DNA of 64,000 nucleotides from Chloroflexota bacterium. Its GTDB lineage: Bacteria; Chloroflexota; UBA6077; SHYK01. The notes below the pieces were generated by a model. The model was not told the DNA's origin. It saw only the letters and a list, made by a program, of their open reading frames with translations, and did no database searches. Where the stretch lies: NCBI GenBank assembly GCA_009692845.1, contig SHYK01000001.1, forward strand, positions 306,400 through 370,399, read 5' to 3'. The translations under genes were made by a program, and so were the position numbers. How positions within the stretch are numbered: the first letter of the stretch is position 1; each line of letters begins with the position of its first letter. Of this stretch, positions 1-64,000 are shown one piece after another.

Positions 1-90
1 CTGAGGGGCCGGATATCGACCCTCCCCGCTCGGGAAGAGATCGATACGGTGGTCAATGAGCAGTTGGTTGTTGAGTTCTACTCGCGCTAG
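1..90 (+). CDS. rpsD: 30S ribosomal protein S4 (C-terminal 29 residues)
   Basis: The window opens inside this gene. The frame from base 1 reads to a TAG at 88-90 and ends with NEQLVVEFYSR, the conserved C-terminus of S4, which binds 16S rRNA and starts assembly of the small subunit. It lies 38 bases upstream of rpoA, the usual S4-alpha order in many bacteria. Only the tail is visible, so nothing can be said about the zinc-binding N-terminus. Confidence 0.93.
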   Translation: MRGRISTLPAREEIDTVVNEQLVVEFYSR

Positions 91-128
91 CACGACCGTC
101 AACTCGCCGGTCAAGGAGAGACGAAGAT

Positions 129-1172
129 TTGCAGGTAGAAATTGTTCCCCGCGTGGAGACGCTCTATAGCTCCACTGAGTTAGGGAGATTCGAAGTCGAG
201 CCACTCGGAAGTGGGTTCGGCTTGACGCTTGGCAACGCGTTGCGAAGGGTGTTGCTCTCTTCTCTAACTGGAGCCGCCATTACGGCAATGCGCATAGAAG
301 ACGTGTACCACGAGTTCTCTGCGGTACCTGGTGTACGGGAAGATACGACCGAGCTGATTCTGAATCTCAAACAAGTACGGCTAAAGTCCTACACCGATCA
401 GCCGGTAAACGTGCGTCTGGAAGGGACCGGACCGGGCGTTCTGACGGCTGGTGACATTCAGGTGCCTCCGGAGATTGAGATCGTGAATCCGGAGCTGCCG
501 ATCGCCACCTTGGATAGCCGCGAGGCGCGACTCAGTATGCTCCTCACGGTGGAGATGGGGACAGGCTATCTGACGGCTGAAGGTCGTGAGTCTCCCGCTA
601 TCGGAGTGATTCCGATTGACGCCGTTTTTACACCGATCCGACGAGTGAACTTCCAGGTCGAAAAAACACGAGTTGGTGAAAGAACGGACTACGACAAGCT
701 CCTGTTGGAGATCCAGACCGATGGCACCATTGGTCCAAAAGAAGCACTCAGCAAGGGAGCCCAGATCCTCGTGGCGCATCTGCAGTTCCTGATGGAGATG
801 GACCAGACGGTGCCCGAGGTGGAGAAGCCGTCCATTGGCTCGGGGCCAATCCCGTCCAAGCTACAGCAAATGCTTATTGAAGTGCTCGACCTTTCGTCTC
901 GCACGTACAACTGCTTGAAGCGCTCTCAAATCACGACGGTGGGGCAGGTTCTCCAGATGAGTGAAGAAGAGCTTCTCGGCCTGAGGAATTTTGGTCAGAA
1001 GTCCCTCACTGAGCTTCAGGAGAAGCTGGTTGCTCACGGAATCATCCAGGCAGGGGACACCAACGACGCTGAAAGTAGTAGTTATCAGGTCATGGGCGAG
1101 GAAAGTGAAGACGGATTACCAGGAGACGGGGATAGTGAGCTCGCCCTGGTTGAAGACGACTCTGGAAAGTAG
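129..1172 (+). CDS. rpoA: DNA-directed RNA polymerase subunit alpha
   Basis: Alpha subunit, 347 aa; dimerises to scaffold RNA polymerase and contacts UP elements and activators. The N-terminal domain shows GFGLTLGNALRR near residue 30, the dimerisation and assembly region. The C-terminal domain (about 250-320) contains LRNFGQKSLTEL, the helix-hairpin-helix DNA-binding part. The start is a TTG at 129, preceded by GGAGAG with normal spacing; no ATG or GTG fits better. The last 25 residues are an acidic tail longer than in E. coli. It is in operon order between rpsD and rplQ. Confidence 0.97.
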   Translation: MQVEIVPRVETLYSSTELGRFEVEPLGSGFGLTLGNALRRVLLSSLTGAAITAMRIEDVYHEFSAVPGVREDTTELILNLKQVRLKSYTDQPVNVRLEGTGPGVLTAGDIQVPPEIEIVNPELPIATLDSREARLSMLLTVEMGTGYLTAEGRESPAIGVIPIDAVFTPIRRVNFQVEKTRVGERTDYDKLLLEIQTDGTIGPKEALSKGAQILVAHLQFLMEMDQTVPEVEKPSIGSGPIPSKLQQMLIEVLDLSSRTYNCLKRSQITTVGQVLQMSEEELLGLRNFGQKSLTELQEKLVAHGIIQAGDTNDAESSSYQVMGEESEDGLPGDGDSELALVEDDSGK

Positions 1173-1181
1173 GGAAGACTT

Positions 1182-1535
1182 ATGCGCCATCGCGTAGGAA
1201 ACCGAAAGCTGGGCCGTGCTACGGCGCCCCGTCTCGCTCTGTTGCGAAACCAGGCAACCGACTTGTTCCGCTATGAGCGGATCCGGACCACGGAACCAAA
1301 AGCCAAGGAGCTGAGGCACCTGGCGGAGCATCTGATCACCCTGGCGAAGCGGGGCGACCTCCATGCCAGGCGACAGATCATTGCGAAGCTGTATGACGTG
1401 CGGGTCGCGAATAAGCTGGTTGACGAGCTGGGCCCCCGGTTTGCGGACCGAGCAGGCGGCTATGTGCGGCTCGTGCATCTGGGTCCGCGGCGAGGTGACA
1501 GCGCACCGATGGCTCAGATCGAGCTCGTTTTTTGA
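1182..1535 (+). CDS. rplQ: 50S ribosomal protein L17
   Basis: L17, 117 aa, near the exit tunnel of the large subunit. The N-terminus [12 protein letters not shown] is diagnostic, and [16 protein letters not shown] follows. The length matches the bacterial family (about 116-130 aa). The ATG at 1182 has AGGGAAG upstream and lies 9 bases after rpoA, so the two are almost certainly cotranscribed. Nothing is odd about the gene. Confidence 0.97.
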
Positions 1536-1559
1536 TTTCGACGCGCTGGCGTAGCGAGC

Positions 1560-2315
1560 ATGGACCGCGTGATTCGTTTGGATCTGGAGTACGAGGGAAC
1601 GGATTTTCGGGGATTTGCTCCTCAGCCGGGATTGCGGACAGTTGGTGGCGAGTTGACCCGCGCACTCAATCAGGTGCTGAGTGACGAGATTCGGATCATC
1701 CCGGCGGCTCGGACCGATGCTGGCGTGCATGCGCGAGGACAGGTCGTTAGTTTCTCAACGGCGACCCACCTTCCGTCGGTGGAGCTACGCCACGCGCTCA
1801 ATGCGGTCACCGGCCCGGACCTCTGGATACGAACTGCAGACGATGCGGAGAGTGGATTTGATGCTCGGCGAGATGCTCGATCTCGGCAATACGAATATTG
1901 TGTCTGGAACGCGGCCGACGCGAATATCTGGCACCGACGGTGGGCCGCGCATGTGCCGGACCCACTCGATCTCGATGCGATGCAGAGGGCGTGCCAGTCC
2001 CTGGAAGGGCAGCACGACTTCGGAGCCTTCTATACTCACCAGACTCAGGATGAGCCTGGCAAAAGAACGGTCCGCAGAGTGCTGAGTATCGAATGGCAGC
2101 GGGATTCTTTGGTTCCCGAGTTGCTTCGATTTCAGATTGAAGCGGATGGGTTTCTTAGGCACATGGTGCGAGCAATTGTGGGTTCGGCTCTGCTGGTCGG
2201 CCTGGGGAAGCGGCCGGCGGATGGCGTCCGCCGGATGCTTGATTCACGCGATCGTGCGTTGGCGGGGCCGACGGCACCGGCCGCTGGACTGACTCTGATG
2301 GGAATTTCGTACTAA
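1560..2315 (+). CDS. truA: tRNA pseudouridine(38-40) synthase TruA
   Basis: Converts uridines 38-40 of the tRNA anticodon arm to pseudouridine. The 251 aa length is typical. The catalytic aspartate sits in RTDAGVHA (D53), and the C-terminal part has the family motif GFLRHMVRAIVG. It lies 24 bases after rplQ and just ahead of rplM, a ribosomal-operon context known from Firmicutes and Chloroflexi. The start ATG at 1560 has only a weak GCGAG element upstream, so translation may be coupled to rplQ. Confidence 0.96.
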   Translation: MDRVIRLDLEYEGTDFRGFAPQPGLRTVGGELTRALNQVLSDEIRIIPAARTDAGVHARGQVVSFSTATHLPSVELRHALNAVTGPDLWIRTADDAESGFDARRDARSRQYEYCVWNAADANIWHRRWAAHVPDPLDLDAMQRACQSLEGQHDFGAFYTHQTQDEPGKRTVRRVLSIEWQRDSLVPELLRFQIEADGFLRHMVRAIVGSALLVGLGKRPADGVRRMLDSRDRALAGPTAPAAGLTLMGISY

Positions 2316-2337
2316 AGGTGCGGTGAGGCAACGACTG

Positions 2338-2769
2338 ATGCAGAAGACCTATAGCCCAAAACTGGCGGACATCAAGCGGGCGTGGCACGTGATCGACGCT
2401 AGCGATCGCCCCCTCGGCCGCCTAGCGAGCGAGATCGCGATTCTGCTTCGTGGAAAGCACAAGCCGATGTTTGTCCCCTATCTCGACGTGGGGGACAACG
2501 TCATTGTGGTAAACGCGGAAAAGGTCGGGATTACCGGCAAGAGCAAGCCTGATGCAAAGATGTACTATCACCACTCGCGGTATCCGGGTGGCCTTCACTC
2601 GGAGAGTCTCCGCCACCTGATGGGCCGCTACCCCGACCGGGTAATCCAGCAATCCGTGCGAGGGATGCTCCCCAAGAATTCGCTGGGGCGGGCGATAATC
2701 CGAAAGCTGCACATCTACACTGGACCTAACCACCCGCATGCGAGCCAATTGAGGGGGACTGAAGAGTGA
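2338..2769 (+). CDS. rplM: 50S ribosomal protein L13
   Basis: L13, 143 aa from the chosen start; an early-assembly protein of the large subunit. Visible family signatures are WHVIDASDRPLGRLAS near the N-terminus and the RYPGGLHSE to VRGMLPKNSLGR stretch in the second half. The open frame reaches back to a GTG at 2323, but GGTGAGG at 2322-2328 is well placed for the ATG at 2338 and the family starts with MQKTY-like sequence. The stop overlaps the rpsI start by four bases (GTGA), the usual coupled L13-S9 pair. Confidence 0.96.
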   Translation: MQKTYSPKLADIKRAWHVIDASDRPLGRLASEIAILLRGKHKPMFVPYLDVGDNVIVVNAEKVGITGKSKPDAKMYYHHSRYPGGLHSESLRHLMGRYPDRVIQQSVRGMLPKNSLGRAIIRKLHIYTGPNHPHASQLRGTEE

Positions 2770-3176
2770 TTCGGAATCCGCGCGCTCCCCGCGTTGGAGT
2801 TTCGGCTGTAGGCGGCCGCAAGACGGCCGCAGCGCGAGTCCTCTTGCAGCCCGGAACGGGCACTATTCTCATCGACGGGATCCCGATGGAAGAGCGCTTC
2901 ACACGGCTCTTGTGGCAGGCGACGATCACCCTACCGTTGCGGGTGACGAACACAAACCGGGCCTACAATGTGCTCGCGAAGGTTTCCGGCGGCGGCACCA
3001 GTGGGCAGGCCGGAGCCATCGCCCATGGTATTGCCCGAGCGCTGGTTAAGCTCGATGAGACCCACCGCCCAGCGCTCCGCCAGGCAGCGCTCCTGACTCG
3101 TGATTCCCGAGTCAAGGAGCGCAAGAAGCCCGGGCTCAAGCGGGCTCGGAAGGCGCCTCAGTACACCAAGCGCTAG
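2766..3176 (+). CDS. rpsI: 30S ribosomal protein S9
   Basis: S9, 136 aa; its basic C-terminal tail reaches the ribosomal P site. The signatures VGGRKTAAARVLLQPG and SGGGTSGQAGAIAHGIARAL are both present, and the tail ends in a KR-rich stretch, QYTKR. The GTG start overlaps the rplM stop. This is the last gene of the ribosomal cluster; bases 3177-3359 after it hold no gene, no clear terminator hairpin with a U-tract and no tRNA that I can see. Confidence 0.97.
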   Translation: MIRNPRAPRVGVSAVGGRKTAAARVLLQPGTGTILIDGIPMEERFTRLLWQATITLPLRVTNTNRAYNVLAKVSGGGTSGQAGAIAHGIARALVKLDETHRPALRQAALLTRDSRVKERKKPGLKRARKAPQYTKR

Positions 3177-3359
3177 CCTAGAATGACGGTGGGGCCGGGC
3201 GCGGTGCATAGCCGCGGTTGAGCCCGCCTGCGTGGGTTCGGCTCGCCCAGGCATCCACGGCCCAGCCCAAACTGTAAGTGACCGGCGAGATGAGAAAGCC
3301 CGCGGGCAGCCCCCCCCGCGCAGCTACGGAAGGTCCGCTGGTTGGGTCCGGCCTAGTTA

Positions 3360-4397
3360 TCACCTTGGGGGGTGTTGGCGGACCTGTTCGACCATTTGCG
3401 TGATGGCTCCGACTGCAGCCAGGGGCTGTTCGTACTCGATATTGTGGCCGCTGTTGTCAGCGAACAGCCCCTGGCTGTTGGAAGACAACTGCAAGAATCC
3501 GGTCTGGTGCGTCTGCCACTCTGGATCTGGCTCTGCTGTAAGGCCCCTGGTCAATACGATCAAGGGCATGGCGCCCAGACTCTCCACAGCACCAGCCTGC
3601 ACCAGGCCCTGATGCAGCCCCTGGCCTTCGGCGATCCATGTCTGGATGAACCGTGGTGTGATGTTGAGCGAAGCGCAGGCGCCGCTGCCGCCCGCCGCGG
3701 CAGCGGCGCCTTCAGACGGAGCGGCCCTACCAGCGCACGCACAAATCCAACTCAAGCCGGCAGCTCCAGCATCCAGGTAGCCGCAGCCTCTAGTCCGGTT
3801 GCTGCCGGCGCCTCCGAGTTGGTCACAGAGGCTGGGTCGGACCCTTCGGCGTGCACCGGGATCATCGATTCGATCAGCACAACCCCGGCGACCTCCGCCG
3901 GGTACTCGTGCGCGAAAACGAGCACAGGGGCACCGCCCGCGGAATGCCCGACCAGCACGTATGGACCCGGAACATTTCCATTGTGGAGCAGAATGCGCAG
4001 CTCTCCGACAAAGCACTCGGCAGTTCGTGGGAGCGGACCGGGCTCGCTATACCCCATTCCGGCGCGGTCGTACGTGCAGACGCGTGTGGTCTTGGCCACG
4101 CCTGGCTGCACTGTGGTGCTCCAAGCCCCGGACGAGTCGCCCAGTCCCGCTTCGATCACCACCGTCGGGCTGCCGGTACCGGTCCGGTTGAGGTGGAGAC
4201 AGTGGCCGCCCACGGCGATCATCTGGCCGGGAGCGGGACTACGCTCGCGCGTCAGCCGCTTCGGACGCCGACTCATAGCCCGCGCCCACCAGCATCAGGC
4301 CCAGGAGCACAGCCAGGGCCCCGCCAAGCCAGACCAGGACGCGGCGGACCCAGCGCTTCGGGCCTGACATCCTTGGTAATTGGTCTTCACCCGTCAT
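3360..4397 (-). pseudogene. alpha/beta hydrolase, three lesions
   Basis: Remnant of a membrane-anchored alpha/beta-fold hydrolase of about 340 aa. The ATG at 4397 overlaps the upstream stop (ATGA) and begins a protein with one transmembrane helix. The frame closes at 4239, but the next frame continues the family sequence (TYDRAGMGYSEPGP, then the nucleophile elbow VGHSAGG). That frame meets a TGA at 3752-3754. Past about 3670 the original frame resumes with homologous sequence containing FLQLSSNSQ and the catalytic histidine in SGHNIEYEQP. So I see one frameshift near 4240, one in-frame stop and one frameshift near 3670-3700. Three separate lesions make a true pseudogene more likely than sequencing error. 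Confidence 0.8.
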
Positions 4398-5047
4398 GAC
4401 GCGACGCTGCCGACTCTTGCGGCGGAGGTTCGCTTTTCCCATCCTTCGGCGTTTACGCCTCTGAATAGGAGCCACAGCGGAAACGCGATTTCCGCAATCG
4501 CGATCGGAATCGCGAAATAGGCCGCGCCCGTCTGGTGGTTGGGTAGAAGCACATGCGAGAAGCTATCTCCCAGGTAACCGAGAGACGCCACGACGAAGAG
4601 GGCGCCGAGAGCCCTGGGGAAGTAACCGGACTTGAAAATCAGATAGCCTAGAATTGAGGCGTGAAGAGCCAGGAACACAATTCCTATGGTGAATCCGTAG
4701 CGGTACGCATCGAGGAACAGCATCGCCAGTGCTTGCAGTTGATTGGGCGCGAATACCGTCAGGTACCCAGCGCCGCTCAAAAGCAGCAATACGACAGAGG
4801 AATTGAGAAGATTGATTCCGTGGATCGTCGTCATAACGATCCTGGACACCGCTGCAACCAGGGATAGGGTTCTGCTTACTGGCCTGAGCAACACGTAAAG
4901 GAGCACGGAGAGCCCGACTTCACTCAACAAGATAACCAGTTCGGTGGCCATACCCATCCGAAAGAGCCCCTCGGACGTCACGATGTTGCTGGCCGTTGCT
5001 GCGGCATCCCCGGGCACGATAAGTGCGCCGGGAACGTAAAAATGCAC
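4394..5047 (-). CDS. DUF4386 family membrane protein, start codon lost or unclear
   Basis: Multi-pass membrane protein (about six helices) of the DUF4386 family, function unknown. The signature NNLL-like GINLLNSSVV and the C-terminal LGDSFSHVLLPN match the family as I know it. The only usable start is GTG at 5047, but the frame stays open to 5230 and the family's first helix is encoded upstream of that GTG (TARIAGALYLLIATLSG). No ATG, GTG or TTG exists in the added stretch, so the true start has been mutated or lies across a frameshift. It is coupled by ATGA overlap to the broken hydrolase downstream, which suggests the whole two-gene unit is decaying. Confidence 0.7.
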   Translation of the reverse strand: MHFYVPGALIVPGDAAATASNIVTSEGLFRMGMATELVILLSEVGLSVLLYVLLRPVSRTLSLVAAVSRIVMTTIHGINLLNSSVVLLLLSGAGYLTVFAPNQLQALAMLFLDAYRYGFTIGIVFLALHASILGYLIFKSGYFPRALGALFVVASLGYLGDSFSHVLLPNHQTGAAYFAIPIAIAEIAFPLWLLFRGVNAEGWEKRTSAARVGSVAS

Positions 5048-5389
5048 GAAACCGGACAGGGTAGCGATAAGCAGGTACAGGGCCCCTGCAATCCTTGCAG
5101 TCCCTGGATTGATTTTATTTCTGCTTTGGTTGTGTGCCTGCCGGGGCGCTGCTGAGGCTCGAAAACGTTTGTTGAGCCGTGCTCTGGCTCGACGATTGCC
5201 GTCACTCGTATTCCCCTCATCCGCGATTTGTCATTTTACATCTGCGTCTTCGCCCTGGAGCAGGCCAGCCAGCCCTTTAAGGGTAGGCTTCGGGCTCACT
5301 TGCCTGCCGCTCGGCGAATCGCCTCGTTTCGGAGGGTTGGACTTGGCTGCCTAAGTCCGATGCTCGCCTGAGAGGGAGTTGCTGCCCCG

Positions 5390-6337
5390 TTACGTGGCGG
5401 TGGCGAGATACAGCACGCCAGCGCTCATCCCAAGAAAAAGTGCCACCGCGATCGTGAGGCTGCGATCGCCCAAGAGCAAGTCTTCGGGGCTTTCGCCGAT
5501 TCCTCGCATCTGGACCAGGTACAGATACCTGAATACTCCGTAGAGCACGACCGGAATGGTCAGCATCATGGCGTGGTTCTTGGGCACGTTTTCGGCTGAG
5601 AAAGTGTAGAGCGAGTACGCCATGACGGCGGCCGCGGAGACCAGCACGATGAGCCGGTCGAGGAACTCGATGGTGTAGTGTTCCAAGGCGGGCCGCAGCG
5701 CTTGCGCGAGCTCGGGCATGGCGAATACTTCCGATCTGCGTTTCCCCATGGCGATCAACAGCGATCCCAGGACGGTGCAGACGTAGAGCCAGGGGGAAAC
5801 CCCGACCTGGGCGGCAATCGACCCGGCAATGACGCGAATCACGAAGCCCGCGGCAATGGCGAATAGATCGACCAGAACAATGTGTTTCCACCAGATCGAA
5901 TAAGTGGCGGTGACGGCAATATAGGCCGCGCAGGCAGCAGTGAAACCCAGCCCGAGAGCGACGGCCTGCGCCGCACCCAAAGCCACAAGGGCGATTCCGG
6001 CCCCAGCCGCCCACGGACCTGGTAATCTCCCCGACGCGAGCGGCCGGAGGCGCTTCGTGGGATGGAGGCGGTCAGCTTCGATATCCCGGAAATCATTGAA
6101 AATATAACCGGCGCTGGACAAACAGCAGAACGAAGCAAAAGCGACCAGGGCCCGGGTGAGGGAGGTCGGATCTCCCAGGTGCAGTGAGTAAATGAGCCCC
6201 AAAAACACGAGCCCATTCTTGAGCCATTGCTTGGGGCGCAACTCGCGAGCGAGAGCGAGGAGGAGTCCAAGCGCAGGCGGCTTACTTGAGGCTGTGGATG
6301 ATGCCGACGGCTTGGAACTAAGAGATGTACTCAACAA
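5390..6337 (-). CDS. UbiA-family prenyltransferase, decaprenyl-phosphate phosphoribosyltransferase-like
   Basis: Integral membrane enzyme of 315 aa with about eight helices. The aspartate-rich motif NDFRDIEADRLHPTKRLRP and the second loop KRRSEVFAMPEL match the subgroup that moves phosphoribose onto a polyprenyl phosphate (DPPR synthase of Actinobacteria, first step of decaprenyl-phospho-arabinose supply). That function is inferred from subgroup resemblance; general UbiA activity is surer. The start is TTG at 6337 with AGGGA just upstream, and a near-consensus promoter lies at 6361-6389. No partner epimerase or arabinosyltransferase genes are in the window. Confidence 0.85.
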   Translation of the reverse strand: MLSTSLSSKPSASSTASSKPPALGLLLALARELRPKQWLKNGLVFLGLIYSLHLGDPTSLTRALVAFASFCCLSSAGYIFNDFRDIEADRLHPTKRLRPLASGRLPGPWAAGAGIALVALGAAQAVALGLGFTAACAAYIAVTATYSIWWKHIVLVDLFAIAAGFVIRVIAGSIAAQVGVSPWLYVCTVLGSLLIAMGKRRSEVFAMPELAQALRPALEHYTIEFLDRLIVLVSAAAVMAYSLYTFSAENVPKNHAMMLTIPVVLYGVFRYLYLVQMRGIGESPEDLLLGDRSLTIAVALFLGMSAGVLYLATAT

Positions 6338-6360
6338 CTTCCCTGGGGATCGTCCCCCGC

Positions 6361-6389
6361 ACTATAGTTGGCGGGTCGGTCAGGGTCAA
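6361..6389 (-). promoter_or_regulatory. sigma-70-type promoter for the UbiA gene
   Basis: On the minus strand TTGACC (6389-6384) and TATAGT (6366-6361) are separated by exactly 17 bases. The predicted transcript would begin near 6354 and leave a leader of about 17 bases before the TTG start at 6337. Among the sites noted here it comes closest to the sigma-70 consensus. Confidence 0.7.
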
Positions 6390-6395
6390 TCCAGC

Positions 6396-6401
6396 TATAC
6401 T
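6396..6401 (+). promoter_or_regulatory. possible -10 box for tlyA, leaderless-type spacing
   Basis: TATACT at 6396-6401 ends only seven bases before the tlyA ATG at 6409, so transcription would start at or next to the start codon. No good -35 hexamer is present at the right distance and no Shine-Dalgarno precedes the ATG. This is a weak call. Confidence 0.35.
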
Positions 6402-6408
6402 TGGCCCG

Positions 6409-7221
6409 ATGGTGGCTAGGTCGGCACTGGTGCGACTCGACGAGCTCCTCGTTCGACAGGGCCACGCCGCGAGCCGGGAGAAAGCAAAAGCGCTCGTGCT
6501 GGCCGGATCGGTGCGGCTGCCCACCGGGCTCACCCCGAAACCCGGACTTCTGGTTCGCGACGATTTGGACATCCTGGTGTTAGCGACGCCCCGGTATGTT
6601 AGCCGGGGTGGTGAGAAGCTAAGCCACGGCCTAGACGCCTTCGAGATATCGGTTGAAGGTCGGGTCTGTGCCGATTTTGGCGCCTCGACCGGGGGCTTTT
6701 CGGATTGCCTCCTGCAGCGGGGGGCGTTGCGAATCTATGCAGTGGATGTTGGCTACGGGCAGCTCGACTGGAAGATTCGTCAGGACCCTCGGGTAGTCAC
6801 GTTGGAGCGGACGAATGCCCGTTATTTGGAATCGCTGCCAGAACCGGTGGATTTGGTGACCATTGATGCATCGTTCATTTCGGCACGCTTACTCCTGCCG
6901 GCGGCGAGGAATGTCGCCTCGGAAGTCGCGGAGATCGTCGTCCTGATCAAGCCACAATTCGAAGCGGGAAGAGAACGCGTGGGTAAGGGTGGGGTGGTCA
7001 AGGACCCGACGGTCCACCGAGCGGTTTTAGAAGATACGGGATCATGGCTGGAGAGCAATAAGTTTTCGCTGGTCGGGCTGACCGCGTCGCCACTACTGGG
7101 ACCAGCCGGGAATGTCGAGTTTCTCGCACATGTCAGAACCGACTATCTCGACCGAACCGATACGGTTCGGTTGATTGACGACGCGCTCGAAGAATCGAAA
7201 CAGCGGTTTCACTTTCAATGA
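6409..7221 (+). CDS. tlyA: TlyA family rRNA (cytidine-2'-O)-methyltransferase
   Basis: TlyA-type enzyme that 2'-O-methylates ribosomal RNA (16S and/or 23S cytidines in characterised members), 270 aa from this start. An S4 RNA-binding domain occupies about residues 8-65 (VRLDELLVRQGHAASREKA), followed by an FtsJ/Rossmann methyltransferase with DFGASTGGFSDCLL for SAM. The frame extends to 6325, but the S4 domain begins right after the ATG at 6409, so the extra 28 codons are unlikely. It overlaps nadK by four bases (ATGA), forming the tlyA-nadK-recN cluster known from several phyla. Confidence 0.92.
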   Translation: MVARSALVRLDELLVRQGHAASREKAKALVLAGSVRLPTGLTPKPGLLVRDDLDILVLATPRYVSRGGEKLSHGLDAFEISVEGRVCADFGASTGGFSDCLLQRGALRIYAVDVGYGQLDWKIRQDPRVVTLERTNARYLESLPEPVDLVTIDASFISARLLLPAARNVASEVAEIVVLIKPQFEAGRERVGKGGVVKDPTVHRAVLEDTGSWLESNKFSLVGLTASPLLGPAGNVEFLAHVRTDYLDRTDTVRLIDDALEESKQRFHFQ

Positions 7222-8066
7222 GCTTGTCCAGGGCACTCCTGGTCTACCAACCCCTGGTTGATGGGGCGCACGCGCTCGCCGATCAATGTGCCAGCATTTG
7301 CTCGGGGCAAGGCGTTGAGCCATCGGTAGTCTCGTCGTGGGACCTCGATGGGTTCGCCCCATGCGTGGGCGAAGCGCTGGCGGTCACCTTCGGCGGTGAT
7401 GGCACGATTCTCCGGGTAGCTCGATTAGTAGCCGGCTCCGACACCCGGATTGTGGGAGTTCAAATGGGACGTCTGGGATTTCTGGCAGAACTGCAGCCCG
7501 CCGAAGTCACTGCCAAGCTCGGTGGGTACCTCCAGGGGGACTATTGGTTGGACGTACGCCGCATGCTGCGGGCCGAGATCCTGCAAGGGACGTCTGCATC
7601 GGACATAGGCTCCCAGGGCAGGGATGCATCTTTCGTAGCGCTGAATGACATTGTGGTCGGCCACAGCCCATCCCTGCGGACGGTTACCGTGGAGCTAGCA
7701 ATGGGTGGGTCGTCCCTGCATCGGTTCCGTTGCGATGGGGTCATAGTGGCGACGGCAACTGGTTCCACGGCCTATTCATTCGCCTCCGGGGGGCCGGTGC
7801 TGCCTCCAAGCTCGGAGGACTTTGTGATAACTCCCATCTCGCCGCATTTGTCAACTCTGCGTTCATTCGTGATGAGCGGCGATGTGCCGATCCGTTTGTC
7901 AGTAGAGTCAGCCAACGGCGCGCAGCTCACCGTGGATGGGCAGATCGACGAGATGCTGGGCGAAGGAGACGTCGTCGAAGCCAGGTTGGACTCGGCCAAC
8001 ACGTTATTTGCGCGCCAGGGACCGCCGGCTGAGTTGTACCGTCGAGTCTTGGCCAAGCTCGGGTAA
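7218..8066 (+). CDS. nadK: NAD kinase
   Basis: Phosphorylates NAD to NADP, 282 aa. The phosphate-binding GGDGT motif is at residues 59-63, and the NE/D-type loop with DGVIVATATGSTAYSFASGG is in the second half. The start ATG overlaps the tlyA stop. recN follows after seven bases. Length and motifs are normal. Confidence 0.95.
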   Translation: MSLSRALLVYQPLVDGAHALADQCASICSGQGVEPSVVSSWDLDGFAPCVGEALAVTFGGDGTILRVARLVAGSDTRIVGVQMGRLGFLAELQPAEVTAKLGGYLQGDYWLDVRRMLRAEILQGTSASDIGSQGRDASFVALNDIVVGHSPSLRTVTVELAMGGSSLHRFRCDGVIVATATGSTAYSFASGGPVLPPSSEDFVITPISPHLSTLRSFVMSGDVPIRLSVESANGAQLTVDGQIDEMLGEGDVVEARLDSANTLFARQGPPAELYRRVLAKLG

Positions 8067-8073
8067 CTGGGCG

Positions 8074-9834
8074 GTGGAACCGCCCACCCTTCCGCCTCGT
8101 TGCTACCTGGTCGGACTGCTCATCTCCGACTTCGTGATCATCGACCGACTTGAGCTGAGCCTCAAGCCCGGGCTTTGCGTATTGACCGGAGAGACCGGCG
8201 CCGGCAAGTCCATCATCGTCGACGCCCTGGGCGCGGCACTTGGCGAGCGTAGCTCTTCGGAGTGGGTCCGGGCCGGCGCCGAACGCAGCTCCATCGAGGC
8301 GATTTTTGCCTTTCCGGAAACGGTTCCAGCGTTGCCGGCCATCCTCGCGGACCTGGATATCCCGCTCGAGGAGGGGACGTTGATCCTGCGGCGCGACATC
8401 CAAACCGGTCGGAGCCTGCTCCGGCTCAACGGGAAGGCTCTCGTGGGACGATCGGCAGACCAGATTCGAGGTTGCCTGGTTGACGTCCATTCCCAGGGCG
8501 ACTCGGTATCTCTGAGCAGTCGCCCCGAGCAGCTCGCCATTCTCGATCGGTTCGGGCGGTTGATCGAAACGAGAGCCCAAGTCACTGCGTCCGTGCTCCG
8601 GCTGCGGGACGCAAGAAGTCGGCTTCAGGTGCTCGACCAAGCTCAGGAGGCGGCCGTCAACGAGCTGGCCTTGCTTCGGTATCAGTTGGAAGAGCTAGAA
8701 ACGGTTGCTCCAGTGCTCGGCGAAGACGAGGAGCTGCTTGCTCGGCGCGCCCGTTTGCAAAACGGGCTGCGCTTGCGTGGACTCGTGGAGCAAGCTGTTC
8801 GCTCGCTGTTCGGCGACGTTGGTGATCCGGGGGCGCTCGGCTTGCTCGAAGAGGCGGATGAGGCGCTGCGAAACTTGCGCGGGCTGGATAGCAGCGCGCC
8901 TCTCGAAGAGGGTGGGCTGCTCGATACTATCGACTACGTCCAGACCCTCCAGAAGACTCTGCAACGCTACGCGGATTCACTCGAAGATGACGCGGGAGCT
9001 TTGGAGGCGATTGAAGATCGACTTGCCCAGCTCTCGGAGCTCAAGCGCAAGTATGGCGGCACGATTGAGGACATCCTGGGTCGGCAAGAGCAACTGTCGG
9101 TGCGCTTGGTCAACATCGAGCAAGTCGGACAGCAGCGGGAAGAACTGGCCGCGGAGGCCGGGCAGCTGGCTGAGGAGGTAGCTCGGCTTGCCGAGGGGCT
9201 CTCGGAGATGCGCGCGAGGGCCGCGGGAGCAGCGGAAAGTGCCGTCCAGATCGAGCTGGCGCAGCTGGGCATGAGTGGCTGCCGGTTCCATATCGACATT
9301 CGGCGGCGATCTGATATCGGGGGCCTGACCTTGAGTGGAGGTGACATCGTCGCCTTCGACGCTTCGGGCATCGACGAGGTCGAATTCCTGGTGGCCGTGA
9401 ATCCCGGAGAACCCGAGCGGCCTATCGGTCGAACGGCGAGCGGCGGTGAGCTGTCTCGTCTGATGTTGGCGGTGAAGTCAGCTCTGGCCGAGGCCGATCC
9501 CGTGCCCGTGCTCATCTTCGATGAGCTGGATCAGGGCGTGGGGGGCCGAATGGGCTACGTTATCGGAGAAAAGCTGTGGCGGCTCAGTCGCGATCGCCAG
9601 GTCTTGTGCATCACCCATCTCCCTCAGGTGGCGTGCTACGCCGACCACCATTACGTGGTGGAAAAAGACGTCGTTGACGGTCGAGCGATCACAAATGTAA
9701 AGACAGTAGAGGGCTCGAGCAGGGTTGATGAGCTCGCTGCCATGCTAGCGGGACCCCGGGCGGGGGCAGCGGCTATCCAGGGGGCGAAAGAGCTCCTGGA
9801 CGCAGCCGCGCGCTGGAAAGAAGGTGAGCGGTAG
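8074..9834 (+). CDS. recN: DNA repair protein RecN
   Basis: SMC-like ATPase that gathers broken DNA ends in double-strand break repair, 586 aa from GTG 8074. Walker A is GETGAGKS at residues 39-46, a long coiled coil with a central hinge fills about 150-400, and the ABC signature TASGGELSRLML and Walker B VLIFDELDQGVGG are near the C-terminus. The frame is open back to 7936, but that part lies inside nadK. GTG 8074 is the first start after nadK; it adds about 16 residues relative to most RecN, so a later non-ATG start is possible. No SOS box was found upstream. Confidence 0.94.
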   Translation: MEPPTLPPRCYLVGLLISDFVIIDRLELSLKPGLCVLTGETGAGKSIIVDALGAALGERSSSEWVRAGAERSSIEAIFAFPETVPALPAILADLDIPLEEGTLILRRDIQTGRSLLRLNGKALVGRSADQIRGCLVDVHSQGDSVSLSSRPEQLAILDRFGRLIETRAQVTASVLRLRDARSRLQVLDQAQEAAVNELALLRYQLEELETVAPVLGEDEELLARRARLQNGLRLRGLVEQAVRSLFGDVGDPGALGLLEEADEALRNLRGLDSSAPLEEGGLLDTIDYVQTLQKTLQRYADSLEDDAGALEAIEDRLAQLSELKRKYGGTIEDILGRQEQLSVRLVNIEQVGQQREELAAEAGQLAEEVARLAEGLSEMRARAAGAAESAVQIELAQLGMSGCRFHIDIRRRSDIGGLTLSGGDIVAFDASGIDEVEFLVAVNPGEPERPIGRTASGGELSRLMLAVKSALAEADPVPVLIFDELDQGVGGRMGYVIGEKLWRLSRDRQVLCITHLPQVACYADHHYVVEKDVVDGRAITNVKTVEGSSRVDELAAMLAGPRAGAAAIQGAKELLDAAARWKEGER

Positions 9835-9869
9835 GATCAAAGGTCGAGGAATGGAGATACGGGCAGGCG

Positions 9870-10112
9870 TCAGGGTGCGGTGAGGACCAGAAGGACGATT
9901 CCGGAAGCCACGACGAAGGCAAACAGAGCGGTCAGAAACCCAAACCAGAGACGAGTGCCGCCCTCGGTGGCTTCCTGGATGACGGCGTAGCTGCCCGCCC
10001 CAAGGACATTGACGGAGAAAATCGTCAAGAAATAGGGGGTCAGGATCATCGGTAGGGCGATCGGGAACCAGACCAAAAGGATGCCGGCGACTTCTATCGG
10101 TGTCCACGTCAT
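9870..10112 (-). CDS. small membrane protein at the end of the ACIII operon
   Basis: 80 aa with two hydrophobic segments (about 8-35 and 55-78). It is the last gene of the alternative complex III operon and its ATG overlaps the actE stop by four bases (ATGA), so it is translationally coupled. Extra small membrane subunits (an ActG-type protein) have been described in Chloroflexi ACIII; position makes this a candidate, but sequence similarity cannot be judged by eye. The gene ends 35 bases from the convergent recN. Confidence 0.75.
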   Translation of the reverse strand: MTWTPIEVAGILLVWFPIALPMILTPYFLTIFSVNVLGAGSYAVIQEATEGGTRLWFGFLTALFAFVVASGIVLLVLTAP

Positions 10113-10654
10113 CGTTGTTGACCCTGCACCGCACGAACCTGATTCACGAGCGCCCAGACCTGGTCTTCGGTCAGGAGATCGCGGAATGGTGGCATTCCAC
10201 CGATTCCGTTGTCAATGATCCAGTCGAGCTCACCGTCGGTGCGATTGCGCACGCGGCTGGAGGCAAGGTCGGCCGGTGGAACGAAATGGTTCGCGGTGAA
10301 CCGCTGAGCCACAAAGCTTTCTCCGTTCCCAGCGGCGCCATGGCATACGGCGCAGTTCACCTTGAAAAGTGCCACGCCCGCCTTTTGGGTGTCCGGAGTG
10401 GATCGGACGGGGTTCTGGAGATCGCGCGCGCCGGCAAAGCTGATTTGGGGCCGCCCACCAGTGCGGGGAACGGAGCCATCCGGGGGCGATAGGCGCTGCG
10501 GCTCGAGGAGATGCTGGGACTGCTGATAGTGCATCTCCCGGAAGTAATCAAATGGATAGGCGCCGGGGTTGCATCCGGTTAACGCCAGCACGCCAATCGC
10601 GAGCGGCAGCGCGCGACGGGTGAGCAATCGGCGCAGGTGGGAGGAGAGTTGCAT
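10109..10654 (-). CDS. actE: ACIII subunit ActE, monoheme cytochrome c lipoprotein
   Basis: 181 aa. A lipoprotein signal ends in LALTGC, so the protein is predicted to be anchored outside the membrane. One heme c site, CAVCH, lies in the middle, followed by an IGGMPPF stretch that can supply the methionine ligand. In ACIII the monoheme subunit accepts electrons from pentaheme ActA and passes them on. The ATG at 10654 is preferred to the TTG three bases upstream; AGGAG precedes it. It follows actD with a 6-base gap. Confidence 0.88.
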   Translation of the reverse strand: MQLSSHLRRLLTRRALPLAIGVLALTGCNPGAYPFDYFREMHYQQSQHLLEPQRLSPPDGSVPRTGGRPQISFAGARDLQNPVRSTPDTQKAGVALFKVNCAVCHGAAGNGESFVAQRFTANHFVPPADLASSRVRNRTDGELDWIIDNGIGGMPPFRDLLTEDQVWALVNQVRAVQGQQR

Positions 10655-10660
10655 CAACTC

Positions 10661-11176
10661 CTACTTCGTCACAATGTCCACGGCGCCTGCATCTCGCAGC
10701 GCGCGCTCCGCTTCAGGGAGGCGGCCGCTCGCGCGGGTGACGAGAACACCGAGGTAACCTTCGCTGATTCGTGGGTCGTAGGGCGTGCCGGTGAGATAGG
10801 GCAAGCGGGACTCAAATATGATGCCGGCGACCGTGAACATGATGGCACCGAGCATCGTGCCCTCGTACATGACGTTGATCATCGGTGGGATGGAGAGGAG
10901 GGGCTTCCCGCCCGTTACGATCGGGTAGGCGAGTTGGGTGCCGATGGTGATGAGGAGGCCCAACGCGATACCACATGCGGCACCGATGAATGGGAAAACA
11001 AAAAGCCGATGCTTTTCGGGTTCTTCGCCGAAAGCGCCTTCTGGATACGGACTGTCCGTAAGGGTCTTCAAATCGCGCGATGCGAATCCGGCCGCGCGAA
11101 GCGCGTCCAATGCCTGGGCGACCTGTTCGGGCTCCTGAAAGAGTCCCAGAATGGCCTGTGCTCCTGAGATGGCCAT
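10661..11176 (-). CDS. actD: ACIII subunit ActD (DUF3341)
   Basis: 171 aa DUF3341 protein, the ActD membrane subunit of alternative complex III. A soluble N-terminal part with the family sequence GLFQEPEQVAQAL is followed by two transmembrane helices (about 60-80 and 105-125) and a C-terminal soluble part ending in ERALRDAGAVDI. A strong GGAGGAAG ribosome-binding site precedes the ATG. Its place between the NrfD-type gene and actE is the standard ACIII order. Confidence 0.9.
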   Translation of the reverse strand: MAISGAQAILGLFQEPEQVAQALDALRAAGFASRDLKTLTDSPYPEGAFGEEPEKHRLFVFPFIGAACGIALGLLITIGTQLAYPIVTGGKPLLSIPPMINVMYEGTMLGAIMFTVAGIIFESRLPYLTGTPYDPRISEGYLGVLVTRASGRLPEAERALRDAGAVDIVTK

Positions 11177-11214
11177 AGCCTACTTCCTCCTCGTTGGGGA
11201 ACCGATGACGGAGA

Positions 11215-12588
11215 TCATTCGCGGACCACGCCGGGTACGGTGCGTCTCCCGACCTGGATAACTCGGCGCAGGTTTTGTCCCTCTTTGATGTCAAACAGAG
11301 GAATGATCGGGAAAAGCTTGGCAAACACGAGGATACCCGTGGATACGACGCCGAAAGTGAATACGACGAGCACCCATTCGATGGGCTGAGGCTGATAGAC
11401 GGTGACCCAGTCGAAGGGGAAGGCCTGCTTGTTGGATAGCGGGGGGACGATCAGCATATAGCGCTCGATCCACATTCCAACGTTCACTAGCAACGACGTG
11501 AAGAACATCGCCTTGACGTTGCGGCGCACGCCCCGGATCAGCCAGAGCGGCACCGGAATCAAATAGCCGGCGAGCAAGAATATGGGGAAGAGCGTGTTGT
11601 ACGGCGGAGTGAACAGTCGAAGACTCCAGATGCCGAGCTCCATCTCGTCCCGGGCGAAGAGGCCGTAGTAGAAATCCATCCCGAAGAAGTACAGCCAGGT
11701 CGTCGAGACCACCACTAGAAGACGCCCGAGGGCATCGAAATGATCGTCGGTGAGGTAGTCATCGAGGTGGAAGATCCAGCGGAGAATTGCCATGAGGGTA
11801 GCGACGGCTGAAACCCCGGAATGCACCGCTCCGATAACGAAATAGGGCGGGAACACGGTGGAGTGCCACCCTGGAACCAGAGCCATTGCGAAGTCCCACG
11901 ATACGATTGAATGGACGGACACGAAGACCGGAAGGATGAGTGCGGAGAGCAGGATTCCTGCGATGGCCTGAAGCCGCCACTGCCGCTTGGTTCCCTGGAA
12001 ACCCATGGCGAGGATCGCGTAGAGGTACCGAGCAATGCCCGACGACCGATCCCGAGCGACCGCAAGGTCGGGGACCAGTGCGACATAGACAAACATTACG
12101 CTGCTGAGCAGATAGGTAAAGATGGCGCTCGGGTCCCACACCAGCGCGGAGCGGATATCCATGAAAATTCCGCGACTGAAGTCGAAGGGGAACTCCCAGT
12201 ACAGGGTGCGCCAGGGGCGGCCGCTGTGAATGATTGGCATCAGCATGGCCGTAGCGAGGGAGAAGACGGTGAGGATCTCCGAGGCACGGGTGACCGGGCG
12301 TCGCCATTCGGCCTGAGTGAGGCGAAGGATGGCGGAAATCATCACGCCGGCATGACTAATCCCGATCCAGAACACGAAATTGGTGATCAGAACCGCCCAC
12401 ATGGTCTGGTTGTTGTAGCCGAGGAACTGCAGTCCCCCCCCAATCATGATGGCGAAGGCGAGGAAGCCCGCACCGACGACCAAACCGAGACCGGCCAGCG
12501 CGTACCAGAACCACATAGGTGTGTGGAGCGGAAACTTGAGCAGGTCGTCGTTGATCTTCGACGACGAGAGTTCACGCCATTCTTTCAT
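11215..12588 (-). CDS. actC: ACIII subunit ActC, NrfD-type quinol-interacting membrane protein
   Basis: 457 aa, about ten transmembrane helices, NrfD/PsrC superfamily. In ACIII this subunit forms the quinol-oxidising site and passes electrons to the iron-sulfur protein. The N-terminal soluble stretch leads into the first helix at about residue 27; conserved polar spots include HSGRPWRTLYWEFP and SVHSIVSWDFA. The ATG at 12588 has GGAGG four bases upstream. It sits directly before actD, as canonical ActC does, so I assign it ActC rather than its paralogue at 12600-13904. Confidence 0.88.
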   Translation of the reverse strand: MKEWRELSSSKINDDLLKFPLHTPMWFWYALAGLGLVVGAGFLAFAIMIGGGLQFLGYNNQTMWAVLITNFVFWIGISHAGVMISAILRLTQAEWRRPVTRASEILTVFSLATAMLMPIIHSGRPWRTLYWEFPFDFSRGIFMDIRSALVWDPSAIFTYLLSSVMFVYVALVPDLAVARDRSSGIARYLYAILAMGFQGTKRQWRLQAIAGILLSALILPVFVSVHSIVSWDFAMALVPGWHSTVFPPYFVIGAVHSGVSAVATLMAILRWIFHLDDYLTDDHFDALGRLLVVVSTTWLYFFGMDFYYGLFARDEMELGIWSLRLFTPPYNTLFPIFLLAGYLIPVPLWLIRGVRRNVKAMFFTSLLVNVGMWIERYMLIVPPLSNKQAFPFDWVTVYQPQPIEWVLVVFTFGVVSTGILVFAKLFPIIPLFDIKEGQNLRRVIQVGRRTVPGVVRE

Positions 12589-12599
12589 TCAGCCTCCGG

Positions 12600-13904
12600 C
12601 TACTGGGGCTTCGCAACGACGGCCACTTCCGTTTTCAAGTACGGGCGCTCAGCGGTGAGCAGAAGCCCGGTCTTGAATTCCCAGATGGCGATCGGGGGCA
12701 CGAAACGAAGAGCAAGCAAGTAAAGGAAAGTAACCGCAGAAACCGCGCCGACAAAGACGAGAAGGTCCAGGGCGTCCGGATATTGGGCGGGCGGGGCGAA
12801 TGTGCGATGGGGGCCGAGCGGACCGGCGACCGACCACGAGGCGACAAAGATTCGGAGTCTATCGATCAGGTTGCCGAGCAAGATCAGACCAGCGACGAAG
12901 ATGGGCCCGCGCACGCTTACGCGAATCGGGTTCCAGATGAGTAAGGCTAGGGGCAAAGCAAAGTTGAGCAAAACGGACGAAATAAAGAGGGCCGTGTACG
13001 GGCCAAACATGAAAAGGTCGAGCAGGAACTGCTCGTCAGCGGTCCGCCCGTACCAATTAGTCAGCAGTTCGGACCAGGTGAAGTAGAAGAAGAGGAGCGA
13101 CAGTCCCAATAGGAGCTTCGAAGCGCCCCAGAACACGTCCAAGCCGAAATAGCGGCGGAGTCCACCGAAGCGGCGAAGTGCACCGCAAACCAGGAGGGTG
13201 GTCGCGAGCCCGGCCTGGAGCCCAGACACCGCGTGGTAGGGGGGGATGATGGCGCTCCGCCAGCCCAGGACCAGGCTCATGCCGAGATCGCTGACGACGT
13301 ACATGTGCACGAAAACGAGCATCATCAGGTAGAAGGCTCCGAGGACGACCAGTCCCGCCGTGAGGACGTCCCACTGGCGTCCGGTGCCTGGCCAATCGCT
13401 GGCCTGCTGAGTGGACAAGGCCCGGTCGGGACGGGAGGACACGAACAACATGGCGAGGCCGGTGAATGTGAGGAGAATCATGGCGACGCTGTCCCATAGG
13501 ACCGGGCCGCCCGGCCAATCGAACCAAATACTGGGTCGTCCAAAAAAATCGGGAAGCTGGAAAAGTAACACGATGAAAAGAGGTGTCGTGACCAGCCCGG
13601 TCACCGCCCCCAGTTCGGCGGCGCGGCGCAGCGGGAGCGCCCAATAGCCTTTGGCCAATCGCGTTGCAAAGGCAACTACTGGCATACCCTGGCCAGTTGA
13701 GAGCAGAAAGGCAAGGGCAGCCGCGGTGTAGCCCCACTTGTTGAGAGGGACGGGTCCGCTCATCACCTTGAGGATCAATCCGATCAGGCCAGCCAGCGCC
13801 AATATCCCCAGCACGAGCATGGCGCTCCCACTGCCAATGCGGCCTACCCGTCCGGTTAGGTCGTGGGTGGTGCCCGCTCGGGTCAGGGGTTCGACGTGGG
13901 CCAT
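12600..13904 (-). CDS. second NrfD-type ACIII membrane subunit (ActF-like)
   Basis: 434 aa, ten predicted helices, clearly related to ActC. ACIII complexes contain two NrfD-like subunits, ActC and ActF; by elimination this is the ActF-like one, although in the classic order actF comes after actE and here it precedes actC. A stretch DLGMSLVLGWRSAIIPPYHA aligns with ALVPGWHSTVFPPYF of the neighbour, showing paralogy. Start: ATG 13904 with GAGGAA upstream; the TTG three bases earlier is less likely. Confidence 0.8.
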   Translation of the reverse strand: MAHVEPLTRAGTTHDLTGRVGRIGSGSAMLVLGILALAGLIGLILKVMSGPVPLNKWGYTAAALAFLLSTGQGMPVVAFATRLAKGYWALPLRRAAELGAVTGLVTTPLFIVLLFQLPDFFGRPSIWFDWPGGPVLWDSVAMILLTFTGLAMLFVSSRPDRALSTQQASDWPGTGRQWDVLTAGLVVLGAFYLMMLVFVHMYVVSDLGMSLVLGWRSAIIPPYHAVSGLQAGLATTLLVCGALRRFGGLRRYFGLDVFWGASKLLLGLSLLFFYFTWSELLTNWYGRTADEQFLLDLFMFGPYTALFISSVLLNFALPLALLIWNPIRVSVRGPIFVAGLILLGNLIDRLRIFVASWSVAGPLGPHRTFAPPAQYPDALDLLVFVGAVSAVTFLYLLALRFVPPIAIWEFKTGLLLTAERPYLKTEVAVVAKPQ

Positions 13905-13924
13905 CAATTCCTCGCGGTTGCTGT

Positions 13925-14737
13925 TCAGCCGTTGATTACGGGAAGCGGGCGATAAGCGGTTTTATGTGAAACGGTGGCTTCATGCTGGGACAGATTGGGA
14001 TCCACCTTCTTCAGATACACGATGGTAGGCTCGGTTCCGAGCTCTTCGAGCATGTGGTACGCCCGGGTGCCCTTGGCCAGTCGGCTGATCCGGCTATTCT
14101 GGTCTTTCCAGTCGCCAAAAATGATGGCGCTGGTCGGGCAGGATTGTGCACACGCTGGTTGGAGGTCGCCATCTGCCATCGGTCGGCCGTTGCGCGATTC
14201 CTCCCGCTTGGCCCGATTGATTCGGTGGACGCACATCGAGCACTTCTCGATGAGGCCCTGGGTACGGACAGTTACATCCGGATTGAGTTGAGCATGGAGC
14301 GATTCGGGCCACTGGGGGGCGTCCCAGTTGAAGACCCGAACGGTGTAAGGACAGTTATTGCCGCAGTAGCGCGTGCCGACACAACGGTTGTAGGTCTGAA
14401 CGTTGAGACCCTCGGTGCTGTGCTGGGTGGCATACACCGGGCAGACCGGCTCACAGGGTGCGTTTCCACAATGCTGGCAAAGAACAGGGATAAAGCGCGC
14501 CTTTACATTGGGGAACTCGCCTTCCCAGTAACGCTCGATACGGATCCATTGGTTGACTCGGTGCTTTACGAAATAGTCCTCGACGTTGATGGGGATGTTG
14601 TTTTCGGCCTGGCAGGCGATCACGCACGCCTGGCAGCCGGTGCACAGGTCGATGTCGATCACCATTCCCCATCGATGCAGGCTTTCGCCCCCGGCGATTA
14701 CCCGACCGGGTGCGGCACCCTGCTGCTCATTTGCCAT
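13925..14737 (-). CDS. ACIII iron-sulfur subunit (C-terminal half of ActB as a separate gene)
   Basis: 270 aa, four clusters of cysteines typical of the DMSO-reductase/NrfC ferredoxin family: CTGCQACVIAC, CQHCGNAPCEPVC, CVGTRYCGNNC and a CSMC plus distal cysteine set. It should carry three or four Fe-S clusters as an electron wire from the quinol site to the cytochromes. In most described ACIII the same domain is fused to the molybdopterin-like domain as one ActB; here it is a separate gene behind it. The ATG at 14737 is preceded by GGAGGGGGA. Confidence 0.88.
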   Translation of the reverse strand: MANEQQGAAPGRVIAGGESLHRWGMVIDIDLCTGCQACVIACQAENNIPINVEDYFVKHRVNQWIRIERYWEGEFPNVKARFIPVLCQHCGNAPCEPVCPVYATQHSTEGLNVQTYNRCVGTRYCGNNCPYTVRVFNWDAPQWPESLHAQLNPDVTVRTQGLIEKCSMCVHRINRAKREESRNGRPMADGDLQPACAQSCPTSAIIFGDWKDQNSRISRLAKGTRAYHMLEELGTEPTIVYLKKVDPNLSQHEATVSHKTAYRPLPVING

Positions 14738-14788
14738 GTTGTCCCCCTCCGTCGGGCGGCTGCGTGGGCGGAACTCGAATCAAGTTCG

Positions 14789-17089
14789 CTACGCCTCGCG
14801 AGTGATCTTCAAGATTTGGAACTCTTCTAACTGCACGGCTTCGGCCGTTCCCTCGAACTTCGGCAGATTGACGTGCCGAGCGGTCTTAACGAGCCGAGCC
14901 CGAGTTGCGCCATAAGCCATCGCCCCGGTTGCTTGGTCCGTGGCTGGGGCGACGATGTCGAGAGGGTTGGCGCCTCGCTTCTCGGCCCATCGACCGTAGG
15001 TGGAGTGGCCTTGGCCAAGAGGTATGGCAAGTACGTTCGGAGATGCGCCCGGGTGAACATAAACAGGAACGTCGATGCGGCCCCGAGTTGTCTCGACCCC
15101 CACCACGTCACCCTCAGTTAGCCCCAGTTGTTTGGCGACGCGGGGGTTGATTTCAACCCAGGTCTGCCAAGCGGCGCTGGTAATAGGGTCCGGTGCAGAT
15201 TGTAGCCAAGGGATGTGGGCCGCTTGGCCGGTCCCCAGGCTGTTGTGGGGGAAGAGCACGAGATTAAACGGGTAGTCCTTTTCGCTGCCTTCAAACTGGG
15301 CGGAGGGAGGATTGCCGGCGAACCGCTGGAAATCGGTCGCGGCCGTAATCTGGGGACTGGACCCTGTTTGACCCTCGTCCCACCAACCGCCCTGCTGGAG
15401 CAGCCGGACCCAGAATCGCTCAAAGTCAGGTTCCCTGATACTGCCGCGGTTCTCGCCCTGCAGAGCTCGGAAACGTTCCCTGAGCAGGTCTTTAAAGGTC
15501 GCCCAGGGTAGAGCGGCGCGGATGGGTCCTCCCAATTCTTCACCAAGCACGAGTAGGAGATCCCAGAAGCTCCGGGTGTCTGCGAGGGGGCGGACGGTGG
15601 GCTGTTGGATGGTGACGATCTGGAAGCCCGGGGACGGCTCCGGGATGTCGTCGCCCCACTCCTCCAACGGGAGGTGGGAAGGGAGGACCAGATCGGCCAT
15701 CGCGGTAGTGTCGTCGAGAAAGCTCGAGAAGCTGACGATAAAGGGTACCCTGGCCAGGGCATCTCGGAACCCCAGAGCGGCTGGAGTCTCGAATACCGGG
15801 TTGGCATCCTTGAGCAGAAGAGCCTGGATGGAGCCGCCCCGCATGCGATCGGTCAGCCGCTGCCAATCCGAGAGGGAATCCGGTTTGCCGGTCGGAAGCC
15901 CACTGATGGGGGAAGCTGGGCTGAACATGACGCCGCCCGGCTTGCCCACGTTACCCGCGATGAGATTGAGGGTCAGGATTGCGGTCAGACTCTCGGTGGC
16001 GTTGGTGTGCGCGGAAACACTCCCGCCTCCGATGGCGAGGCTGGGTCGGCGACTAGCAAAGGCGCGAGCGATTTCCCGAATCCGATTGGCCGCGATTCCC
16101 ACTTGATCGGCAACGCGTTCAGGGGCGTAGGAATTCAACGCAGTCTGACCGCCGACCAGGCGGGAGCCCTCGGCATCAGCCGAGCCATCCGCCAACATGA
16201 CCTGGCCGATCGACAGCGCAAGCAGCCCTTCGGTGCCGGGGCGGGCCCACACCCACTCGTCTGCCGAGGCGCCAGTCGCGGAAAGCCGAGGCTCGACCTG
16301 CACGAGATAGCCCCTCGGGGCAGCCTGACGGGGTCGAAACTGGCCCGCCCGGTAATCGCCCTGGCGGAATCTGCCGTATTGAATGCTGTGGTTGACTTGA
16401 GAGATCCACGGGCCGAGGAAATCGGCGCCAAAAGAGAGGACGTATCGGGCGTTTTGAATATCAAAATTCGGAAGGCCGTCCGTTCCAAACACCCGCTTAG
16501 TGGCCTCTCGCAAAGGAGCGTCCGCGACGAGGTTGAGGGTGTGCCACTGAAGGCCATAAGCCTGGGAAAAGCGGTCGGTCAGGAATGCGCGCTGGCCGCG
16601 CAGTTGCCCGGTGGCGAGGACCACGTCGCCGGCCCGTCCCTGGTTTCGGATCTGGCCGAGCTTAGTTCGCACCTCGTCGAGTGCCTGGTCCCAGGAAATC
16701 GCCGTGAACGAGCCGGTCGTCCGATCTCGCCGCATAGGCCCCTGGATCCGGTCCGGATGGTATTGCTCCTGGACCGTGGCCTGGCCTCGCACACAAAGCT
16801 TTCCAAGGTTCAGGGGATGGTCGGGGTTGCCTTCAATCTTCTTGGCCCGTCCCTCGATGATGCGCACGATGGTGCCGCAGCCGGCCGAGCATTGGCGGCA
16901 GGTGGTGGCGTACCAGTTTTCATAGCCGGTGAGGATATCCTCGGCCATGAGCGGGCGGCTTTCCATCTGGAATTCGTGCTCGGGCGCCATGCATCCCGTG
17001 AATACGACCGCTCCGGCCCCGGACACCGCGGCCGTCTGTAGGAACTGTCGACGGGTCAATCCGCCCGGGTTGATTGAGTCGTCAGCCAC
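14789..17089 (-). CDS. actB: ACIII molybdopterin-oxidoreductase-like subunit (N-terminal half of ActB)
   Basis: 766 aa protein of the DMSO-reductase superfamily. A twin-arginine signal (TRRQFLQ at residues 12-18) and a hydrophobic stretch ending in TGC suggest Tat export with possible lipid anchoring. Near the N-terminus, cysteines at 64, 67, 71 and 99 are spaced like the Fe-S site FS0 of this family. Characterised ActB proteins are reported to lack the molybdenum cofactor, so a structural role is expected; absence of Mo here is inference. GTG start at 17089 with GAGAGGG six bases upstream. Confidence 0.88.
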   Translation of the reverse strand: MADDSINPGGLTRRQFLQTAAVSGAGAVVFTGCMAPEHEFQMESRPLMAEDILTGYENWYATTCRQCSAGCGTIVRIIEGRAKKIEGNPDHPLNLGKLCVRGQATVQEQYHPDRIQGPMRRDRTTGSFTAISWDQALDEVRTKLGQIRNQGRAGDVVLATGQLRGQRAFLTDRFSQAYGLQWHTLNLVADAPLREATKRVFGTDGLPNFDIQNARYVLSFGADFLGPWISQVNHSIQYGRFRQGDYRAGQFRPRQAAPRGYLVQVEPRLSATGASADEWVWARPGTEGLLALSIGQVMLADGSADAEGSRLVGGQTALNSYAPERVADQVGIAANRIREIARAFASRRPSLAIGGGSVSAHTNATESLTAILTLNLIAGNVGKPGGVMFSPASPISGLPTGKPDSLSDWQRLTDRMRGGSIQALLLKDANPVFETPAALGFRDALARVPFIVSFSSFLDDTTAMADLVLPSHLPLEEWGDDIPEPSPGFQIVTIQQPTVRPLADTRSFWDLLLVLGEELGGPIRAALPWATFKDLLRERFRALQGENRGSIREPDFERFWVRLLQQGGWWDEGQTGSSPQITAATDFQRFAGNPPSAQFEGSEKDYPFNLVLFPHNSLGTGQAAHIPWLQSAPDPITSAAWQTWVEINPRVAKQLGLTEGDVVGVETTRGRIDVPVYVHPGASPNVLAIPLGQGHSTYGRWAEKRGANPLDIVAPATDQATGAMAYGATRARLVKTARHVNLPKFEGTAEAVQLEEFQILKITREA

Positions 17090-17107
17090 TGAAAGCCCTC
17101 TCCGCGA

Positions 17108-17695
17108 TCACTTGTGACAAGTTGCGCACTCGGTAAGGGCGGCATTGGCTCGATGGCAACCGACGCAATCGCCCATATTCAGGGAACGTACCTGCACGAC
17201 TTGCCCCACAGATCCGACGTCACCGTGACAGGTCGCGCAGTCGAATCCGGCTTGAATGTGCGGCTCGTGAGTGAAGCGAACGTGGTCTGGGAGTCGATGG
17301 ACTCGCTCCCAGTCGATTGCTCGCTGTTGTTGCCACGCGTGTCGGACTTTGTCGATCTCCGCCTGCGCCTGGGCTGAGTCCATTTTGAAGCCGGGGGCGC
17401 CGACTGAAGAGGTGGCGACCGCACTGTGACAAAACATGCATTGCTGAACGTCCGGTATTCCGGCGGTCATCCCACCAATGGCGCCGCCTGTTGCCGTGTT
17501 GCGATGGCAGAACGTGCAGTCCAAGCCAACCTGCTGGACGTGGACGCTGTGATCGAAGGCAATCGGCTCTTTCGGAGCGGGATGCCATGTGTTCGCGAGG
17601 AGTCTGGGCGCTACCAGGGTAATAAAGATCGCGATCGCGAAGAGGGAGCCCGGGATCGAGGCGACGATGAGAACCCGCCGAAGATTGAGTCCCAC
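17108..17695 (-). CDS. actA: ACIII subunit ActA, pentaheme cytochrome c
   Basis: 195 aa. An N-terminal helix (residues 7-28) anchors the protein. Five CxxCH heme sites can be counted: CTFCH, CMFCH, CATCH, CVGCH and a C-terminal CATCH, matching pentaheme ActA. Electrons from the ActB iron-sulfur clusters pass through these hemes to ActE or an external carrier. GTG start; the upstream small membrane gene ends one base before it, so the two are coupled. Confidence 0.92.
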   Translation of the reverse strand: MGLNLRRVLIVASIPGSLFAIAIFITLVAPRLLANTWHPAPKEPIAFDHSVHVQQVGLDCTFCHRNTATGGAIGGMTAGIPDVQQCMFCHSAVATSSVGAPGFKMDSAQAQAEIDKVRHAWQQQRAIDWERVHRLPDHVRFTHEPHIQAGFDCATCHGDVGSVGQVVQVRSLNMGDCVGCHRANAALTECATCHK

Positions 17696-17696
17696 G

Positions 17697-17951
17697 TTAG
17701 ATCACAAACCGGGGATAGATCTGATCAATCAGGGTAATTGCCTGTCCCAATGCCCGCGATCCGGCGTAGCCAGCGACCAGAAAAGAGACGGCAAAAATAA
17801 AATAGAGCGTCCTACGGATCGTTCCAACACTGGTCGGCGCGTCGCCGGTGGTGACCAGGGAAGGAATCACCGCATGGGCGATGAGGAAGGTGACCGCCGT
17901 GTTGATTGCGAGAATCGCAAAGAGCACGAGGCTATTCAATGTCTGAGTCAT
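17697..17951 (-). CDS. small two-helix membrane protein preceding actA
   Basis: 84 aa from ATG 17951 (97 aa if GTG 17990 is used). Two hydrophobic segments, about residues 6-28 and 45-68. No family recognised. It is directly upstream of actA with a one-base gap and shares the operon direction, so a role in the complex as an accessory membrane subunit is plausible but unproven. The ATG lacks a good ribosome-binding site, while the GTG has AGAAGAG very close, so the start is undecided. Confidence 0.65.
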   Translation of the reverse strand: MTQTLNSLVLFAILAINTAVTFLIAHAVIPSLVTTGDAPTSVGTIRRTLYFIFAVSFLVAGYAGSRALGQAITLIDQIYPRFVI

Positions 17952-18137
17952 CAGGAGCCACTGCTCGGGGCCAGCAACGCGCGGATCCACTCTCTTCTGA
18001 CCTCACTGGAAGCTGGAGGGATCGGAGGCGCGCCCTCCGTCTGCAATCTAAAAAGGGCCGGAGGTTAACTCGGCGTTCCCGCGACGAGCCCGCGCATTCT
18101 GCATCATCGCCTTTAGTGCCTGCAAGGGCGATGAAGC

Positions 18138-18602
18138 CTAGCGGGCAGGCGGATTGTAAGGATAACTGTAAAGGAAGGCCACGACGTCGCGGGCCTGTTG
18201 GTCGGTGAGGCTGAGGTTTGGCATGATCGTTCCCGGCTTCATGGCGGGTGGATCGAGGATCCATCTCGCCATTTGGTCGGGCGTGTTCGGGAACCCCGCT
18301 TCGGTCAAAGTGGGTCGTAGCGCCACATTAGTCAGGTTCGGGCCGAGAATTCCAGTTGAGTTGGGTACACCTCGGACGGTGTGACAGGTCACACATCCTT
18401 TGTCCGCAAACGTGACTCGTCCTCTTTCGGGGTCACCGGCTACGCCCGGTGCGGGGGTTAGTCGCACAACGGGCTCCGGGGCAGTGGAAACGCGGGTCTG
18501 GGTGACCGGCACCGAGGGTGAGCAAGCGACCAGACCGATACTCACCACGGCGATGCCCCAAAGGAGCGTCGTAGCTACCTGACCAAGGCGCCCGTTCAAC
18601 AC
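18138..18602 (-). CDS. monoheme cytochrome c lipoprotein, probable ACIII partner
   Basis: 154 aa. A lipobox-like IGLVAC follows a short signal, and the mature part has one heme site CVTCH with the probable axial methionine in MKPGTIMPNLSL. The C-terminal half (DQMARWILDPPAMKPG) resembles class I cytochromes found fused to or near cytochrome oxidase subunit II. As the first gene of the ACIII operon it could carry electrons to a terminal oxidase; no oxidase lies in the window. Start GTG 18602 chosen because GGAGG lies nine bases upstream and the frame farther up overlaps the divergent gene. Confidence 0.82.
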   Translation of the reverse strand: MLNGRLGQVATTLLWGIAVVSIGLVACSPSVPVTQTRVSTAPEPVVRLTPAPGVAGDPERGRVTFADKGCVTCHTVRGVPNSTGILGPNLTNVALRPTLTEAGFPNTPDQMARWILDPPAMKPGTIMPNLSLTDQQARDVVAFLYSYPYNPPAR

Positions 18603-18834
18603 CAGTTTGGGCCTCCACACAGAGACGAGCCGGTCGAGTCTCTCCACTCGGCACGGCGCGCCCCGCCATAGTAGGGCAGTAGCCACCTCGACCGCCACCT
18701 GCGCAGTCGCGAACACTTCAGAATCGCGGTGGTAGCGGACGGTGGGTACGCCGTGGCCGCCCAGTTCTCTCTTCGGGTGCGGTAACCCGACTAGAATCAG
18801 AGGTGCCCGGACACTTGTCGGGAGGATTGCTTCA

Positions 18835-20253
18835 GTGACACAGGCGACGGATTTGATACGCGATCTGGAGCGATTGCTCGGCCGCGAAAAAGTGTTGACT
18901 GACGGGCTTCGGGTGGCGGAATACCGGGGCATCGCGTGGGGTCCGGCGGTGTCCAAAGTCGCTATGCGCTGGCCGCTCGGCTCGCCTGTCGCGGTAGTGA
19001 TTCCGTCGTCGACGGAAGACGTCGTGTCGATCGTCGGCATGGCCCGAAGCGCGGGAGTCCCCATGGTCCCCTATGGGGCCGGGACCGGAGTGCAAGCGGG
19101 GGCGGCGCCCCTGGCCGGCTCGATGGTGATTGACCTCAGCCAGATGACCCAGATTTCCTCCATCAGTCGCGAGGACCGGCTGGTCCGGGTCGGGCCTGGC
19201 ATGCTCTTGGGCGCGTTGGACGCGCGGGCATCGGAGCTTGGGCTCATGGTGGGTCATGACCCGTGGTCGCAGCCAATTGCCTCGGTGGGCGGCGCCGTGT
19301 CGACGAATGGGGTCGGGTATCTGGCCGGGAAATATGGATCGATGGGCGAACAGGTGTTGGGCCTCGAAGTGGTGTTGAGTACAGGGGAGGTCATCGACAT
19401 CCGAGCGGTACCGAAAGCCTCCACGGGCCCGCAGCTGCGGAACGTCTTTATTGGCGCCGAGGGGACCCTCGGTATCATCACCCGGGTCGATCTGCGGCTG
19501 TTCCCGATACCTGAACAGCGCACACTGGCTGGCTACTGGTTCAGTTGCTTCGAGGATGGGCTGCATGCCGTGGTCGAGATGGCGGACATCCATCTACGAC
19601 CCGCCATGATCGACTATGAAGAAGATACCACCCAGGTGAAACCGTTGCTCGGCCGCCTCGTGGACACCCCATCGGAAATGTATTTCGCCTTCGACGGTTT
19701 CAAAGAGGAGGTCGCGGCTCAGGCCGCGCGTACCGATGAGATTTGTCGGCGACGAGGCGGGCGCCCGATGGCGGCGTCAGAGGCCCAACGTTTCTGGGAC
19801 ACTCGACACGAGCCGGCTGAGCGGTACGTGGCCCAGAAACAGATTGGCACACCGCGATGGTCCGACCACTGGAGGAGCTCGACGTATCTGAACGTGACCT
19901 TGCCAGTCGCGGGTATTGCCGCGTTCCGGACTCGGGCCGCTCGAGGGCTAGAGCATCACCGCTTGGCGGTTGTGGCATCTGGCCTGTGGGGAATCCCAGA
20001 GCTATTTTCCTTCCGTCTCGAACACCAGGAGCCAGATCGCGAAGACGCGCAGGCCCAGTTAGATCAGGGTGCGGACGATGCGCTTCGACTGGTGCACGAA
20101 CTGGGCGGCTCGATGGAATACTGTCACGGGGTAGGCGTGCGCCTTTCCCACCTGATGCCAGCGGAGCTCGGGGCCGGACTCGACGTGCTGCGACGGCTAA
20201 AGCGCGCTCTCGACCCGGCCTGGCTCCTCAATCCGGGGAAGCTCGGACTCTAG
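18835..20253 (+). CDS. FAD-binding oxidase/transferase type 4 (GlcD / alkyl-DHAP-synthase-like)
   Basis: 472 aa flavoprotein of the vanillyl-alcohol-oxidase fold. The PP-loop FAD domain shows VPYGAGTGVQAGA and GGAVSTNGVG; the C-terminal cap ends with YCHGVGVRLSHLMP and DPAWLLNPGKLGL, the typical end of GlcD and alkyldihydroxyacetonephosphate synthase relatives. Substrate unknown; 2-hydroxyacid oxidation is a guess. GTG 18835 is preferred because GGAGG lies nine bases upstream; the open frame goes back to 18742. It is divergent from the ACIII operon and could feed electrons to it. Confidence 0.85.
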   Translation: MTQATDLIRDLERLLGREKVLTDGLRVAEYRGIAWGPAVSKVAMRWPLGSPVAVVIPSSTEDVVSIVGMARSAGVPMVPYGAGTGVQAGAAPLAGSMVIDLSQMTQISSISREDRLVRVGPGMLLGALDARASELGLMVGHDPWSQPIASVGGAVSTNGVGYLAGKYGSMGEQVLGLEVVLSTGEVIDIRAVPKASTGPQLRNVFIGAEGTLGIITRVDLRLFPIPEQRTLAGYWFSCFEDGLHAVVEMADIHLRPAMIDYEEDTTQVKPLLGRLVDTPSEMYFAFDGFKEEVAAQAARTDEICRRRGGRPMAASEAQRFWDTRHEPAERYVAQKQIGTPRWSDHWRSSTYLNVTLPVAGIAAFRTRAARGLEHHRLAVVASGLWGIPELFSFRLEHQEPDREDAQAQLDQGADDALRLVHELGGSMEYCHGVGVRLSHLMPAELGAGLDVLRRLKRALDPAWLLNPGKLGL

Positions 20254-20301
20254 CTCATCGCGACCCGGTCGCTCGCAAGTGCCGGGCACACCTGCGCGTC
20301 C

Positions 20302-23130
20302 CTATGGAACAGGGCTGAGCTGTCCGAGGCGATTGATCGTGTCCTGGAGCCCGCGAATCTCAACGCCGTATCCGGCGAAATCGCCCGCCCGCAAGGCGTC
20401 CTGAGCTCGGGAGAACCGCTGCTGAGCTTCCGCCGCTAGCTGGGGGAGAGTCTGGTTGATCGGAGATGGTTGGCCAGATGGGGGGGGCGTCTGCCCGGGT
20501 ACTGAAAGTGGGGGCTGGCCGGTCGGCTGACCGAAGAGCTTCGCCAGGCTGTCCTCGAGGGTGGCCTCCATGACGATCTTACTTCCCGTTGCGGCGATGA
20601 CTCGCTTCAACTCGGGAAGTGGGCTGTCGGTGGCTTGGAGGTAGATCGGTTCCACGTACAGATTGGAGTTGCCAATCGGGATGACCAGGAGGTTGCCGCG
20701 GATGATCCGAGAACCCGCCTGGTTCCACAGTGAGAACTGCGATGAAATTGTGGGGTCCTGATCGATCCGGGTTTCAAGCTGCATTGGGCCGAAAATCAGT
20801 TTGTCTTTCGGGTACTTATAGACCAGCATCCGCCCATAATTCGGCGCGTCGCTTCGGGCGGTAAGCCAGCCAATCATGTTGTCCCGGGTGCTCGGAACGA
20901 ACGGGAGCATCAAGATGAACTCTGGGTTGGCCTCACCCGGCAGGCGCATGATCACGTAGTAGGGATCCATGGGTTGTCGCTGGTCGTAGAAGATCTCATT
21001 CGGCAACTCCCAGACATCCTCGCGGAGATAGAAGACGCGGGGATCGGTCATGTGGTAGAGGCGGTAGACATCCGCCTGCACTCGAAAAAGATGTTCGGGG
21101 TATCGGAAGTGGGACCGAATGGCCGGTGTCGCCTGCTCCTGCGGCGTGAACAACTGCGGGAAGATACGTTCGTAGGTCTGAATGATGGGGTCGCTCGGAT
21201 CGGTGACGTAGAAGCGGATCGAGCCGTCCTTCGCGTTCGTGACGATTTTGACGCTGTTACGGATGTAATTGAAGGGACGGCCGCGGTCGGCGGGTCGATA
21301 GGGCTGGGCGTAGGGGTAGCGATCCGACGTCGTATAGGCGTCCTGAATCCAATAGAGCCCCTCATCGGCGATCACGAGGTAAGGATCCGAGTCGAGCCGA
21401 AGAAATGGTGCGATCTCCTTCGCCCGATCGCTAATGTTTCGACGGAAGAGCAAGCGTGAATCAGACTGTAGCGCCGTATTGAGGAGCATATTGGGATCCT
21501 GGAATTTCACAGCAAAGAGCACGCGGTTCAGGAATGAGCCGATTGGGATACCTACATCGCCGTCGTAGGTCGTGAATGCCCCACTGTCCCCCTGCGGGAA
21601 GTCGAACTCCGGGGTTGAGGTGTGAGTGATCACGTAGTGGTTGGTGCTCTCGCCGAAGTAGATCTGAGGATGGGCGATGGGGATTGGTCCGACCGGCGGC
21701 ACGTCGCGAATGGTGAGGTCCGGCAGACCCTCCTGGTTGATGACGTTGACCAAGCTCATCGCGACGCCGTAGCCGTGGGTATATTGAAGCTGGCGTGCTA
21801 CCCAGGATCGAGCCTCGGCGGGGAGGCGATTCGGATCGAGCTCGCGAGCGCTGATCATCACCTGACGCAAGCGGCCAGCCAGGGTGTAGCGATCAACGTC
21901 GACGTCGATGAACTGGTAGTACTGTCGAATGGCCTGTATCTGATTGTAGGTCTGCAGGAGTGGGCGGTGATCCCAGAGTCGGATGTTTTCGAGGGTGGCC
22001 TCTTCAGTCTGGAGGGCAGATGGGCTAACCGCATCCTCAGCTGGGAAGTCGCGCTCTTCGATGCGGTCCAGGCCAAAAGACTGGCGGGTGAACTCAATGT
22101 TGTAGGCGATGTAAGGCCGCTCTCGGTCGAGCTCGTTGGGTTTGACGTCAAGATTCTGTACCAGAGCTGGGAAGACGCCACCCACCACGACCAGCGATCC
22201 GGCCCAAACGGCGGTCCCAATGATGATTGGTCGGAAACCACTCAAGAACATGTTCAACACGCAGAGGCCGGCCGCGCCAAGCGCGGTGAGGGCAAGGATG
22301 TAATCGGCCCATCGCTGCACCTGAAGATCGGTGAAGCTCGCGCCGTAGGCCGCGCCCCGACTCGAGCGAACCAGGTCGAAGAGGTCCAGCACGTGGTTGA
22401 CGGCCACCAGCAGGAATACGCAGACCGCGAGCCCGAGCAGATGGTTCTTGACCGCCCGCGGAAGCCACGAACTGACTTGAGTCCAGTTCACGGTGAGCTC
22501 GTAGGTGAACAGAAGGGCGTAAATACTCAGTACTGAGAGGATGGTGACGATCAGCGACGTCGCTATCCAGCCCTCGGCCGCTCGAAGCGCCGGCATCTGA
22601 AAAACGTAAAAGGAGACGTCTTTACCGAAGGCGGGCTCGCTGCTACCGAAGGCCGAAAAGTTGAGGACTTGAAGGAAGACCAGCCAATTCCCCGACGCGA
22701 GAAGGCCCATCATCAGCCCGAAGAAAAGACCACCGATCACGACCCCGGCGCGGATGATTCGGGAGTATTCGCCTCGTATGCCGATCTGCTCCCCGATTTG
22801 ACTCAGGAGGTCCTCCCAGGGACTAGTTGGGGTCAATCGGCGGGGCGGTTCCTGATACCGATTAATGAAGTGCTGAGCAGCCGCCGCGTTCAATGTAAAA
22901 AAGCCGATAAAGATGAGCAGCCCGACCGCGAACAGACCAACTCGGGTGGCGACGGTGGTGAAGAAGACGCTGCTGACTCGGATGCTGTCGTACCACATCC
23001 ACTCGGTCGCGAAGTCGGCTATGCCGAGCAAGACCACGACAACGACGAGTGCGACGCCGCCAAAGATGAGCTGTGGCGAGATGGTTACTCGCTGGGGCTC
23101 TTCACGCGGACCAAAATTGTCCAAAGTCAT
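20302..23130 (-). CDS. UPF0182 family large membrane protein
   Basis: 942 aa. The N-terminal third holds about seven transmembrane helices (first at 22-42), the remainder is a large extracytoplasmic domain ending in a proline-rich linker and a short helical tail. NVKPNELDRERPYIAYNIE-type sequence (here DVKPNELDRERPYIAYN) and DDVGIPIGSFLNRV-like GDVGIPIGSFLNRVLFA are family hallmarks. Biochemical role unknown; widespread in Actinobacteria, Chloroflexi and Cyanobacteria. ATG at 23130 with GAGGGAGC upstream. Convergent with the FAD oxidase. Confidence 0.93.
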   Translation of the reverse strand: MTLDNFGPREEPQRVTISPQLIFGGVALVVVVVLLGIADFATEWMWYDSIRVSSVFFTTVATRVGLFAVGLLIFIGFFTLNAAAAQHFINRYQEPPRRLTPTSPWEDLLSQIGEQIGIRGEYSRIIRAGVVIGGLFFGLMMGLLASGNWLVFLQVLNFSAFGSSEPAFGKDVSFYVFQMPALRAAEGWIATSLIVTILSVLSIYALLFTYELTVNWTQVSSWLPRAVKNHLLGLAVCVFLLVAVNHVLDLFDLVRSSRGAAYGASFTDLQVQRWADYILALTALGAAGLCVLNMFLSGFRPIIIGTAVWAGSLVVVGGVFPALVQNLDVKPNELDRERPYIAYNIEFTRQSFGLDRIEERDFPAEDAVSPSALQTEEATLENIRLWDHRPLLQTYNQIQAIRQYYQFIDVDVDRYTLAGRLRQVMISARELDPNRLPAEARSWVARQLQYTHGYGVAMSLVNVINQEGLPDLTIRDVPPVGPIPIAHPQIYFGESTNHYVITHTSTPEFDFPQGDSGAFTTYDGDVGIPIGSFLNRVLFAVKFQDPNMLLNTALQSDSRLLFRRNISDRAKEIAPFLRLDSDPYLVIADEGLYWIQDAYTTSDRYPYAQPYRPADRGRPFNYIRNSVKIVTNAKDGSIRFYVTDPSDPIIQTYERIFPQLFTPQEQATPAIRSHFRYPEHLFRVQADVYRLYHMTDPRVFYLREDVWELPNEIFYDQRQPMDPYYVIMRLPGEANPEFILMLPFVPSTRDNMIGWLTARSDAPNYGRMLVYKYPKDKLIFGPMQLETRIDQDPTISSQFSLWNQAGSRIIRGNLLVIPIGNSNLYVEPIYLQATDSPLPELKRVIAATGSKIVMEATLEDSLAKLFGQPTGQPPLSVPGQTPPPSGQPSPINQTLPQLAAEAQQRFSRAQDALRAGDFAGYGVEIRGLQDTINRLGQLSPVP

Positions 23131-23278
23131 GCTCCCTCAAGGGCGGAGCGGGGCGCCCGCAGCCGTCGGAGTGGGATTCTAGCACGGCGCACGGGCATCG
23201 CTGGGAACTCGGCTGGCTGGGGACCTGAGCGTTCTTCCCGCCCGTCGGCCTAAACGGCCGGGCTGGAGCAGCCGATAG

Positions 23279-23304
23279 ACACGCGCGACACGCGCGACAC
23301 GCGC
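23279..23304. repeat. short tandem repeat, 9-bp unit
   Basis: Nearly three copies of ACGCGCGAC in direct tandem just upstream of a small broken reading frame. It lies in a 440-base stretch between UPF0182 and the 135-residue hypothetical gene that is otherwise empty apart from that frame. Confidence 0.7.
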
Positions 23305-23320
23305 AGGAGGCGCTCGAGCC

Positions 23321-23506
23321 ATGAACTTGCCCCAAATCCCTGCCGAACAGCTGATCAATTAGAATCTGGCTCCGGACCAGCGAAGCGCCTTGTGGTCGTG
23401 GGTGGTGGTCCGAGCAATTGTGCAGGAGGTGGGTCCCTCTGGCTGGATTCCGGTCCAGGCTCGAGAGGAAGGCTACCAAAAGGTCATGCGCACGAATCAA
23501 GCGTGA
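23321..23506 (+). pseudogene. small ORF interrupted by an amber codon
   Basis: A 61-codon frame starts at ATG 23321, ten bases after a perfect AGGAGG. Codon 14 is TAG (23360-23362); the frame then continues to a TGA at 23504-23506 with protein-like composition (APDQRSALWSWVVVRAIV, then GWIPVQAREEGYQKV). The good ribosome-binding site and coherent sequence on both sides of the stop suggest a recently broken small gene. No family recognised. It could also be chance in a GC-rich region. Confidence 0.4.
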
Positions 23507-23572
23507 AGGCCGCTGGTTCCCTGCAAGGTGCTTTGAAGTCGGGCGATTGCGGCTGAGTGAAGGACGGCGCAG

Positions 23573-23980
23573 ATGAGTGTTGATGCGGAGCTTATACGCC
23601 TGTTTTACGAGCTGTGGGAGGGGTCACTCGCTGGGCGCGAATACCTCGAGGCCACCAATCCCCTCCCGGAGTCTCTGGAAAAAATTCCTCGGTCCAACGC
23701 CGGAGATGTTCAGCGCGCTCTGTGGTGCATCAATCGCATCGGCCATCTAGTCGAGCATGGTTCTCTGCCGCCAGAATTCGTTTCGAGTCTGGTCGGAAAG
23801 CAGGCAATCCGGGCACTTGCGAGGGCCGAGCCCCTGGTCAAGCAAACGCGGATTCAAAGAGATGAGCCCGACCATCTCGAGTATGTCGACAAGATCCTGG
23901 TGCTGTGCCAACAGGCCTATCCGGACTACGAGCCGAAGTATCGGACTGAGGAACATCGGAGCTTCGGCCTGGCGCCGTAA
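23573..23980 (+). CDS. hypothetical protein
   Basis: 135 aa, soluble, mostly helical by composition, no signal peptide or membrane segment. Not recognised. The N-terminus MSVDAELIRLFYELWEGS and the LWCINRIGHLVEHGSLPPEF stretch look like a folded helical bundle. ATG 23573 has GAAGGA nine bases upstream, so expression is credible. It stands alone on the plus strand, about 290 bases before the aminotransferase gene. Confidence 0.65.
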   Translation: MSVDAELIRLFYELWEGSLAGREYLEATNPLPESLEKIPRSNAGDVQRALWCINRIGHLVEHGSLPPEFVSSLVGKQAIRALARAEPLVKQTRIQRDEPDHLEYVDKILVLCQQAYPDYEPKYRTEEHRSFGLAP

Positions 23981-24133
23981 TACTCAAGCTGAAAGCAACC
24001 CCCACCCGTCCCCTGGGGCCTGCGGTCCCTTACTCCCCCTGGCCGGTTTTGATGGCCGGTGGTGCCCCGAAGGGGCATGGAGGCTAGTCCGCTGCAAGTT
24101 CAGGCTTAGGACCCGCCTCGGACCTGCGTTCGT

Positions 24134-24182
24134 CACCTGATGGCGACCGGGCGACCAGTGGCAGAGCTCCGCCATCAGGGTG
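24134..24182. repeat. imperfect inverted repeat upstream of the aminotransferase promoter
   Basis: CACCTGATGGCG (24134-24145) and CGCCATCAGGGTG (24170-24182) pair over 12 positions with one bulged base around a 24-base loop. There is no U-tract, and it ends 13 bases before the predicted -35 box, so it may be an operator or an RNA structure at the end of the upstream transcript. A smaller TGCCCC-GAA-GGGGCA hairpin lies at about 24063-24078. Confidence 0.5.
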
Positions 24183-24194
24183 ACCGCTCGTGCA

Positions 24195-24223
24195 TTGCCG
24201 ATACTCGTTGGCAAGACTACAAT
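24195..24223 (+). promoter_or_regulatory. sigma-70-type promoter for the aminotransferase gene
   Basis: TTGCCG (24195-24200) and TACAAT (24218-24223) are 17 bases apart. The transcript would begin near 24230, leaving about 38 bases before the ATG at 24268. A second, weaker pair (TTGGCA and TAACTT, 16 bases apart) overlaps it. Confidence 0.55.
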
Positions 24224-24267
24224 GCACGCTAACTTTCGCTATCCTTTTTCAGGGTGTAGCATTTCCT

Positions 24268-25503
24268 ATGGGCTTTGATCCTCCCCACGTAGCAGAGCTT
24301 TCGCCGCCTCAACGCGTCCTCATGGGGCCGGGTCCCACGAGCTTGCCGCCCGCGGTCCTCCAGGCGTTGATTGCGCCCATTACGGGCCATAAGGACCCGT
24401 TCTTTCTACATGTGATGGATGAAACCGCCGAATTGCTCCGGTACCTTTTCCAAACGAGTAATGAAGCGAGCCTGTCTCTCCCGGGCACTGGTGGGGCCGG
24501 GATGGAGGCGGCGATTGCAAATCTGATTCAACCGGGCGACACCGCGGTAGTCTGCGTCAACGGGTTGTTCGGGGCTCGAATGGCCGAAATAGCTCGCCGA
24601 CATGGTGCGGACGTCGTCCAGGTCACTGCGCCATGGGGAAAACCGATCGACCCAGACGACCTGCGCAAAGCCCTGGCTGGGCGAAAGGCGCGTGTGGTAA
24701 CGACGGTGCACGGCGAAACCTCTACCGGGGTGACGCAACCAATGGAAGAGCTGGGTCAGATTGCCGGGGATCAGGGTGCATTCTTGGTCGTGGATGTCGT
24801 CGCCACGATCGGGGGAATGCCGGTCATCCCTCATGCCTGGAACAGTGCAATTTGTTATGGGGCTAGCCAGAAATGCATCTCCGCCCCGCCCGGGGTATCG
24901 CCAATCACCGTGAACCTGGAGACGATGGATTACATTCGCAACCGTGCGACCCCGGTGCCGTGCTGGTACCTTGACCTCGGGGAACACCGGAACTACTGGT
25001 TTGCCAAGGAACGGATCTATCACCACACGGCTCCGGTTCCGCTGATTTATGCGCTCCATGAGGCGTTGCGCCTGATCGCGGAAGAGGGCATCGAGGCGCG
25101 CTGGGCCAGACATGCTCTGCATAACCGGGCATTTGTCGCTGGCCTAGAGGCCATGGATCTCGAGCTCTTTGCGGATCCGAACTACCGGATGACCACCCTC
25201 GTTTCCATCAACGTACCGAACGGGGTCGATGAGGCTCGCGTCCGAGGTGAATTGCTGCGGGAATACGGCATCGAGATCAGCGGTGGATTGGGACCCTACG
25301 CCGGGCGGATGTGGCGAGTCGGGATCATGGGGCATTCCGCGTCCCACAACAACGTGGTGCTGCTCCTGTCGGCGCTCGAGCGCCTGCTAGCGAGACAGGG
25401 CTACGGCTCCCCTACTGGTGCTGGGGTTGCTGCTGCTGATGCTGAGTACTCAGCCGCCGCTGCCGAGTACTCAGCCGCCGCTGCTCAAGCTGCCGTTGCG
25501 TAG
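24268..25503 (+). CDS. PLP-dependent aminotransferase, alanine-glyoxylate / serine-pyruvate type
   Basis: 411 aa class V aminotransferase. PGPTSLPPAVLQAL opens the fold, the PLP lysine is in GASQKC (family GSQK), and the aspartate that binds the pyridine nitrogen is in VVDVVATIGG. The likely reaction is transamination between glyoxylate and alanine or serine. The open frame reaches 24190, but ATG 24268 matches the family N-terminus. After residue 385 the protein carries an alanine-rich tail with a repeated AEYSAAAA unit, encoded by a 21-base tandem duplication, which the family does not need. Confidence 0.88.
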   Translation: MGFDPPHVAELSPPQRVLMGPGPTSLPPAVLQALIAPITGHKDPFFLHVMDETAELLRYLFQTSNEASLSLPGTGGAGMEAAIANLIQPGDTAVVCVNGLFGARMAEIARRHGADVVQVTAPWGKPIDPDDLRKALAGRKARVVTTVHGETSTGVTQPMEELGQIAGDQGAFLVVDVVATIGGMPVIPHAWNSAICYGASQKCISAPPGVSPITVNLETMDYIRNRATPVPCWYLDLGEHRNYWFAKERIYHHTAPVPLIYALHEALRLIAEEGIEARWARHALHNRAFVAGLEAMDLELFADPNYRMTTLVSINVPNGVDEARVRGELLREYGIEISGGLGPYAGRMWRVGIMGHSASHNNVVLLLSALERLLARQGYGSPTGAGVAAADAEYSAAAAEYSAAAAQAAVA

Positions 25504-25560
25504 GGGATCGAGAATGCCGCCGACGAGCGACCGCGGTGTTTGTTGGGTCCAGCAGGTCAG

Positions 25561-26070
25561 ATGAGAGAGCTGAGCGACCCGCACGGGGCGCTCACCAGTG
25601 ACCAGTTCCGACAGGTCATGGGGCTTTTCGCCACCGGGGTAACGATTCTGACCTCAGCCCATGGCAGTACCGTGCGGGCTATGACTGCCAACGCGGTTGC
25701 CTCCGTCTCCCTCGATCCGCTTTCGCTTCTCGTGTGTGTGAATCGGTCGGCGATCATGCACGACGTGCTGAGCAGGGGCGGTGGTTTTTGTGTCAACTTC
25801 TTGAAAGCGAGCCAGGAGCACCTGGCGCGGGCTTGCGCCCGGCCAGATAGTGCCGAGGCTTCTCTGTCCGGGGTTGAATACCAGTTGGGTAAAAACGGGG
25901 CTCCCATTCTTACCGAAGCCATGGGCTATGTGGAATGCGCAGTCGCGACCGCGCTCGATTTTGGCACCCACACCATTTTCGTGGGCACAGTGCTCGCATT
26001 TGGCGGGAGCGAAGGGGACCCGCTCCTCTTTTTTGGCGGGAAATATGCCGGGTTGGGCCAGCCTGGCTAG
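25561..26070 (+). CDS. flavin reductase family protein
   Basis: 169 aa from ATG 25561. The split-barrel FMN-binding fold of the flavin reductase / styrene-monooxygenase reductase family is seen in FATGVTILTS, NAVASVSLDPLSLLVCVN and FCVNFLKASQ. Such enzymes reduce flavin with NAD(P)H for a partner monooxygenase, or act on small substrates themselves; no monooxygenase is adjacent. TTG 25540 is an alternative start. The stop codon overlaps the convergent anti-sigma gene by a few bases. Confidence 0.85.
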   Translation: MRELSDPHGALTSDQFRQVMGLFATGVTILTSAHGSTVRAMTANAVASVSLDPLSLLVCVNRSAIMHDVLSRGGGFCVNFLKASQEHLARACARPDSAEASLSGVEYQLGKNGAPILTEAMGYVECAVATALDFGTHTIFVGTVLAFGGSEGDPLLFFGGKYAGLGQPG

Positions 26071-26852
26071 GTTGGCATCTCGCCCCACATGTAGCGCTGC
26101 CCGGCCGGGTTCAGACTGCCGCCGCGCGGCTCGTTGGTGATTCCCAGACTCTGAATTCCGGCCAAGGGGGTGGGCGCCTTGACCACGAACATGCTGGCTC
26201 CATCCTCTTCGAGATAGAAGGTGCCCCCGCTGACTCGCTCGCGCCCTGAGTTGAGCCAGACCTGATAGACCTGGCCTGGTTGCAGGGGAGGCAGACCGGT
26301 TACGACCAGCACTGCTTCCTTGTCGCCCGGCATGTAATACAAACTGCCGGCGGCGGTGGGTGCCATCTCGGTGCCGATTAGTGAGGTCATCGCTCCGCCT
26401 CGCTCAATCGCTTTGCCCATGACCTCAGCCGCGTGCTGCCCGGTTTGCCAGCTTCGCTCCAACGCCGTCTGGGTGGAGTGCACCTGTCCCTGGAGGGCTA
26501 GCACCTGAGAAGCCAGCCACACGCAGGCGATGAGCGGGGCAACCGCGATAGCGGCTGCCAACTGAAGATTTCTCCAGGGGCTCGTAGGACGAGTCGACCG
26601 AGGCACTGCGGAAAAATCGACGAGGCTCTGGTCACGCCCCAAAGCATCGAACAATTGGCGGCGAGCCGTGGGAGCCGGGAGACGGCCGGGTACGGCTTGG
26701 CGGAGCAATTGGGCAGCTCGCCAGGAAATGGCGATTCGCCGCGTGCAGTCGGCGCATTCGCTGACATGCTCTTCGACGGCGTCTCCCTCTTCGGTGGATA
26801 GGGCTCCCAACACGTAAAGGTCCCGAAGCTCCTCAACGTCAGCGCAAATCAT
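26067..26852 (-). CDS. zinc-binding anti-sigma factor, RskA-like
   Basis: 261 aa. The N-terminal anti-sigma zinc motif reads HVSECADC (H-x3-C-x2-C), a single transmembrane helix follows at about 100-122, and the outer domain has the RskA-type signature VVTGLPPLQPGQVYQVWL. It should hold the adjacent ECF sigma factor at the membrane and release it on an envelope signal. ATG 26852 is preceded by GGGTGAT; GTG 26861 is possible. The gene overlaps the sigma gene end by 14 bases, so the pair is coupled. Confidence 0.9.
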   Translation of the reverse strand: MICADVEELRDLYVLGALSTEEGDAVEEHVSECADCTRRIAISWRAAQLLRQAVPGRLPAPTARRQLFDALGRDQSLVDFSAVPRSTRPTSPWRNLQLAAAIAVAPLIACVWLASQVLALQGQVHSTQTALERSWQTGQHAAEVMGKAIERGGAMTSLIGTEMAPTAAGSLYYMPGDKEAVLVVTGLPPLQPGQVYQVWLNSGRERVSGGTFYLEEDGASMFVVKAPTPLAGIQSLGITNEPRGGSLNPAGQRYMWGEMPT

Positions 26853-27433
26853 ATCGATCACCCAATATGCCGTCTGCTTCGAGGAGCAGACGGAGCTTGC
26901 GCATGCCGAGGCGGATTCGGGTCTTGGCGGTGCCCAAGGGCTCGCCGAGCTCGGCGGAAATTTCCGCGTGAGTCTTGCCTTGAAAGAAGGCCATCTCGAT
27001 GGCTTGACGCTGAGCGACTGGAATCTGGGTCAGCGCCCGTTTGATCGCCACCGCCGTTTCTTTTTGGCCGGCGGCCTCGCTCAGATTGAGCTCAGTCTCA
27101 TCGGCTAGTGCGCCGGTGTCGGGCCAAGTTTCGGGAAACTGCTGTTCACTGCGGGTCTTTTGACGGCGCAGAAAGTCGATCGCCCGATGATGCGCCACGC
27201 TCATCAGCCAGGAGCTAAGCGAGCCACGATCCGGGTCGTAGGCCTCCGGCTGACGCCAAAGCTTGAGAAAGACTTCTTGCAGAACGTCCTCCGACGCGGC
27301 GCTATCACCCAGATCTTGTAGCTGAGCGAGTAGATGGCACGGGCGTAACGACCGTATAGCTCGCCAGAGCATTGGTTTGATGGCCCCGCAGCTGAGCTAT
27401 CAGGGCCTGGTCGCTTAAGGACGCGGGGTCCAT
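26839..27433 (-). pseudogene. ECF sigma factor with two single-base deletions as sequenced
   Basis: SigK/RpoE-type sigma factor. Region 2 and region 4 (EDVLQEVFLKLWRQ; THAEISAELGEPLGTAKTR) are intact in the frame ending at 26839, but its N-terminus is foreign. The true start is ATG 27433 (MDPASLSDQALIAQL). At 27362-27364 one G is missing; the next frame then gives the region 2.1 sequence ELYGRYARAIYSLSYKI. At about 27310 another base is missing, after which LGDSAASEDVLQ continues. With both bases restored the product is 198 aa. Either the gene is dead or the consensus has two indels. It pairs with the anti-sigma gene and is followed upstream by a glycosyltransferase. Confidence 0.85.
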
Positions 27434-27510
27434 CTGCTACTCATACGCACCGGCTGCCAGGGGTGGATTGCAGTGGGTTTGCCCCGGTTCCCCGCGCTGC
27501 CTGGCTGGGG

Positions 27511-29019
27511 CTAAAGGTCGCGGCCGCCGGGGAGCGATGCAAGTGTCCGGGGCAAAGATGGCGGAGCCATCTGCCCGATGCTTGTGCCGACGACGAAGAC
27601 CAAGCCGGTGAGGAAGTACATCGCGTAGAGGAGGCTGCCCCAAATATGGAGGGTGGCCGCGTAAGTAACCGTCGCCAGGCTGAAGCAGGCAAACAGCGTC
27701 TCGATGGCGATAAAGCTGTCGGCTGGGATGACGTACTTTTTGCCATCCAAAGAGTCCGACGCTCGGGCGATCCCATACTTCGGGGTCCGTTCAAAAGCGA
27801 GCTGGCGAGCGAAGACCACTTTGAGCACGCCGCCGACCACAATCAACATGATGCCAGCACCCATGACGCTCGCCAACAAAACGTAGGGAAGTCGTCTCAC
27901 CAGATTTCCGTAGGCACGCCACTGCCCGTAAATAAGGTAAAGGACGGGGGCCAGGGCAGGCAGGCTCGTGACTAGCCAGACCGTGGGATTCGGAGACGTG
28001 ACGCCTGCCCGATACGCATAGTAGAGAAGGAAAGGCTGCAGCAAAAACGTGGTGAGCAAACAGACGTGACTCATGTAGCCGAGTAGGTGAAGAGCGGCTT
28101 CGATCTTGACCAAGGGGGCGAGCGGCGCGCGGACTACCCGCGGAAGCAGCTTGAGCGCACAAGCGAAGCTGCCTGCTGCCCATCGGCGTTGCTGCCGACG
28201 GTAAGCCGTGACCGTCACCGGCAGCTCGGCATAGGCGACGACATCCGGCAGATAGACGGCTTCCCATCCCTTGAGTTGGGCCCGGTAGCTGAGGTCCAAG
28301 TCTTCGGCGAGCGTATCGTGCTCCCATCCTCCGGCGTCCTCGATCGCCTCCCGTCGCCAGACCCCGGCCGTGCCGTTGAAATTCATAAAGAAGCCGCCCC
28401 GGTTCCGGGCTACCTGGTCGACCAGGAAGTGAGCGTCGGTGATGACTGCCTGGAGCTCGGTGAAAATGGAATAGGATTGATTCAGGTGGCCCCAGCGGGC
28501 CTGGACGAAGGCGACCCGCTCGTAGGAAAAATAAGGGACGGTCTCTTTGAGGAAATTGCGGGGGGGCACAAAGTCGGCGTCAAAGACGGCGATGAACTCA
28601 CCCTCGGCGGTGGCGAGGCCCTCTTGAAGGGCCCCCGCTTTGTATCCAACCCGATTGGGGCGTCGAATGTGAACGACGTTGACCCCCTGGCTGGCGTATT
28701 TCTTCACGAGTCGGTCCGAAATGAATTGAGTCTCGTCAGTCGAGTCGTCTAAGAGTTGGATCTGGAGACGGTCGCGCGGCCAATCGATATCACAAGCGGC
28801 CTCGAGCAAGCGCTCGACCACATACAGCTCGTTGAAGATCGGTAATTGGACCGTGACGCGTGGGTAGGTTGACAGCGGCGGGGCCGCGGGATGCTTGACT
28901 GGCTTGGTCGCGGCGAGGACGGTCAAGTACAGAAGATTGAGCCCAATACAGAAAAAGACCGTGCAGCCAATCGCATAGACCGCCGTGATAGGCAGCCATA
29001 AGGCGTCGAGAATCACCAT
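27511..29019 (-). CDS. family 2 glycosyltransferase, CslA / beta-mannan-synthase-like
   Basis: 502 aa membrane processive glycosyltransferase. The GT2 set is complete: DDSTDET, the metal site DAD, EDLDLSYR and QQRRW. One helix precedes the catalytic domain and about four follow it, as in cellulose-synthase-like A proteins that make beta-mannan or glucomannan. The polysaccharide is not predictable from this. The frame opens at 29217, but the first helix starts right after ATG 29019, so the shorter form is chosen. Same direction as the sigma/anti-sigma pair; possibly part of the stress-controlled envelope unit. Confidence 0.85.
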   Translation of the reverse strand: MVILDALWLPITAVYAIGCTVFFCIGLNLLYLTVLAATKPVKHPAAPPLSTYPRVTVQLPIFNELYVVERLLEAACDIDWPRDRLQIQLLDDSTDETQFISDRLVKKYASQGVNVVHIRRPNRVGYKAGALQEGLATAEGEFIAVFDADFVPPRNFLKETVPYFSYERVAFVQARWGHLNQSYSIFTELQAVITDAHFLVDQVARNRGGFFMNFNGTAGVWRREAIEDAGGWEHDTLAEDLDLSYRAQLKGWEAVYLPDVVAYAELPVTVTAYRRQQRRWAAGSFACALKLLPRVVRAPLAPLVKIEAALHLLGYMSHVCLLTTFLLQPFLLYYAYRAGVTSPNPTVWLVTSLPALAPVLYLIYGQWRAYGNLVRRLPYVLLASVMGAGIMLIVVGGVLKVVFARQLAFERTPKYGIARASDSLDGKKYVIPADSFIAIETLFACFSLATVTYAATLHIWGSLLYAMYFLTGLVFVVGTSIGQMAPPSLPRTLASLPGGRDL

Positions 29020-29317
29020 ACCCCTTGGGCCAATAGAGCGATATTTGCCCCTCGTAAGGCGCCTGCATCGAGGCCCCGCGCGGAATACAGAGTACCCAAG
29101 AGATGCATTTTTGCGGGTAGCGAGAGTATATCGTGCTCCCAGGGCTCTGTCACGGATGGCCTCCGGCAAGCATAGACGTGCACCCGCGGTTGGGCCTATT
29201 ATTGGGAAAAGTTGCACTGGCGTGCCGCGTTGCGGGCAAAATCACGCGCCTAAACCACCGGAGGGACTTGCCCTGGCATCTCATGCAACGCGGTACAGTG
29301 ACCTTGAGGCATTGTTC

Positions 29318-29503
29318 ATGCTTCGCCTGTTTCGGCTGGTGCACCTTAGCTCTGTCCGGTGGGCGTCCTGGTCCCGGGACGAGTGGAAAGCTCAGTTGAT
29401 CGAGTCTGGCATCAGGTCCCTAACCAAGGACTGCGAGGATCTCGGACTGGGCGCCGAAGCGCGGGCACTCCTCGATCCTGATGGCGGAATCTGGGTCTCG
29501 TAG
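29318..29503 (+). CDS. small hypothetical protein
   Basis: 61 aa, not recognised. MLRLFRLVHLSSVRWASW is followed by a charged helical stretch and the C-terminus LLDPDGGIWVS. It is divergent from the glycosyltransferase and its last 23 bases overlap the start region of otsB in another frame, which suggests coupling. No strong ribosome-binding site precedes the ATG. Composition looks coding but length makes this tentative. Confidence 0.45.
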   Translation: MLRLFRLVHLSSVRWASWSRDEWKAQLIESGIRSLTKDCEDLGLGAEARALLDPDGGIWVS

Positions 29504-30356
29504 CGCCCCCAATTCAAATGGGCGGGCGGGCGGGGCTTCCTTATCGAAATCAGCGCTCAGGTCAAAACGCTTGAATCCCACCCTCGCAGCTTGCCAAACG
29601 GCCTTGCGAACCCACCCCGCTGCGTTACTGGTCGATCTCGATGGCACGATCAGTGAAATCGTCGAGCATCCGGAGTTGGCGGTGGTCCGAGCAGGCTGCC
29701 GAGAGGCCCTTCGGGCGCTAGCCGGCCGAATCGCGTTGGTCGGAGTCTTGAGCGGGCGCCCCGCGCTCGAGGCGAAGGGTCTGGTGGGACTCGATATGAT
29801 CGACTACTGGGGCCTCCATGGAATGGATTTCCTGAAGGACGGAGTCGCGTCCCGGAGCCGGGAAGCCCAGCTATTTGAAGGGGCGGTGACTGCGGCGGGT
29901 CACGAGCTCGGAAGCTGGGATTTTGGCCCCGGCGCGCGCCTCGAAAAGAAGGGTCTGTCCGTCGCGGTTCACTACCGGGGCGTGGCCGACCCGGTGGCCT
30001 GGCGGTTGCGGTTTCTTTCGTACTTGGAGAAGGTGGCCGCGACGCAGGGCCTCGAGGTCCTGGAGGGCAGAAAAGTGATCGAGCTTCGCCCACCCGGCTT
30101 TGGGAAAGGCTGGTGTGTGACCACGATCATTCAGGAGTGGCGGCTCGGGGCGGTGGTCTATGTCGGGGACGACCGAACCGACTCGGAGGTGTTCCAAGCG
30201 CTGCGGGAATGGAGGCACACCAGCGGGGCGCGCAGTGTGTCGGTGGGGGTATCCAACCCGGAGGTTGCCGGCGCCTGGGCGAGTCCTCCGGATTTCGCGG
30301 TTGCCGATGTCGATGCGGTGGAGCAACTACTCCAGGATCTGGCGGTCGCTCTCTAA
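29481..30356 (+). CDS. otsB: trehalose-6-phosphate phosphatase
   Basis: HAD-superfamily phosphatase, 291 aa, removing phosphate from trehalose 6-phosphate to give trehalose, an osmoprotectant. Motif I is DLDGTIS (nucleophile Asp about residue 52), followed by VLSGRP, the substrate part LHGM and motif IV GDDRTDSE. No otsA synthase is in the window. The N-terminal 35 residues before the HAD domain are poorly conserved, so the true start may be the TTG near 29570 rather than ATG 29481. Confidence 0.88.
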   Translation: MAESGSRSAPNSNGRAGGASLSKSALRSKRLNPTLAACQTALRTHPAALLVDLDGTISEIVEHPELAVVRAGCREALRALAGRIALVGVLSGRPALEAKGLVGLDMIDYWGLHGMDFLKDGVASRSREAQLFEGAVTAAGHELGSWDFGPGARLEKKGLSVAVHYRGVADPVAWRLRFLSYLEKVAATQGLEVLEGRKVIELRPPGFGKGWCVTTIIQEWRLGAVVYVGDDRTDSEVFQALREWRHTSGARSVSVGVSNPEVAGAWASPPDFAVADVDAVEQLLQDLAVAL

Positions 30357-30376
30357 CGTCGCCCATTTGAGCCACG

Positions 30377-30404
30377 GTCCTTCGAGAGCCTCAGGACGAA
30401 CGGT
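30377..30404. repeat. REP-like element, copy 1
   Basis: Contains CCTTCGAGAGCCTCAGGACG followed by AACGG. Related copies occur at 36926-36949, 36985-37012 and, inverted and shorter, 45812-45831. The core is CCTTCGAnAnCCTCAGG. This copy lies between the convergent otsB and VWA genes. Confidence 0.65.
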
Positions 30405-30418
30405 TGTTTCTGGGCTGG

Positions 30419-32554
30419 TTAGCGGACCATCCGCCGCTTGTTGTTGACGTAATCGAGCAAGATGTATTCGCCGATCTCGTCGGGCGAAGCGAAGAACGCG
30501 CGGCCCTGGTTGAGTCGAGCCATGGTCCGGACGAACTCAGACGAGCCCCGCTGGCGCTCCATCATGAACGTGTTGATGGTGATCTTGTCCTTGGTGCAGC
30601 GCACGACTTCCCGCAACGTCTCTTCCATCGCACGGGGTGCGCGCCGAAATGCTGACCGCTCCCACGAATCCTCCGTTTGAGCGGCTGAAGTGAAAGTCGT
30701 TGGCTGGCCGTCGGTAATCAGAATGATCTGCTTGGTGCCGGAGCACTTACTCAGGAGCAGTCGGGCCTGGCGGAGGGCCTCCTGCACGTTGGTGCCGCCG
30801 CCGTATTCGACCCAGTAGCTGTCCAGGAGCATTTCGGGCCGTAAAGTGAGCACGAAGTAGCTAAAGGCGACGACCCAGAGGTTGTCTTTGGGGAACTTCG
30901 ACCGAATCAGGCTGTCCAGGGCCATAGCGACCTTCCGGCCGGCCTGAAAGCGGCCCCCCTGCATCATCGAATAGCTCATGTCGAGCATGATCACCGTGGA
31001 GCATTGAGTCAGCGTCTCGGTGCGATACACCTCGAAGTCGTCGATCTTCATCTTGACCGGAGTGCCGGGCCCCTCCCGCAAGAGCGAGTTCAGGACGCTC
31101 CGCTGGGAGTCGATGAAGAATTGATCGCCGAACACGTAGGGCTTCGTCTCATCCAGGCGCTCGACTCCGAAGCCCCGCCGATCCAGCGCATGATCGCCGA
31201 TGGAGTTCTGGGCCATCCGACCAAAGATGTCCTGGAGGGCTCGCTCGCCGATCTTGCGAATGGCGCGCGGCGTCAGCTCCCAATCTTTGCCCCGCCGCTG
31301 AATCAGGCCGGCTTCTTCCAGCATCCGGGTCATCTGCTGGAGCTGCTCGGCCATTTGCCGAGCCTCCTCGCCCAGTAATCGGCCGACTTCATCGGTATCG
31401 ATGTCCGACGTGTTGTTGCTCCGGATGGACTGCAACAGCTCTTGCTCGAGCTCGCCCATGCTGTTCAGGTCGCCCATGAGCTTCATGGCTTCCTGAAGTG
31501 AGACGGGCTCGTCTCCGTTGACGTCGTATTCCTGCTGGCCAAAGCCCGGGCGCAGCTGCTGCAGGTTGCGGCCGAGGTTGGCCATTTCTTGCTGAAATTG
31601 CTGGTCCTGGAAGATCGAATCGACCATGTCTTCGAGCTGCTGCCGCATTTCCGGGGACATAGAGTTCAACAAGGACTGCATCTGCCCCATTTGCTGCTGC
31701 AGGTGGTCCAGGAGCTGGTCGAGGTCCTTGATCCCGTCTGGGAAGTTCTGGCCCCACTTCTTCATGAAGTTCTCGAAGTCCGGGTCCTCGCCGTTCTTTC
31801 GGGCCTCCATCATCTGATTGAGGTCATGAATCATTTGGCGCATCTGCTGCATGCTCTCCGGGGTCATCTGCTGCAGGCTCTGCTGAAGCCCCTGGAAATA
31901 GCTCTGCATCATCTGCTGCTGCAGCATCTGGAGCAGCTCTTCGAACTGCTGGCGAGCCTCAGGCTCCATGAAGTCGTACTCCCGAAGGTCGCGAATCCGG
32001 CCGCCGACGTCTGCCGGTAAGTGGTCGAGCTGCTCGAGCCGCTGGCGCACCATCTTTTCCATGATGTCGCGGAACATCGGGTCGTTGTCCCCGGGCAGAT
32101 TCGGCCGGGGCGTCCCGGCCTCCGATTGCTCGGCTCCGGGTTTGCCCTCTGTATCGGAGGTCGCGGGGGCCGCGTTCTCAGCATTTGGGCTCGTTGGGTC
32201 AGACGGCGGCTGGTCGGCTCCGGCCATGTTCGGGTCGAGCCTTCGCTGAATCCCTTCACGCTCGGTCTTGAGCAGGTTTTCGAGTCGTTCCTGAATGTCG
32301 TCGAACACCGATCCGAGGTTGAATCGGTCGAGATTACGCTCGCGGGCCTGGCGAAGCCGGTCAAGGAGGTCCTGGAGCCCCATCATGCGGCGACCACTCG
32401 AGAATTCGGCCCCGTGCTGCATCATGCGGCGCAGAGTGTTGCGGAGGTCGCCGTCTTCCAGCATGTCTTCGGCGATGTGCTGCATGAGATCTTCGGCCGT
32501 GAAAGGATCGACGTTCTGGGTTCCATCCCAGCGGGTATATCGGAACAGGTGCAT
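30419..32554 (-). CDS. VWA-domain protein with Gln/Met-rich helical middle
   Basis: 711 aa. N-terminal helical part, then a Q/M-rich amphipathic region (about 240-420, e.g. LQQQMMQSYFQGLQQSLQQM) and a C-terminal von Willebrand A domain with the metal-ion site DMSYS, GGGTNVQEA and ITDGQP. This layout resembles VWA proteins that work with MoxR-type AAA ATPases, but no MoxR gene is in the window. ATG 32554 is chosen because AGGAAGGGG precedes it and the upstream frame overlaps the next gene. Predicted cytoplasmic; no signal peptide. Confidence 0.82.
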   Translation of the reverse strand: MHLFRYTRWDGTQNVDPFTAEDLMQHIAEDMLEDGDLRNTLRRMMQHGAEFSSGRRMMGLQDLLDRLRQARERNLDRFNLGSVFDDIQERLENLLKTEREGIQRRLDPNMAGADQPPSDPTSPNAENAAPATSDTEGKPGAEQSEAGTPRPNLPGDNDPMFRDIMEKMVRQRLEQLDHLPADVGGRIRDLREYDFMEPEARQQFEELLQMLQQQMMQSYFQGLQQSLQQMTPESMQQMRQMIHDLNQMMEARKNGEDPDFENFMKKWGQNFPDGIKDLDQLLDHLQQQMGQMQSLLNSMSPEMRQQLEDMVDSIFQDQQFQQEMANLGRNLQQLRPGFGQQEYDVNGDEPVSLQEAMKLMGDLNSMGELEQELLQSIRSNNTSDIDTDEVGRLLGEEARQMAEQLQQMTRMLEEAGLIQRRGKDWELTPRAIRKIGERALQDIFGRMAQNSIGDHALDRRGFGVERLDETKPYVFGDQFFIDSQRSVLNSLLREGPGTPVKMKIDDFEVYRTETLTQCSTVIMLDMSYSMMQGGRFQAGRKVAMALDSLIRSKFPKDNLWVVAFSYFVLTLRPEMLLDSYWVEYGGGTNVQEALRQARLLLSKCSGTKQIILITDGQPTTFTSAAQTEDSWERSAFRRAPRAMEETLREVVRCTKDKITINTFMMERQRGSSEFVRTMARLNQGRAFFASPDEIGEYILLDYVNNKRRMVR

Positions 32555-32565
32555 CGTTCCCCTTC

Positions 32566-33627
32566 CTATTTGAGGGCGTAGTGGAGGACGGTGCCTCCCT
32601 GCCCTACAACCCAAGCTGTGTTGACGTCGACCGCTGAGAAGGCCAGCAGGGTCTTGGCCACGCCGGAATCTTGATTCAACCAAGTTCGGCCGCCATCTTC
32701 CGTATGGAGAATGGTTCCGGCGACGCCTATCGCCCAGCCAACGTTGGAGTTGACGAAGCTGATGTCGGTGATCCCATTGCCAGTCGGGGCCCGCTGCCGC
32801 TTCCAGGTCGTGCCGCTATCGTCTGTGCGATAGATCCGGCCCTTCTCGCCGGCATACCAGCCATTGTTCCGATCGATGAAATAGATCGCCCCCACCTTGT
32901 CGGTCGCGGCGAGCTGCGACGTCCAATGCTGGCCGCCATCAGTGGTGAAACCCAGTGTATAGCGAGTGCCTCCGACCCACGCGTGGCTCGCGTCAATGAC
33001 CGACAGCGAAGACAGGGCGTACTCGCCGAGCCCGGTTTGCTCGGTCCAGGTGTGGCCGCCGTCCTGGGTACGGAACAGCTCACCAGTATTTCCGGCCATC
33101 CAGCCTACATTCGCATCGATAAACTTCACGGCGTTGGGGAAGATCGTGCGTTCTTCAGTGAGCGGACTCCACGATTGACCACCGTCTTTGGTGAACAGGA
33201 CAGTGTTCCAGGAGCCGACCGCCCAGCCTCGCAACGGATCGATGAAATCGATGGCCTCCAGCCGCTGGCGGGTGCCCGATGCTTGAGGCTTCCAGCTTTG
33301 GCCGCCATCGGTCGTGGCATAGATGGAGCCCCGGTCACCGACCGCCCATCCGTGGAGATCGTCCGTGAAGTCGACTCCGCTAACATCGATGGGCCGCCCG
33401 GACGAATCGGCCAGGCCGGTCTGGGGATGCCAGGACGGCTGGGCTCACGGCCAGCGGAACTGCTGGTTTGCCGCCACGATGTAGACCAGGACCGGGACCA
33501 TGAGAATGTAGAGAACGAGGGTGAAGCTGGCGTCCACACCGAGCTGGCGAAGCTGGGCGAGGAGCCTGCGGAGAACCAGCTCGATCGGCGGTACGATCTT
33601 CGCTGGCTTGCGGGTGGCAGTTGCCAT
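32566..33627 (-). pseudogene. membrane-anchored Ycf48-like beta-propeller interrupted by in-frame TGA
   Basis: One frame of 354 codons. Residues 1-60 (ATG 33627) hold a basic head and a transmembrane helix ending in ANQQFRWP. Codon 61 is TGA (33447-33445). The frame then continues without any start codon into a repeat propeller of the Ycf48/BNR type, with recurring GWAVG, DGGxxW and GWMAG units, to the stop at 32566. The first start after the TGA is a TTG at 33234, inside a blade, so separate translation of the propeller is unlikely. A single TGG-to-TGA change would explain it. Function of intact relatives outside photosystem II is unknown. Confidence 0.75.
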
Positions 33628-33770
33628 AAAGTGCCTTTGGAAGCTTTCCGACCGGGCCTACCCTGGGATCATACATCGCCCGGTTCACTCGCTTGGCTTC
33701 GGCCGGAGATGGAGGGCCGCGCGCGGTCGCCCGGTCGGGAGGGCGGTCCCGCAATCTGGAGACTAGCTGG

Positions 33771-34376
33771 ATGCCGAACGCGAGCCAAGGTGGATCAAGC
33801 GGGGCGCCCTGGCTCCTGATCGCCGGCCTTCCATCGTTGGCGGCCGCGATCTACGTTGCCGAGAAGCAGCCATTGCTGGCCGTGGCTGTTGGTGGGTTGG
33901 TGGTGATGGGTCTCGCCTTGTGGCTGGTGATCTGGCGCCGGAGATGTGACAGTTGGAAGATCCGAGCGAGGACGCTGGGTGAGCTGCTGGCGCTAACCCC
34001 GCCCCAGTTTGAGCTCGCGGTGGCGACTTTGCTGGCCGATCTTGGCTATCGCGACGTGCGGCACATTGGCGGAGCAGGGGATCTCTCGGCGGATGTGATC
34101 TGCCGCGATAAACGAGGGCGAGACGTGGTCGTGCAGTGCAAGCGCCACGCCCCGGGCATTCGGGTGGGCTCGGGAGACGTGCAGGCCTTCATCGGGATGA
34201 TGACGGTGCACCATCGAGCCGAGCAGGGCATCTTCGTCACGACGTCAGCGTTCAGCAAGCCGGCCGCCGAGCTGGCAGCCGCCCATCAGCTTCAGCTAAT
34301 CGACGGCGATGAGCTAACACGCCTCATCGAGCGAACCCAGCGCCGACGAAGTCGAAAACCGGGCGCTTCGCCCTGA
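33771..34376 (+). CDS. membrane-anchored Mrr-type restriction endonuclease domain protein
   Basis: 201 aa. Two hydrophobic stretches at about 15-55 anchor it, and the C-terminal 110 residues form a PD-(D/E)xK nuclease domain of the Mrr_cat family: FELAVATLLADLGYRDV, the catalytic aspartate in GDLSADV and QCK in VVVQCKRH. Mrr enzymes cut modified DNA (type IV restriction); membrane-bound relatives are common but uncharacterised. ATG 33771 is chosen; the frame extends to 33693. Divergent from the Ycf48-like gene. Confidence 0.85.
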   Translation: MPNASQGGSSGAPWLLIAGLPSLAAAIYVAEKQPLLAVAVGGLVVMGLALWLVIWRRRCDSWKIRARTLGELLALTPPQFELAVATLLADLGYRDVRHIGGAGDLSADVICRDKRGRDVVVQCKRHAPGIRVGSGDVQAFIGMMTVHHRAEQGIFVTTSAFSKPAAELAAAHQLQLIDGDELTRLIERTQRRRSRKPGASP

Positions 34377-34387
34377 CGCTATCGTCT

Positions 34388-34490
34388 GAAGCCCTCCCCC
34401 GAAAGACGGGGGAGGGCTTCATAGTCCCTCCCTTGACGGGGGAGCGTAGGCGGTGGTTCATAGTCTCTCCCCCTCGACGGGGGAGGGTTA
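34388..34490. repeat. cluster of GGGGAG hairpin repeats
   Basis: The first unit is a perfect hairpin: GAAGCCCTCCCCCG (34388-34401), loop AAAGA, CGGGGGAGGGCTTC (34407-34420). Two related units follow in direct tandem, each containing TTCATAGTC, then a CTCCC run and GACGGGGGAG. The block starts 11 bases after the Mrr gene. It may also serve as a terminator, but no U-tract follows. Similar CCCTCCCCC repeats are common mobile-like intergenic elements in GC-rich bacteria. Confidence 0.75.
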
Positions 34491-34572
34491 GGGTGGGGGT
34501 CCTACCGCGTCGGATACGGATCAACCCTTGGGGACGTTCGCGGCCACCTCGCCCACGGTTTTGGCGTGACCC

Positions 34573-34609
34573 GACCGCCCCCGGCTTCCACTGGAAGCCG
34601 GGGGCGGTC
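34573..34609. repeat. perfect 18-bp inverted repeat, 1-base centre
   Basis: GACCGCCCCCGGCTTCCA (34573-34590) and its exact complement (34592-34609) flank a single C; ACTTTT follows. It lies 27 bases upstream of the only usable start of the lipoprotein gene. It could be a terminator for the plus strand, or a palindromic insertion that removed the original 5' end of that gene. Confidence 0.8.
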
Positions 34610-34636
34610 ACTTTTAGCCCTTTCGGCGCGGCCGCG

Positions 34637-35071
34637 TTGGCCTGGCTTGCGATCGCGGTGATGCTCTCTGCGTGCAGCCAGGGGCCGGCAGTTGACATCG
34701 GCCCGAACGGCGAGACGACGGTGACGGTTACCGAGGATTCGTGGTTTGGGCCCATTCTCACTGATGCGCGGGGGCTGACTCTTTACAAGCCCGAGCCGAA
34801 TAATCCGAATCAGCCGGACTGTGTGGGCAAGTGCGCCAGGGACTATCCGCCGCTTACAGTCAACGGTACCCCGAGTGCCCCGGCTGACCTGACCGGTCAG
34901 CTCACTGTGAAAGCTCGCGCGGATGGGGCCCGCCAGGTGGTCTACAACGGCTGGCCGCTCTATCGGGATGTTGGCGACACCGACCCCGGGGACACGATGG
35001 CCCACGGCATCGTTGACGAATGGGGCCACTGGTCGGTTATCTCGCCCGACGAGGACCCGCCGATCCACTAG
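34637..35071 (+). CDS. predicted lipoprotein with Yx(F/W)xxD-like repeats (COG4315-like)
   Basis: 144 aa from TTG 34637. A short hydrophobic signal ends in MLSAC, the lipobox. The mature part has two copies of the secreted-repeat motif (DARGLTLYKPEPN and YNGWPLYRDVGDTDPGD) and CVGKCARDYPPL, typical of COG4315 proteins of unknown function. The signal lacks the usual positive N-terminal residues, and the region before it is filled with repeats and a long palindrome, so the native start was probably displaced. The open frame reaches 34433 but encodes only repeat sequence. Confidence 0.7.
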   Translation: MAWLAIAVMLSACSQGPAVDIGPNGETTVTVTEDSWFGPILTDARGLTLYKPEPNNPNQPDCVGKCARDYPPLTVNGTPSAPADLTGQLTVKARADGARQVVYNGWPLYRDVGDTDPGDTMAHGIVDEWGHWSVISPDEDPPIH

Positions 35072-35169
35072 AGATACGCGGGCCGAGCTTGATAGCCCCC
35101 TGCGGATTGACGCGCCGAGAGGGACCTGCCTAGACTTCCAGGGATGGCTGGGGCCGCCCGGGAGAGGAA

Positions 35170-36294
35170 ATGACGATTTCTGACGTGATCGAACACAAGG
35201 TGGCGACGAGCGATCTGTTTCGCGTGATGGCCGCCGACGCTTACGAGCAGGTGCTTTACTGCCACGACGCAGCCTCGGGGTTGCGAGCCATCATCGCCAT
35301 TCACAACACGACACTCGGGCCCGCCCTGGGCGGAATTCGGATGCGGCCGTATGCGAGCGAGACCGACGCGCTCGAGGACGTGCTTAGGCTCGCCAAGGCC
35401 ATGACCTATAAGTCGGCGGTGGCCGGCCTCGATCTGGGGGGCGGCAAGACAGTAATCATCGGAGGCCCCGAGCAAAAGAGCGAGGCCCTATTCCGTTCGC
35501 TGGGGCGCTTCATCCAATCGATGGGGGGCCGGTACGTCGCGGCCACCGATGTCGGCACCACCGGCGATGACCTGACCTACGTGCGCACGGAAACCCCCTA
35601 TGTGACGGGGGTGCCGGTGGAGTGGGGCGGACTCGGTGACACGTCGATTCTGACCGGCCTGACCGTCTATCTGGGAATGAAGGCCGGAGCGGAAGCGGTG
35701 TGGGGCTCTGAGTCTTTGAGCGGAAAGCGCATCGCGGTGCAGGGAGCCGGGAAGGTGGGGATGCACCTCATGGAGCACCTGCACGCGGAAGGGGCCAACC
35801 TGTTCGTGGCGGACGTTTTGCCCGAATCGGCGGCCCGGGCGGCCGATCACTTCGGCGCAACGATAGTCCCGGAAGGCGATATCTACGATGTGGAGTGCGA
35901 CGTCTTTGCGCCCTGTAGTCTGGGAGCGGTGCTCAATGAGGGGACCATTCCGCGCCTGCGCTGCAAACTGGTTTGTGGAGGTGCCAACAACCAGCTCGCT
36001 CTGGATCAAGACGGCGAGAGACTCAACGAACGTGGGATCCTCTATGCCCCTGACTTTGTCGTGAACTCAGGCGGAGTGATCAGCGCGGCGGCGGAGCTGA
36101 GGAAGGCTCCGCTCGCCTGGGCAGAGGGTATAGCTCGGCGGGTGGGTTCCACCACGCGGGGCATCCTGGCCCAGGCACAGAAGGAAGGGATTGCCCCCAG
36201 CGCGGCGGCGGTTGCAGCCGCCCGGGAACGGATCGAGCGAATTGGGGCGACCAAGCGGATGTTGGTTCCGGGAGACTTGCGGCACGGGCGGTGA
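35170..36294 (+). CDS. leucine/branched-chain amino acid dehydrogenase (Glu/Leu/Phe/Val family)
   Basis: 374 aa NAD-dependent oxidative deaminase of amino acids. The dimerisation and substrate part contains LGPALGGIRMRPY and the catalytic lysine in AKAMTYKSAVAGLDLGGGK; the Rossmann part has VQGAGKVGMHL. The length and the GVISAAAEL end fit leucine/valine dehydrogenase rather than glutamate dehydrogenase. GGGAGAGG six bases upstream supports ATG 35170. It stands alone; the product would funnel branched-chain amino acids to 2-oxo acids. Confidence 0.9.
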   Translation: MTISDVIEHKVATSDLFRVMAADAYEQVLYCHDAASGLRAIIAIHNTTLGPALGGIRMRPYASETDALEDVLRLAKAMTYKSAVAGLDLGGGKTVIIGGPEQKSEALFRSLGRFIQSMGGRYVAATDVGTTGDDLTYVRTETPYVTGVPVEWGGLGDTSILTGLTVYLGMKAGAEAVWGSESLSGKRIAVQGAGKVGMHLMEHLHAEGANLFVADVLPESAARAADHFGATIVPEGDIYDVECDVFAPCSLGAVLNEGTIPRLRCKLVCGGANNQLALDQDGERLNERGILYAPDFVVNSGGVISAAAELRKAPLAWAEGIARRVGSTTRGILAQAQKEGIAPSAAAVAAARERIERIGATKRMLVPGDLRHGR

Positions 36295-36321
36295 CCCGCT
36301 GTTGGCGGTGCGTCAGGCCGT

Positions 36322-36963
36322 TCAATTGGCCGAGATGCGCGGAGCCGGATCAGGAGCTGCGCCGATCCAGGTGCGTAGCGCAGCGACGACCGCGGAGCGG
36401 ACCGCCAATACCACCAATTTGGGATTCGGGCGCTGGAGCGCTAACTGGGTGTCGATCGCGATGCCGATCATGAGCGCGGTCGCACTATCGTCGTCCACGC
36501 CCTGGTTGAGGAGCTCGGGGCGAGGGCCCCAGCAGCCCAGCTTGGGGTTTGTCCCCGGTTCAACTCTCAAACCATAGGGCATGGCGGCCGCCAGAGTGAT
36601 CTGATCGCAAAGGAGGCTCCACAACCGGTAGGCCTCCTCTCTCGACACTTTCGAGTAGATGTCCCGCAGCGCCAGCAGCGTACCGTCGTCCCAGACCACC
36701 CAGGTGCGAAGGACATCGACATTCGGCCCATAGTCTTCGAAGTGCTCGACCGGCGAAACCTGAAGGATGGCTGATTTGGTGCCGAGCGCGACCCGCTCGG
36801 TAAGGGCGGCGGTCGCTCTGTCGTGGTCGGATGGTCCGAGGCTGTCCGTACAGGCTCCCGAGCAGAAGTCGCGGGGCGTGCCCGCGCTCCCCCAGTATAG
36901 GGAAGACGGCCAAGCATTTCGCGGTGAGCCCTTCGACAACCTCAGGCGGCGGGTTTTAAGCAA
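36322..36963 (-). CDS. hypothetical protein, 5' end inside a REP-like repeat
   Basis: Up to 213 aa, not recognised; probably a soluble alpha/beta protein. The convincing part begins near DRATAALTERVALGTK and includes VEHFEDYGPNVDVLRTWVVW. No ATG or GTG occurs in the first 90 codons; the only starts are TTG 36963 and TTG 36939, the latter lying inside the repeat at 36926-36949. The first 12 or so residues are therefore translated repeat sequence. Either the repeat supplied a new start or the gene is truncated. Confidence 0.5.
   Translation of the reverse strand: MLKTRRLRLSKGSPRNAWPSSLYWGSAGTPRDFCSGACTDSLGPSDHDRATAALTERVALGTKSAILQVSPVEHFEDYGPNVDVLRTWVVWDDGTLLALRDIYSKVSREEAYRLWSLLCDQITLAAAMPYGLRVEPGTNPKLGCWGPRPELLNQGVDDDSATALMIGIAIDTQLALQRPNPKLVVLAVRSAVVAALRTWIGAAPDPAPRISAN
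36926..36949. repeat. REP-like element, copy 2
   Basis: GAGCCCTTCGACAACCTCAG followed by GCGG. Member of the family seen at 30377, 36985 and 45812. It overlaps the proposed 5' end of the hypothetical gene on the minus strand. Confidence 0.65.
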
Positions 36964-36984
36964 AGTGCCGGCAGTTGGCCGGGC

Positions 36985-37012
36985 GGCCCTTCGAGAACCT
37001 CAGGGTGAACGG
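36985..37012. repeat. REP-like element, copy 3
   Basis: GGCCCTTCGAGAACCTCAGG followed by GTGAACGG, in direct orientation 59 bases after copy 2. It lies just before the end of the radical SAM gene. Confidence 0.65.
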
Positions 37013-37033
37013 GCGGGGAGGCAGGGCCCCGTT

Positions 37034-37927
37034 TTAGATTGGGAGGGCGAGCTGGCGGCGACGGGTGGGCTGGGGTGCCTCGATCAACGCGTGACTCATT
37101 CCCGCTTTTTCCCGAAGCCCGCTGACCTGACCTTCGATGCGCAGCTGGTAGCCGGTGTTTAGCGTTGGCCGAGCGGCGTAGAGCTGCTCATAGGAGGGGG
37201 GCAGCTCAGGAAAGGCCTCGGCCACCGCCTGCATGAAATACTCCTTGACTCCGGGCGGAAGCCGCAGCGCGCCGGTCCAAACGTCCGAGGCACCGTGCTC
37301 GGCGGCGGCCCGAACCAGATCGGTGAGCGACTCGACGTCATCGGTCAGGCCAGGCAGGACCGGGGCGAGAAAAACACTGACCGAGATGCCCGCGGCCGCG
37401 AGCTTTCCGATGGTTTGCAGACGGCTAGTCGGCGACGGGGCACCCGGTTCGAGCTTCTGCAGAAGGTCGCGGTCGAGACTGATCAGGCTCATGTTCACGG
37501 TGAAGCCGGCAAAGCGGGTGAGATCCGTGAGAACGTCAATGTCCCGCCTGATCAGAGTCCCCTTGGTGGTTACGGATCCAGGATTCTCCGCGTCGGCTAG
37601 CACCTCGAGGCATTGCCGGGTGATCCGGTACTGGGCTTCGAGGGGCTGGTAGGGGTCGGTCGCAGTACCGATCGTGATGGGCTCGCCGTGCCAGCCCGGG
37701 CGGCGCAGCTCCTCTCGGAGGACCTCGGCCAGGTTGGTCTTCACGAACAGCTGAGTCTCGAAGGCGGAGGCGGGGAGATCGAGGTAAGCGTGGTAGGCAC
37801 GAGCGTAGCAATAGGTGCAGGCGTGCCGGCAGCCTTTGTACGGGTTGAGCGACCATTTGAACGGCATGCCCTGGACGGCATTGAGGGCGGTTCGGGCCTG
37901 GATTTCGTGAACAACCGGTGGAACCAT
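37034..37927 (-). CDS. Rv2578c-type radical SAM protein (SPL-related)
   Basis: 297 aa from ATG 37927. NPYKGCRHACTYCYAR carries the C-x3-C-x2-C site for a radical-SAM [4Fe-4S] cluster, and ITIGTATDPYQPLEAQY with TRQCLEVL is typical of the subgroup distantly related to spore photoproduct lyase. Reaction unknown. A GGAGG lies 11 bases upstream; GTG 37933 would have shorter spacing, and the open frame begins at 37993. Two GAAC-N4-GTTC sites at 37950-37981 sit directly upstream, so LexA control and a DNA-damage role are inferred. Confidence 0.88.
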   Translation of the reverse strand: MVPPVVHEIQARTALNAVQGMPFKWSLNPYKGCRHACTYCYARAYHAYLDLPASAFETQLFVKTNLAEVLREELRRPGWHGEPITIGTATDPYQPLEAQYRITRQCLEVLADAENPGSVTTKGTLIRRDIDVLTDLTRFAGFTVNMSLISLDRDLLQKLEPGAPSPTSRLQTIGKLAAAGISVSVFLAPVLPGLTDDVESLTDLVRAAAEHGASDVWTGALRLPPGVKEYFMQAVAEAFPELPPSYEQLYAARPTLNTGYQLRIEGQVSGLREKAGMSHALIEAPQPTRRRQLALPI

Positions 37928-37949
37928 GACCACGGAAGCCTCCGTAGCA

Positions 37950-37961
37950 GAACGTGTGTTC
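37950..37961. promoter_or_regulatory. LexA (SOS) box, proximal
   Basis: GAACGTGTGTTC matches the GAAC-N4-GTTC operator known from Gram-positive-type LexA (B. subtilis, mycobacteria). It is 23 bases upstream of the radical SAM ATG, where a repressor would block transcription. Confidence 0.75.
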
Positions 37962-37969
37962 TTATCATA

Positions 37970-37981
37970 GAACGAGTGTTC
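37970..37981. promoter_or_regulatory. LexA (SOS) box, distal
   Basis: GAACGAGTGTTC, the same GAAC-N4-GTTC pattern, with its centre exactly 20 bases from the proximal box, about two helical turns, so two repressor dimers could bind one DNA face. Confidence 0.75.
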
Positions 37982-38150
37982 CCCTGCCGTCAAGGCTCAA
38001 GCCACTGTGCGCACTGCACAATGCGGTAGTGGAAGTTTTCATGCAGGCTGACTGTGCAGACCGATCTGGGTTCGGGGCTAGAATCAGGCCAACGTGGGCC
38101 GAGACTGGGTGCCTGGGTGCCTGGGTGCGGACCTGGGGAGGGGGAGTTCA

Positions 38151-39521
38151 TTGAGGGGATTGAAGCGCATCGGCCTGGCCGCGGCGGCGGTAGTAGGTTT
38201 ACTCACCATCTATGCCGCCAGCACTGCGGCGGCTCAAGGAGCGACTGCGTCGACCGCGGCGATGCCTGCCGCCACGATCGATACCGGCGATACCGCGTGG
38301 GTTCTCACTTCCTCAGCATTGGTTCTGCTGATGACACCCGGTCTGGCTTTCTTCTATGGCGGGCTCGTGCGCAGAAAAAACGCATTGGCGACGATCATGC
38401 AGAGCTTCATCATCATCGGCCTCGTCAGCGTCCAGTGGGCGCTTTGGGGCTATTCACTGGCATTTGGCCCGGATGCCTTCGGAGGTCTGATCGGAGGGCT
38501 TGATTGGATCGGCCTACGAGGCGTGGGCGTTGAGCCCAATGTCGACTATGCACCCACGATCCCGCATCAAGCCTTCATGATCTTCCAGATGATGTTTGCG
38601 GTCATCACCCCGGCGCTCATCACCGGGGCGTTTGCGGAGAGAATCCGTTTCAAGGCGTTCATCTTTTTTACGCTGCTCTGGGCGACCTTCGTGTATGACC
38701 CCATCGCGCACTGGGTCTGGAGCGGCTCCGGTGGAACACTAGGCATCTGGCGCGCGATGGGAGCCCTGGATTTCGCCGGCGGCACCGTGGTGCATGCGAG
38801 CTCCGGCGTGTCGGCTCTGGTGGCCGCGATTTATCTAGGGAAACGCATCGGTTTCGGCCAAGAGCGGCTCGAGCCTCACAATGCAACCATGGTCGTGCTG
38901 GGGGCCAGCCTCCTGTGGTTCGGGTGGTTCGGCTTCAACGCGGGAAGCGCGGTAGCCTCCGGAGCGCTAGCCACCAGCGCGTTCGTCGCAACCCACCTGG
39001 CTACCGCGATGGCCGCGGTGACCTGGATGACCATGAGTTGGATGCACAAGGGCGCGCCTAGCGTGCTGGGAGCAGCGGCGGGCGCAGTCGCGGGGTTGGT
39101 GGCCATTACCCCCGGCTCCGGTTACGTGACTCCGCCGGGTGCATTGCTGATTGGCTTCGGCGCCGGCGTGGTCTGCTACTGGGCGGTGGTGTGGACCAAG
39201 GACCGGTTTGGGGTCGACGATGCGCTCGACGTGTTCGGCATCCACGGCATCGGGGGAACGTTCGGTGCCCTGGCGACCGGACTCTTCGCTACTACGGCGA
39301 TCAATGCGGCAGGAGGCAATGGCCTGTTCTACGGAAATCCCCAGCAGCTACTGACTCAGTTCATCGCGGTGGCGGCCACCTGGGTTTGGGCGGCGGTCGT
39401 CACGCTGATCATCCTCAAAGTCGTCGATGTCACCGTCGGTTTGCGCGTTGAGCCGCACGAAGAGCTGGCGGGCCTGGATGCCTCGATGCACAACGAGCCC
39501 GCCTACGCAGTGGAAATCTGA
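38151..39521 (+). CDS. amt: ammonium transporter
   Basis: 456 aa Amt/MEP channel. A cleavable signal peptide (KRIGLAAAAVVGLLTIYA, cleavage after TAAAQ-like sequence) precedes eleven helices. Family motifs: FYGGLVRRKN, the Phe-gate region, and the pore histidines in GGTVVHASSG and GIHGIGGTFG. TTG 38151 is selected because GGGGAGGGGGAG lies about five bases upstream and it begins a proper signal; the frame opens at 38094. No glnK follows, which is unusual; instead two tiny membrane proteins do. Confidence 0.92.
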   Translation: MRGLKRIGLAAAAVVGLLTIYAASTAAAQGATASTAAMPAATIDTGDTAWVLTSSALVLLMTPGLAFFYGGLVRRKNALATIMQSFIIIGLVSVQWALWGYSLAFGPDAFGGLIGGLDWIGLRGVGVEPNVDYAPTIPHQAFMIFQMMFAVITPALITGAFAERIRFKAFIFFTLLWATFVYDPIAHWVWSGSGGTLGIWRAMGALDFAGGTVVHASSGVSALVAAIYLGKRIGFGQERLEPHNATMVVLGASLLWFGWFGFNAGSAVASGALATSAFVATHLATAMAAVTWMTMSWMHKGAPSVLGAAAGAVAGLVAITPGSGYVTPPGALLIGFGAGVVCYWAVVWTKDRFGVDDALDVFGIHGIGGTFGALATGLFATTAINAAGGNGLFYGNPQQLLTQFIAVAATWVWAAVVTLIILKVVDVTVGLRVEPHEELAGLDASMHNEPAYAVEI

Positions 39522-39534
39522 GAGAGGAGCAGAG

Positions 39535-39618
39535 ATGGAAGTTGCCGCGGGAATGGTTGCCTTTTCACGTTGGCGGTTGCCTGGGCGTTCATGCCTAGCA
39601 ATCGGAGCTAGCCTGTAG
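39535..39618 (+). pseudogene. tiny single-helix membrane protein, frameshifted as sequenced
   Basis: ATG 39535, six bases after GAGAGGAG, opens a 27-codon frame that begins MEVAAGMVAF. If one T is added to the TTTT run at about 39560 the frame continues as TLAVAWAFMPSNRS to a TAG near 39614, giving a 25-residue membrane peptide. This aligns with the 40-residue protein encoded next door (FATMVVTWALVPNRA), so the two are tandem paralogues and this one has lost a base in a homopolymer, in the genome or in the assembly. Confidence 0.5.
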
Positions 39619-39644
39619 TTCGATTACCAGCAAAGGAAGTAATT

Positions 39645-39767
39645 ATGGATTTTGAGATTCTCGGTAGTCTGCTTCTGTTTGCCACAATGGTTGTCACCTG
39701 GGCGTTGGTCCCGAATCGAGCCGAGCGGACCGCCGAAGCTGAGGCCGGGGTGGCGGTTAAAGCTTAG
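39645..39767 (+). CDS. 40-residue single-pass membrane protein downstream of amt
   Basis: Begins MDFEILGSLLLFATMVV, continues with TWALVPNRAERTAEAE and ends in VAVKA. One transmembrane helix of about 18 residues is followed by a short charged tail. AAGGAAG lies six bases before the ATG. It follows amt by 123 bases in the same direction and has a damaged paralogue between. No known family recognised; an Amt-associated small subunit or regulator is a guess based only on position. Confidence 0.65.
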   Translation: MDFEILGSLLLFATMVVTWALVPNRAERTAEAEAGVAVKA

Positions 39768-39822
39768 CCAGCCACTGGAGGCTGTTCAAGGATCGGGGTC
39801 AACGAAAGCTTGCCTACCGGCG

Positions 39823-40956
39823 TTAGGCGCGAGGGACCTCGATTCCGGTGAAACGAGCCGGATGCAAGGGGGCGATCGGGAGGTCCGATTCGCCCCGCAG
39901 AATCAGATCGGTGACCGCCATCGCGGTCGCCGGAGCGAGCACGATCCCGTCCCGGTAATGTCCGGTGGCGACTATGACGTTCTCCCAGGTGGGCACGCGG
40001 CCCACAATTGGCAGGTCGTCGCCGGAGGCCGGGCGCAAGCCGGTCCAGGCCTGCTCGAAGCGCGACTGGCCGAGGGCCGGGCAGAGTTGGGTGCCGGTGA
40101 CCAGGAGCCACCCCAGTCCCTCTGGGGTGAGGCTACGGTCGAAGCCCACCCGTTCATACGTTGCACCGAGGACGACGGTGCCGTCGGTCCGCGGGAGCAG
40201 GTAAACGCCTTTTCCGTAGACGATCGAACGAACTGGGGTTGGGACTGAAGATAGAGTGAGGATTTGGCCCCGGGCAGGAACGACCGGAATCGGCAACCCG
40301 AGGGTTTCCGACCAATGACCGGCCCAGGCCCCCGCCGCGATGACCACGTGATCGGCCTGGATCGCTCCTGAATCGGTTTGAACGGCGGCTGCCCGGTCGC
40401 CGTTCCGCTCAATACTTCGCGCCTCAACCCCAATCTGGAAGTGGACCCCTCGCCGCGCAGCGGCCTGCGCCAGCGCCTGGGTAAACCGCAAGGGATGAAT
40501 CTGATTGGCGCCGGGATCGTGAAGAGCACCCCGCAGGGCGGGGTCGACGGCCGGTTCGCGGTGAAGCGTCTCATGCGCATCGAGCCAATCGGCCCGCTGG
40601 CCGGCGGCGGTCATGAAAGCGATTTTCTCGCGAAGGCGCTCCTCGCTACGCTCGTCGTAGGCCAATTCCAGCGCACCACAATTTGCGTATTCGAGGCGTA
40701 GGCCGCTTTCTTCCTGGAGCCCATCGACAAGCGTCGGGAAGCGGGATTCGCTCCAGAGAGCCAAAGGCAGAATGGCCGGATTCGTGGCATGGAGCCGCGG
40801 CGCCAGAATCCCGGCCGCGGCGCCAGAGGATTCGGCACCGATCGCCGATCTTTCAATGACGGTGACCTTGGCACCTTCTCGGGCCAGCTGGTAAGCGATC
40901 CCGCAGCCGATGACGCCGGCGCCGACGATCACGACGTCAGATTTTTCCGAATGCAT
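39823..40956 (-). CDS. thiO: glycine oxidase ThiO-like FAD-dependent amine oxidase
   Basis: 377 aa DAO-family flavoprotein. The FAD-binding VIVGAGVIGCGIAYQLA is at the N-terminus, AGAWAG in the middle, and ATGHYRDGIVLAPATA at the C-terminus is a ThiO hallmark. ThiO oxidises glycine to iminoacetate for the thiazole of thiamine. No other thi gene is in the window, so a general glycine or D-amino acid oxidase is also possible. ATG 40956 is followed upstream by the tandem repeat at 41059-41146. Confidence 0.85.
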   Translation of the reverse strand: MHSEKSDVVIVGAGVIGCGIAYQLAREGAKVTVIERSAIGAESSGAAAGILAPRLHATNPAILPLALWSESRFPTLVDGLQEESGLRLEYANCGALELAYDERSEERLREKIAFMTAAGQRADWLDAHETLHREPAVDPALRGALHDPGANQIHPLRFTQALAQAAARRGVHFQIGVEARSIERNGDRAAAVQTDSGAIQADHVVIAAGAWAGHWSETLGLPIPVVPARGQILTLSSVPTPVRSIVYGKGVYLLPRTDGTVVLGATYERVGFDRSLTPEGLGWLLVTGTQLCPALGQSRFEQAWTGLRPASGDDLPIVGRVPTWENVIVATGHYRDGIVLAPATAMAVTDLILRGESDLPIAPLHPARFTGIEVPRA

Positions 40957-41058
40957 TGCTTCTTCCGAAGAGGCGGTCAGCTCGGAGCCGTCGCGCCGTG
41001 GGCCCAGCCAAGATACGTGAATGGTCTATTTCGCGTCAACGGAGACCCCGACTGGAGT

Positions 41059-41146
41059 GGAGCGACCTTGAGCGGGGTTTGCGGCAGAGCCCCAAGTCTG
41101 GAGCGGAGCGACCTTGAGCGGGGTTTGGGGCAGAGCCCCAAGTCTG
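41059..41146. repeat. two-copy direct repeat, 42-bp unit
   Basis: Two copies beginning GGAGCGACCTTGAGCGGGGT and ending AGAGCCCCAAGTCTG, at 41059-41100 and 41105-41146, differ at one base (G/C) and are separated by four bases. They lie between divergent thiO and mnmA and end 21 bases before the mnmA -10 box. Confidence 0.85.
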
Positions 41147-41167
41147 AGACCGCGATGATCAAGTCGT

Positions 41168-41173
41168 TACAAT
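41168..41173 (+). promoter_or_regulatory. -10 box for the mnmA operon
   Basis: TACAAT with a weak TGAGAC-like -35 about 17 bases upstream. The predicted start, near 41180, falls after the ATG at 41155, which supports the TTG at 41203 as the mnmA start. Confidence 0.5.
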
Positions 41174-41202
41174 TAGCTCGCGTAACTCGCGCGGAGGTTC
41201 GT

Positions 41203-42330
41203 TTGCAGCAGACGGTATTGGTGGGTATGAGCGGCGGAGTGGACAGCTCTGTGGCGGCGGCTTTGCTCCACGAGGCGGGTTACCGGGTGGTGGGCATCAC
41301 CTTCAACGTTTGGCCGGAGGGTGACAACCAGTCGGCGTTTCGCGAGGATGCCTGCTGTGCGCTGGGGGCGGTTGAGGACGCTCGGCGGGTGTGCGACCGG
41401 TTGGGAGTGCCTCATTATGTGGTGAATCTCCGCGACGTCTTCCAGCGGCGAGTTATCGACAACTTTGTAGCTGAATACCGCCAGGGAAGGACGCCCAATC
41501 CGTGCGTCCGCTGCAACCAATTCATCAAGTTCGATGCCCTGCTGGCGAAAGCCGAAGCGCTGAACGCAGACTGCGTAGCGACCGGCCACTATGCCCGCAC
41601 GACGCAGCTCCCGAACGGACGCTGGGCGCTGCGCAAGGCTGCGGATGGCCGGAAAGATCAGTCCTACGTCCTCTTCGTGATGGGTCAGGATCGGCTAGCG
41701 CGGGTCCGGTTCCCACTCGGCGACTTGCAAAAAGGGGATACCCGTCAGGTGGCACGCGATCTTGGGCTGCACGTGGCGGACAAGCCGGAGAGTCAGGAAA
41801 TCTGCTTCGTCCCCACCCGAAACTATCGGGACTATCTGCGTGAAGAGGCGCCGGAATCTTTTAGCGCAGGGCCGCTGGTGAATGAGTCCGGCGAAGTCGT
41901 GGGCCAGCATGAAGGAATCGCAATGTATACGGTCGGGCAACGCAAGGGCATTGGCTTGGCCGCGCCGCAGCCACTTTACGTCACCCAAATTGACGTAAAG
42001 AACAACACCATTGTGGTGGGAGGTCAGGAAGGTCTCTTCCGGACCGATGCGCTGGTTGAAGCTTGCAATTGGATGGCGATTGAAGGACTTAGCGAGCCGA
42101 AACGCGTCCGAGCCAAGGCACGCTCGCACGCCGAAGAGGCACCGGCCTGGATCGAGCCGGAAGGAGATCGGGTTCGGGTCATCTTCGATGAGCCGCAGCG
42201 AGCGCTCACCCCGGGTCAGGCGATCGTCTTTTACGAGGACGATCTGGTCGTTGGCGGGGGCATTCTCGCGGCGAGCAGCGCACGGTCGTCTGCAGCGAGC
42301 AGCGCACTTTCAATCGAGAGAGGTTCATGA
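41203..42330 (+). CDS. mnmA: tRNA-specific 2-thiouridylase MnmA
   Basis: 375 aa. Adds sulfur to U34 of Lys, Glu and Gln tRNAs. PP-loop VGMSGGVDSSVAA near the N-terminus, the first catalytic cysteine in GRTPNPCVRCNQFIKF and the second in ESQEICFVP. TTG 41203 has GGAGG five bases upstream and gives the usual N-terminus, so the long open frame back to 40789 is discarded. The C-terminal 20 residues are a Ser/Ala tail (SSARSSAASSA) outside the family core. It overlaps larE by four bases. Confidence 0.93.
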   Translation: MQQTVLVGMSGGVDSSVAAALLHEAGYRVVGITFNVWPEGDNQSAFREDACCALGAVEDARRVCDRLGVPHYVVNLRDVFQRRVIDNFVAEYRQGRTPNPCVRCNQFIKFDALLAKAEALNADCVATGHYARTTQLPNGRWALRKAADGRKDQSYVLFVMGQDRLARVRFPLGDLQKGDTRQVARDLGLHVADKPESQEICFVPTRNYRDYLREEAPESFSAGPLVNESGEVVGQHEGIAMYTVGQRKGIGLAAPQPLYVTQIDVKNNTIVVGGQEGLFRTDALVEACNWMAIEGLSEPKRVRAKARSHAEEAPAWIEPEGDRVRVIFDEPQRALTPGQAIVFYEDDLVVGGGILAASSARSSAASSALSIERGS

Positions 42331-43202
42331 CGGCTCCCGCAATGCAATCAGCCGTCGACTCCCATGCAAAGCTGGACAGCCTTCGAAAAATCCTGGGGGA
42401 AGCTGGTTCGGCCCTGGTGGCCTATTCGGGCGGGGTCGACTCGACCTTTCTACTCAAGGTGGCAGTCGAGGTGCTGGGCGAAGGTGCTCTGGGTGTGACC
42501 GCGCGCTCAGCCAGCTACCCGGCCGGAGAGCTTGACGAGGCCTCATCGATGGCCCGGGTTATGGGCGCCCGCCATCTGGTGGTCGACACCCAGGAAACGG
42601 AAAGCGAAGAGTACCTGGCGAACCCGGCGAATCGTTGCTACTTTTGCAAAGTCGAGCTCTGGGATACCCTCGCGCCGATCGCCGAAGCGCAGGGCATTGC
42701 GATCCTGGCCGACGGTTTCAACGCGGATGACCGGGAGGATTTCCGGCCCGGAGCGAAAGCAGCCCGGGAGCGGGGGGTACGGAGCCCGTTGCTGGAGGTG
42801 GGACTGACGAAGCCAGAGATTCGCGCCCTGTCCCGCGAGATGAATCTGCCGACCTGGGATAAGCCGGCCATGGCTTGCCTTTCCTCCCGGGTCCCCTATG
42901 GGGAACGGATCACCTTTGAAAAGCTGGAGCGGATCGATCGTGCGGAGCAGCTCCTGCGCGAGCTCGGCTACCGCCAAGTGCGGGTCCGTCACCACGAAGA
43001 CGTGGCGCGGATCGAGCTTCCCCAGGAAGACATCCTCCGATTCGCAGCCGAAGGGCTGGCCCAACCAGTCAGCCGCCGGCTCAAGGAGCTGGGCTTTCGC
43101 TACGTTGCCCTGGATCTGGATGGATACCGCTCCGGTAGCCTCAACGAAGTGCTGAAGATCCGGTCGGTTCCGGCCCGGAAAGCGGATGCTGCTGGCGATT
43201 GA
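42327..43202 (+). CDS. larE: ATP-dependent sulfur transferase LarE
   Basis: 291 aa PP-loop protein (VAYSGGVDST at 32-40). LarE supplies sulfur for the nickel-pincer cofactor of lactate racemase and related enzymes. Cysteines 104 and 107 (NRCYFCK) and 184 (ACLSSR) give the three-cysteine pattern of LarE proteins reported to use a [4Fe-4S] cluster rather than sacrificing one cysteine. No larB, larC or LarA-type gene is nearby, so the real acceptor is open. ATG overlaps the mnmA stop; the end overlaps coaX by 17 bases. Confidence 0.88.
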   Translation: MTAPAMQSAVDSHAKLDSLRKILGEAGSALVAYSGGVDSTFLLKVAVEVLGEGALGVTARSASYPAGELDEASSMARVMGARHLVVDTQETESEEYLANPANRCYFCKVELWDTLAPIAEAQGIAILADGFNADDREDFRPGAKAARERGVRSPLLEVGLTKPEIRALSREMNLPTWDKPAMACLSSRVPYGERITFEKLERIDRAEQLLRELGYRQVRVRHHEDVARIELPQEDILRFAAEGLAQPVSRRLKELGFRYVALDLDGYRSGSLNEVLKIRSVPARKADAAGD

Positions 43203-43989
43203 CGTCGGCAATACCGCCATCAAGCTCGGGGTCTTTGATGGGCCCGAGCTGCGCGCCTCATGGCGATGGGCGACCGACCCCTCGAAGCTGACCGACGAAT
43301 ATGCCGTGCAGCTCGGCTGGCATCTGGACCACGCGGAGCTTTCGCCCGAGGTGATTAGCCGAGCAATTTTTTGCTCGGTCGTCCCTCAGCTCACCGTGAC
43401 CTTCCGCCAGCTATGCCAGGAATACTTGGGATCTGAGCCCTTGCGCGTCTCAGCGGATCTCGAGCTGGGCGTCCGGCTCCGGGTTGACAATCCGCAGGAG
43501 GTGGGTGCTGATCGGATCGCCAATGCGGCGGCGGCTCAGGGCTTGTATCAGCTGCCGGCGATCATCGTGGACTTCGGAACCGCCACCAACTTTGACGTGG
43601 TCTCGCGGGATGGCGATTTTCTGGGGGGCTGCTTCGCGCCAGGAATTGAGTCCGCGGTCGACGGCCTGCTGGCCAGGGCGGCGCTGCTGCGACGCTTCGA
43701 TTTGGTTGCGCCTGCCAAGACAATCGGGACGAACACGGTGATGTGCTTGCAGGCCGGAACGATCTTTGGCTACACGGCGCTGGTCGAAGGCTTGGTCCGT
43801 CGGATTGAGGACGAGCTGGGGGAGCGGGCGCTAGTCATTGGGACGGGCGGTTTGGTGGAGACCATCGCCTCCCAAACGAAGGCTATCCAGGTGGTAGATC
43901 AGAATCTGACGTTGCAGGGATTGAGACTGCTGAGCGAGCTCAACCCCGGCGTGGTCGGCCGAGCCCAGGCGAGCGATGCCAGGGCGTAA
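43186..43989 (+). CDS. coaX: type III pantothenate kinase
   Basis: 267 aa ASKHA-fold kinase for the first step of CoA synthesis. The phosphate loop LLAIDVGNTAIKLGVF begins at residue 2, with DFGTATNFDVV and GGCFAPGIESAVDGLLARAA farther on, all CoaX signatures. It overlaps both neighbours (larE by 17 bases, coaBC by 14), so the operon is tightly coupled, and the next gene performs later CoA steps. Confidence 0.94.
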   Translation: MLLAIDVGNTAIKLGVFDGPELRASWRWATDPSKLTDEYAVQLGWHLDHAELSPEVISRAIFCSVVPQLTVTFRQLCQEYLGSEPLRVSADLELGVRLRVDNPQEVGADRIANAAAAQGLYQLPAIIVDFGTATNFDVVSRDGDFLGGCFAPGIESAVDGLLARAALLRRFDLVAPAKTIGTNTVMCLQAGTIFGYTALVEGLVRRIEDELGERALVIGTGGLVETIASQTKAIQVVDQNLTLQGLRLLSELNPGVVGRAQASDARA

Positions 43990-45193
43990 CCCGGTCGAAG
44001 GCCGTCACATTGCGCTCGGCGTAACTGGGAGCATCGCAGCCTATAAAGCAGCGGCGATTGCGAGCGCGCTCGCCCAGGAAGGTGGCTTGGTGGACGTCCT
44101 GATGACCCCCCAGGCAACGCAGTTCGTGGCTCCGCTCACTTTCGAGGCTCTGACCCACCGACCAGTGGTCACCGATATGTTCCGTTTGTCCAATTCCGAG
44201 ATCAGTCATGTGGTGGTAAGCCATTCAGCTGATGTGCTGGTGGTCGCACCGGCGACGGCGCACACGATTGCGAAGCTCGCGCTCGGCCTGGCCGATGATC
44301 CAGTGAGCGCCACCGCGCTCAGCACGCGAGCGCCAGGGTTACTGGCTCCGGCCATGGAGACCGGCATGTGGCAAAACCCGGCCACCCAGGCCCACATCCA
44401 GACCTTGCGGGACCGAGGCTGGTTGGTTGCGGATCCGGTGTCAGGGCATCTGGCCTCAGGAGCAACCGGAGAGGGGCGGATGGCGGAGCCTGAGCAGGTG
44501 GTGGACATCGTTCACCAGATGCTGGGTCGTTCCGGCGACCTCGCGGGGCGGCATATTGTGGTCACCGCTGGCGGAACGCGGGAGCCGATCGATCCGGTCC
44601 GCTACCTATCCAATCGCTCATCCGGGAAGATGGGACACGCGATTGCCGAGGCAGCTCGGGACCGGGGAGCAGCGGTCACCCTGATTGCGACGGTCGCCCT
44701 GCCTCCGCTGGCCGGCATGGAGGTTGTCGCCGTCGAGCGGGCGGAGGAGATGCGGGATGCGGTCTTGCACCTGCTCAACCGGGCCGATGTGCTGGTCCTG
44801 GCGGCGGCGGTCGCGGATTTCCGGCCCGCCCAGCTAGCCGATCAAAAGCTGAAGCGACGCGACGGCGTTCCCGAGCTGGTGCTTTCGACGAACGTGAACG
44901 TTCTGGAAGAAGCGAAGGCTCAGCGGGGAGCCGCTCGGAAGCCGTTTATCGTCGGCTTCGCCGCCGAAACCGAAAACCTGCTCGGGAACGCCCGGGAAAA
45001 ATTCGCGAAATGGGGTATCGATCTGGTCGTGGCGAACGACGTTGCCCTGGAAGGAAGCGGGTTCGGGAGCGATCTCAACAAGGTGACTATGCTGCGGATC
45101 GGCGGAGATATGGTCGACCTGCCGCTGTTGCCCAAGATCGAAGTTGCTCACCGCTTGCTCGATGAGGTGATTGCGCTCGGGAGCAAGGTTTGA
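43976..45193 (+). CDS. coaBC: bifunctional phosphopantothenoylcysteine synthetase/decarboxylase
   Basis: 405 aa. The N-terminal flavin-dependent decarboxylase (CoaC, about 1-185) has GVTGSIAAYKA, the histidine in ALTHRPV and the APAMETGMW motif. The C-terminal synthetase (CoaB) has VTAGGTREPIDPVRYLSN, RSSGKMG and the ADF-like VLAAAVADFRP. Together they turn 4'-phosphopantothenate and cysteine into 4'-phosphopantetheine. It overlaps folE by 23 bases. Confidence 0.95.
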   Translation: MPGRNPVEGRHIALGVTGSIAAYKAAAIASALAQEGGLVDVLMTPQATQFVAPLTFEALTHRPVVTDMFRLSNSEISHVVVSHSADVLVVAPATAHTIAKLALGLADDPVSATALSTRAPGLLAPAMETGMWQNPATQAHIQTLRDRGWLVADPVSGHLASGATGEGRMAEPEQVVDIVHQMLGRSGDLAGRHIVVTAGGTREPIDPVRYLSNRSSGKMGHAIAEAARDRGAAVTLIATVALPPLAGMEVVAVERAEEMRDAVLHLLNRADVLVLAAAVADFRPAQLADQKLKRRDGVPELVLSTNVNVLEEAKAQRGAARKPFIVGFAAETENLLGNAREKFAKWGIDLVVANDVALEGSGFGSDLNKVTMLRIGGDMVDLPLLPKIEVAHRLLDEVIALGSKV

Positions 45194-45785
45194 CGAAGGG
45201 GAAGGAACGACGGTTGTAGACAAGCAGGCAGTAACGAGCGCGGTCACCCAGCTAATCCTGGCGATCGGGGAGGACCCGCTTCGGGAAGGACTCCAAGGTA
45301 CCCCTCGGCGCATTGCGGAAATGTACGAAGAGATTTTCCAGGGGGTAGACGAGGATCCGCGGGCAGTGCTCCAGGTGGGGTTCGAAGAAGATCACCAGGA
45401 GATGGTCATCGTCAGGGATATTTCCTTCTATTCGCTATGCGAGCATCATTTCATGCCGTTCTTTGGCAGTTTTCACGTGGGGTATATCCCGAAAGGACGG
45501 GTGGTGGGGATCAGCAAGCTGGCCCGTTGTGTCGAGATTCTGGCTCGCCGCCCTCAACTTCAGGAGCGGCTGACCAGTCAGATCGCCGACATCATCATGG
45601 AGGAGCTCGATCCGTTTGGGGTCGCGGTCGTGGGCCACGCCCAGCATTTGTGCATGACCATGCGCGGAATCCGAAAACCCGGATCGCAGGTGATCACCTC
45701 GGCAAATCGCGGGGTGTTCCGCGACAACAGCGTGACCCGGGCGGAATTCATGGCCCTGCTCGGAGACGAGCACCGAGTGGTCTGA
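45171..45785 (+). CDS. folE: GTP cyclohydrolase I
   Basis: 204 aa from TTG 45171. Converts GTP to 7,8-dihydroneopterin triphosphate for folate. Zinc ligands are in CEHHFMPF and AQHLCM; GIRKPGSQVITSANRG is the family signature. The conserved protein begins at VVDKQAV about 16 residues after the TTG, and no ATG, GTG or TTG exists nearer, although GGGGAAGGAA sits just before that point. So either a non-standard start is used or the TTG adds an extension. folK follows after a 475-base gap. Confidence 0.92.
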   Translation: MRSGARFDEGEGTTVVDKQAVTSAVTQLILAIGEDPLREGLQGTPRRIAEMYEEIFQGVDEDPRAVLQVGFEEDHQEMVIVRDISFYSLCEHHFMPFFGSFHVGYIPKGRVVGISKLARCVEILARRPQLQERLTSQIADIIMEELDPFGVAVVGHAQHLCMTMRGIRKPGSQVITSANRGVFRDNSVTRAEFMALLGDEHRVV

Positions 45786-45811
45786 GCGGTCGCGCCGGAG
45801 AATTATCCGTC

Positions 45812-45831
45812 GCGCTGAGGCTCTCGAAGGG
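45812..45831. repeat. REP-like element, copy 4 (inverted, short)
   Basis: GCTGAGGCTCTCGAAGGG is the reverse complement of the CCTTCGAGAGCCTCAG core found at 30377. It lies 25 bases after folE. Confidence 0.55.
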
Positions 45832-45848
45832 CATCGCTGTAAGGTCGG

Positions 45849-46110
45849 TCATTCCCCAATCTGGTGTTCCCAGAGATCGCGCACATCAAGCTCGTCGAGC
45901 CAACTCTCGATGTACCGCCGGTCAAGTAGCTCAGGCGGTACATCAATGATCCCCCGAATGTCGGCCAGTTGTTGGTCGCCGTCGCCCAATTGCCCGTAGG
46001 AGTTGTAGCCCCACCCAGACGGTCCCGTCGATCGTGACCGCTAAGCTGTGGGAATCGTGCGGTTCCTCAAGGATGACAGAATTAGACTGGTCGGTCGTGT
46101 CCCGAAGTAA
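45849..46110 (-). pseudogene. remnant of an RCC1-repeat protein
   Basis: On the minus strand DSHSLAVTIDGTVW, the hallmark of an RCC1 propeller blade, is read in one frame. About two bases are then missing and the next frame continues with GYNSYGQLGDGDQQ to a tail ending in LWEHQIGE and a TGA at 45851-45849. Upstream, DTTDQSNSVILEEP also fits a blade, but a TGA at 46113 stops the frame and there is no start. So it is the 3' end of a lost gene. It accounts for most of the 475-base folE-folK gap. Confidence 0.7.
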
Positions 46111-46260
46111 TCAGGCGCTAAGATCTTTAATCCTTGCCTAGTGCCTGGTCGGGATGGTGGGGCCGCGGCGTCGGCTGCACCTTCGACCAGGGTATCAACC
46201 GCCTCTGTTGAGACGCTGCAGGCATGAGGGTACAAGGTGCGAGCCGCGCTGGAATCGTAA

Positions 46261-46782
46261 ATGCCGGAAGCGTATTTAGGGCTGGGATCGAACCTGGGAG
46301 ATCGAGCTGCCAACTTGTGGGAGGCGGTCAGGCTGCTGCTTGATGCGCTCGGCAGCGACCGGTTCGCGATGTCTCCGCTTTACGAGACCGAGCTGGTTGG
46401 GCCGGTCGAGCAGCCCTCGTTCTTGAACGCGGTCTTGCGGATCGAGGTAGAGCGCTCTCCCCAAGATCTGTTGGCGGCCCTGAAAGCTGTCGAGCAGCAG
46501 CTCGGCCGGATTCCCTCGGAGCGGTGGGGGCCTCGGTGCATCGATCTTGACCTGCTGCTCTATGGGGAACTGACTATCGCCACGCACGATCTGATCGTGC
46601 CCCACCCGGAGCTCTGGAACCGGCGGTTTGTGCTCACGCCGCTGCTCGACGTGCTCGAAGAGGGGCCGCTCTACAGCCGGGCGCGAGACCGGTTAGCGCA
46701 ATTGGGAGAGCGACCGTGGGTGCGCCTCTATGTCCCGGGTGGCAAGGTCCAGGAGCCGCTGGGGAAATCTGATGCGATATAA
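46261..46782 (+). CDS. folK: 2-amino-4-hydroxy-6-hydroxymethyldihydropteridine pyrophosphokinase
   Basis: 173 aa HPPK, transferring pyrophosphate to the pterin in folate synthesis. GLGSNLGDRAANL and the signature RWGPRCIDLDLLLYG are complete. ATG 46261 has no Shine-Dalgarno (GAATCGTAA precedes it), so leaderless initiation is possible. folB and folP are not in the window. A perfect TATAAT overlaps its stop codon. Confidence 0.94.
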   Translation: MPEAYLGLGSNLGDRAANLWEAVRLLLDALGSDRFAMSPLYETELVGPVEQPSFLNAVLRIEVERSPQDLLAALKAVEQQLGRIPSERWGPRCIDLDLLLYGELTIATHDLIVPHPELWNRRFVLTPLLDVLEEGPLYSRARDRLAQLGERPWVRLYVPGGKVQEPLGKSDAI

Positions 46783-46783
46783 T
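46778..46783 (+). promoter_or_regulatory. -10 box for the small-protein/etf operon
   Basis: Consensus TATAAT at the end of folK; the -35 region is poor. Transcription would start near 46790, 28 bases before the CTG start of the small membrane protein. Confidence 0.5.
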
Positions 46784-46817
46784 CAAAACCGTCACGAAGC
46801 GTAGACGGAGGTTAATT

Positions 46818-47132
46818 CTGCCCAAAGCACCGCGTGGTGGCCGTCCCGCCCCTCGTCCGAGGAAGCGCTCGCGAGTCCCCCTGGCATCCGCGACCGGGAA
46901 CGGAGCGACCGAGCCGCAAACCATCGGAGCGCGGCCCCCGGGCATGGGTCCCAACGTCCCGCTGCGGCCGTCGCCCCCTCTGGTCCGCCGAGGCACGGTA
47001 CCGGTCGCACGACGTCACCTGCGCGAGAGCGCGGTGGACTATGCCTACGTTGTGCAGGATCTCCGCCGCATCGGGACAATCGCTGGCAGCCTGGCCGCGC
47101 TTCTCGTGGTGCTTTCCTTTGTTCTCCGCTAA
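46818..47132 (+). CDS. small C-tail-anchored membrane protein with a CTG start
   Basis: 104 aa. GGAGG at 46807-46811 is six bases before CTG 46818; no ATG, GTG or TTG is present until ATG 46944, inside the protein. The N-terminal 70 residues are rich in Pro, Arg and Gly (PKAPRGGRPAPRPRKRSR), then ESAVDYAYVVQDLRRIG leads to one C-terminal helix ending in VLSFVLR. Likely a tail-anchored cytoplasmic protein; not recognised. It precedes etfB by 48 bases in the same direction. Confidence 0.65.
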   Translation: MPKAPRGGRPAPRPRKRSRVPLASATGNGATEPQTIGARPPGMGPNVPLRPSPPLVRRGTVPVARRHLRESAVDYAYVVQDLRRIGTIAGSLAALLVVLSFVLR

Positions 47133-47180
47133 AAGCACAAGACAAGGACGCGCCCGTGCTCTTTGTGGTGGTGTAGCGTC

Positions 47181-48029
47181 ATGCATGCTGTAGTTTCAAT
47201 CAAACAGGTTCCGGACACCGCTGAAGTGCGCATCGACCCGCGCACCAACACGATGATTCGCACCGGTGTGCCCTCCATCGTGAATCCGGACGATCGCCAT
47301 GCGATCGAGGAGGCGGTCCGGCTCAAAGAGAAATTTGGGGGACGGGTCACCGTGGTGACCATGGGTCCGCCGCAAGCCCGAGAGGCCTTGCGGGAAGCGA
47401 TCTCCTACGGGGCAGACGACGCGATCCTCTGCTCTGATCGACGGTTCGCGGGAGCAGACACCCTGGCGACCTCCTACGCTTTGTGGAAGGCGGTTCTCAA
47501 GATCGCTGAAATCGAACCGATTGACCTCGTGCTGTGCGGTCGTCAGGCCTTGGATGGGGACACCGGGCAGGTGCCGCCGGGTCTGGCCACGCGATTGGGG
47601 TGGCCCCAACTCACCAGCGTTCTGAAACTCGACGAAGTCGATTTCGCCGGGCGGTCGATCCAGGTGCACCGGGCAGTTGAAGGCGGGGTTGAGATCGTGA
47701 AGTCGAAGCTCCCCTGCGTCATCACCTGCACTCGGGAGATCAACGTTCTTCGATACGCCACTTTCCCGAACATGGTTCGCGCGGCGCGCTACCAGCCATC
47801 CTTGTGGGACAAGACCGATCTAGGGATCGATGATGAGTCACAGATCGGTCTGCGCGGATCGCCCACGATCGTGAGCAAGGTCTGGGCCCCGTTGCGTCGC
47901 CAGCGCGGCACGACCCAAGTCATCGATGGATCCGATCCGCAGGAGGCCGCCCGCAGTCTCGCCCGGATTCTCATGGGAGAGCCTGCTGAGGAGGCGCCCG
48001 TCGTGGCGGAAAGGGGGACCGATGGTTGA
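47181..48029 (+). CDS. etfB: electron transfer flavoprotein subunit beta
   Basis: 282 aa. VSIKQVPDTAEVRIDP opens the AANH-like fold, DALLCS-type SDRRFAGADTLATS and GRQALDGDTGQVPP bind nucleotide. With EtfA it carries electrons from dehydrogenases to the FixC-type quinone reductase encoded downstream. ATG 47181 is chosen over the upstream TTG because the family starts at this point. The stop overlaps etfA by eight bases. Confidence 0.92.
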   Translation: MHAVVSIKQVPDTAEVRIDPRTNTMIRTGVPSIVNPDDRHAIEEAVRLKEKFGGRVTVVTMGPPQAREALREAISYGADDAILCSDRRFAGADTLATSYALWKAVLKIAEIEPIDLVLCGRQALDGDTGQVPPGLATRLGWPQLTSVLKLDEVDFAGRSIQVHRAVEGGVEIVKSKLPCVITCTREINVLRYATFPNMVRAARYQPSLWDKTDLGIDDESQIGLRGSPTIVSKVWAPLRRQRGTTQVIDGSDPQEAARSLARILMGEPAEEAPVVAERGTDG

Positions 48030-49122
48030 ACAACAAGCGGCGGAGCGCGACGCGGATCAGGTCCCCGAGTTTGCCGATCACCGAGGGATCTGGGTCTACG
48101 TTCAGCAGCGAGGAGGCGTGGCGGCCCCCGTTTCCTGGCAGCTTCTCGGGGTTGCTCGCCAGATGGCCCAGGAGATCGGGGTTCCGGTGGCTTCCATCGT
48201 GCTCGGCCACGATGTTGCGCACCTGGCCAAGCAGGCGGTGGAATACGGGGCAGACCAGGTCTATGTAATCGATGACCCGGTTCTGGAAAGCTATCGGACT
48301 CAGGCCTACGCGCATGGGATTGCCGGGTTGATCCAGCGTCATAAGCCCGAGATCGTCCTCTACGGATCAACCGTCCAGGGCCGAGATGTGGCTGGCGCGG
48401 TCGCGACGCTGGTTCGGACGGGGCTGGCCGCTGATGCGACGGAGCTGTCGATCGAGCAGGAAGGGCACCTGCTCCATGCGAGCCGGCCGGACTTCGGTGG
48501 CAAGCTCATGTCTACCATCCTTTGCAAACGCCACCGACCCCAAATGGCCACCTGTCGCCAGGGGGTTTTCCCGGTCCCGCCCCGCGACCCGAAGCGCAAG
48601 GGCGAGGTCATCCCGGAGGCGTTGGGCCTTCGCGAAGACGAAGTCCTGACGCAGGTGGTGGAGTTCGTCCCGGAGACTCGGCACGTGGACTTGTCCAACG
48701 CCGAGATTATTATTTCGGGCGGGCGGGGGCTGGGCGGGCCCAAGGCCTTTGATATGCTCTTTGACCTAGCGGAAAGTCTAGATGCGGTCGTCGGTGCCTC
48801 CCGAGCGGCGGTAATGGCCGGATGGATCCCCTATCAGCATCAAGTGGGACAGACCGGCCAGACCGTGCGACCCAAGATCTACGTCGCCTGCGGAATCTCG
48901 GGCGCGATTCAGCACCTGGTCGGCATGCAGGATTCCGACGTCATCATTGCGATCAACACGGATCCGGAAGCACCCATGCTCAAACTGGCGGACTACGCGA
49001 TCGTAGGTGACATGTTCCAAATCATTCCTGCCCTGACCCAGGAGCTGCGCGCGATGCGCCAGAACGGCCATTCCGAAAATGCAGCCGGGCCGGCATTGGA
49101 GAATGATCCTGTCAGCGCCTGA
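48022..49122 (+). CDS. etfA: electron transfer flavoprotein subunit alpha
   Basis: 366 aa. The C-terminal FAD domain has the signature GGRGLGG, VGASRAAVMAGWIPYQHQVG with GQTG, and ISGAIQHLVGMQDSDVIIAI. A longer frame reaches 47926 but lies in etfB. The final residues overlap fixC by 20 bases, so etfB, etfA and fixC are translated as a unit. Confidence 0.93.
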   Translation: MVEQQAAERDADQVPEFADHRGIWVYVQQRGGVAAPVSWQLLGVARQMAQEIGVPVASIVLGHDVAHLAKQAVEYGADQVYVIDDPVLESYRTQAYAHGIAGLIQRHKPEIVLYGSTVQGRDVAGAVATLVRTGLAADATELSIEQEGHLLHASRPDFGGKLMSTILCKRHRPQMATCRQGVFPVPPRDPKRKGEVIPEALGLREDEVLTQVVEFVPETRHVDLSNAEIIISGGRGLGGPKAFDMLFDLAESLDAVVGASRAAVMAGWIPYQHQVGQTGQTVRPKIYVACGISGAIQHLVGMQDSDVIIAINTDPEAPMLKLADYAIVGDMFQIIPALTQELRAMRQNGHSENAAGPALENDPVSA

Positions 49123-50410
49123 TCGGTATGACGTTGTAGTCGTGGGCGCCGGGTTGGCTGGAACGGCCGCGAGCTATCTGCTCGCTAAGGCCGGAATGAA
49201 CGTGCTTTGCGTTGAACGCGGCGAAGAGCCCGGAACCAAGAACGTGATGGGCGGGATCCTGTATCGGCAGCCCACCGAGAAGATCATTCCCGGGTGGTGG
49301 AAGGATGCCCCTACCGAACGGCCTATCGTTGACGAGCGCCTGTGGCTGCTGACCCAGGACTCGATGGTCCAGGCTGGCTTTCGCTCCGCGCGCTACGGCG
49401 AGGAGCCTTACAACGCCTTCTCGGTGCTTCGGGTCAAGTTTGACAAGTGGTTCGCCGACCAGGCAATCGCGGCTGGTGCGACCCTGGTTACCAACACCGT
49501 AGTTGAAGACGTGATCCGGGAGAACGGACGCGTAGTTGGGGTCAAGACCGGCCGTGATCAGGGCGACATCTACGCGAACATCGTGATCGCGGCGGATGGG
49601 GTGAACTCCCTGCTTTCAAAGCGGGCGGGGCTCCACGGGGAGCTGGCGCCGAACCAGGTGGCGTTGGTGACCAAAGAGGTCATCAACATGAGCCGGGAGA
49701 AGATTGAAGATCGGTTTCTCCTCAACCCCAATGAAGGAGCGACCATCGAGATCTTTGGCGACTCGACCATGGCCATGCTGGGGTACGGGTTCATCTACAC
49801 CAACCGCGATTCCCTGTCGGTTGGGGTAGGGGCCCTGCTATCGGACTTCATTCGGAAGAAGATAAACCCCAACGTGCTGATGGAGCACTTCAAGAATCAC
49901 CCGATGGTCAAAAAGCTGCTGGAAGGTGGCGAAGCCAAGGAATACATGGCCCACATGATTCCGGAGGGCGGCGCTGCAGCAATGCCGCCGGTCTACTCGG
50001 ATGGGATCCTGGTGGTCGGAGATGCAGCGGGACTGAGTAACCCGATTTACCGGGAGGGCTCGAATCTGGCGTTGATCTCAGCCAAGCTGGCGGTACAGGT
50101 CTGCGTCGAGGCCCACCAGCGGGGTGACTTCTCCGCCCATGCTTTGAGTCGCTACAAGACCTTGCTCGACGAGAGTTTCATCATGGACGACCTCCGGGCC
50201 TATAGCAAGACCTCCCAGTTCTTCCAGAAGAAACCAGAGTTCCTTGAGAAATATCCGGGCCTGCTGGTCGATGCGCTCCACGAGCTACTCACCGTCGACA
50301 GCGTCCCGAAACGGGCCAAACAGCGAAAAATTCTGCGTCAGGTTTTGGCGAATCGCCGGCCCTGGGATCTCGCCAAGGACGCCATCGGCGCTTTACGCTC
50401 GCTCACCTAA
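49103..50410 (+). CDS. fixC: FixC-type electron transfer flavoprotein-quinone oxidoreductase
   Basis: 435 aa FAD protein of the geranylgeranyl-reductase-like family. Dinucleotide fold VVVGAGLAGTAASYLLA, then EEPGTKNVMGGILY and GDAAGLSNPIYREGSN, characteristic of FixC. It accepts electrons from EtfAB and, with FixX, passes them to quinone; in FixABCX systems the complex can bifurcate electrons to ferredoxin or flavodoxin. ATG 49103 is preferred to the longer frame from 49079. fixX follows after 38 bases. Confidence 0.9.
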   Translation: MILSAPDRYDVVVVGAGLAGTAASYLLAKAGMNVLCVERGEEPGTKNVMGGILYRQPTEKIIPGWWKDAPTERPIVDERLWLLTQDSMVQAGFRSARYGEEPYNAFSVLRVKFDKWFADQAIAAGATLVTNTVVEDVIRENGRVVGVKTGRDQGDIYANIVIAADGVNSLLSKRAGLHGELAPNQVALVTKEVINMSREKIEDRFLLNPNEGATIEIFGDSTMAMLGYGFIYTNRDSLSVGVGALLSDFIRKKINPNVLMEHFKNHPMVKKLLEGGEAKEYMAHMIPEGGAAAMPPVYSDGILVVGDAAGLSNPIYREGSNLALISAKLAVQVCVEAHQRGDFSAHALSRYKTLLDESFIMDDLRAYSKTSQFFQKKPEFLEKYPGLLVDALHELLTVDSVPKRAKQRKILRQVLANRRPWDLAKDAIGALRSLT

Positions 50411-50448
50411 TCGTTACCTTTGTCTTGGGCATAGCTGAAGGGATCAAA

Positions 50449-50757
50449 ATGCAAGTCACCCAGCCAGCGCCCGGAAGCCGGGTCGAAGAGAAGCTCTACA
50501 ACGTGCGGTTCAAGACCGATGAGGATCAATCGCACCTCATCGTGATGGACGCTCAGATGTGTGCCCGCTGCACCGACAAACCGTGCACGACGTTCTGCCC
50601 GGTGAATGTGTATAAGTGGGAAACGGGTGACCGCAAGATCACCGTGAGCTACGAAAAATGCGTGGAGTGCGGTGCCTGCCGGATCGGCTGCCCGTACTTC
50701 AATATCGAGTGGCGCTATCCCAAGGGCGGCTTCGGGGTCCAGTACAAGTTCGGCTAG
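50449..50757 (+). CDS. fixX: FixX-like ferredoxin
   Basis: 102 aa. Two cysteine groups: CARCTDKPCTTFC and CVECGACRIGCP, the second able to bind a [4Fe-4S] cluster. It is the iron-sulfur partner of FixC. ATG 50449 has GAAGGGA six bases upstream; the TTG at 50425 is less likely. Last gene of the etf operon, followed by a strong hairpin. No nitrogenase genes are present, so the role is presumably fatty-acid or amino-acid oxidation. Confidence 0.9.
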   Translation: MQVTQPAPGSRVEEKLYNVRFKTDEDQSHLIVMDAQMCARCTDKPCTTFCPVNVYKWETGDRKITVSYEKCVECGACRIGCPYFNIEWRYPKGGFGVQYKFG

Positions 50758-50782
50758 GCCGGAAGGTTTTCGATCGGGAATT

Positions 50783-50820
50783 GAAAGAGCCCCGCACCCT
50801 TCAGGGTACGGGGCTCTTTC
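50783..50820. terminator. hairpin terminator between fixX and the convergent LysM/NlpC gene
   Basis: GAAAGAGCCCCG pairs with CGGGGCTCTTTC over 12 bases; one mismatch and a further ACCC/GGGT step close a TTCA loop. The arms end in A and T runs on both strands, so it can stop both convergent transcripts. Confidence 0.8.
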
Positions 50821-50861
50821 ACAAAGAGTGCAGCGGGGCTTACTCGTCGCGGGTTATTGAC

Positions 50862-52682
50862 TTACCAGGCGCGCGTGGCGCCAAACCAGCGGGATGCCCA
50901 GTAGGACTCGTTCAGATTCGAGATCTTTACGCCGGATCGCTCATCAACCGCGTTGACGAACTGGCCGCCGCCAATATAGATCCCGTTGTGCGATAGGCCC
51001 GCCATGTAAGTGTTCTGGAAGAAGACGATGTCTCCCGGGAGCAGCTGGTCCCGGGAAGGATGGGGGCCGGCTGCGTATTGGCCCCACATGCCCCGGGAGA
51101 CCGGACTCCCTAGCTGGGCTTGAACGTAGTAGACCAACCCGGAGCAGTCAAACCCGCTCGGGGTGGTCCCCCCAAACACGTACCGCGAACCGAGATATCG
51201 CATGGCGATCGAGGCGAGGTCACCACCTGCGCCAGAGGTTGGAAACGGAAGATTCACGCTCGGAGACGAGGCCGAGAGCACCGGTAGGTTGCGGGTAATT
51301 ACCTGCTGGAGCGCTTGGGCTACCGCGGCGCCGCCTGGGATGGTGAGGCTGGAGCCGATCGAGAGGCGATCCGGATTCGCGAGACTATTCGATTGGGCAA
51401 TGAGGCCGCTGGTCACGCCAAATCGAATGGCAATGCTGGACAGGGTGTCGCCAGGAGAAATCTGATACTGGATGGCCGCGGTTCGGGCCAGTGCCGCGGG
51501 AAGCGGTCGCCCGCCGGGGACAATCAACTCCTTGCCCACGATGATGAGGTCAGCGTCGTCGATGTAGTTGAAGTCAATGATGGGCCCAAGGTCGACCCGG
51601 TACAGGGCGGCCACTTCGGAAAGCGTTTGCCCCTGGCGAACGGTATGCATCACGCCTGAGACGGGCAGGATGGTGAGCTGGTCTCCGATTCGAATGGAAT
51701 CCGCGCTGTTGAGGCTGTTGGTGCCGACAATCGTGTCAGTGTCGACTCCGAAGCGCTCAGCCAATTCGCTGACGGTATCCCCGGGAGCTACCTCGTAGGT
51801 GGTGGGGGCGGGCGCTCGGACGGGCTCGACCAGCGAGTCGATCAGGGCGGCTCCGGCGGCGCTCGGAGCCGGCTCGCTATTGATGGCTGGGGCGGCGACG
51901 GCCGGGGCCGAGGCGGCAAAGGTGGTTTGCGCGGGTCCCGCCCGTGCGGCTAATTGCAACTGGTTGCCAGCGTGGATCACGTCCGGGCTGGCCAGCCCGT
52001 TCGCAGCCACGAGGAGCCCGGGGTCAACCCTGAAACGGAGCGCAATATCGAGGAGGGTGTCGCCTGGTGCAATGGTGTAGGCCACCATCTCTGGCGTCGC
52101 GGGACGGAGATCCTCCCTGAGTTTCAAGCTGGCCACTTCGATGACGCCGACCGGGAGGCTCAGCTCCTTTTTAGAGAAAGCTTCGTCAGCGGTGGCGAGA
52201 GAGAGCCCGTTGTAAGCCGCGAGCACAGCGGCATCGACCTGGTAACGGCTCGCGACGTCGCGGAGCGTTGGCGCATCGGCCGTAGCGACTTCGATGCTCT
52301 GGCCAGGAATGGTTGCCACAGTGCCCGCCGTCGCCAGGACATCCGCGGCGGTGGCGTTGATTCCGCTGGCAGCGTCGCTGCCCGATTCCTCGATTGGGAC
52401 CGGTACAACCGGTGAAAATAACGCCGGGAAGGTTAGCGAAGGACGAGCGTCGTCGCTCAGCCGGGCGGGGGCCAAGACTAGGGCAGCCGTTATCGGACTG
52501 GGGTGGCTGGGCGTAATGTTCCAGGAGCCCAACAGGATGGCACCTAAGATGGCCAGAGACCCGATGACCTGGTGTGGGGAGACTTCACTTGTACGGCCCG
52601 GGGCCTTCGTACCAAGAGCGATCTGCAGAGATCCGAGTTGCAGAAAGCCTCGGGATGCCGGGGGTGCTGCGCGCTCAGCCAA
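50862..52682 (-). CDS. LysM-repeat NlpC/P60 peptidoglycan hydrolase
   Basis: 606 aa. A transmembrane helix near residue 40-55 exposes the rest outside. Four clear LysM repeats (VAYTIAPGDTLLDIALRF, YEVAPGDTVSELAERFGV, HTVRQGQTLSEVAALYRV, YQISPGDTLSSIAIRFGV) and a degenerate first one bind cell-wall glycan. The C-terminal NlpC/P60 domain has the catalytic cysteine in FDCSGLV and histidine in LSHNGIYIGG, cutting peptide stems. TTG 52682 is the only plausible start; a promoter is at 52745-52774. Confidence 0.9.
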   Translation of the reverse strand: MAERAAPPASRGFLQLGSLQIALGTKAPGRTSEVSPHQVIGSLAILGAILLGSWNITPSHPSPITAALVLAPARLSDDARPSLTFPALFSPVVPVPIEESGSDAASGINATAADVLATAGTVATIPGQSIEVATADAPTLRDVASRYQVDAAVLAAYNGLSLATADEAFSKKELSLPVGVIEVASLKLREDLRPATPEMVAYTIAPGDTLLDIALRFRVDPGLLVAANGLASPDVIHAGNQLQLAARAGPAQTTFAASAPAVAAPAINSEPAPSAAGAALIDSLVEPVRAPAPTTYEVAPGDTVSELAERFGVDTDTIVGTNSLNSADSIRIGDQLTILPVSGVMHTVRQGQTLSEVAALYRVDLGPIIDFNYIDDADLIIVGKELIVPGGRPLPAALARTAAIQYQISPGDTLSSIAIRFGVTSGLIAQSNSLANPDRLSIGSSLTIPGGAAVAQALQQVITRNLPVLSASSPSVNLPFPTSGAGGDLASIAMRYLGSRYVFGGTTPSGFDCSGLVYYVQAQLGSPVSRGMWGQYAAGPHPSRDQLLPGDIVFFQNTYMAGLSHNGIYIGGGQFVNAVDERSGVKISNLNESYWASRWFGATRAW

Positions 52683-52744
52683 TATGCAGAACGCAGGGGG
52701 CCCAGCGGTTTGTAACCATTCTTGCCCTCTGTGGAGGATTGAGC

Positions 52745-52774
52745 AGTCTAACGGCTTTGGTCCGAGTGAGTCAA
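52745..52774 (-). promoter_or_regulatory. promoter for the LysM/NlpC gene, with palindrome
   Basis: On the minus strand TTGACT (52774-52769) and TAGACT (52750-52745) are 18 bases apart. The -35 box lies inside a perfect palindrome, GAGTCAAATTGACTC (52768-52782), a possible operator. It overlaps the end of the upstream GNAT gene. Confidence 0.5.
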
Positions 52775-53256
52775 ATTGACTCGGCGGCTGGCCGCTGAGT
52801 GGCGGTCACTTCCGAACCTGGATCCAAAATGTGGGTCATCCAACGATGGGGGATGCCGGCCTCGAAGAAAACGTCCCCTTCCGCCTCGAAGCCCGCCCGT
52901 TCATAAAAAGGAATAGCGTGGAGCTGGCCCGTAAGTCGAAGCGTATGGACGCCCTGCTGATGAGCAATGTCAGTGAGAAAACTGAGCAATTCGGTTCCGA
53001 TTCCATGGTGACGATAGGACTCCCGGACAGCCATTCGGCCGATCCGCGCGGTCGCGTCTGGTTCGGAAATGAGGCGCGCGGTTGCCACCGCGAGCTGCTC
53101 AATCTCAACCAGGACATGAAGGGCCACCGCGTCCAGGTCGTCCAGCTCTTCGCGCTCTGGGACCCCTTGCTCTTCGATGAAAACTTCCCTTCGGATTGCC
53201 AGGCATTGGCGGAAATCCTGGTCGTTCGAGGCAATGCGACAGCGGACGGCGGTCAT
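52771..53256 (-). CDS. GNAT family N-acetyltransferase
   Basis: 161 aa acetyl-CoA-dependent acetyltransferase. IRREVFIEEQGVPEREELD resembles ElaA-type GNATs, and motif A is seen in IGRMAVRESYRHHGIGTELL. Its ATG overlaps the argH stop (ATGA). The stand-alone GNAT behind argH might act as an N-acetylglutamate-related enzyme, but the ElaA-like sequence argues for a generic acetyltransferase. Confidence 0.85.
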   Translation of the reverse strand: MTAVRCRIASNDQDFRQCLAIRREVFIEEQGVPEREELDDLDAVALHVLVEIEQLAVATARLISEPDATARIGRMAVRESYRHHGIGTELLSFLTDIAHQQGVHTLRLTGQLHAIPFYERAGFEAEGDVFFEAGIPHRWMTHILDPGSEVTATQRPAAESI

Positions 53257-54701
53257 GTCACATCCAGCGGTCGGGTGAGCAGGGTCTCGAGGGATGGAAA
53301 TCCTGCCCTCAACCTGGCCAACTGGGCGGTGCGCTCGGCGAGCCGAGAGTGAGCCGCGGTGTGGGCGGACCGGACCTGGTCAGGGGCCGTCCCTCCGGGA
53401 ACCTGCCGGGCGGCGACCGCGTCGTGGGCCGACAGACTTACTGCGTCTGACTCAAACAGGGGTGATATAGCCTGTAGATCTTCGAGGCTGAGGTCTTCGA
53501 GCCTCCGACCGTCCGCTTCGCAGGTTTTCACGAGTTGGCCGACGATTCCATGGGCTTCTCTGAATGGAAGGCCTTTCTTGGCCAGGTAATCCGCATAGTC
53601 AGTAGCCAGGGCGAACTGACTCACTGCGGAAGGCCCGGTAGTCTCGACGTGTACCTGGAGGCCCTGCACCATCTCCTTCATGATCCCGAGGGAGGCGGTG
53701 ATCGTGTCGACGGAGTCGAAGAAGGCCTCCTTATCCTCCTGGAGGTCCTTGTTGTAGGCGAGTGGCTGGCCTTTTAAGGTGGTGAGCAGGCTGAAGAGGT
53801 GGCCGAAGACCCGGCCGGTCTTCCCCCGGACCAGCTCCGCCAGATCGGGATTCCGCTTTTGGGGCATGATGCTGGACCCGGTCGTGTAGCCCTCGTCAAT
53901 GGTGACAAAGCCAAATTCAGCCGTGGACCAGAGCACAAGCTCCTCGGCGAGACGTGATAGATGCATCGCGATCAGGGCGAGCGCGGCGAGATGCTCGGCT
54001 ACGAAGTCGCGGTCTGAAACCGCATCGATGCTGTTCAACGAGATTCGCGAAAAACCCAGGAGTCGCGCGGTCATCTGGCGATCGATCGGATAGGGGACTC
54101 CGGCCAGGGCGCCGCTTCCCAGAGGCAGGACGTCGGTGCGCTCGTGGCAATCGAGCAGGCGAGCGGCGTCCCGATCAAACATCTCGACATAAGCAAGCAT
54201 GTGGTGAGAGAAGAGAACCGGTTGTGCATGCTGAAGATGCGTAAAACCGGGCATCAGGACTTCCATGTTGCTACCTGCAAGATCCAGGAAAGCCCGCTGG
54301 ATGCCGATGAGTGCATCGATCTCGTCGGCGATGGCCGCTCGGGCGAAAAGGCGAACGTCTAAGGCAACCTGGTCGTTCCGACTCCGAGCAGTATGAAGTC
54401 GACCGGCGGCCGCTCCGATCAGCTCACCCAACCGGGACTCCACCCGGGTGTGGATGTCCTCCCATTTTTCCGAGAGGTCGAGCTGGCCCGCCGCTAGCTC
54501 ATTCGCCACGATGCCCAGCCCGTCCAGAATCGATTGTGCATCCCGGGGGGTGAGGATGTTCGTGTGGGCGAGCATGCGGCAATGCGCCGCGCTCCCCATC
54601 AGATCAAAGGGCCACAACCGGCAATCGAAACTGATTGACGCGCCAAAGGCTTCGGCACTTGGTGCCGCGGACGATGTGAACCGCCCACCCCATTGCTTCA
54701 C
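53253..54701 (-). CDS. argH: argininosuccinate lyase
   Basis: 482 aa; splits argininosuccinate into arginine and fumarate. The superfamily signature GSSIMPQKRNPD is present, together with TAIADEID-type helices and HTRVESRLGELIG. GTG 54701 with GGAG upstream fits the family N-terminus MKQWGGRF. It is divergent from argG over a 157-base intergenic region with promoter elements. Confidence 0.96.
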   Translation of the reverse strand: MKQWGGRFTSSAAPSAEAFGASISFDCRLWPFDLMGSAAHCRMLAHTNILTPRDAQSILDGLGIVANELAAGQLDLSEKWEDIHTRVESRLGELIGAAAGRLHTARSRNDQVALDVRLFARAAIADEIDALIGIQRAFLDLAGSNMEVLMPGFTHLQHAQPVLFSHHMLAYVEMFDRDAARLLDCHERTDVLPLGSGALAGVPYPIDRQMTARLLGFSRISLNSIDAVSDRDFVAEHLAALALIAMHLSRLAEELVLWSTAEFGFVTIDEGYTTGSSIMPQKRNPDLAELVRGKTGRVFGHLFSLLTTLKGQPLAYNKDLQEDKEAFFDSVDTITASLGIMKEMVQGLQVHVETTGPSAVSQFALATDYADYLAKKGLPFREAHGIVGQLVKTCEADGRRLEDLSLEDLQAISPLFESDAVSLSAHDAVAARQVPGGTAPDQVRSAHTAAHSRLAERTAQLARLRAGFPSLETLLTRPLDVT

Positions 54702-54740
54702 TTCTCTACTCCTACCGAGCTCGACAGCACGCCGGCCGTC

Positions 54741-54770
54741 AGAATAGCCCGAGCGCTCATTCCCCTACAA
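54741..54770 (-). promoter_or_regulatory. promoter for argH
   Basis: On the minus strand TTGTAG (54770-54765) and TATTCT (54746-54741) are 18 bases apart, about 40 bases before the argH start. On the plus strand TACAAT (54766-54771) may be the argG -10, without a good -35; the two would overlap. Confidence 0.4.
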
Positions 54771-54858
54771 TCCCAGATAGCAAGCTCAGTGGGCGACAAG
54801 GTCCGAATCCTGCCCACCCAGCCCGATGCAGGAGTAGATCAGGCGGGAGTTGGTTTTG

Positions 54859-56175
54859 ATGAAGCGTCCCCTCGCGGTACTCGCCTTTAGCGGCGGATTG
54901 GACACCACCGTCATCTTGCACTGGCTGCTTCAAAGCGGTTGGGACGTGGCCACGTACACCGCTGATCTCGGCCAGCCGGGGGCTGATCTGGAGGAGGCAC
55001 GGGCCAAGGCCCAATCGATGGGCGCAGCAGACAGCTTCGTCGAGGACCTTCGTTCAGAGTTGCTGGATGAATTCTTTCTGCCTTTGCTGCAGATGCACGC
55101 CCGGTATGAGGGACGTTACCTCCTGGGAACCTCCATTGCCAGGATCCCCACGGCACGAGCGCAGGTTCGATATGCGAAGCGGGTCGGCGGAAACGTTCTC
55201 GTGCACGGGGCCACGGGTAAAGGTAATGACCAGGTGCGGTTCGAGTCAATCTACCGAATCTTGCAAGAGGATCCAGACTACCGGCTCAATGGTTTTCAGA
55301 TTTTCTCTCCGTGGAAGGATCCCACCTTCCTCGACCGGTTCGAGGAGGGTGGGAGGGACGTGATGACCGCCTATGCGGTCGAGCACGGCTTGCCACTGCC
55401 AGGGGGATCGGGAGCGGTTCCTTATTCGCAGGATGCGAATGCCCTGCACATTAGCTCGGAGGGGAAGGCCCTGGAGCGACCGGACGTTGACCACAGTGAA
55501 GTGCGTTTCACTTATGTCTCTCCTCTGGAGGAGACGCCCGACCAGCCCGAGCGGGTTCGGGTGCATTTCGTGGGCGGGAAGCCGGTCCGGGTCGAAGTTC
55601 TCGACGGCAGCCGAAAGCCGATTCCCGGCCGGGGGGTCGAAATTTCGCTCCAGGATTCGATTGGACCGATTGTCGAGGCGCTCAATAGCCTGGGGGGGAA
55701 GCACGGCGTCGGCCTGCTCGACATGGTCGAGACGCGATACGTCGGGGTCAAATCTCGCGGAGTCTATGAGGCGCCTGCTCATACGATTTTGCTCGCCGCC
55801 CATGAGGATCTGGAATCGTTGGTGCACAATCACGGGTTGCTGCACAACAAAGGGAAGCGTAGCTTCGACGTCGCTGAAGCGGTCTATCAAGGGAAGTGGT
55901 TCACCCAGGAGATGGAATCCTGGCTGGCCGCGAACGCAGTCGAGCAGCAGCGCGTCACCGGCTGGAGCGAAGTTCGGCTTTTCAAGGGCGCGGTTCTCCC
56001 GGTCGCTCGCTACAGCGAATTGTCGCTCTACAACGAAGAATTGTCTTCATTCAATACGGTTTCTGAGCTGCCCCAAAAGGCGCGTGGCTTTATCGACATT
56101 CAGTCCATGGAAGCCGAGGCCGTGATGCGGCAGCGTACCAAGCTTTCGAGCCAGCAGGGATCGCGACATGCATAG
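54859..56175 (+). CDS. argG: argininosuccinate synthase
   Basis: 438 aa; joins citrulline and aspartate using ATP. PP-loop AFSGGLDTT at the N-terminus, then TADLGQPG and GATGKGNDQVRFE, all diagnostic. ATG 54859 is preferred to TTG 54850 because GGGAG lies nine bases upstream. With argH it forms the last two steps of arginine synthesis. Its last eight bases overlap the ABC transporter gene. Confidence 0.95.
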   Translation: MKRPLAVLAFSGGLDTTVILHWLLQSGWDVATYTADLGQPGADLEEARAKAQSMGAADSFVEDLRSELLDEFFLPLLQMHARYEGRYLLGTSIARIPTARAQVRYAKRVGGNVLVHGATGKGNDQVRFESIYRILQEDPDYRLNGFQIFSPWKDPTFLDRFEEGGRDVMTAYAVEHGLPLPGGSGAVPYSQDANALHISSEGKALERPDVDHSEVRFTYVSPLEETPDQPERVRVHFVGGKPVRVEVLDGSRKPIPGRGVEISLQDSIGPIVEALNSLGGKHGVGLLDMVETRYVGVKSRGVYEAPAHTILLAAHEDLESLVHNHGLLHNKGKRSFDVAEAVYQGKWFTQEMESWLAANAVEQQRVTGWSEVRLFKGAVLPVARYSELSLYNEELSSFNTVSELPQKARGFIDIQSMEAEAVMRQRTKLSSQQGSRHA

Positions 56176-58000
56176 CATGTATTACGGTGGGGGGCGCCGC
56201 CGTCCCCAGGAACCGGTTCGGGTGAGCCGCGAGCTGCTCCTTCGAATTCTGAGCTATTTCCGCCCCCACTGGGTCGAAGTAGCGGCGGCCATGTGCACGG
56301 TCGGGGTGATGTCCGCGATCGGGCTGGTGCCGCCCCTCATGATTCGCGAGCTGGTGGACGTCGCCCTGCCCAACAAGGATCTGAGCCTGCTGGTTGCCCT
56401 GGTGGTCGGCATGGTCGCTGCCCCCACCTTGGGCGGGCTATTGGGAGTGGGGCAGAACTACCTCAACACTCGCATCAGTCAGGAGGTGATGTTCGATCTC
56501 CGGACGCACCTGTACCGGCATGTCCAGTCACTGGCGTTGCGGTTCTTCACTTCGGTCAAGACCGGCGAGATCATGAGCCGGCTCAACAACGACGTGTCGG
56601 GCATCAGCCGGGTCCTAGGCGACACCCTGACCCAAACCGTGGCCCAGGTGTTCATCCTGGTGACTACGCTGATTCTGCTATTCAGCCTGGATTGGCGACT
56701 GGCTCTGCTGTCGGTGGTCATGGCACCCGTGTTTCTGGCCCCCACCCGTCGGGTCGGGCGCATTCGATACGACCTTCAGAAGGCGACTCAGGAGCGTCAG
56801 GCCGAGCTGACCTCCATGATGCAGGAAACCTTGAATATCAGCGGCTACGTGCTCATGAAGTCTTTCGGCCGAGAGGCGTACGAAGCAGGGCGATTCACCG
56901 ACAAGAATCGGGAACTCATGGACATCCAGATTCGGAGCAGCTTGTTGGGGCGGTGGTTTCGGATGCTGCTGCAGGTGTTTGAGGCGCTGGGTCCGGCACT
57001 TATCTATCTCTTTGGCGGCTATTTGGTGGTGACCGGAGATATGACCCTGGGGGGCGTGATTGCCTTCGCCGCCTTGCTCGGCCGAATCTATGGTCCGATC
57101 TCAGGTTTGGCGAACGTGCAGATCGAAGTCATGGGGTCGTTGGCTTTGTTCAACCGTATCTTCGAATACCTGGATACCGAAGCCGAGATCAAAGAGGCAC
57201 CGGATGCCAGGGTGCTTGCGACCGCCCTCGGGAGAGTGGCCTTCCGGAATGTGTCCTTCGGCTATGCGTCGGGCATCCAGGTCTTGGACGGCGTGAGCTT
57301 CACCGCCGAGCCAGGCGAGCTCGTCGCGCTGGTCGGGCCCAGCGGGGCTGGCAAGACCACCACCACTTATCTGATTCCAAGGTTCTACGACGTCACCGCC
57401 GGTAGTATCGAGATCGACGATCATGACGTTCGGACGCTGGCGATGGCGTCCCTCCACGAGCACATCGGCGTGGTCACTCAAGAGACCTACCTTTTCAACG
57501 CCACATTGAAGGAGAACCTGCGCTACGCCAAGCTCGACGCGACGGATGCGGAGATCGAGCAGGCCTGCCGCCTGGCTCGACTTGACGACGTAGTGGCCCA
57601 GATGCCGGACGGTTACGACACGCTGGTGGGCGAGCGGGGCTACCGGCTATCGGGCGGCGAGAAACAGCGGGTGGCAATCGCCCGGGTCTTGCTGAAAGAC
57701 CCGCGAATCTTGATCCTGGACGAAGCGACTTCCTCGCTAGACTCGCAGACCGAAGCCCAGATCCAGGAGGCGTTGCGCCCGCTGCTGCGCGGTCGCACGA
57801 CCCTGGCCATTGCGCATCGCTTATCGACGGTCCTGGCGGCGGACAAGATCCTGGTGCTGGACCGCGGCCGGGTTGTCGAGGTGGGCACGCATGCCGAGCT
57901 ATTGGCCAATCATGGCCTATACGCGGAACTCTACGAGATTCAGTTCAAACCCCAGCTTTCGGGGATGCTCCCGGTGGCGAGCCTGAGCGCCACCGCCTGA
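56168..58000 (+). CDS. ABC exporter, fused membrane and ATPase domains
   Basis: 610 aa half-transporter of the MsbA/multidrug type. Six helices in about 30-330 are followed by the ATPase with Walker A GPSGAGKTT, Q-loop VVTQETYLF, signature LSGGEKQR, Walker B ILILDEATSSLD and the H-loop histidine. It probably works as a homodimer exporting lipids or drugs; substrate not predictable. The ATG overlaps the argG stop, so it is cotranscribed with an unrelated biosynthetic gene. Confidence 0.93.
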   Translation: MHSMYYGGGRRRPQEPVRVSRELLLRILSYFRPHWVEVAAAMCTVGVMSAIGLVPPLMIRELVDVALPNKDLSLLVALVVGMVAAPTLGGLLGVGQNYLNTRISQEVMFDLRTHLYRHVQSLALRFFTSVKTGEIMSRLNNDVSGISRVLGDTLTQTVAQVFILVTTLILLFSLDWRLALLSVVMAPVFLAPTRRVGRIRYDLQKATQERQAELTSMMQETLNISGYVLMKSFGREAYEAGRFTDKNRELMDIQIRSSLLGRWFRMLLQVFEALGPALIYLFGGYLVVTGDMTLGGVIAFAALLGRIYGPISGLANVQIEVMGSLALFNRIFEYLDTEAEIKEAPDARVLATALGRVAFRNVSFGYASGIQVLDGVSFTAEPGELVALVGPSGAGKTTTTYLIPRFYDVTAGSIEIDDHDVRTLAMASLHEHIGVVTQETYLFNATLKENLRYAKLDATDAEIEQACRLARLDDVVAQMPDGYDTLVGERGYRLSGGEKQRVAIARVLLKDPRILILDEATSSLDSQTEAQIQEALRPLLRGRTTLAIAHRLSTVLAADKILVLDRGRVVEVGTHAELLANHGLYAELYEIQFKPQLSGMLPVASLSATA

Positions 58001-58037
58001 CCCCGAGGTAGACTCCGGTTTCTGATCCGGGGGCAGG

Positions 58038-58361
58038 CTACAGGTCTTTGATCGACTGCTCGGCGCGGTGAAAGCCCTTTTCCACGTAATCTTGGACGTC
58101 CTTTAGGACGTTCAGGAGCATGGGTTTGACTTCCGGAGCAACGTGGGCCCGCAGAAACTCGTTGGTGGCGGCGACCGCACGCTCGCGCAGGTCGGTGTCG
58201 TTCAAGTTGCTGATGTCGGACATCGATTCGAGGGTCGGGCTCTCGTCCGACCGCATGGCCCGCCGTAAAAAAAACGCCAGGAGCGCAGCCACGATGGCGC
58301 TGGCCACGATCGCCCCGATGGTCAAGCGCGCCGGATTCTCGCTCGCGATATGTTGTTCCAT
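58038..58361 (-). CDS. hypothetical single-pass membrane protein
   Basis: 107 aa. One transmembrane helix (about 15-33: IGAIVASAIVAALLAFFL) followed by an acidic and helical cytoplasmic or outer part ending DYVEKGFHRAEQSIKDL. No family recognised. GGAGGAAATC before ATG 58361 is a strong ribosome-binding site, so it is likely expressed; the open frame to 58448 is not needed. It lies between convergent ABC transporter and upstream PBP1A genes. Confidence 0.7.
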   Translation of the reverse strand: MEQHIASENPARLTIGAIVASAIVAALLAFFLRRAMRSDESPTLESMSDISNLNDTDLRERAVAATNEFLRAHVAPEVKPMLLNVLKDVQDYVEKGFHRAEQSIKDL

Positions 58362-58461
58362 GATTTCCTCCACCTGGGGCACCGGTCGGATCCTTGACGG
58401 ATCATACTCCGATGGAGGTGAACTGGGCTCTGGCGCCCAGTCTCGCAATCGGAGCTGTGGG

Positions 58462-60801
58462 CTAGCGAGGCGGCTCTCCTATCGGAGGCGGTTGCGGAGT
58501 GGGAGAGGCGGTCGGGTTGGGGGTGAGGGTGCGGGACGGCGCCGCCAAGGGGACGGTGGTGGGGGCGGCCTCCCAGGGGCGGGTCGCACCGGTGCGAGTC
58601 GAGTACTCGGTGGGAGGGAACGGGCCCTCGCCGGTGACGGTCTGGCTGAAACGCTGGAAAACGATGTCCTGGTACGGGGTTTGGGGGCCGGCGAGCTTGC
58701 CGGTGACCCTATCGATGGCAATCGCCCTCGATAGGGATTGGGGAGCCCGTTCTTTGATGAACCAATCGGTGACCGTGCGCTCGCAGCCCTCGGTTGGAGC
58801 CAGGCCTGTAGCTGCGCACACGGTGGCCCGCACGACCCCCTCTGGGACCGGGAAGGGCTCGGGCGGGGTTCCGGCCAGCGCGTGCTCCATGAAGTCGTTC
58901 CAAATTTTTCCAGCGCCCGAGGAGCCCAGGACTAAGCGCATGGGCTTATCGTCGGCGCGTCCCACCCAGACTCCAGCGACCAGGCTGGGGGTGAAACCCA
59001 CTGTCCAGGAGTCCCGGTAGTCATCGGTCGACCCGGTTTTCACCGCGGTGGGGCGATTCCCGGAGAGACGGAGCGGGCTGTTGGGTCCGAATGTCTCCAG
59101 TCGGGCGGTGTTGTCGGACAAGATGTCCGTGACGAGGAAGGCGTAGCGAGGATCGGCGACGCGTTCCGTCGCATGGGGATCCTGGAAGATGACTTTCCCT
59201 TCCGAATCGGTCACCTTGCTGATCGCCGAGACGGGCGCGCGGAGACCGTTATTGGCCAGCACCGAGTAGGCCGATGCGAGCTCCAGTAGACGAACCTCCC
59301 CGCCACCCAGGGTGAAGGAGAGTCCGTAAGCGCTGGGATCTCGGAGGCTCGTCATGCCCAGGCGTTTGGCGGTCGCGATGGCGTCGGGCAGCCCGACATA
59401 TTGAAGGACCTTTACGGCGGGGATATTGAGCGAGTTCCCGAGCGCCCGGCGGAGGGTAACCGGCCCCCGAAACTGATCGTCGAAATTCTTGGGCTGCCAG
59501 ATGCGACCGCTGCTCTCGGCGTGAACAAACGGCGCATCCACGACCACGGTGGCAGGTGAGAATCCCTTCGTAAAGGCAGCGAGATACACGACGGGTTTGA
59601 TTGCCGACCCAGGCTGCCGCTCGGCAATTGTGGCGTTGACCTGGCCGTCGATCTCTGAGTTGTAGAAGTCCGGACTGCCGACCATCGCTAGGATCTCACC
59701 GGTTTTCGGATCCAGTGCAATCAGCGCAGCGTTGGTCGCGCTCTGCGCGGCGAGATCGTTGATATGCTCCCGCACGGTCTGTTCAGCAAGATCCTGCAGG
59801 TCCGAATCCAAGGTCGTATACACGGTTAGGCCCGCCGAAAGCACCTCCCGGGCGCCATACTGGTCGTCCAGGACCGAACGAATGTAGTTCCCCCAATGGG
59901 GATACTCCTGGATGGCGATGCCTCGATTCGGAGGGGTGAATTGCAGCGGGGCCGCTTTGGCCGCGATGGCCTGGGCCCGGGTAATGAACTGGCTTCGGAC
60001 CATCAGATCGAGGACGTCCTCTTGGCGTCGCTTGGTAGCCTCGAAATTCGTGAACGGATCGTAGAGGGAGGGCGCCTGGGGCAAGCCAGCCACGACCGCC
60101 GTCTCCGCGAGGGTCAGATCGCGGGCCGACTTGTCAAAGTACGTTCGGGCGGCAGCCTCAATTCCATAGGAGAAGTTTCCGAAGTAAATCTCGTTGAGGT
60201 ACATCTCGAGGATCTGGTTCTTGGAGTAGCTCCGGGAGAGCTCCACGGCGAGCATGGCTTCTTTGAGCTTGCGATCGAGGGTGTTGGAAGTGCGTTCTCG
60301 GGGAGCCAGAAGCACGTTGCGAATGAGCTGCTGGGTGATCGTGCTGCCGCCCTCGACAATGGTCCCGGAGATGATATCCTGGATGAGGGCTCTGAGAATT
60401 CCGCGCGGATCGACGCCGGGGTTGTCATAAAAAGAGGCGTCCTCGACGGCGACGAAGGCGTGTGCGAGGTCGCTGGGCAGGTCAGCCAAATGGACTACGG
60501 TTCGTTTGCCCTTATCGGGGTCAAACAGTTCATAGATGAGCTTCCCGTTGCGGTCCAGGATGCGAGTGGTCTTGAAGATCGGGCGGTTGCTGACATTGTC
60601 GACAGAGGGCAGATCGCGAGCAAACTGCTGGTAGATCGCCGCGCCCCGCACGGCGCCAAAGGTGGCGAGGAGGCCGCCCAGCGCGCCGATGACGGCGAAC
60701 CCCAACAGGGCAGCTGCCAGAAGGCGGTTGCGGTGATGGGAGGGTGGGCGTCGGGAGTGCAAGGGAGGGGCGGATCGCCGGGCGGGGTCGCGGGGAATCA
60801 T
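58462..60801 (-). CDS. class A penicillin-binding protein (PBP1A-like)
   Basis: 779 aa bifunctional peptidoglycan synthase. A cytoplasmic basic tail and one helix (28-50) precede the GT51 glycosyltransferase with EDASFYDNPGVDP and GGSTITQQLIRN; the transpeptidase shows the SxxK serine in QPGSAIKP, SxN in GNSLNIP and KTGS. The C-terminus is a Pro/Thr-rich tail. ATG 60801 is supported by the family N-terminus. It shares a divergent region with the small gene at 60952. Confidence 0.94.
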   Translation of the reverse strand: MIPRDPARRSAPPLHSRRPPSHHRNRLLAAALLGFAVIGALGGLLATFGAVRGAAIYQQFARDLPSVDNVSNRPIFKTTRILDRNGKLIYELFDPDKGKRTVVHLADLPSDLAHAFVAVEDASFYDNPGVDPRGILRALIQDIISGTIVEGGSTITQQLIRNVLLAPRERTSNTLDRKLKEAMLAVELSRSYSKNQILEMYLNEIYFGNFSYGIEAAARTYFDKSARDLTLAETAVVAGLPQAPSLYDPFTNFEATKRRQEDVLDLMVRSQFITRAQAIAAKAAPLQFTPPNRGIAIQEYPHWGNYIRSVLDDQYGAREVLSAGLTVYTTLDSDLQDLAEQTVREHINDLAAQSATNAALIALDPKTGEILAMVGSPDFYNSEIDGQVNATIAERQPGSAIKPVVYLAAFTKGFSPATVVVDAPFVHAESSGRIWQPKNFDDQFRGPVTLRRALGNSLNIPAVKVLQYVGLPDAIATAKRLGMTSLRDPSAYGLSFTLGGGEVRLLELASAYSVLANNGLRAPVSAISKVTDSEGKVIFQDPHATERVADPRYAFLVTDILSDNTARLETFGPNSPLRLSGNRPTAVKTGSTDDYRDSWTVGFTPSLVAGVWVGRADDKPMRLVLGSSGAGKIWNDFMEHALAGTPPEPFPVPEGVVRATVCAATGLAPTEGCERTVTDWFIKERAPQSLSRAIAIDRVTGKLAGPQTPYQDIVFQRFSQTVTGEGPFPPTEYSTRTGATRPWEAAPTTVPLAAPSRTLTPNPTASPTPQPPPIGEPPR

Positions 60802-60951
60802 TCTGGTTGGGATTATACGGGGCGGCTTCGGCGGTCCTGCGCTTCAGCGGGGACTCGGTCAATGTCTCCGCTTCCGTCGTGAGCGTCACATTCTGCTGTT
60901 AGTGCGAGAATTCTGTACCTATACTTGAAAGAAATACGTGAAGGTGAGCTA

Positions 60952-61218
60952 GTGCCGAAATTTCGTCGCCTAAGCACTGAAGAAATGGCCGCCATGCGCT
61001 CTTATCGACGCGGCACGGTTGACCTGACTGAATATAGCGCCTTCTTGCAGCATCTCGGCGTAGGAGATGGGGGGGAAATCTTGCTAGATGCGGGAGATGT
61101 CAAGCGGACGGTCAAGCGTCGCTTGACCCGCGCTGCCCATCTGTCGGGGAAGGATGTCCGCTACCGGAGGACCGAAGGCAACGTCGTCCGGTTTGAAGTG
61201 CGTCCCGGTCCAGAATGA
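60952..61218 (+). CDS. small hypothetical protein
   Basis: 88 aa from GTG 60952, preceded by GAAGGTGA. Basic, soluble; N-terminal FRRLSTEEMAAM and a C-terminal beta-rich half with DVKRTVKRRLTRAA and GNVVRFEVRPG. The family is not recognised, but the layout suggests a small nucleic-acid-binding protein. A TATACT box at 60920-60925 could drive it. Upstream is PBP1A in the opposite direction; downstream an SDR gene in the same direction. Confidence 0.65.
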   Translation: MPKFRRLSTEEMAAMRSYRRGTVDLTEYSAFLQHLGVGDGGEILLDAGDVKRTVKRRLTRAAHLSGKDVRYRRTEGNVVRFEVRPGPE

Positions 61219-61293
61219 GCGGCGCCATATCGCCTCACGGGATGTTGGTGGCGGTGCCTTCGCCCAGCGATGATCTAAGCGCGGCCCGGTAGC

Positions 61294-62025
61294 TTGGCCG
61301 AAGTGGCCCTCATCACGGGGGGTGCCCGGGGGATCGGGCGGGCCGTCGCACTTGACCTGGCGCGGCTGGGATGGTGCGTGGCCATTTGTTATCGCACGAG
61401 CGCATCGGACGCAGAGCAGGTTGTCGAAGCGGCCAGGGAGGCCGGATCGGACGCCTTCGCCGCGCAACACGACGTTTCTGATCCCACCGCAGCGAAACAA
61501 TTCGTCGATGAAGTGCGGGAACGGTGGGGACACGTCGACGCGCTGGTCAATGGCGCGGGCCCTTTCCATCGGGTCGACATCCTGGACGAAACCCCAGAAG
61601 GCTGGCGGGACATGTTCGCGAACAACCTCGACTCAGTCTTTTACATGAGCCATGCAGTCGCCACCGGGATGATCGAGCGAGGCAGCGGCCGAATCATCAG
61701 TTTCAGCATGGCGAATGCCGATCAGTTGGTGGCCCAGACGGGACTAACTGCCCACTACATCGCCAAGGCCGGCGTCCTGGTGCTCACGCGAACGCTCGCG
61801 AAGTCCCTGGCACCGCACGGCATCACGGTCAACGCGATTTCGCCGGGCTTCATTGACTCCGGGAATATGTCGGACGGCGAGCTGGCCAGCGTTGCCAAGC
61901 GCATCCCAGCTGGCTATGTGGGAAGTGTCGAGGACGCGGTCGGAGTCGTGCGCTTCCTGCTGTCTGCCGACGCCCGCTATGTCACCGGCGCCAATATCCA
62001 CCTGAGTGGTGGCTGGGGCATCTAA
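61294..62025 (+). CDS. short-chain dehydrogenase/reductase, FabG-like
   Basis: 243 aa classical SDR. Cofactor motif TGGARGIGRA at the N-terminus, the NNA-like NGAGP, catalytic tyrosine and lysine in HYIAKAG, and the preceding serine in SFSMAN. TTG 61294 is the likely start as MAEVALITGG follows. Probably a 3-oxoacyl-ACP reductase-like or alcohol dehydrogenase; the substrate is unknown. rfbC is convergent, four bases beyond its stop. Confidence 0.88.
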   Translation: MAEVALITGGARGIGRAVALDLARLGWCVAICYRTSASDAEQVVEAAREAGSDAFAAQHDVSDPTAAKQFVDEVRERWGHVDALVNGAGPFHRVDILDETPEGWRDMFANNLDSVFYMSHAVATGMIERGSGRIISFSMANADQLVAQTGLTAHYIAKAGVLVLTRTLAKSLAPHGITVNAISPGFIDSGNMSDGELASVAKRIPAGYVGSVEDAVGVVRFLLSADARYVTGANIHLSGGWGI

Positions 62026-62028
62026 CCG

Positions 62029-62571
62029 CTAGCTGGTGAATTGGTTCGGGAATAGCTCGCTCAGGGTCGGGTTGCGGCGGTCGTGGTCTGACAAACTCGG
62101 GTTCTTAATTGGCCACGGGATGGCGAGATTCGGATCGTCCCAGGCGACCGAGGGGGTGGGAGCCCCGTCGTAGTATTCCGTGACCTGGTAGACGTAGTCC
62201 GCCTGGTCGCTCAGGACGCAAAAGCCGTGAGCCATGCCGCGCGGAATGAATAACTTGCTTCGATTGGTTTCGCCCAGGTGAAAGACTTCCACCCGTTTGA
62301 AGGTTGGCGATTCCGGCCGGATGTCCGCGATGGCGGTAAACACGCTTCCATGCGGGACGTAGACGAGCTTTTCCCAATTCTCGGCATGGAGGCCACGCAG
62401 TACGCCCTTGAGTGAGCGGGAATGATTCTCTTGAACGAAGTGGACGGGTTTCCCTAGCGCGGCTTCCAGCTCGTCCATCCGGACGGTCTCGCGAAAGAAG
62501 CCGCGTTCGTCGTCATTAGTGAGTTGTTCTATGATCAGGAGTCCAGAAAGGGCCCCATGACGCACAGTCAC
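62029..62571 (-). CDS. rfbC: dTDP-4-dehydrorhamnose 3,5-epimerase
   Basis: 180 aa cupin enzyme of dTDP-rhamnose synthesis. The catalytic histidine and context ENHSRSLKGVLRGLHAE and the substrate loop KLFIPRGMAHGF are well conserved. The protein ends in a tail rich in Asp, Pro and Ser. No rfbA, rfbB or rfbD is in the window, so it is orphaned here. The predicted extended -10 is at 62660-62665 on the minus strand. Confidence 0.9.
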   Translation of the reverse strand: MTVRHGALSGLLIIEQLTNDDERGFFRETVRMDELEAALGKPVHFVQENHSRSLKGVLRGLHAENWEKLVYVPHGSVFTAIADIRPESPTFKRVEVFHLGETNRSKLFIPRGMAHGFCVLSDQADYVYQVTEYYDGAPTPSVAWDDPNLAIPWPIKNPSLSDHDRRNPTLSELFPNQFTS

Positions 62572-62658
62572 TGGCAGATGCCTCAGTTGGCGTTGATTGG
62601 GTGGGGAATCGAGAGCGGATATCCGGGTCAGGTGGCCGCCGAGTGCCTCCGGCCGAAC

Positions 62659-62673
62659 GATTGTATCAATCGT
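62659..62673. promoter_or_regulatory. palindrome over the rfbC -10 region
   Basis: CGATTG-TAT-CAATCG is a perfect inverted repeat. On the minus strand it contains TGATACAAT, an extended -10 box for rfbC, so a protein bound there would block rfbC and could affect the divergent ku gene. Confidence 0.4.
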
Positions 62674-62761
62674 AGTAACGCCTGGTTATGATAGCGATTT
62701 CGCTTGGTAGGGCGGGGCGGTCTGGACGATTTTGAGGGGAGAAGCCCCCGGGGGTACGGCA

Positions 62762-63583
62762 ATGGCTCGTCCGATCTGGAGAGGCGTGATCAGCTTCGGG
62801 ATGGTGATGATCCCAGTGAAGCTGTACACGGCCACGGAAAGCAAAGACATCTCTTTTCATCTCATCCACGAAGATTGCAATAGCCGGATCAAGCAGCGAC
62901 GCTGGTGCCCGGTCGACGACCGAGAAGTAGAGATGTCCGAGCTGGTCCGAGGCTACGAATACGCCAAGGGTCAGTACGTGATCCTCACTGATGAGGACTT
63001 CGACCACCTTCCGCTAGCCAGTCGACGGACCATCGAGCTGGCCGTCTTTGTCGAGGCCAAGGACATCGACCCGATCTACTACGAGAAGAGCTACTACCTG
63101 GAACCGGATGAGATTGGGATCAAGCCCTATGCGTTGCTGCTCCGGGCGCTGGAAGAGAAGCAGCTAACCGCGGTTGCCAAGCTCGCTATCCGAAACAAGG
63201 AACGACTCTGTGCGCTGCGTCCCTCGGATGGCGGCTTGATGCTGGAAACGCTCTATTACCCGGACGAGATCCGTATTGAGCGGCCCAAGCTGGGCGAGGT
63301 TGACCTGTCCGACGCCGAGCTCAAGATGGCGTTTAGCCTCATCGACGCCTACTCGGAGGAATTCCAGCCCGAGCAATATCACGACCAGTATCGCGAAGCG
63401 CTGATGGAAGTGATCCAGGCCAAGCTGCAAAACCAGGAAATCGCCGAGCAGCCGGAGCCGATGCCGGAAAACGTGAGTATGGATCTGATGGACGCGCTCC
63501 GGGCTAGCGTGGAAGCCGCGAAGAAGAACAAAGAGGGCGAGGCCGCCAAAGCTGGAGCTGGGCGAGGACGGCGGGCCGGGTAA
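62762..63583 (+). CDS. ku: non-homologous end joining protein Ku
   Basis: 273 aa. Forms the ring that loads on broken DNA ends and recruits LigD. MARPIWRGVISFGMVMIPVK and the HEDCNSRIKQRRWCPVD region are signature parts of bacterial Ku. ATG 62762 matches the family; the frame opens 30 bases earlier. The C-terminal 20 residues are a basic Lys/Gly tail (AAKAGAGRGRRAG) that may bind DNA. ligD starts 15 bases downstream. Confidence 0.95.
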   Translation: MARPIWRGVISFGMVMIPVKLYTATESKDISFHLIHEDCNSRIKQRRWCPVDDREVEMSELVRGYEYAKGQYVILTDEDFDHLPLASRRTIELAVFVEAKDIDPIYYEKSYYLEPDEIGIKPYALLLRALEEKQLTAVAKLAIRNKERLCALRPSDGGLMLETLYYPDEIRIERPKLGEVDLSDAELKMAFSLIDAYSEEFQPEQYHDQYREALMEVIQAKLQNQEIAEQPEPMPENVSMDLMDALRASVEAAKKNKEGEAAKAGAGRGRRAG

Positions 63584-63598
63584 GCCCCCCTCCAAACT

Positions 63599-64000
63599 AT
63601 GGTTGTTCGTCGAGAAAAAGGGGCACCCACCGGCTCTGGCGGCAGTTCTGAGCTGGAGAAGTACGCCGAGAAGCGGGATTTCCAGAAGACTCCGGAGCCG
63701 GCTCCGGGGGTTGCGCCGCGCGACGATGGTGGCCCGCTCCGGTTTGTCGTGCAAAAGCATGCTGCTCGACGGATGCACTACGACCTTCGACTCGAGGCGG
63801 ATGGCGTCCTCAAATCGTGGGCAGTACCGAAAGGCCCCTCGCTGGACCCGGCCGAAAAGCGGCTCGCGGTCCATGTGGAAGACCATCCACTCGACTACGC
63901 CGGCTTCGAAGGGGTCATCCCCAAGGGGGAGTACGGAGCCGGCGAGGTGATCGTGTGGGACACCGGAACCTACGTCCCTGACGAGCCACGCGGCGCCGAA
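63599..64000 (+). CDS. ligD: ATP-dependent DNA ligase LigD, N-terminal phosphoesterase domain (runs off the window)
   Basis: 134 codons are visible. [16 protein letters not shown] opens the LigD 3'-phosphoesterase domain, and the metal and catalytic residues are in [15 protein letters not shown] and [15 protein letters not shown] with IPKGEYGAG. This domain trims 3' ends before ligation. Placing the phosphoesterase domain first matches Pseudomonas-type LigD, unlike the polymerase-first mycobacterial form. Whether ligase and polymerase domains follow cannot be seen. Confidence 0.9.

Follow-up and report, generated by a model that had tools for sequence, protein, structure and literature searches.

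Tandem LexA-type boxes at the promoter of a spore photoproduct lyase-like radical SAM gene in a Chloroflexota bacterium

Main finding

Analysis of a 64,000-nucleotide stretch of Chloroflexota DNA (the window) revealed two LexA-type boxes within the promoter of a radical SAM gene, and SOS control of this gene is near certain on sequence grounds. The product is rather likely to be an SOS-induced enzyme resembling spore photoproduct lyase (SPL), probably tethered to the sliding clamp, which would act on damaged DNA by a reaction other than that of SPL.

Tandem boxes in the radical SAM promoter

Two exact copies of GAAC-N4-GTTC were found at 37950-37961 (GAACGTGTGTTC) and 37970-37981 (GAACGAGTGTTC), with their centres 20 bp apart, and the window contained no site of this type beyond these two. 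The original prediction had described this pair at 37950-37981, spaced by 20 bases and with no other such pair noticed in the window, and both the description and the coordinates were correct. Read on the coding strand of the radical SAM gene (37034..37927, minus strand), box 1 (37970..37981) is GAACACTCGTTC and box 2 (37950..37961) is GAACACACGTTC. Scanning of the region 36900-38200 gave a single sigma-70-type promoter match, TTGACG-N18-TATGAT on the minus strand, with the -35 element at 37988..37993 and the -10 element at 37964..37969. The spacer of this promoter is filled by box 1, and box 2 starts two bases past the -10 element, directly on its 3′ side. The boxes are located 22 bp upstream of the gene, which starts with ATG at 37927 or, alternatively, with GTG at 37933, the latter having GGAGG at normal spacing. 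Overlap of operators and promoter is the arrangement expected of a member of a GAAC-N4-GTTC LexA regulon.

Both boxes were kept in relatives and the layout recurred there; in locus L039, for example, TTGACA-aatc-GAACGTGCGTTC-TATAAT is followed by a second box. Three family members had a box-to-box spacing of 20 bp and two had a spacing of 24 bp; in one of the latter, the first box had one mismatch.

At least two GAAC-N4-GTTC sites per 64 kb were present in 25 of 100 shuffles (mean 0.92), a frequency that is not rare, and the chance of a second site within approximately 30 bp of the first, calculated from the shuffle rate, was about 0.1%. The real evidence for the boxes is their conservation.

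LexA and SOS genes of the genome

The assembly containing the window is a Chloroflexota MAG of 1.88 Mb that is 88.9% complete. A search for lexA, which had been proposed along with the original prediction, identified one canonical gene (TIGR00498, 177.6 bits; cut-off, 110.95). The encoded LexA has an Ala85-Gly86 cleavage site and a Ser119/Lys162 dyad, and the lexA promoter, TTGACG-N17-TATGAT, is followed by the same type of box, GAACAAACGTTC, approximately 25 bp before the lexA start. At recA of this genome, only a box with two mismatches was found, GAACGAATGAGC, beside TATACT.

Counting over the whole genome gave 21 exact GAAC-N4-GTTC sites versus 16 for the reversed control, so that the motif was hardly enriched. 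Because these counts are weak, a genome-wide regulon based on exact boxes alone was rejected, and the argument for a regulon is built on where the boxes lie and how well they are conserved. In this genome, exact boxes precede lexA, nrdJ, ruvB, and dnaE.

Several of these loci were observed individually. The exact box GAACGTGCGTTC is situated 47 bp before nrdJ, encoding an adenosylcobalamin-dependent ribonucleotide reductase (G000:C9:110652, L021), which is likely an SOS member in this genome. An exact box lies directly before ruvB (G000:C9:11776, L019), overlapping the Shine-Dalgarno sequence, and another upstream of dnaE (G000:C2:13783, L025). In addition, a AGAACGGTAGTTCT box was seen upstream of a gene that has weak similarity to the model of the Rv0910 toxin family (G000:C2:309675, L026) and is followed by a dprA-like gene.

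Conservation of the boxes in the class and across phyla

Within the class, exact boxes were present at 26 of 29 lexA genes; the remaining three are extra copies, and the other lexA of those genomes has an exact box. Homologues of the radical SAM gene in the class had exact boxes in 11/17 cases and boxes with one mismatch in 3/17. The recA genes of the class showed a one-mismatch box in 21 of 24 (GAAC-N4-GTGC in 20 and GAAC-N4-GTAC in 1). Unlike those of lexA and the radical SAM gene, the recA operators (L237-L260) were consistently one base off, and GAAC-N4-GTGC is perhaps a conserved weaker site at these genes.

When 80 named homologues were compared, 40 had an exact box within 200 bp upstream, versus 0.27 (maximum 2) in dinucleotide shuffles. 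GAAC-N4-GTTC ranked top among 2560 four-base palindromes upstream of the same 80 homologues (mean 0.36), and the best palindrome other than its shifted versions reached 10. Sorted by record label, exact boxes occurred in Chloroflexota (23/37), Bacillota (9/12), Actinomycetota (3/3), Eremiobacterota (2/2), and Armatimonadota (1/2), and in none of 20 Acidobacteriota. Homologues in other phyla, which the original prediction had singled out for examination, were thus found to carry the box as well.

These data also bear on the possibility that the boxes belong to amtB, the divergently oriented ammonium transporter gene on the plus strand, that they serve another regulator, or that they are fortuitous. 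Such a reading could draw on the position of the boxes between divergent genes and on the frequency of two sites per 64 kb. However, it is the radical SAM promoter that the boxes occupy; they accompany the radical SAM gene into genomes in which the other neighbours differ, and lexA carries the same box. The tracking across genomes ruled out amtB as the gene served, and conservation (40/80 versus 0.27 in shuffles) ruled out a chance origin; overall, this reading is highly improbable.

By all available sequence criteria, the two boxes are very probably LexA operators. The claim of LexA control was upheld by the box at lexA and by its retention in relatives and other phyla, and none of the three observations that would have spoken against it (a genome without lexA, a LexA with a different motif, or boxes lost from relatives) was made. 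From these features we infer that LexA binds here and that the gene is induced by damage.

Other box types at the radical SAM gene

In Acidobacteriota, a direct repeat, CGAA-N7-CGAA, was found at 16 of 20 radical SAM loci, and also at one locus labelled Proteobacteria. On the other strand, it was present at acidobacterial lexA promoters, exactly in 5/19 and with one mismatch in 14/19, typically as TTCGCCTTTCCTTTG, and an exact copy was found in 6 of 18 acidobacterial recA promoters. Written for the other strand as TTCGC-N6-TTYGC, the repeat was observed to be common to the radical SAM (L071-L132), lexA (L179-L197), and many of the recA (L203-L221) promoters of this phylum. It is a probable acidobacterial LexA box, and a literature search found no paper on an acidobacterial CGAA-N7-CGAA LexA box. 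Neither exact box type was present in the scanned 200 bp of 19 of the 80 homologues.

Plasmid-borne homologues of alpha-Proteobacteria had GTTC-N7-GTTC in 5 of 6 cases, and one gamma-proteobacterial homologue (Aeromonas) had CTG-N10-CAG, CTGTATATATAAACAG. Four Chloroflexota loci (L082, L085, L087, and L092) were observed to have GTTCG-N6-GTTCG-like (TTCG-N7-TTCG) repeats adjoining the -10 element upstream of the radical SAM gene; these resemble the alpha-proteobacterial LexA box, and the repeat was not seen at the lexA genes of those four Chloroflexota. Judging from these promoters, the radical SAM gene retains lineage-specific boxes of apparent LexA type across several changes of motif.

The radical SAM protein and its families

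The gene is present in a single genomic copy and encodes a protein of 297 aa. Its score against PF04055 (55.2 bits versus 29.5) and its CX3CX2C [4Fe-4S]/SAM motif place it in the radical SAM superfamily; the motif (Cys33, Cys37, and Cys40; 37808..37831, minus strand) was invariant in 39/39 homologues. The best-scoring curated family was NF038135 (Rv2578c family), with 295.2 bits over nearly the whole protein, yet under the cut-off of 430. The second was NF033668 (PA0069 family), with 241.4 bits, under the cut-off of 360; this family has LexA-type boxes and a QLxLF tail in common with the protein studied here. Curated membership in either family was rejected because of these scores, and the label "Rv2578c-type" given in the original prediction can be kept as the name of the nearest family but not as a curated assignment. 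Radical SAM mobile pair protein B (TIGR04470) is a recognisable homologue (117 bits), and the member of it that was read had neither a close upstream exact LexA-type box nor the tail. The original prediction had placed M. tuberculosis Rv2578c in the LexA regulon; a literature search found no paper joining Rv2578c and LexA.

Among gene neighbours compared across phyla, none recurred so widely as to indicate the substrate. At three Chloroflexota loci, the radical SAM gene was seen to adjoin a MutY-like gene, assigned by eye.

Relation to spore photoproduct lyase

The predicted model of the protein had a pLDDT of 91.8 and a pTM of 0.88. Its best Foldseek matches were SPL structures, with 4fhg at E 2.2e-10 and TM 0.68 (range 0.65-0.69), and other radical SAM enzymes acting on proteins, peptides, and RNA showed weaker fold similarity. 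In profile comparison with the PDB, SPL was recovered at E of approximately 0.001 and nothing scored better. The alignment to the SPL profile was restricted to residues 30-193, in which Tyr39 and Tyr41 correspond to the YCY of SPL. SPL is therefore the nearest solved fold and shares the CX3CX2C motif, but it is longer, possesses an H-donor Cys, and lacks the C-terminal QLxL tail described below.

Cys141 of Bacillus subtilis SPL is the H donor. In a profile alignment with four true SPLs, the SPL sequence AACTSDP aligned over IGTATDP, which placed Thr88 (37664..37666, minus strand) at the position of this Cys; the column was Thr in 36/39 homologues and Cys in none.

The literature label splB would imply a genuine SPL or photolyase-like enzyme for UV thymine lesions, and the SPL fold, the CX3CX2C motif, and the two tyrosines matching YCY agree with that label. 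Nevertheless, Thr88 replaces the H-donor Cys across the family, the SPL family models PF20903 and TIGR04070 gave no match to the protein at 0.001, PF20903 was absent from this genome, and four Bacillota genomes have a true SPL alongside the radical SAM gene. Identity with true SPL was rejected on the missing Cys and the lack of a family-model match, and this label is accordingly quite improbable for the enzyme. An SPL-type reaction is unlikely, given Thr88 at the H-donor position and the coexistence of both genes in the four Bacillota genomes. The relation to SPL put forward in the original prediction thus stands as distant homology and a common fold, not as identity with that lyase.

A conserved C-terminal QLxL tail

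A feature not noticed in the original prediction was found at the C-terminus. The protein ends in RRRQLALPI, following a variable linker of low predicted confidence, and QLALPI (37037..37054, minus strand) resembles a sliding-clamp-binding motif, being of the QLxL(x)(F/L/I) type on a flexible terminus (pLDDT <50 at residues 291-296). Sliding-clamp-binding motifs include QL[SD]LF, QLSLPL of Hda, and QLVLGL of Pol IV. Of 101 distinct complete homologues, 78 had QLxL within their final 30 residues, versus 4 (maximum 11) when tails were shuffled. The motif mostly stood 5-8 residues from the C-terminal end, and elsewhere in the protein its rate was 0.02 per 30 residues. By phylum, the tail was found in 37/37 named Chloroflexota and 11/12 Bacillota homologues, and Acidobacteriota had forms such as QVGFAW and QEGFRW. 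Proteobacterial homologues ended exactly in QLSLF, QLSLL, QLTMF, or QLRLF, which we take to be the textbook sliding-clamp-binding motif. DnaE of this genome contains QASLF. The tail was absent from SPL and from one mobile-pair-B protein checked. The word "clamp" did not occur in the papers on SOS regulation or SplB covered by a limited literature search, among them PMC3323433, PMC8565304, PMC7739468, and PMC9380542.

A search of the 88.9% complete assembly for the gene for the clamp itself, dnaN, by its C-terminal domain (PF02768) found none, which may reflect assembly incompleteness. That result could also be counted in favour of another function for the tail, namely a degradation signal or some other peptide contact. 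Proteases can recognise hydrophobic C-termini as signals, and degradation is a frequent fate of SOS products. Against such a function, the leading Gln is retained, the proteobacterial tails have the four endings given above, DnaE of the same genome has its own QASLF, and SPL and mobile pair B are without the tail; we consider it doubtful. A sliding-clamp tether is the plausible and slightly favoured interpretation of QLALPI as judged from its sequence.

The tail is also relevant to the nature of the substrate. An SOS-controlled enzyme might modify RNA, a protein, or a cofactor that the damaged cell requires, and it may be noted that proteins, peptides, and RNA are the substrates of other radical SAM enzymes with a less similar fold, that the catalytic Cys of SPL is absent, and that the SPL profile covers residues 30-193 only. 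On the other hand, the closest relative in both fold and sequence is a DNA-repair enzyme, and the clamp-like motif is kept across phyla, so that a non-DNA substrate seems rather unlikely. DNA is instead the most likely substrate, a view strengthened by the clamp-motif-like tail, and the reaction would be other than that of SPL; we likewise infer that the clamp may be bound.

Proposed mode of action

In the proposed mechanism, one LexA dimer would sit between the -35 and -10 elements and a second near the transcription start, which would block RNA polymerase. Upon DNA damage, RecA filaments would promote self-cleavage of LexA and the radical SAM gene would be turned on. The product would combine the SPL fold with [4Fe-4S]/SAM radical chemistry and would probably be tethered to the DNA sliding clamp by its QLALPI C-terminus, and its 5′-deoxyadenosyl radical would most likely take hydrogen from a DNA lesion or crosslink. 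Since Thr stands here in place of the lyase's H-donor Cys, the reaction is expected to differ from the one that the lyase catalyzes.

Comparison with known SOS-regulated radical SAM genes

A 2012 study inferred that splB is SOS-controlled in alpha- and beta-Proteobacteria (PMC3323433), and such control was also inferred in Bacteroidetes (PMC8565304). A radical SAM protein is also listed for the core Gram-positive regulon and for Balneolaeota (PMC7739468). For vnz_31145, a radical SAM gene of S. venezuelae, ChIP-seq gave a LexA peak, and mitomycin C raised expression 20-fold (PMC9380542); this gene is likely a member of the Rv2578c family (PMC12924846) and likely a homologue of the gene described here. 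Gene context has tied SplB-like enzymes to ImuB-C, with Ku and other repair genes (PMC3765255).

The present case shares with the SOS-regulated splB/COG1533 genes a SplB-like radical SAM gene under lineage-specific LexA boxes, and differs in its tandem palindromic boxes and in its lineage, a class of Chloroflexota. For other phyla it was already known that LexA controls SplB-like radical SAM genes, and the Chloroflexota class adds a further case. The original prediction of a still undescribed repair reaction holds insofar as the reaction has no assignment, but SOS control of such genes had already been published.

More widely, SplB-like radical SAM genes are repeatedly found in SOS regulons, and the LexA boxes differ greatly from one of these regulons to the next. 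Control of LexA type is kept while the type of box changes (palindrome, direct repeats, and CTG-N10-CAG), which indicates lasting selection for induction by damage. The clamp-motif-like tail offers a concrete handle on the reaction of the enzyme and is the part most worth following. We know of no described example of a clamp-recruited radical SAM repair pathway. For the Rv2578c/PA0069-like enzymes as a group, the chances appear evenly balanced that they are SOS-induced DNA repair enzymes tethered to the clamp through QLxL(F/PI) and catalyzing a reaction distinct from that of SPL. If true, a clamp-recruited radical SAM repair pathway would have been kept across several phyla, and oxygen-sensitive radical chemistry would belong to replication-coupled DNA repair in many bacteria.

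Follow-up and report, generated by a model that had tools for sequence, protein, structure and literature searches.

Conserved single-helix microproteins encoded beside amt in Chloroflexota, a likely accessory or regulatory subunit of the ammonium transporter

Beside the ammonium transporter gene amt, Chloroflexota carry a previously undescribed family of conserved protein-coding ORFs of 25-49 aa, each specifying a single-helix microprotein, and we consider it likely that these single-pass inner-membrane proteins serve Amt in the role of an accessory or regulatory subunit. Two members lie in tandem in the window, the 64,000-nucleotide stretch of Chloroflexota DNA analysed here. The initial annotation had read them as tiny paralogous membrane proteins behind amt, and both match a family model built without any sequence from the window's taxonomic family: copy 2 scores 15.9 bits and copy 1, read in two frames, 19.6 bits, the highest score among 9,472 negative peptides, taken from amt loci outside Chloroflexota, being 13.9 bits. 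Both linkage to amt and conservation of the reading frame, which that annotation had proposed to seek in relatives, were found.

In the window, amt (38151-39521, plus strand; Amt/AmtB family) is identified by PF00909 (2.3e-126) and by TIGR00836 above cut-off, and its 85% identity to the orthologue in the closest relative, G004, supports a start near 38151. Thirteen bases past its end, at ATG 39535, begins the frame-disrupted copy 1 (39535-39611, plus strand, 25 codons), with the ribosome-binding site AGGAG (39525-39529, plus strand) 5 nt ahead of the ATG. Copy 2 (39645-39767, plus strand) is intact, is preceded by the site AAAGGAAG (39632-39639, plus strand), and from ATG 39645 translates into 40 aa (MDFEILGSLLLFATMVVTWALVPNRAERTAEAEAGVAVKA) with one transmembrane helix that ends W-A-L-V-P and is predicted to lie N-out/C-in; the ribosome-binding sites, initially rated good, hold up for both copies. 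A family model that includes copy 2 finds it in its own genome at E 1.6e-9, and G004 holds a close relative of copy 2 on a different contig (MDLEILASLLAFAALVVTWAVAPSRSPKFSEAKSPVPAAS). The view that both ORFs are too short for routine gene callers applies to the 25-aa member, which falls below common limits (the Prodigal default minimum is 90 nt), but the 40-aa ORF is callable.

Copy 1 is intact only after frame repair, as first proposed, its halves lying in neighbouring frames with the break in or close to the TTTT run (39562-39565). Read literally, it gives 27 aa (MEVAAGMVAFSRWRLPGRSCLAIGASL) that are unrelated to the family after the break and score 2.4 bits in the held-out model, and its second half (FTLAVAWAFMPSNRS) sits one frame over, ending at the stop codon 39609-39611. 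The orthologue in the same place in G004 is intact (MEIVVGLVSFAALGIAWALMPSNRKAAR), and copy 1 read across the break has its W at position 17, as that orthologue does. Alignment of 23 genes from the neighbourhood with their orthologues in G004 shows zero split frames, so assembly frameshifts appear to be rare here and a real lesion is likelier than assembly noise, an argument from rates and not a proof. Of the two window copies, the first is probably decaying and the second the functional one.

Two observations concern other parts of the window. The motif GAACNNNNGTTC has two matches in the whole 64 kb (0.92 expected), 20 bp apart at 37950-37981, where a radical SAM gene on the minus strand (37034-37993) starts. 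The two resemble paired LexA/SOS boxes of the Gram-positive type, which would make the radical SAM gene a candidate DNA-damage gene. Additionally, a 46-bp tandem repeat with two copies (96%) occupies 41052-41143, between a DAO-type oxidase gene and mnmA.

The ORFs are very short, copy 1 is frame-disrupted and mean column identity among members is about 26%, all of which would fit chance hydrophobic ORFs or remnants behind amt rather than genes. We regard this reading as scarcely credible, because models built without close relatives place 37 of the 47 members above every negative, at E<=1e-3, because dN/dS of the helix region is far below 1 (0.04-0.34 in five groups, higher in most tails), and because Shine-Dalgarno-like sites precede most members. 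The helix region is under purifying selection, and the held-out models together with dN/dS reject the chance ORF reading.

In the alignment of 47 members, the family signature is small-x3-F-x2-L/M-x3-W-x3-P, in which W and P are invariant (47/47 each) and F is nearly so. The pattern first noticed in the two window copies, WA-hydrophobic-P-N-R, survives as W-x3-P with the upstream small-x3-F-x2-L/M, but its N-R is found in few members. Counted from W at 0 (47/47), conserved residues fall on one helix face, with A/S/G at -11 (47/47), F at -7 (44/47) and L/M at -4 (40/47), and with grouped letters the conservation moment has its maximum at 100 degrees (p=0.0003). Lysines and arginines number zero ahead of the helix and 58 in the first 12 residues behind it, a charge bias that by the positive-inside rule predicts an N-out/C-in orientation. 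The C-terminal tails range from almost nothing to about 30 residues, and no sensor domain is present in the microprotein. An AlphaFold model of the natural read-through from amt to copy 2 (stops replaced by Ser, 38 rows, Amt as monomer) gave a good Amt and placed the copy 2 helix at 498-516 with pLDDT about 76; docking was unreadable in it, the alignment having no depth for the microprotein and Amt being monomeric.

The association with amt was followed by locating Amt genes, first among 60 relatives, next in 400 genomes of the phylum, and reading their flanks. Of the 121 Amt genes readable in the phylum sample, 58 adjoin a family member (55 downstream of Amt, 2 upstream and 1 behind glnK), 32 have glnK adjacent and 31 have neither, while four more reach a contig end. 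A six-frame whole-genome search of 61 genomes with the alignment of 47 members likewise found that nearly all strong matches adjoin amt. Of the five genera in the window's family, four have tandem pairs (L001, L003, L004, L005), as does G287; the microprotein lies upstream of amt in G026, G076 and G020, where the copy (L161) scores weakly, and the gene order in G283 (L163) is amt-glnK-microprotein-glnA. No terminator-like hairpin was found between amt and the microprotein in 56 loci, and at least 11 loci have one within 150 nt past the microprotein. Copies standing away from any amt are also seen at L154 887-1006 (G004 C8), L155 3442-3576 (G039 C125) and G179 C7:39650-39766, and these could act in trans.

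The distribution has clear borders. The microprotein goes with the canonical Amt. A scan of 15 divergent Amts from the phylum, several of which share genomes with a canonical Amt, found a candidate only at G023, and we rejected the idea that the microprotein accompanies every Amt, 14 of these 15 being without one. A SAR202 locus with two Amts (L222) also has an adjacent candidate; the tiny ORFs concerned, at L222 1321-1455 and at about L159 2766-2858 (G023), share ...FGxWVVLP... and score 20 bits each, which suggests an older or second association. Outside the phylum, about 73 non-Chloroflexota loci among the best 80 named Amt loci contained zero microproteins, and P-II is nearby in 55 of the 80; widespread bacterial occurrence was rejected within this set.

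The Amt sequences themselves may carry a trace of the partner. SAR202 and G023 cases aside, microprotein-bearing Amts form one clade (79 rows, support 99 in FastTree), and inside it T291, K165 and M284, numbered from TTG 38160 of the window gene, take the first three ranks among 453 Amt columns scored for association with the microprotein; columns 286, 290, 294 and 300 of the same stretch are also in the top nine. Where the genome has a microprotein, clade Amts bear T291 in 66/66, K165 in 66/66 and M284 in 64/66 cases; where it has none, the counts are 1/12, 2/12 and 1/12. All 64 Amts with the triple, among which those lacking a local microprotein have a copy elsewhere in the genome, come from microprotein genomes, and 140 of 144 Amts without the triple come from genomes that have none. 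The window Amt bears K165, M284 and T291. The ranking is exploratory, since it was computed on the very data that yielded the sites. In a later search, all ten genomes predicted to lack a microprotein did lack it; of the two predicted positives, G080 failed, having kept M284 and T291 with K165 missing and no microprotein, and in G025 the locus lies at a contig end. A tree-based sign test on the covariation rests on about three independent transitions, all losses, and falls short of significance because independent pairs are too few. In the AlphaFold read-through model, from which the Amt helix borders were taken, M284, T291 and the other columns of that stretch map to TM7, in its cytoplasmic half, and to the loop behind it, and K165 to the start of TM4, with membrane sidedness assigned as in AmtB; at the places of 284 and 291, E. 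coli AmtB has an Ala and a Phe, both within ...TAAAILGWIFGEW....

Ammonium transporters normally come with glnK, and the initial annotation had the two peptides taking its position. This is correct, and a PF00543 search returned zero P-II matches anywhere in the window genome (89% complete) or in its four family members; G003 (98% complete) agrees. At E<=1e-6, P-II is lacking in 55 of 60 microprotein genomes, the window genome among them (G039 is counted as P-II-less despite one weak match inside a 444-aa frame, and G024 and G026 have marginal matches only), and in 25 of the 55 microprotein-free Amt genomes examined, the other 30 having P-II (Fisher 5e-8, uncorrected for phylogeny). These counts and the place next to amt could mean that the microprotein replaces GlnK in Chloroflexota that lack P-II and switches Amt on and off, with ample ammonium leading to closure of the channel or to proteolysis of Amt. 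Inhibition of a transporter by a small protein, or its delivery to FtsH, is known from SgrT, MntS and MgtR (PMC10710835). We find such a replacement unlikely. The microprotein shares an operon with glnK in L163 and coexists with amt1-glnK in G017, which weakens the idea of a pure GlnK substitute; it has variable C-tails and lacks a sensor domain; and the 25 examined Amt genomes with neither P-II nor microprotein indicate that P-II loss does not demand one. The early branches of the clade, which include L056 (amt-glnK-microprotein) and members with glnK only, suggest instead that the ancestor had both GlnK and the microprotein and that P-II was lost later, so that the microprotein looks like an Amt partner older than the loss of GlnK and kept afterwards. 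P-II is detected at E<=1e-6 in only 138 of 400 Chloroflexota genomes, and its absence is common across the phylum, beyond the microprotein finding.

A helix serving some other membrane complex or a general membrane function, with amt linkage reflecting no more than shared nitrogen regulation, could explain the standalone copies in several genomes and the faint resemblance to FixQ/CcoQ (PF05545), in which one helix is likewise followed by a short polar tail. That resemblance is limited to 12-17 bits against a gathering cut-off of 29 bits (17.4 bits for copy 1 read in two frames; best E 0.0028, 4/47 members), and no cbb3 oxidase genes were seen beside the microprotein, its identified neighbours being amt, glnK, glnA and unrelated genes. 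As matches adjoining amt dominate the whole-genome searches and three Amt residues track microprotein presence, a function apart from Amt appears very improbable.

For the favoured role as an Amt subunit, we propose that the microprotein gene is co-transcribed with amt and that the helix would insert N-out/C-in, its stripe (small -11, F -7, L/M -4, W 0, P +4) packing on the membrane-exposed side of Amt around M284, T291 and K165, close to TM7 in its cytoplasmic half and to the start of TM4. Binding may then stabilise the Amt trimer or tune conductance, and in GlnK-less lineages the microprotein would be the sole known Amt partner; it is inessential, since the clade includes Amts that lack it. 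The binding to Amt, and whatever sign its effect may have, are inferred. The bolder reading that, in bacteria that have lost P-II, the microprotein regulates Amt independently of GlnK, within the membrane and via TM7, seems to us conceivable but rather unlikely.

Textbook control of Amt consists of Amt plus GlnK, and the title of Boogerd et al. 2011 (reference 97 of PMC10433425) calls regulation by GlnK mandatory to limit futile ammonium cycling. The bacteria described here, which have amt and next to it an unannotated membrane microprotein but in which P-II is undetectable, now make the control or stability of Amt without P-II testable, and three Amt residues together with one helix face are offered as targets for mutation.

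Searches of Pfam, NCBIfam, PHROG and PDB sequences gave no credible match to the family, and literature searches among open-licence papers found no Amt-linked membrane microprotein. In form the microprotein fits the class of single-helix transporter accessory proteins, having one helix and being encoded with its transporter. Here KdpF and MetS, short one-helix proteins encoded in a transporter operon, offer the same arrangement, although no Pfam or NCBIfam match to these or to other catalogued small transporter subunits was obtained up to E 1. AcrZ, MgtU/MgtS and similar small partners are likewise microproteins, each attached to a transporter within the membrane, which it stabilises or tunes (PMC10710835), but they partner other transporters and show no detectable sequence relation to the Amt microprotein. 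GlnK, a partner of Amt encoded in the glnK-amtB operon, resembles the microprotein in that its gene directly adjoins that of the transporter; however, it is a soluble protein of ~112 aa whose trimer plugs the cytoplasmic vestibule of Amt by its T-loop (PMC10433425), whereas the microprotein is a membrane helix of 25-49 aa with no match to the P-II domain (PF00543). From Methanosarcina mazei, sP36 is a 61-aa protein without a transmembrane helix that acts on AmtB1, moving to the membrane and working with GlnK1 (PMC10714827); by these descriptions it stands apart from the microprotein, which is an intrinsic membrane helix found mostly in P-II-less genomes. Although it belongs to no catalogued family among those tested, the microprotein would work in outline like AcrZ, MgtU or KdpF.
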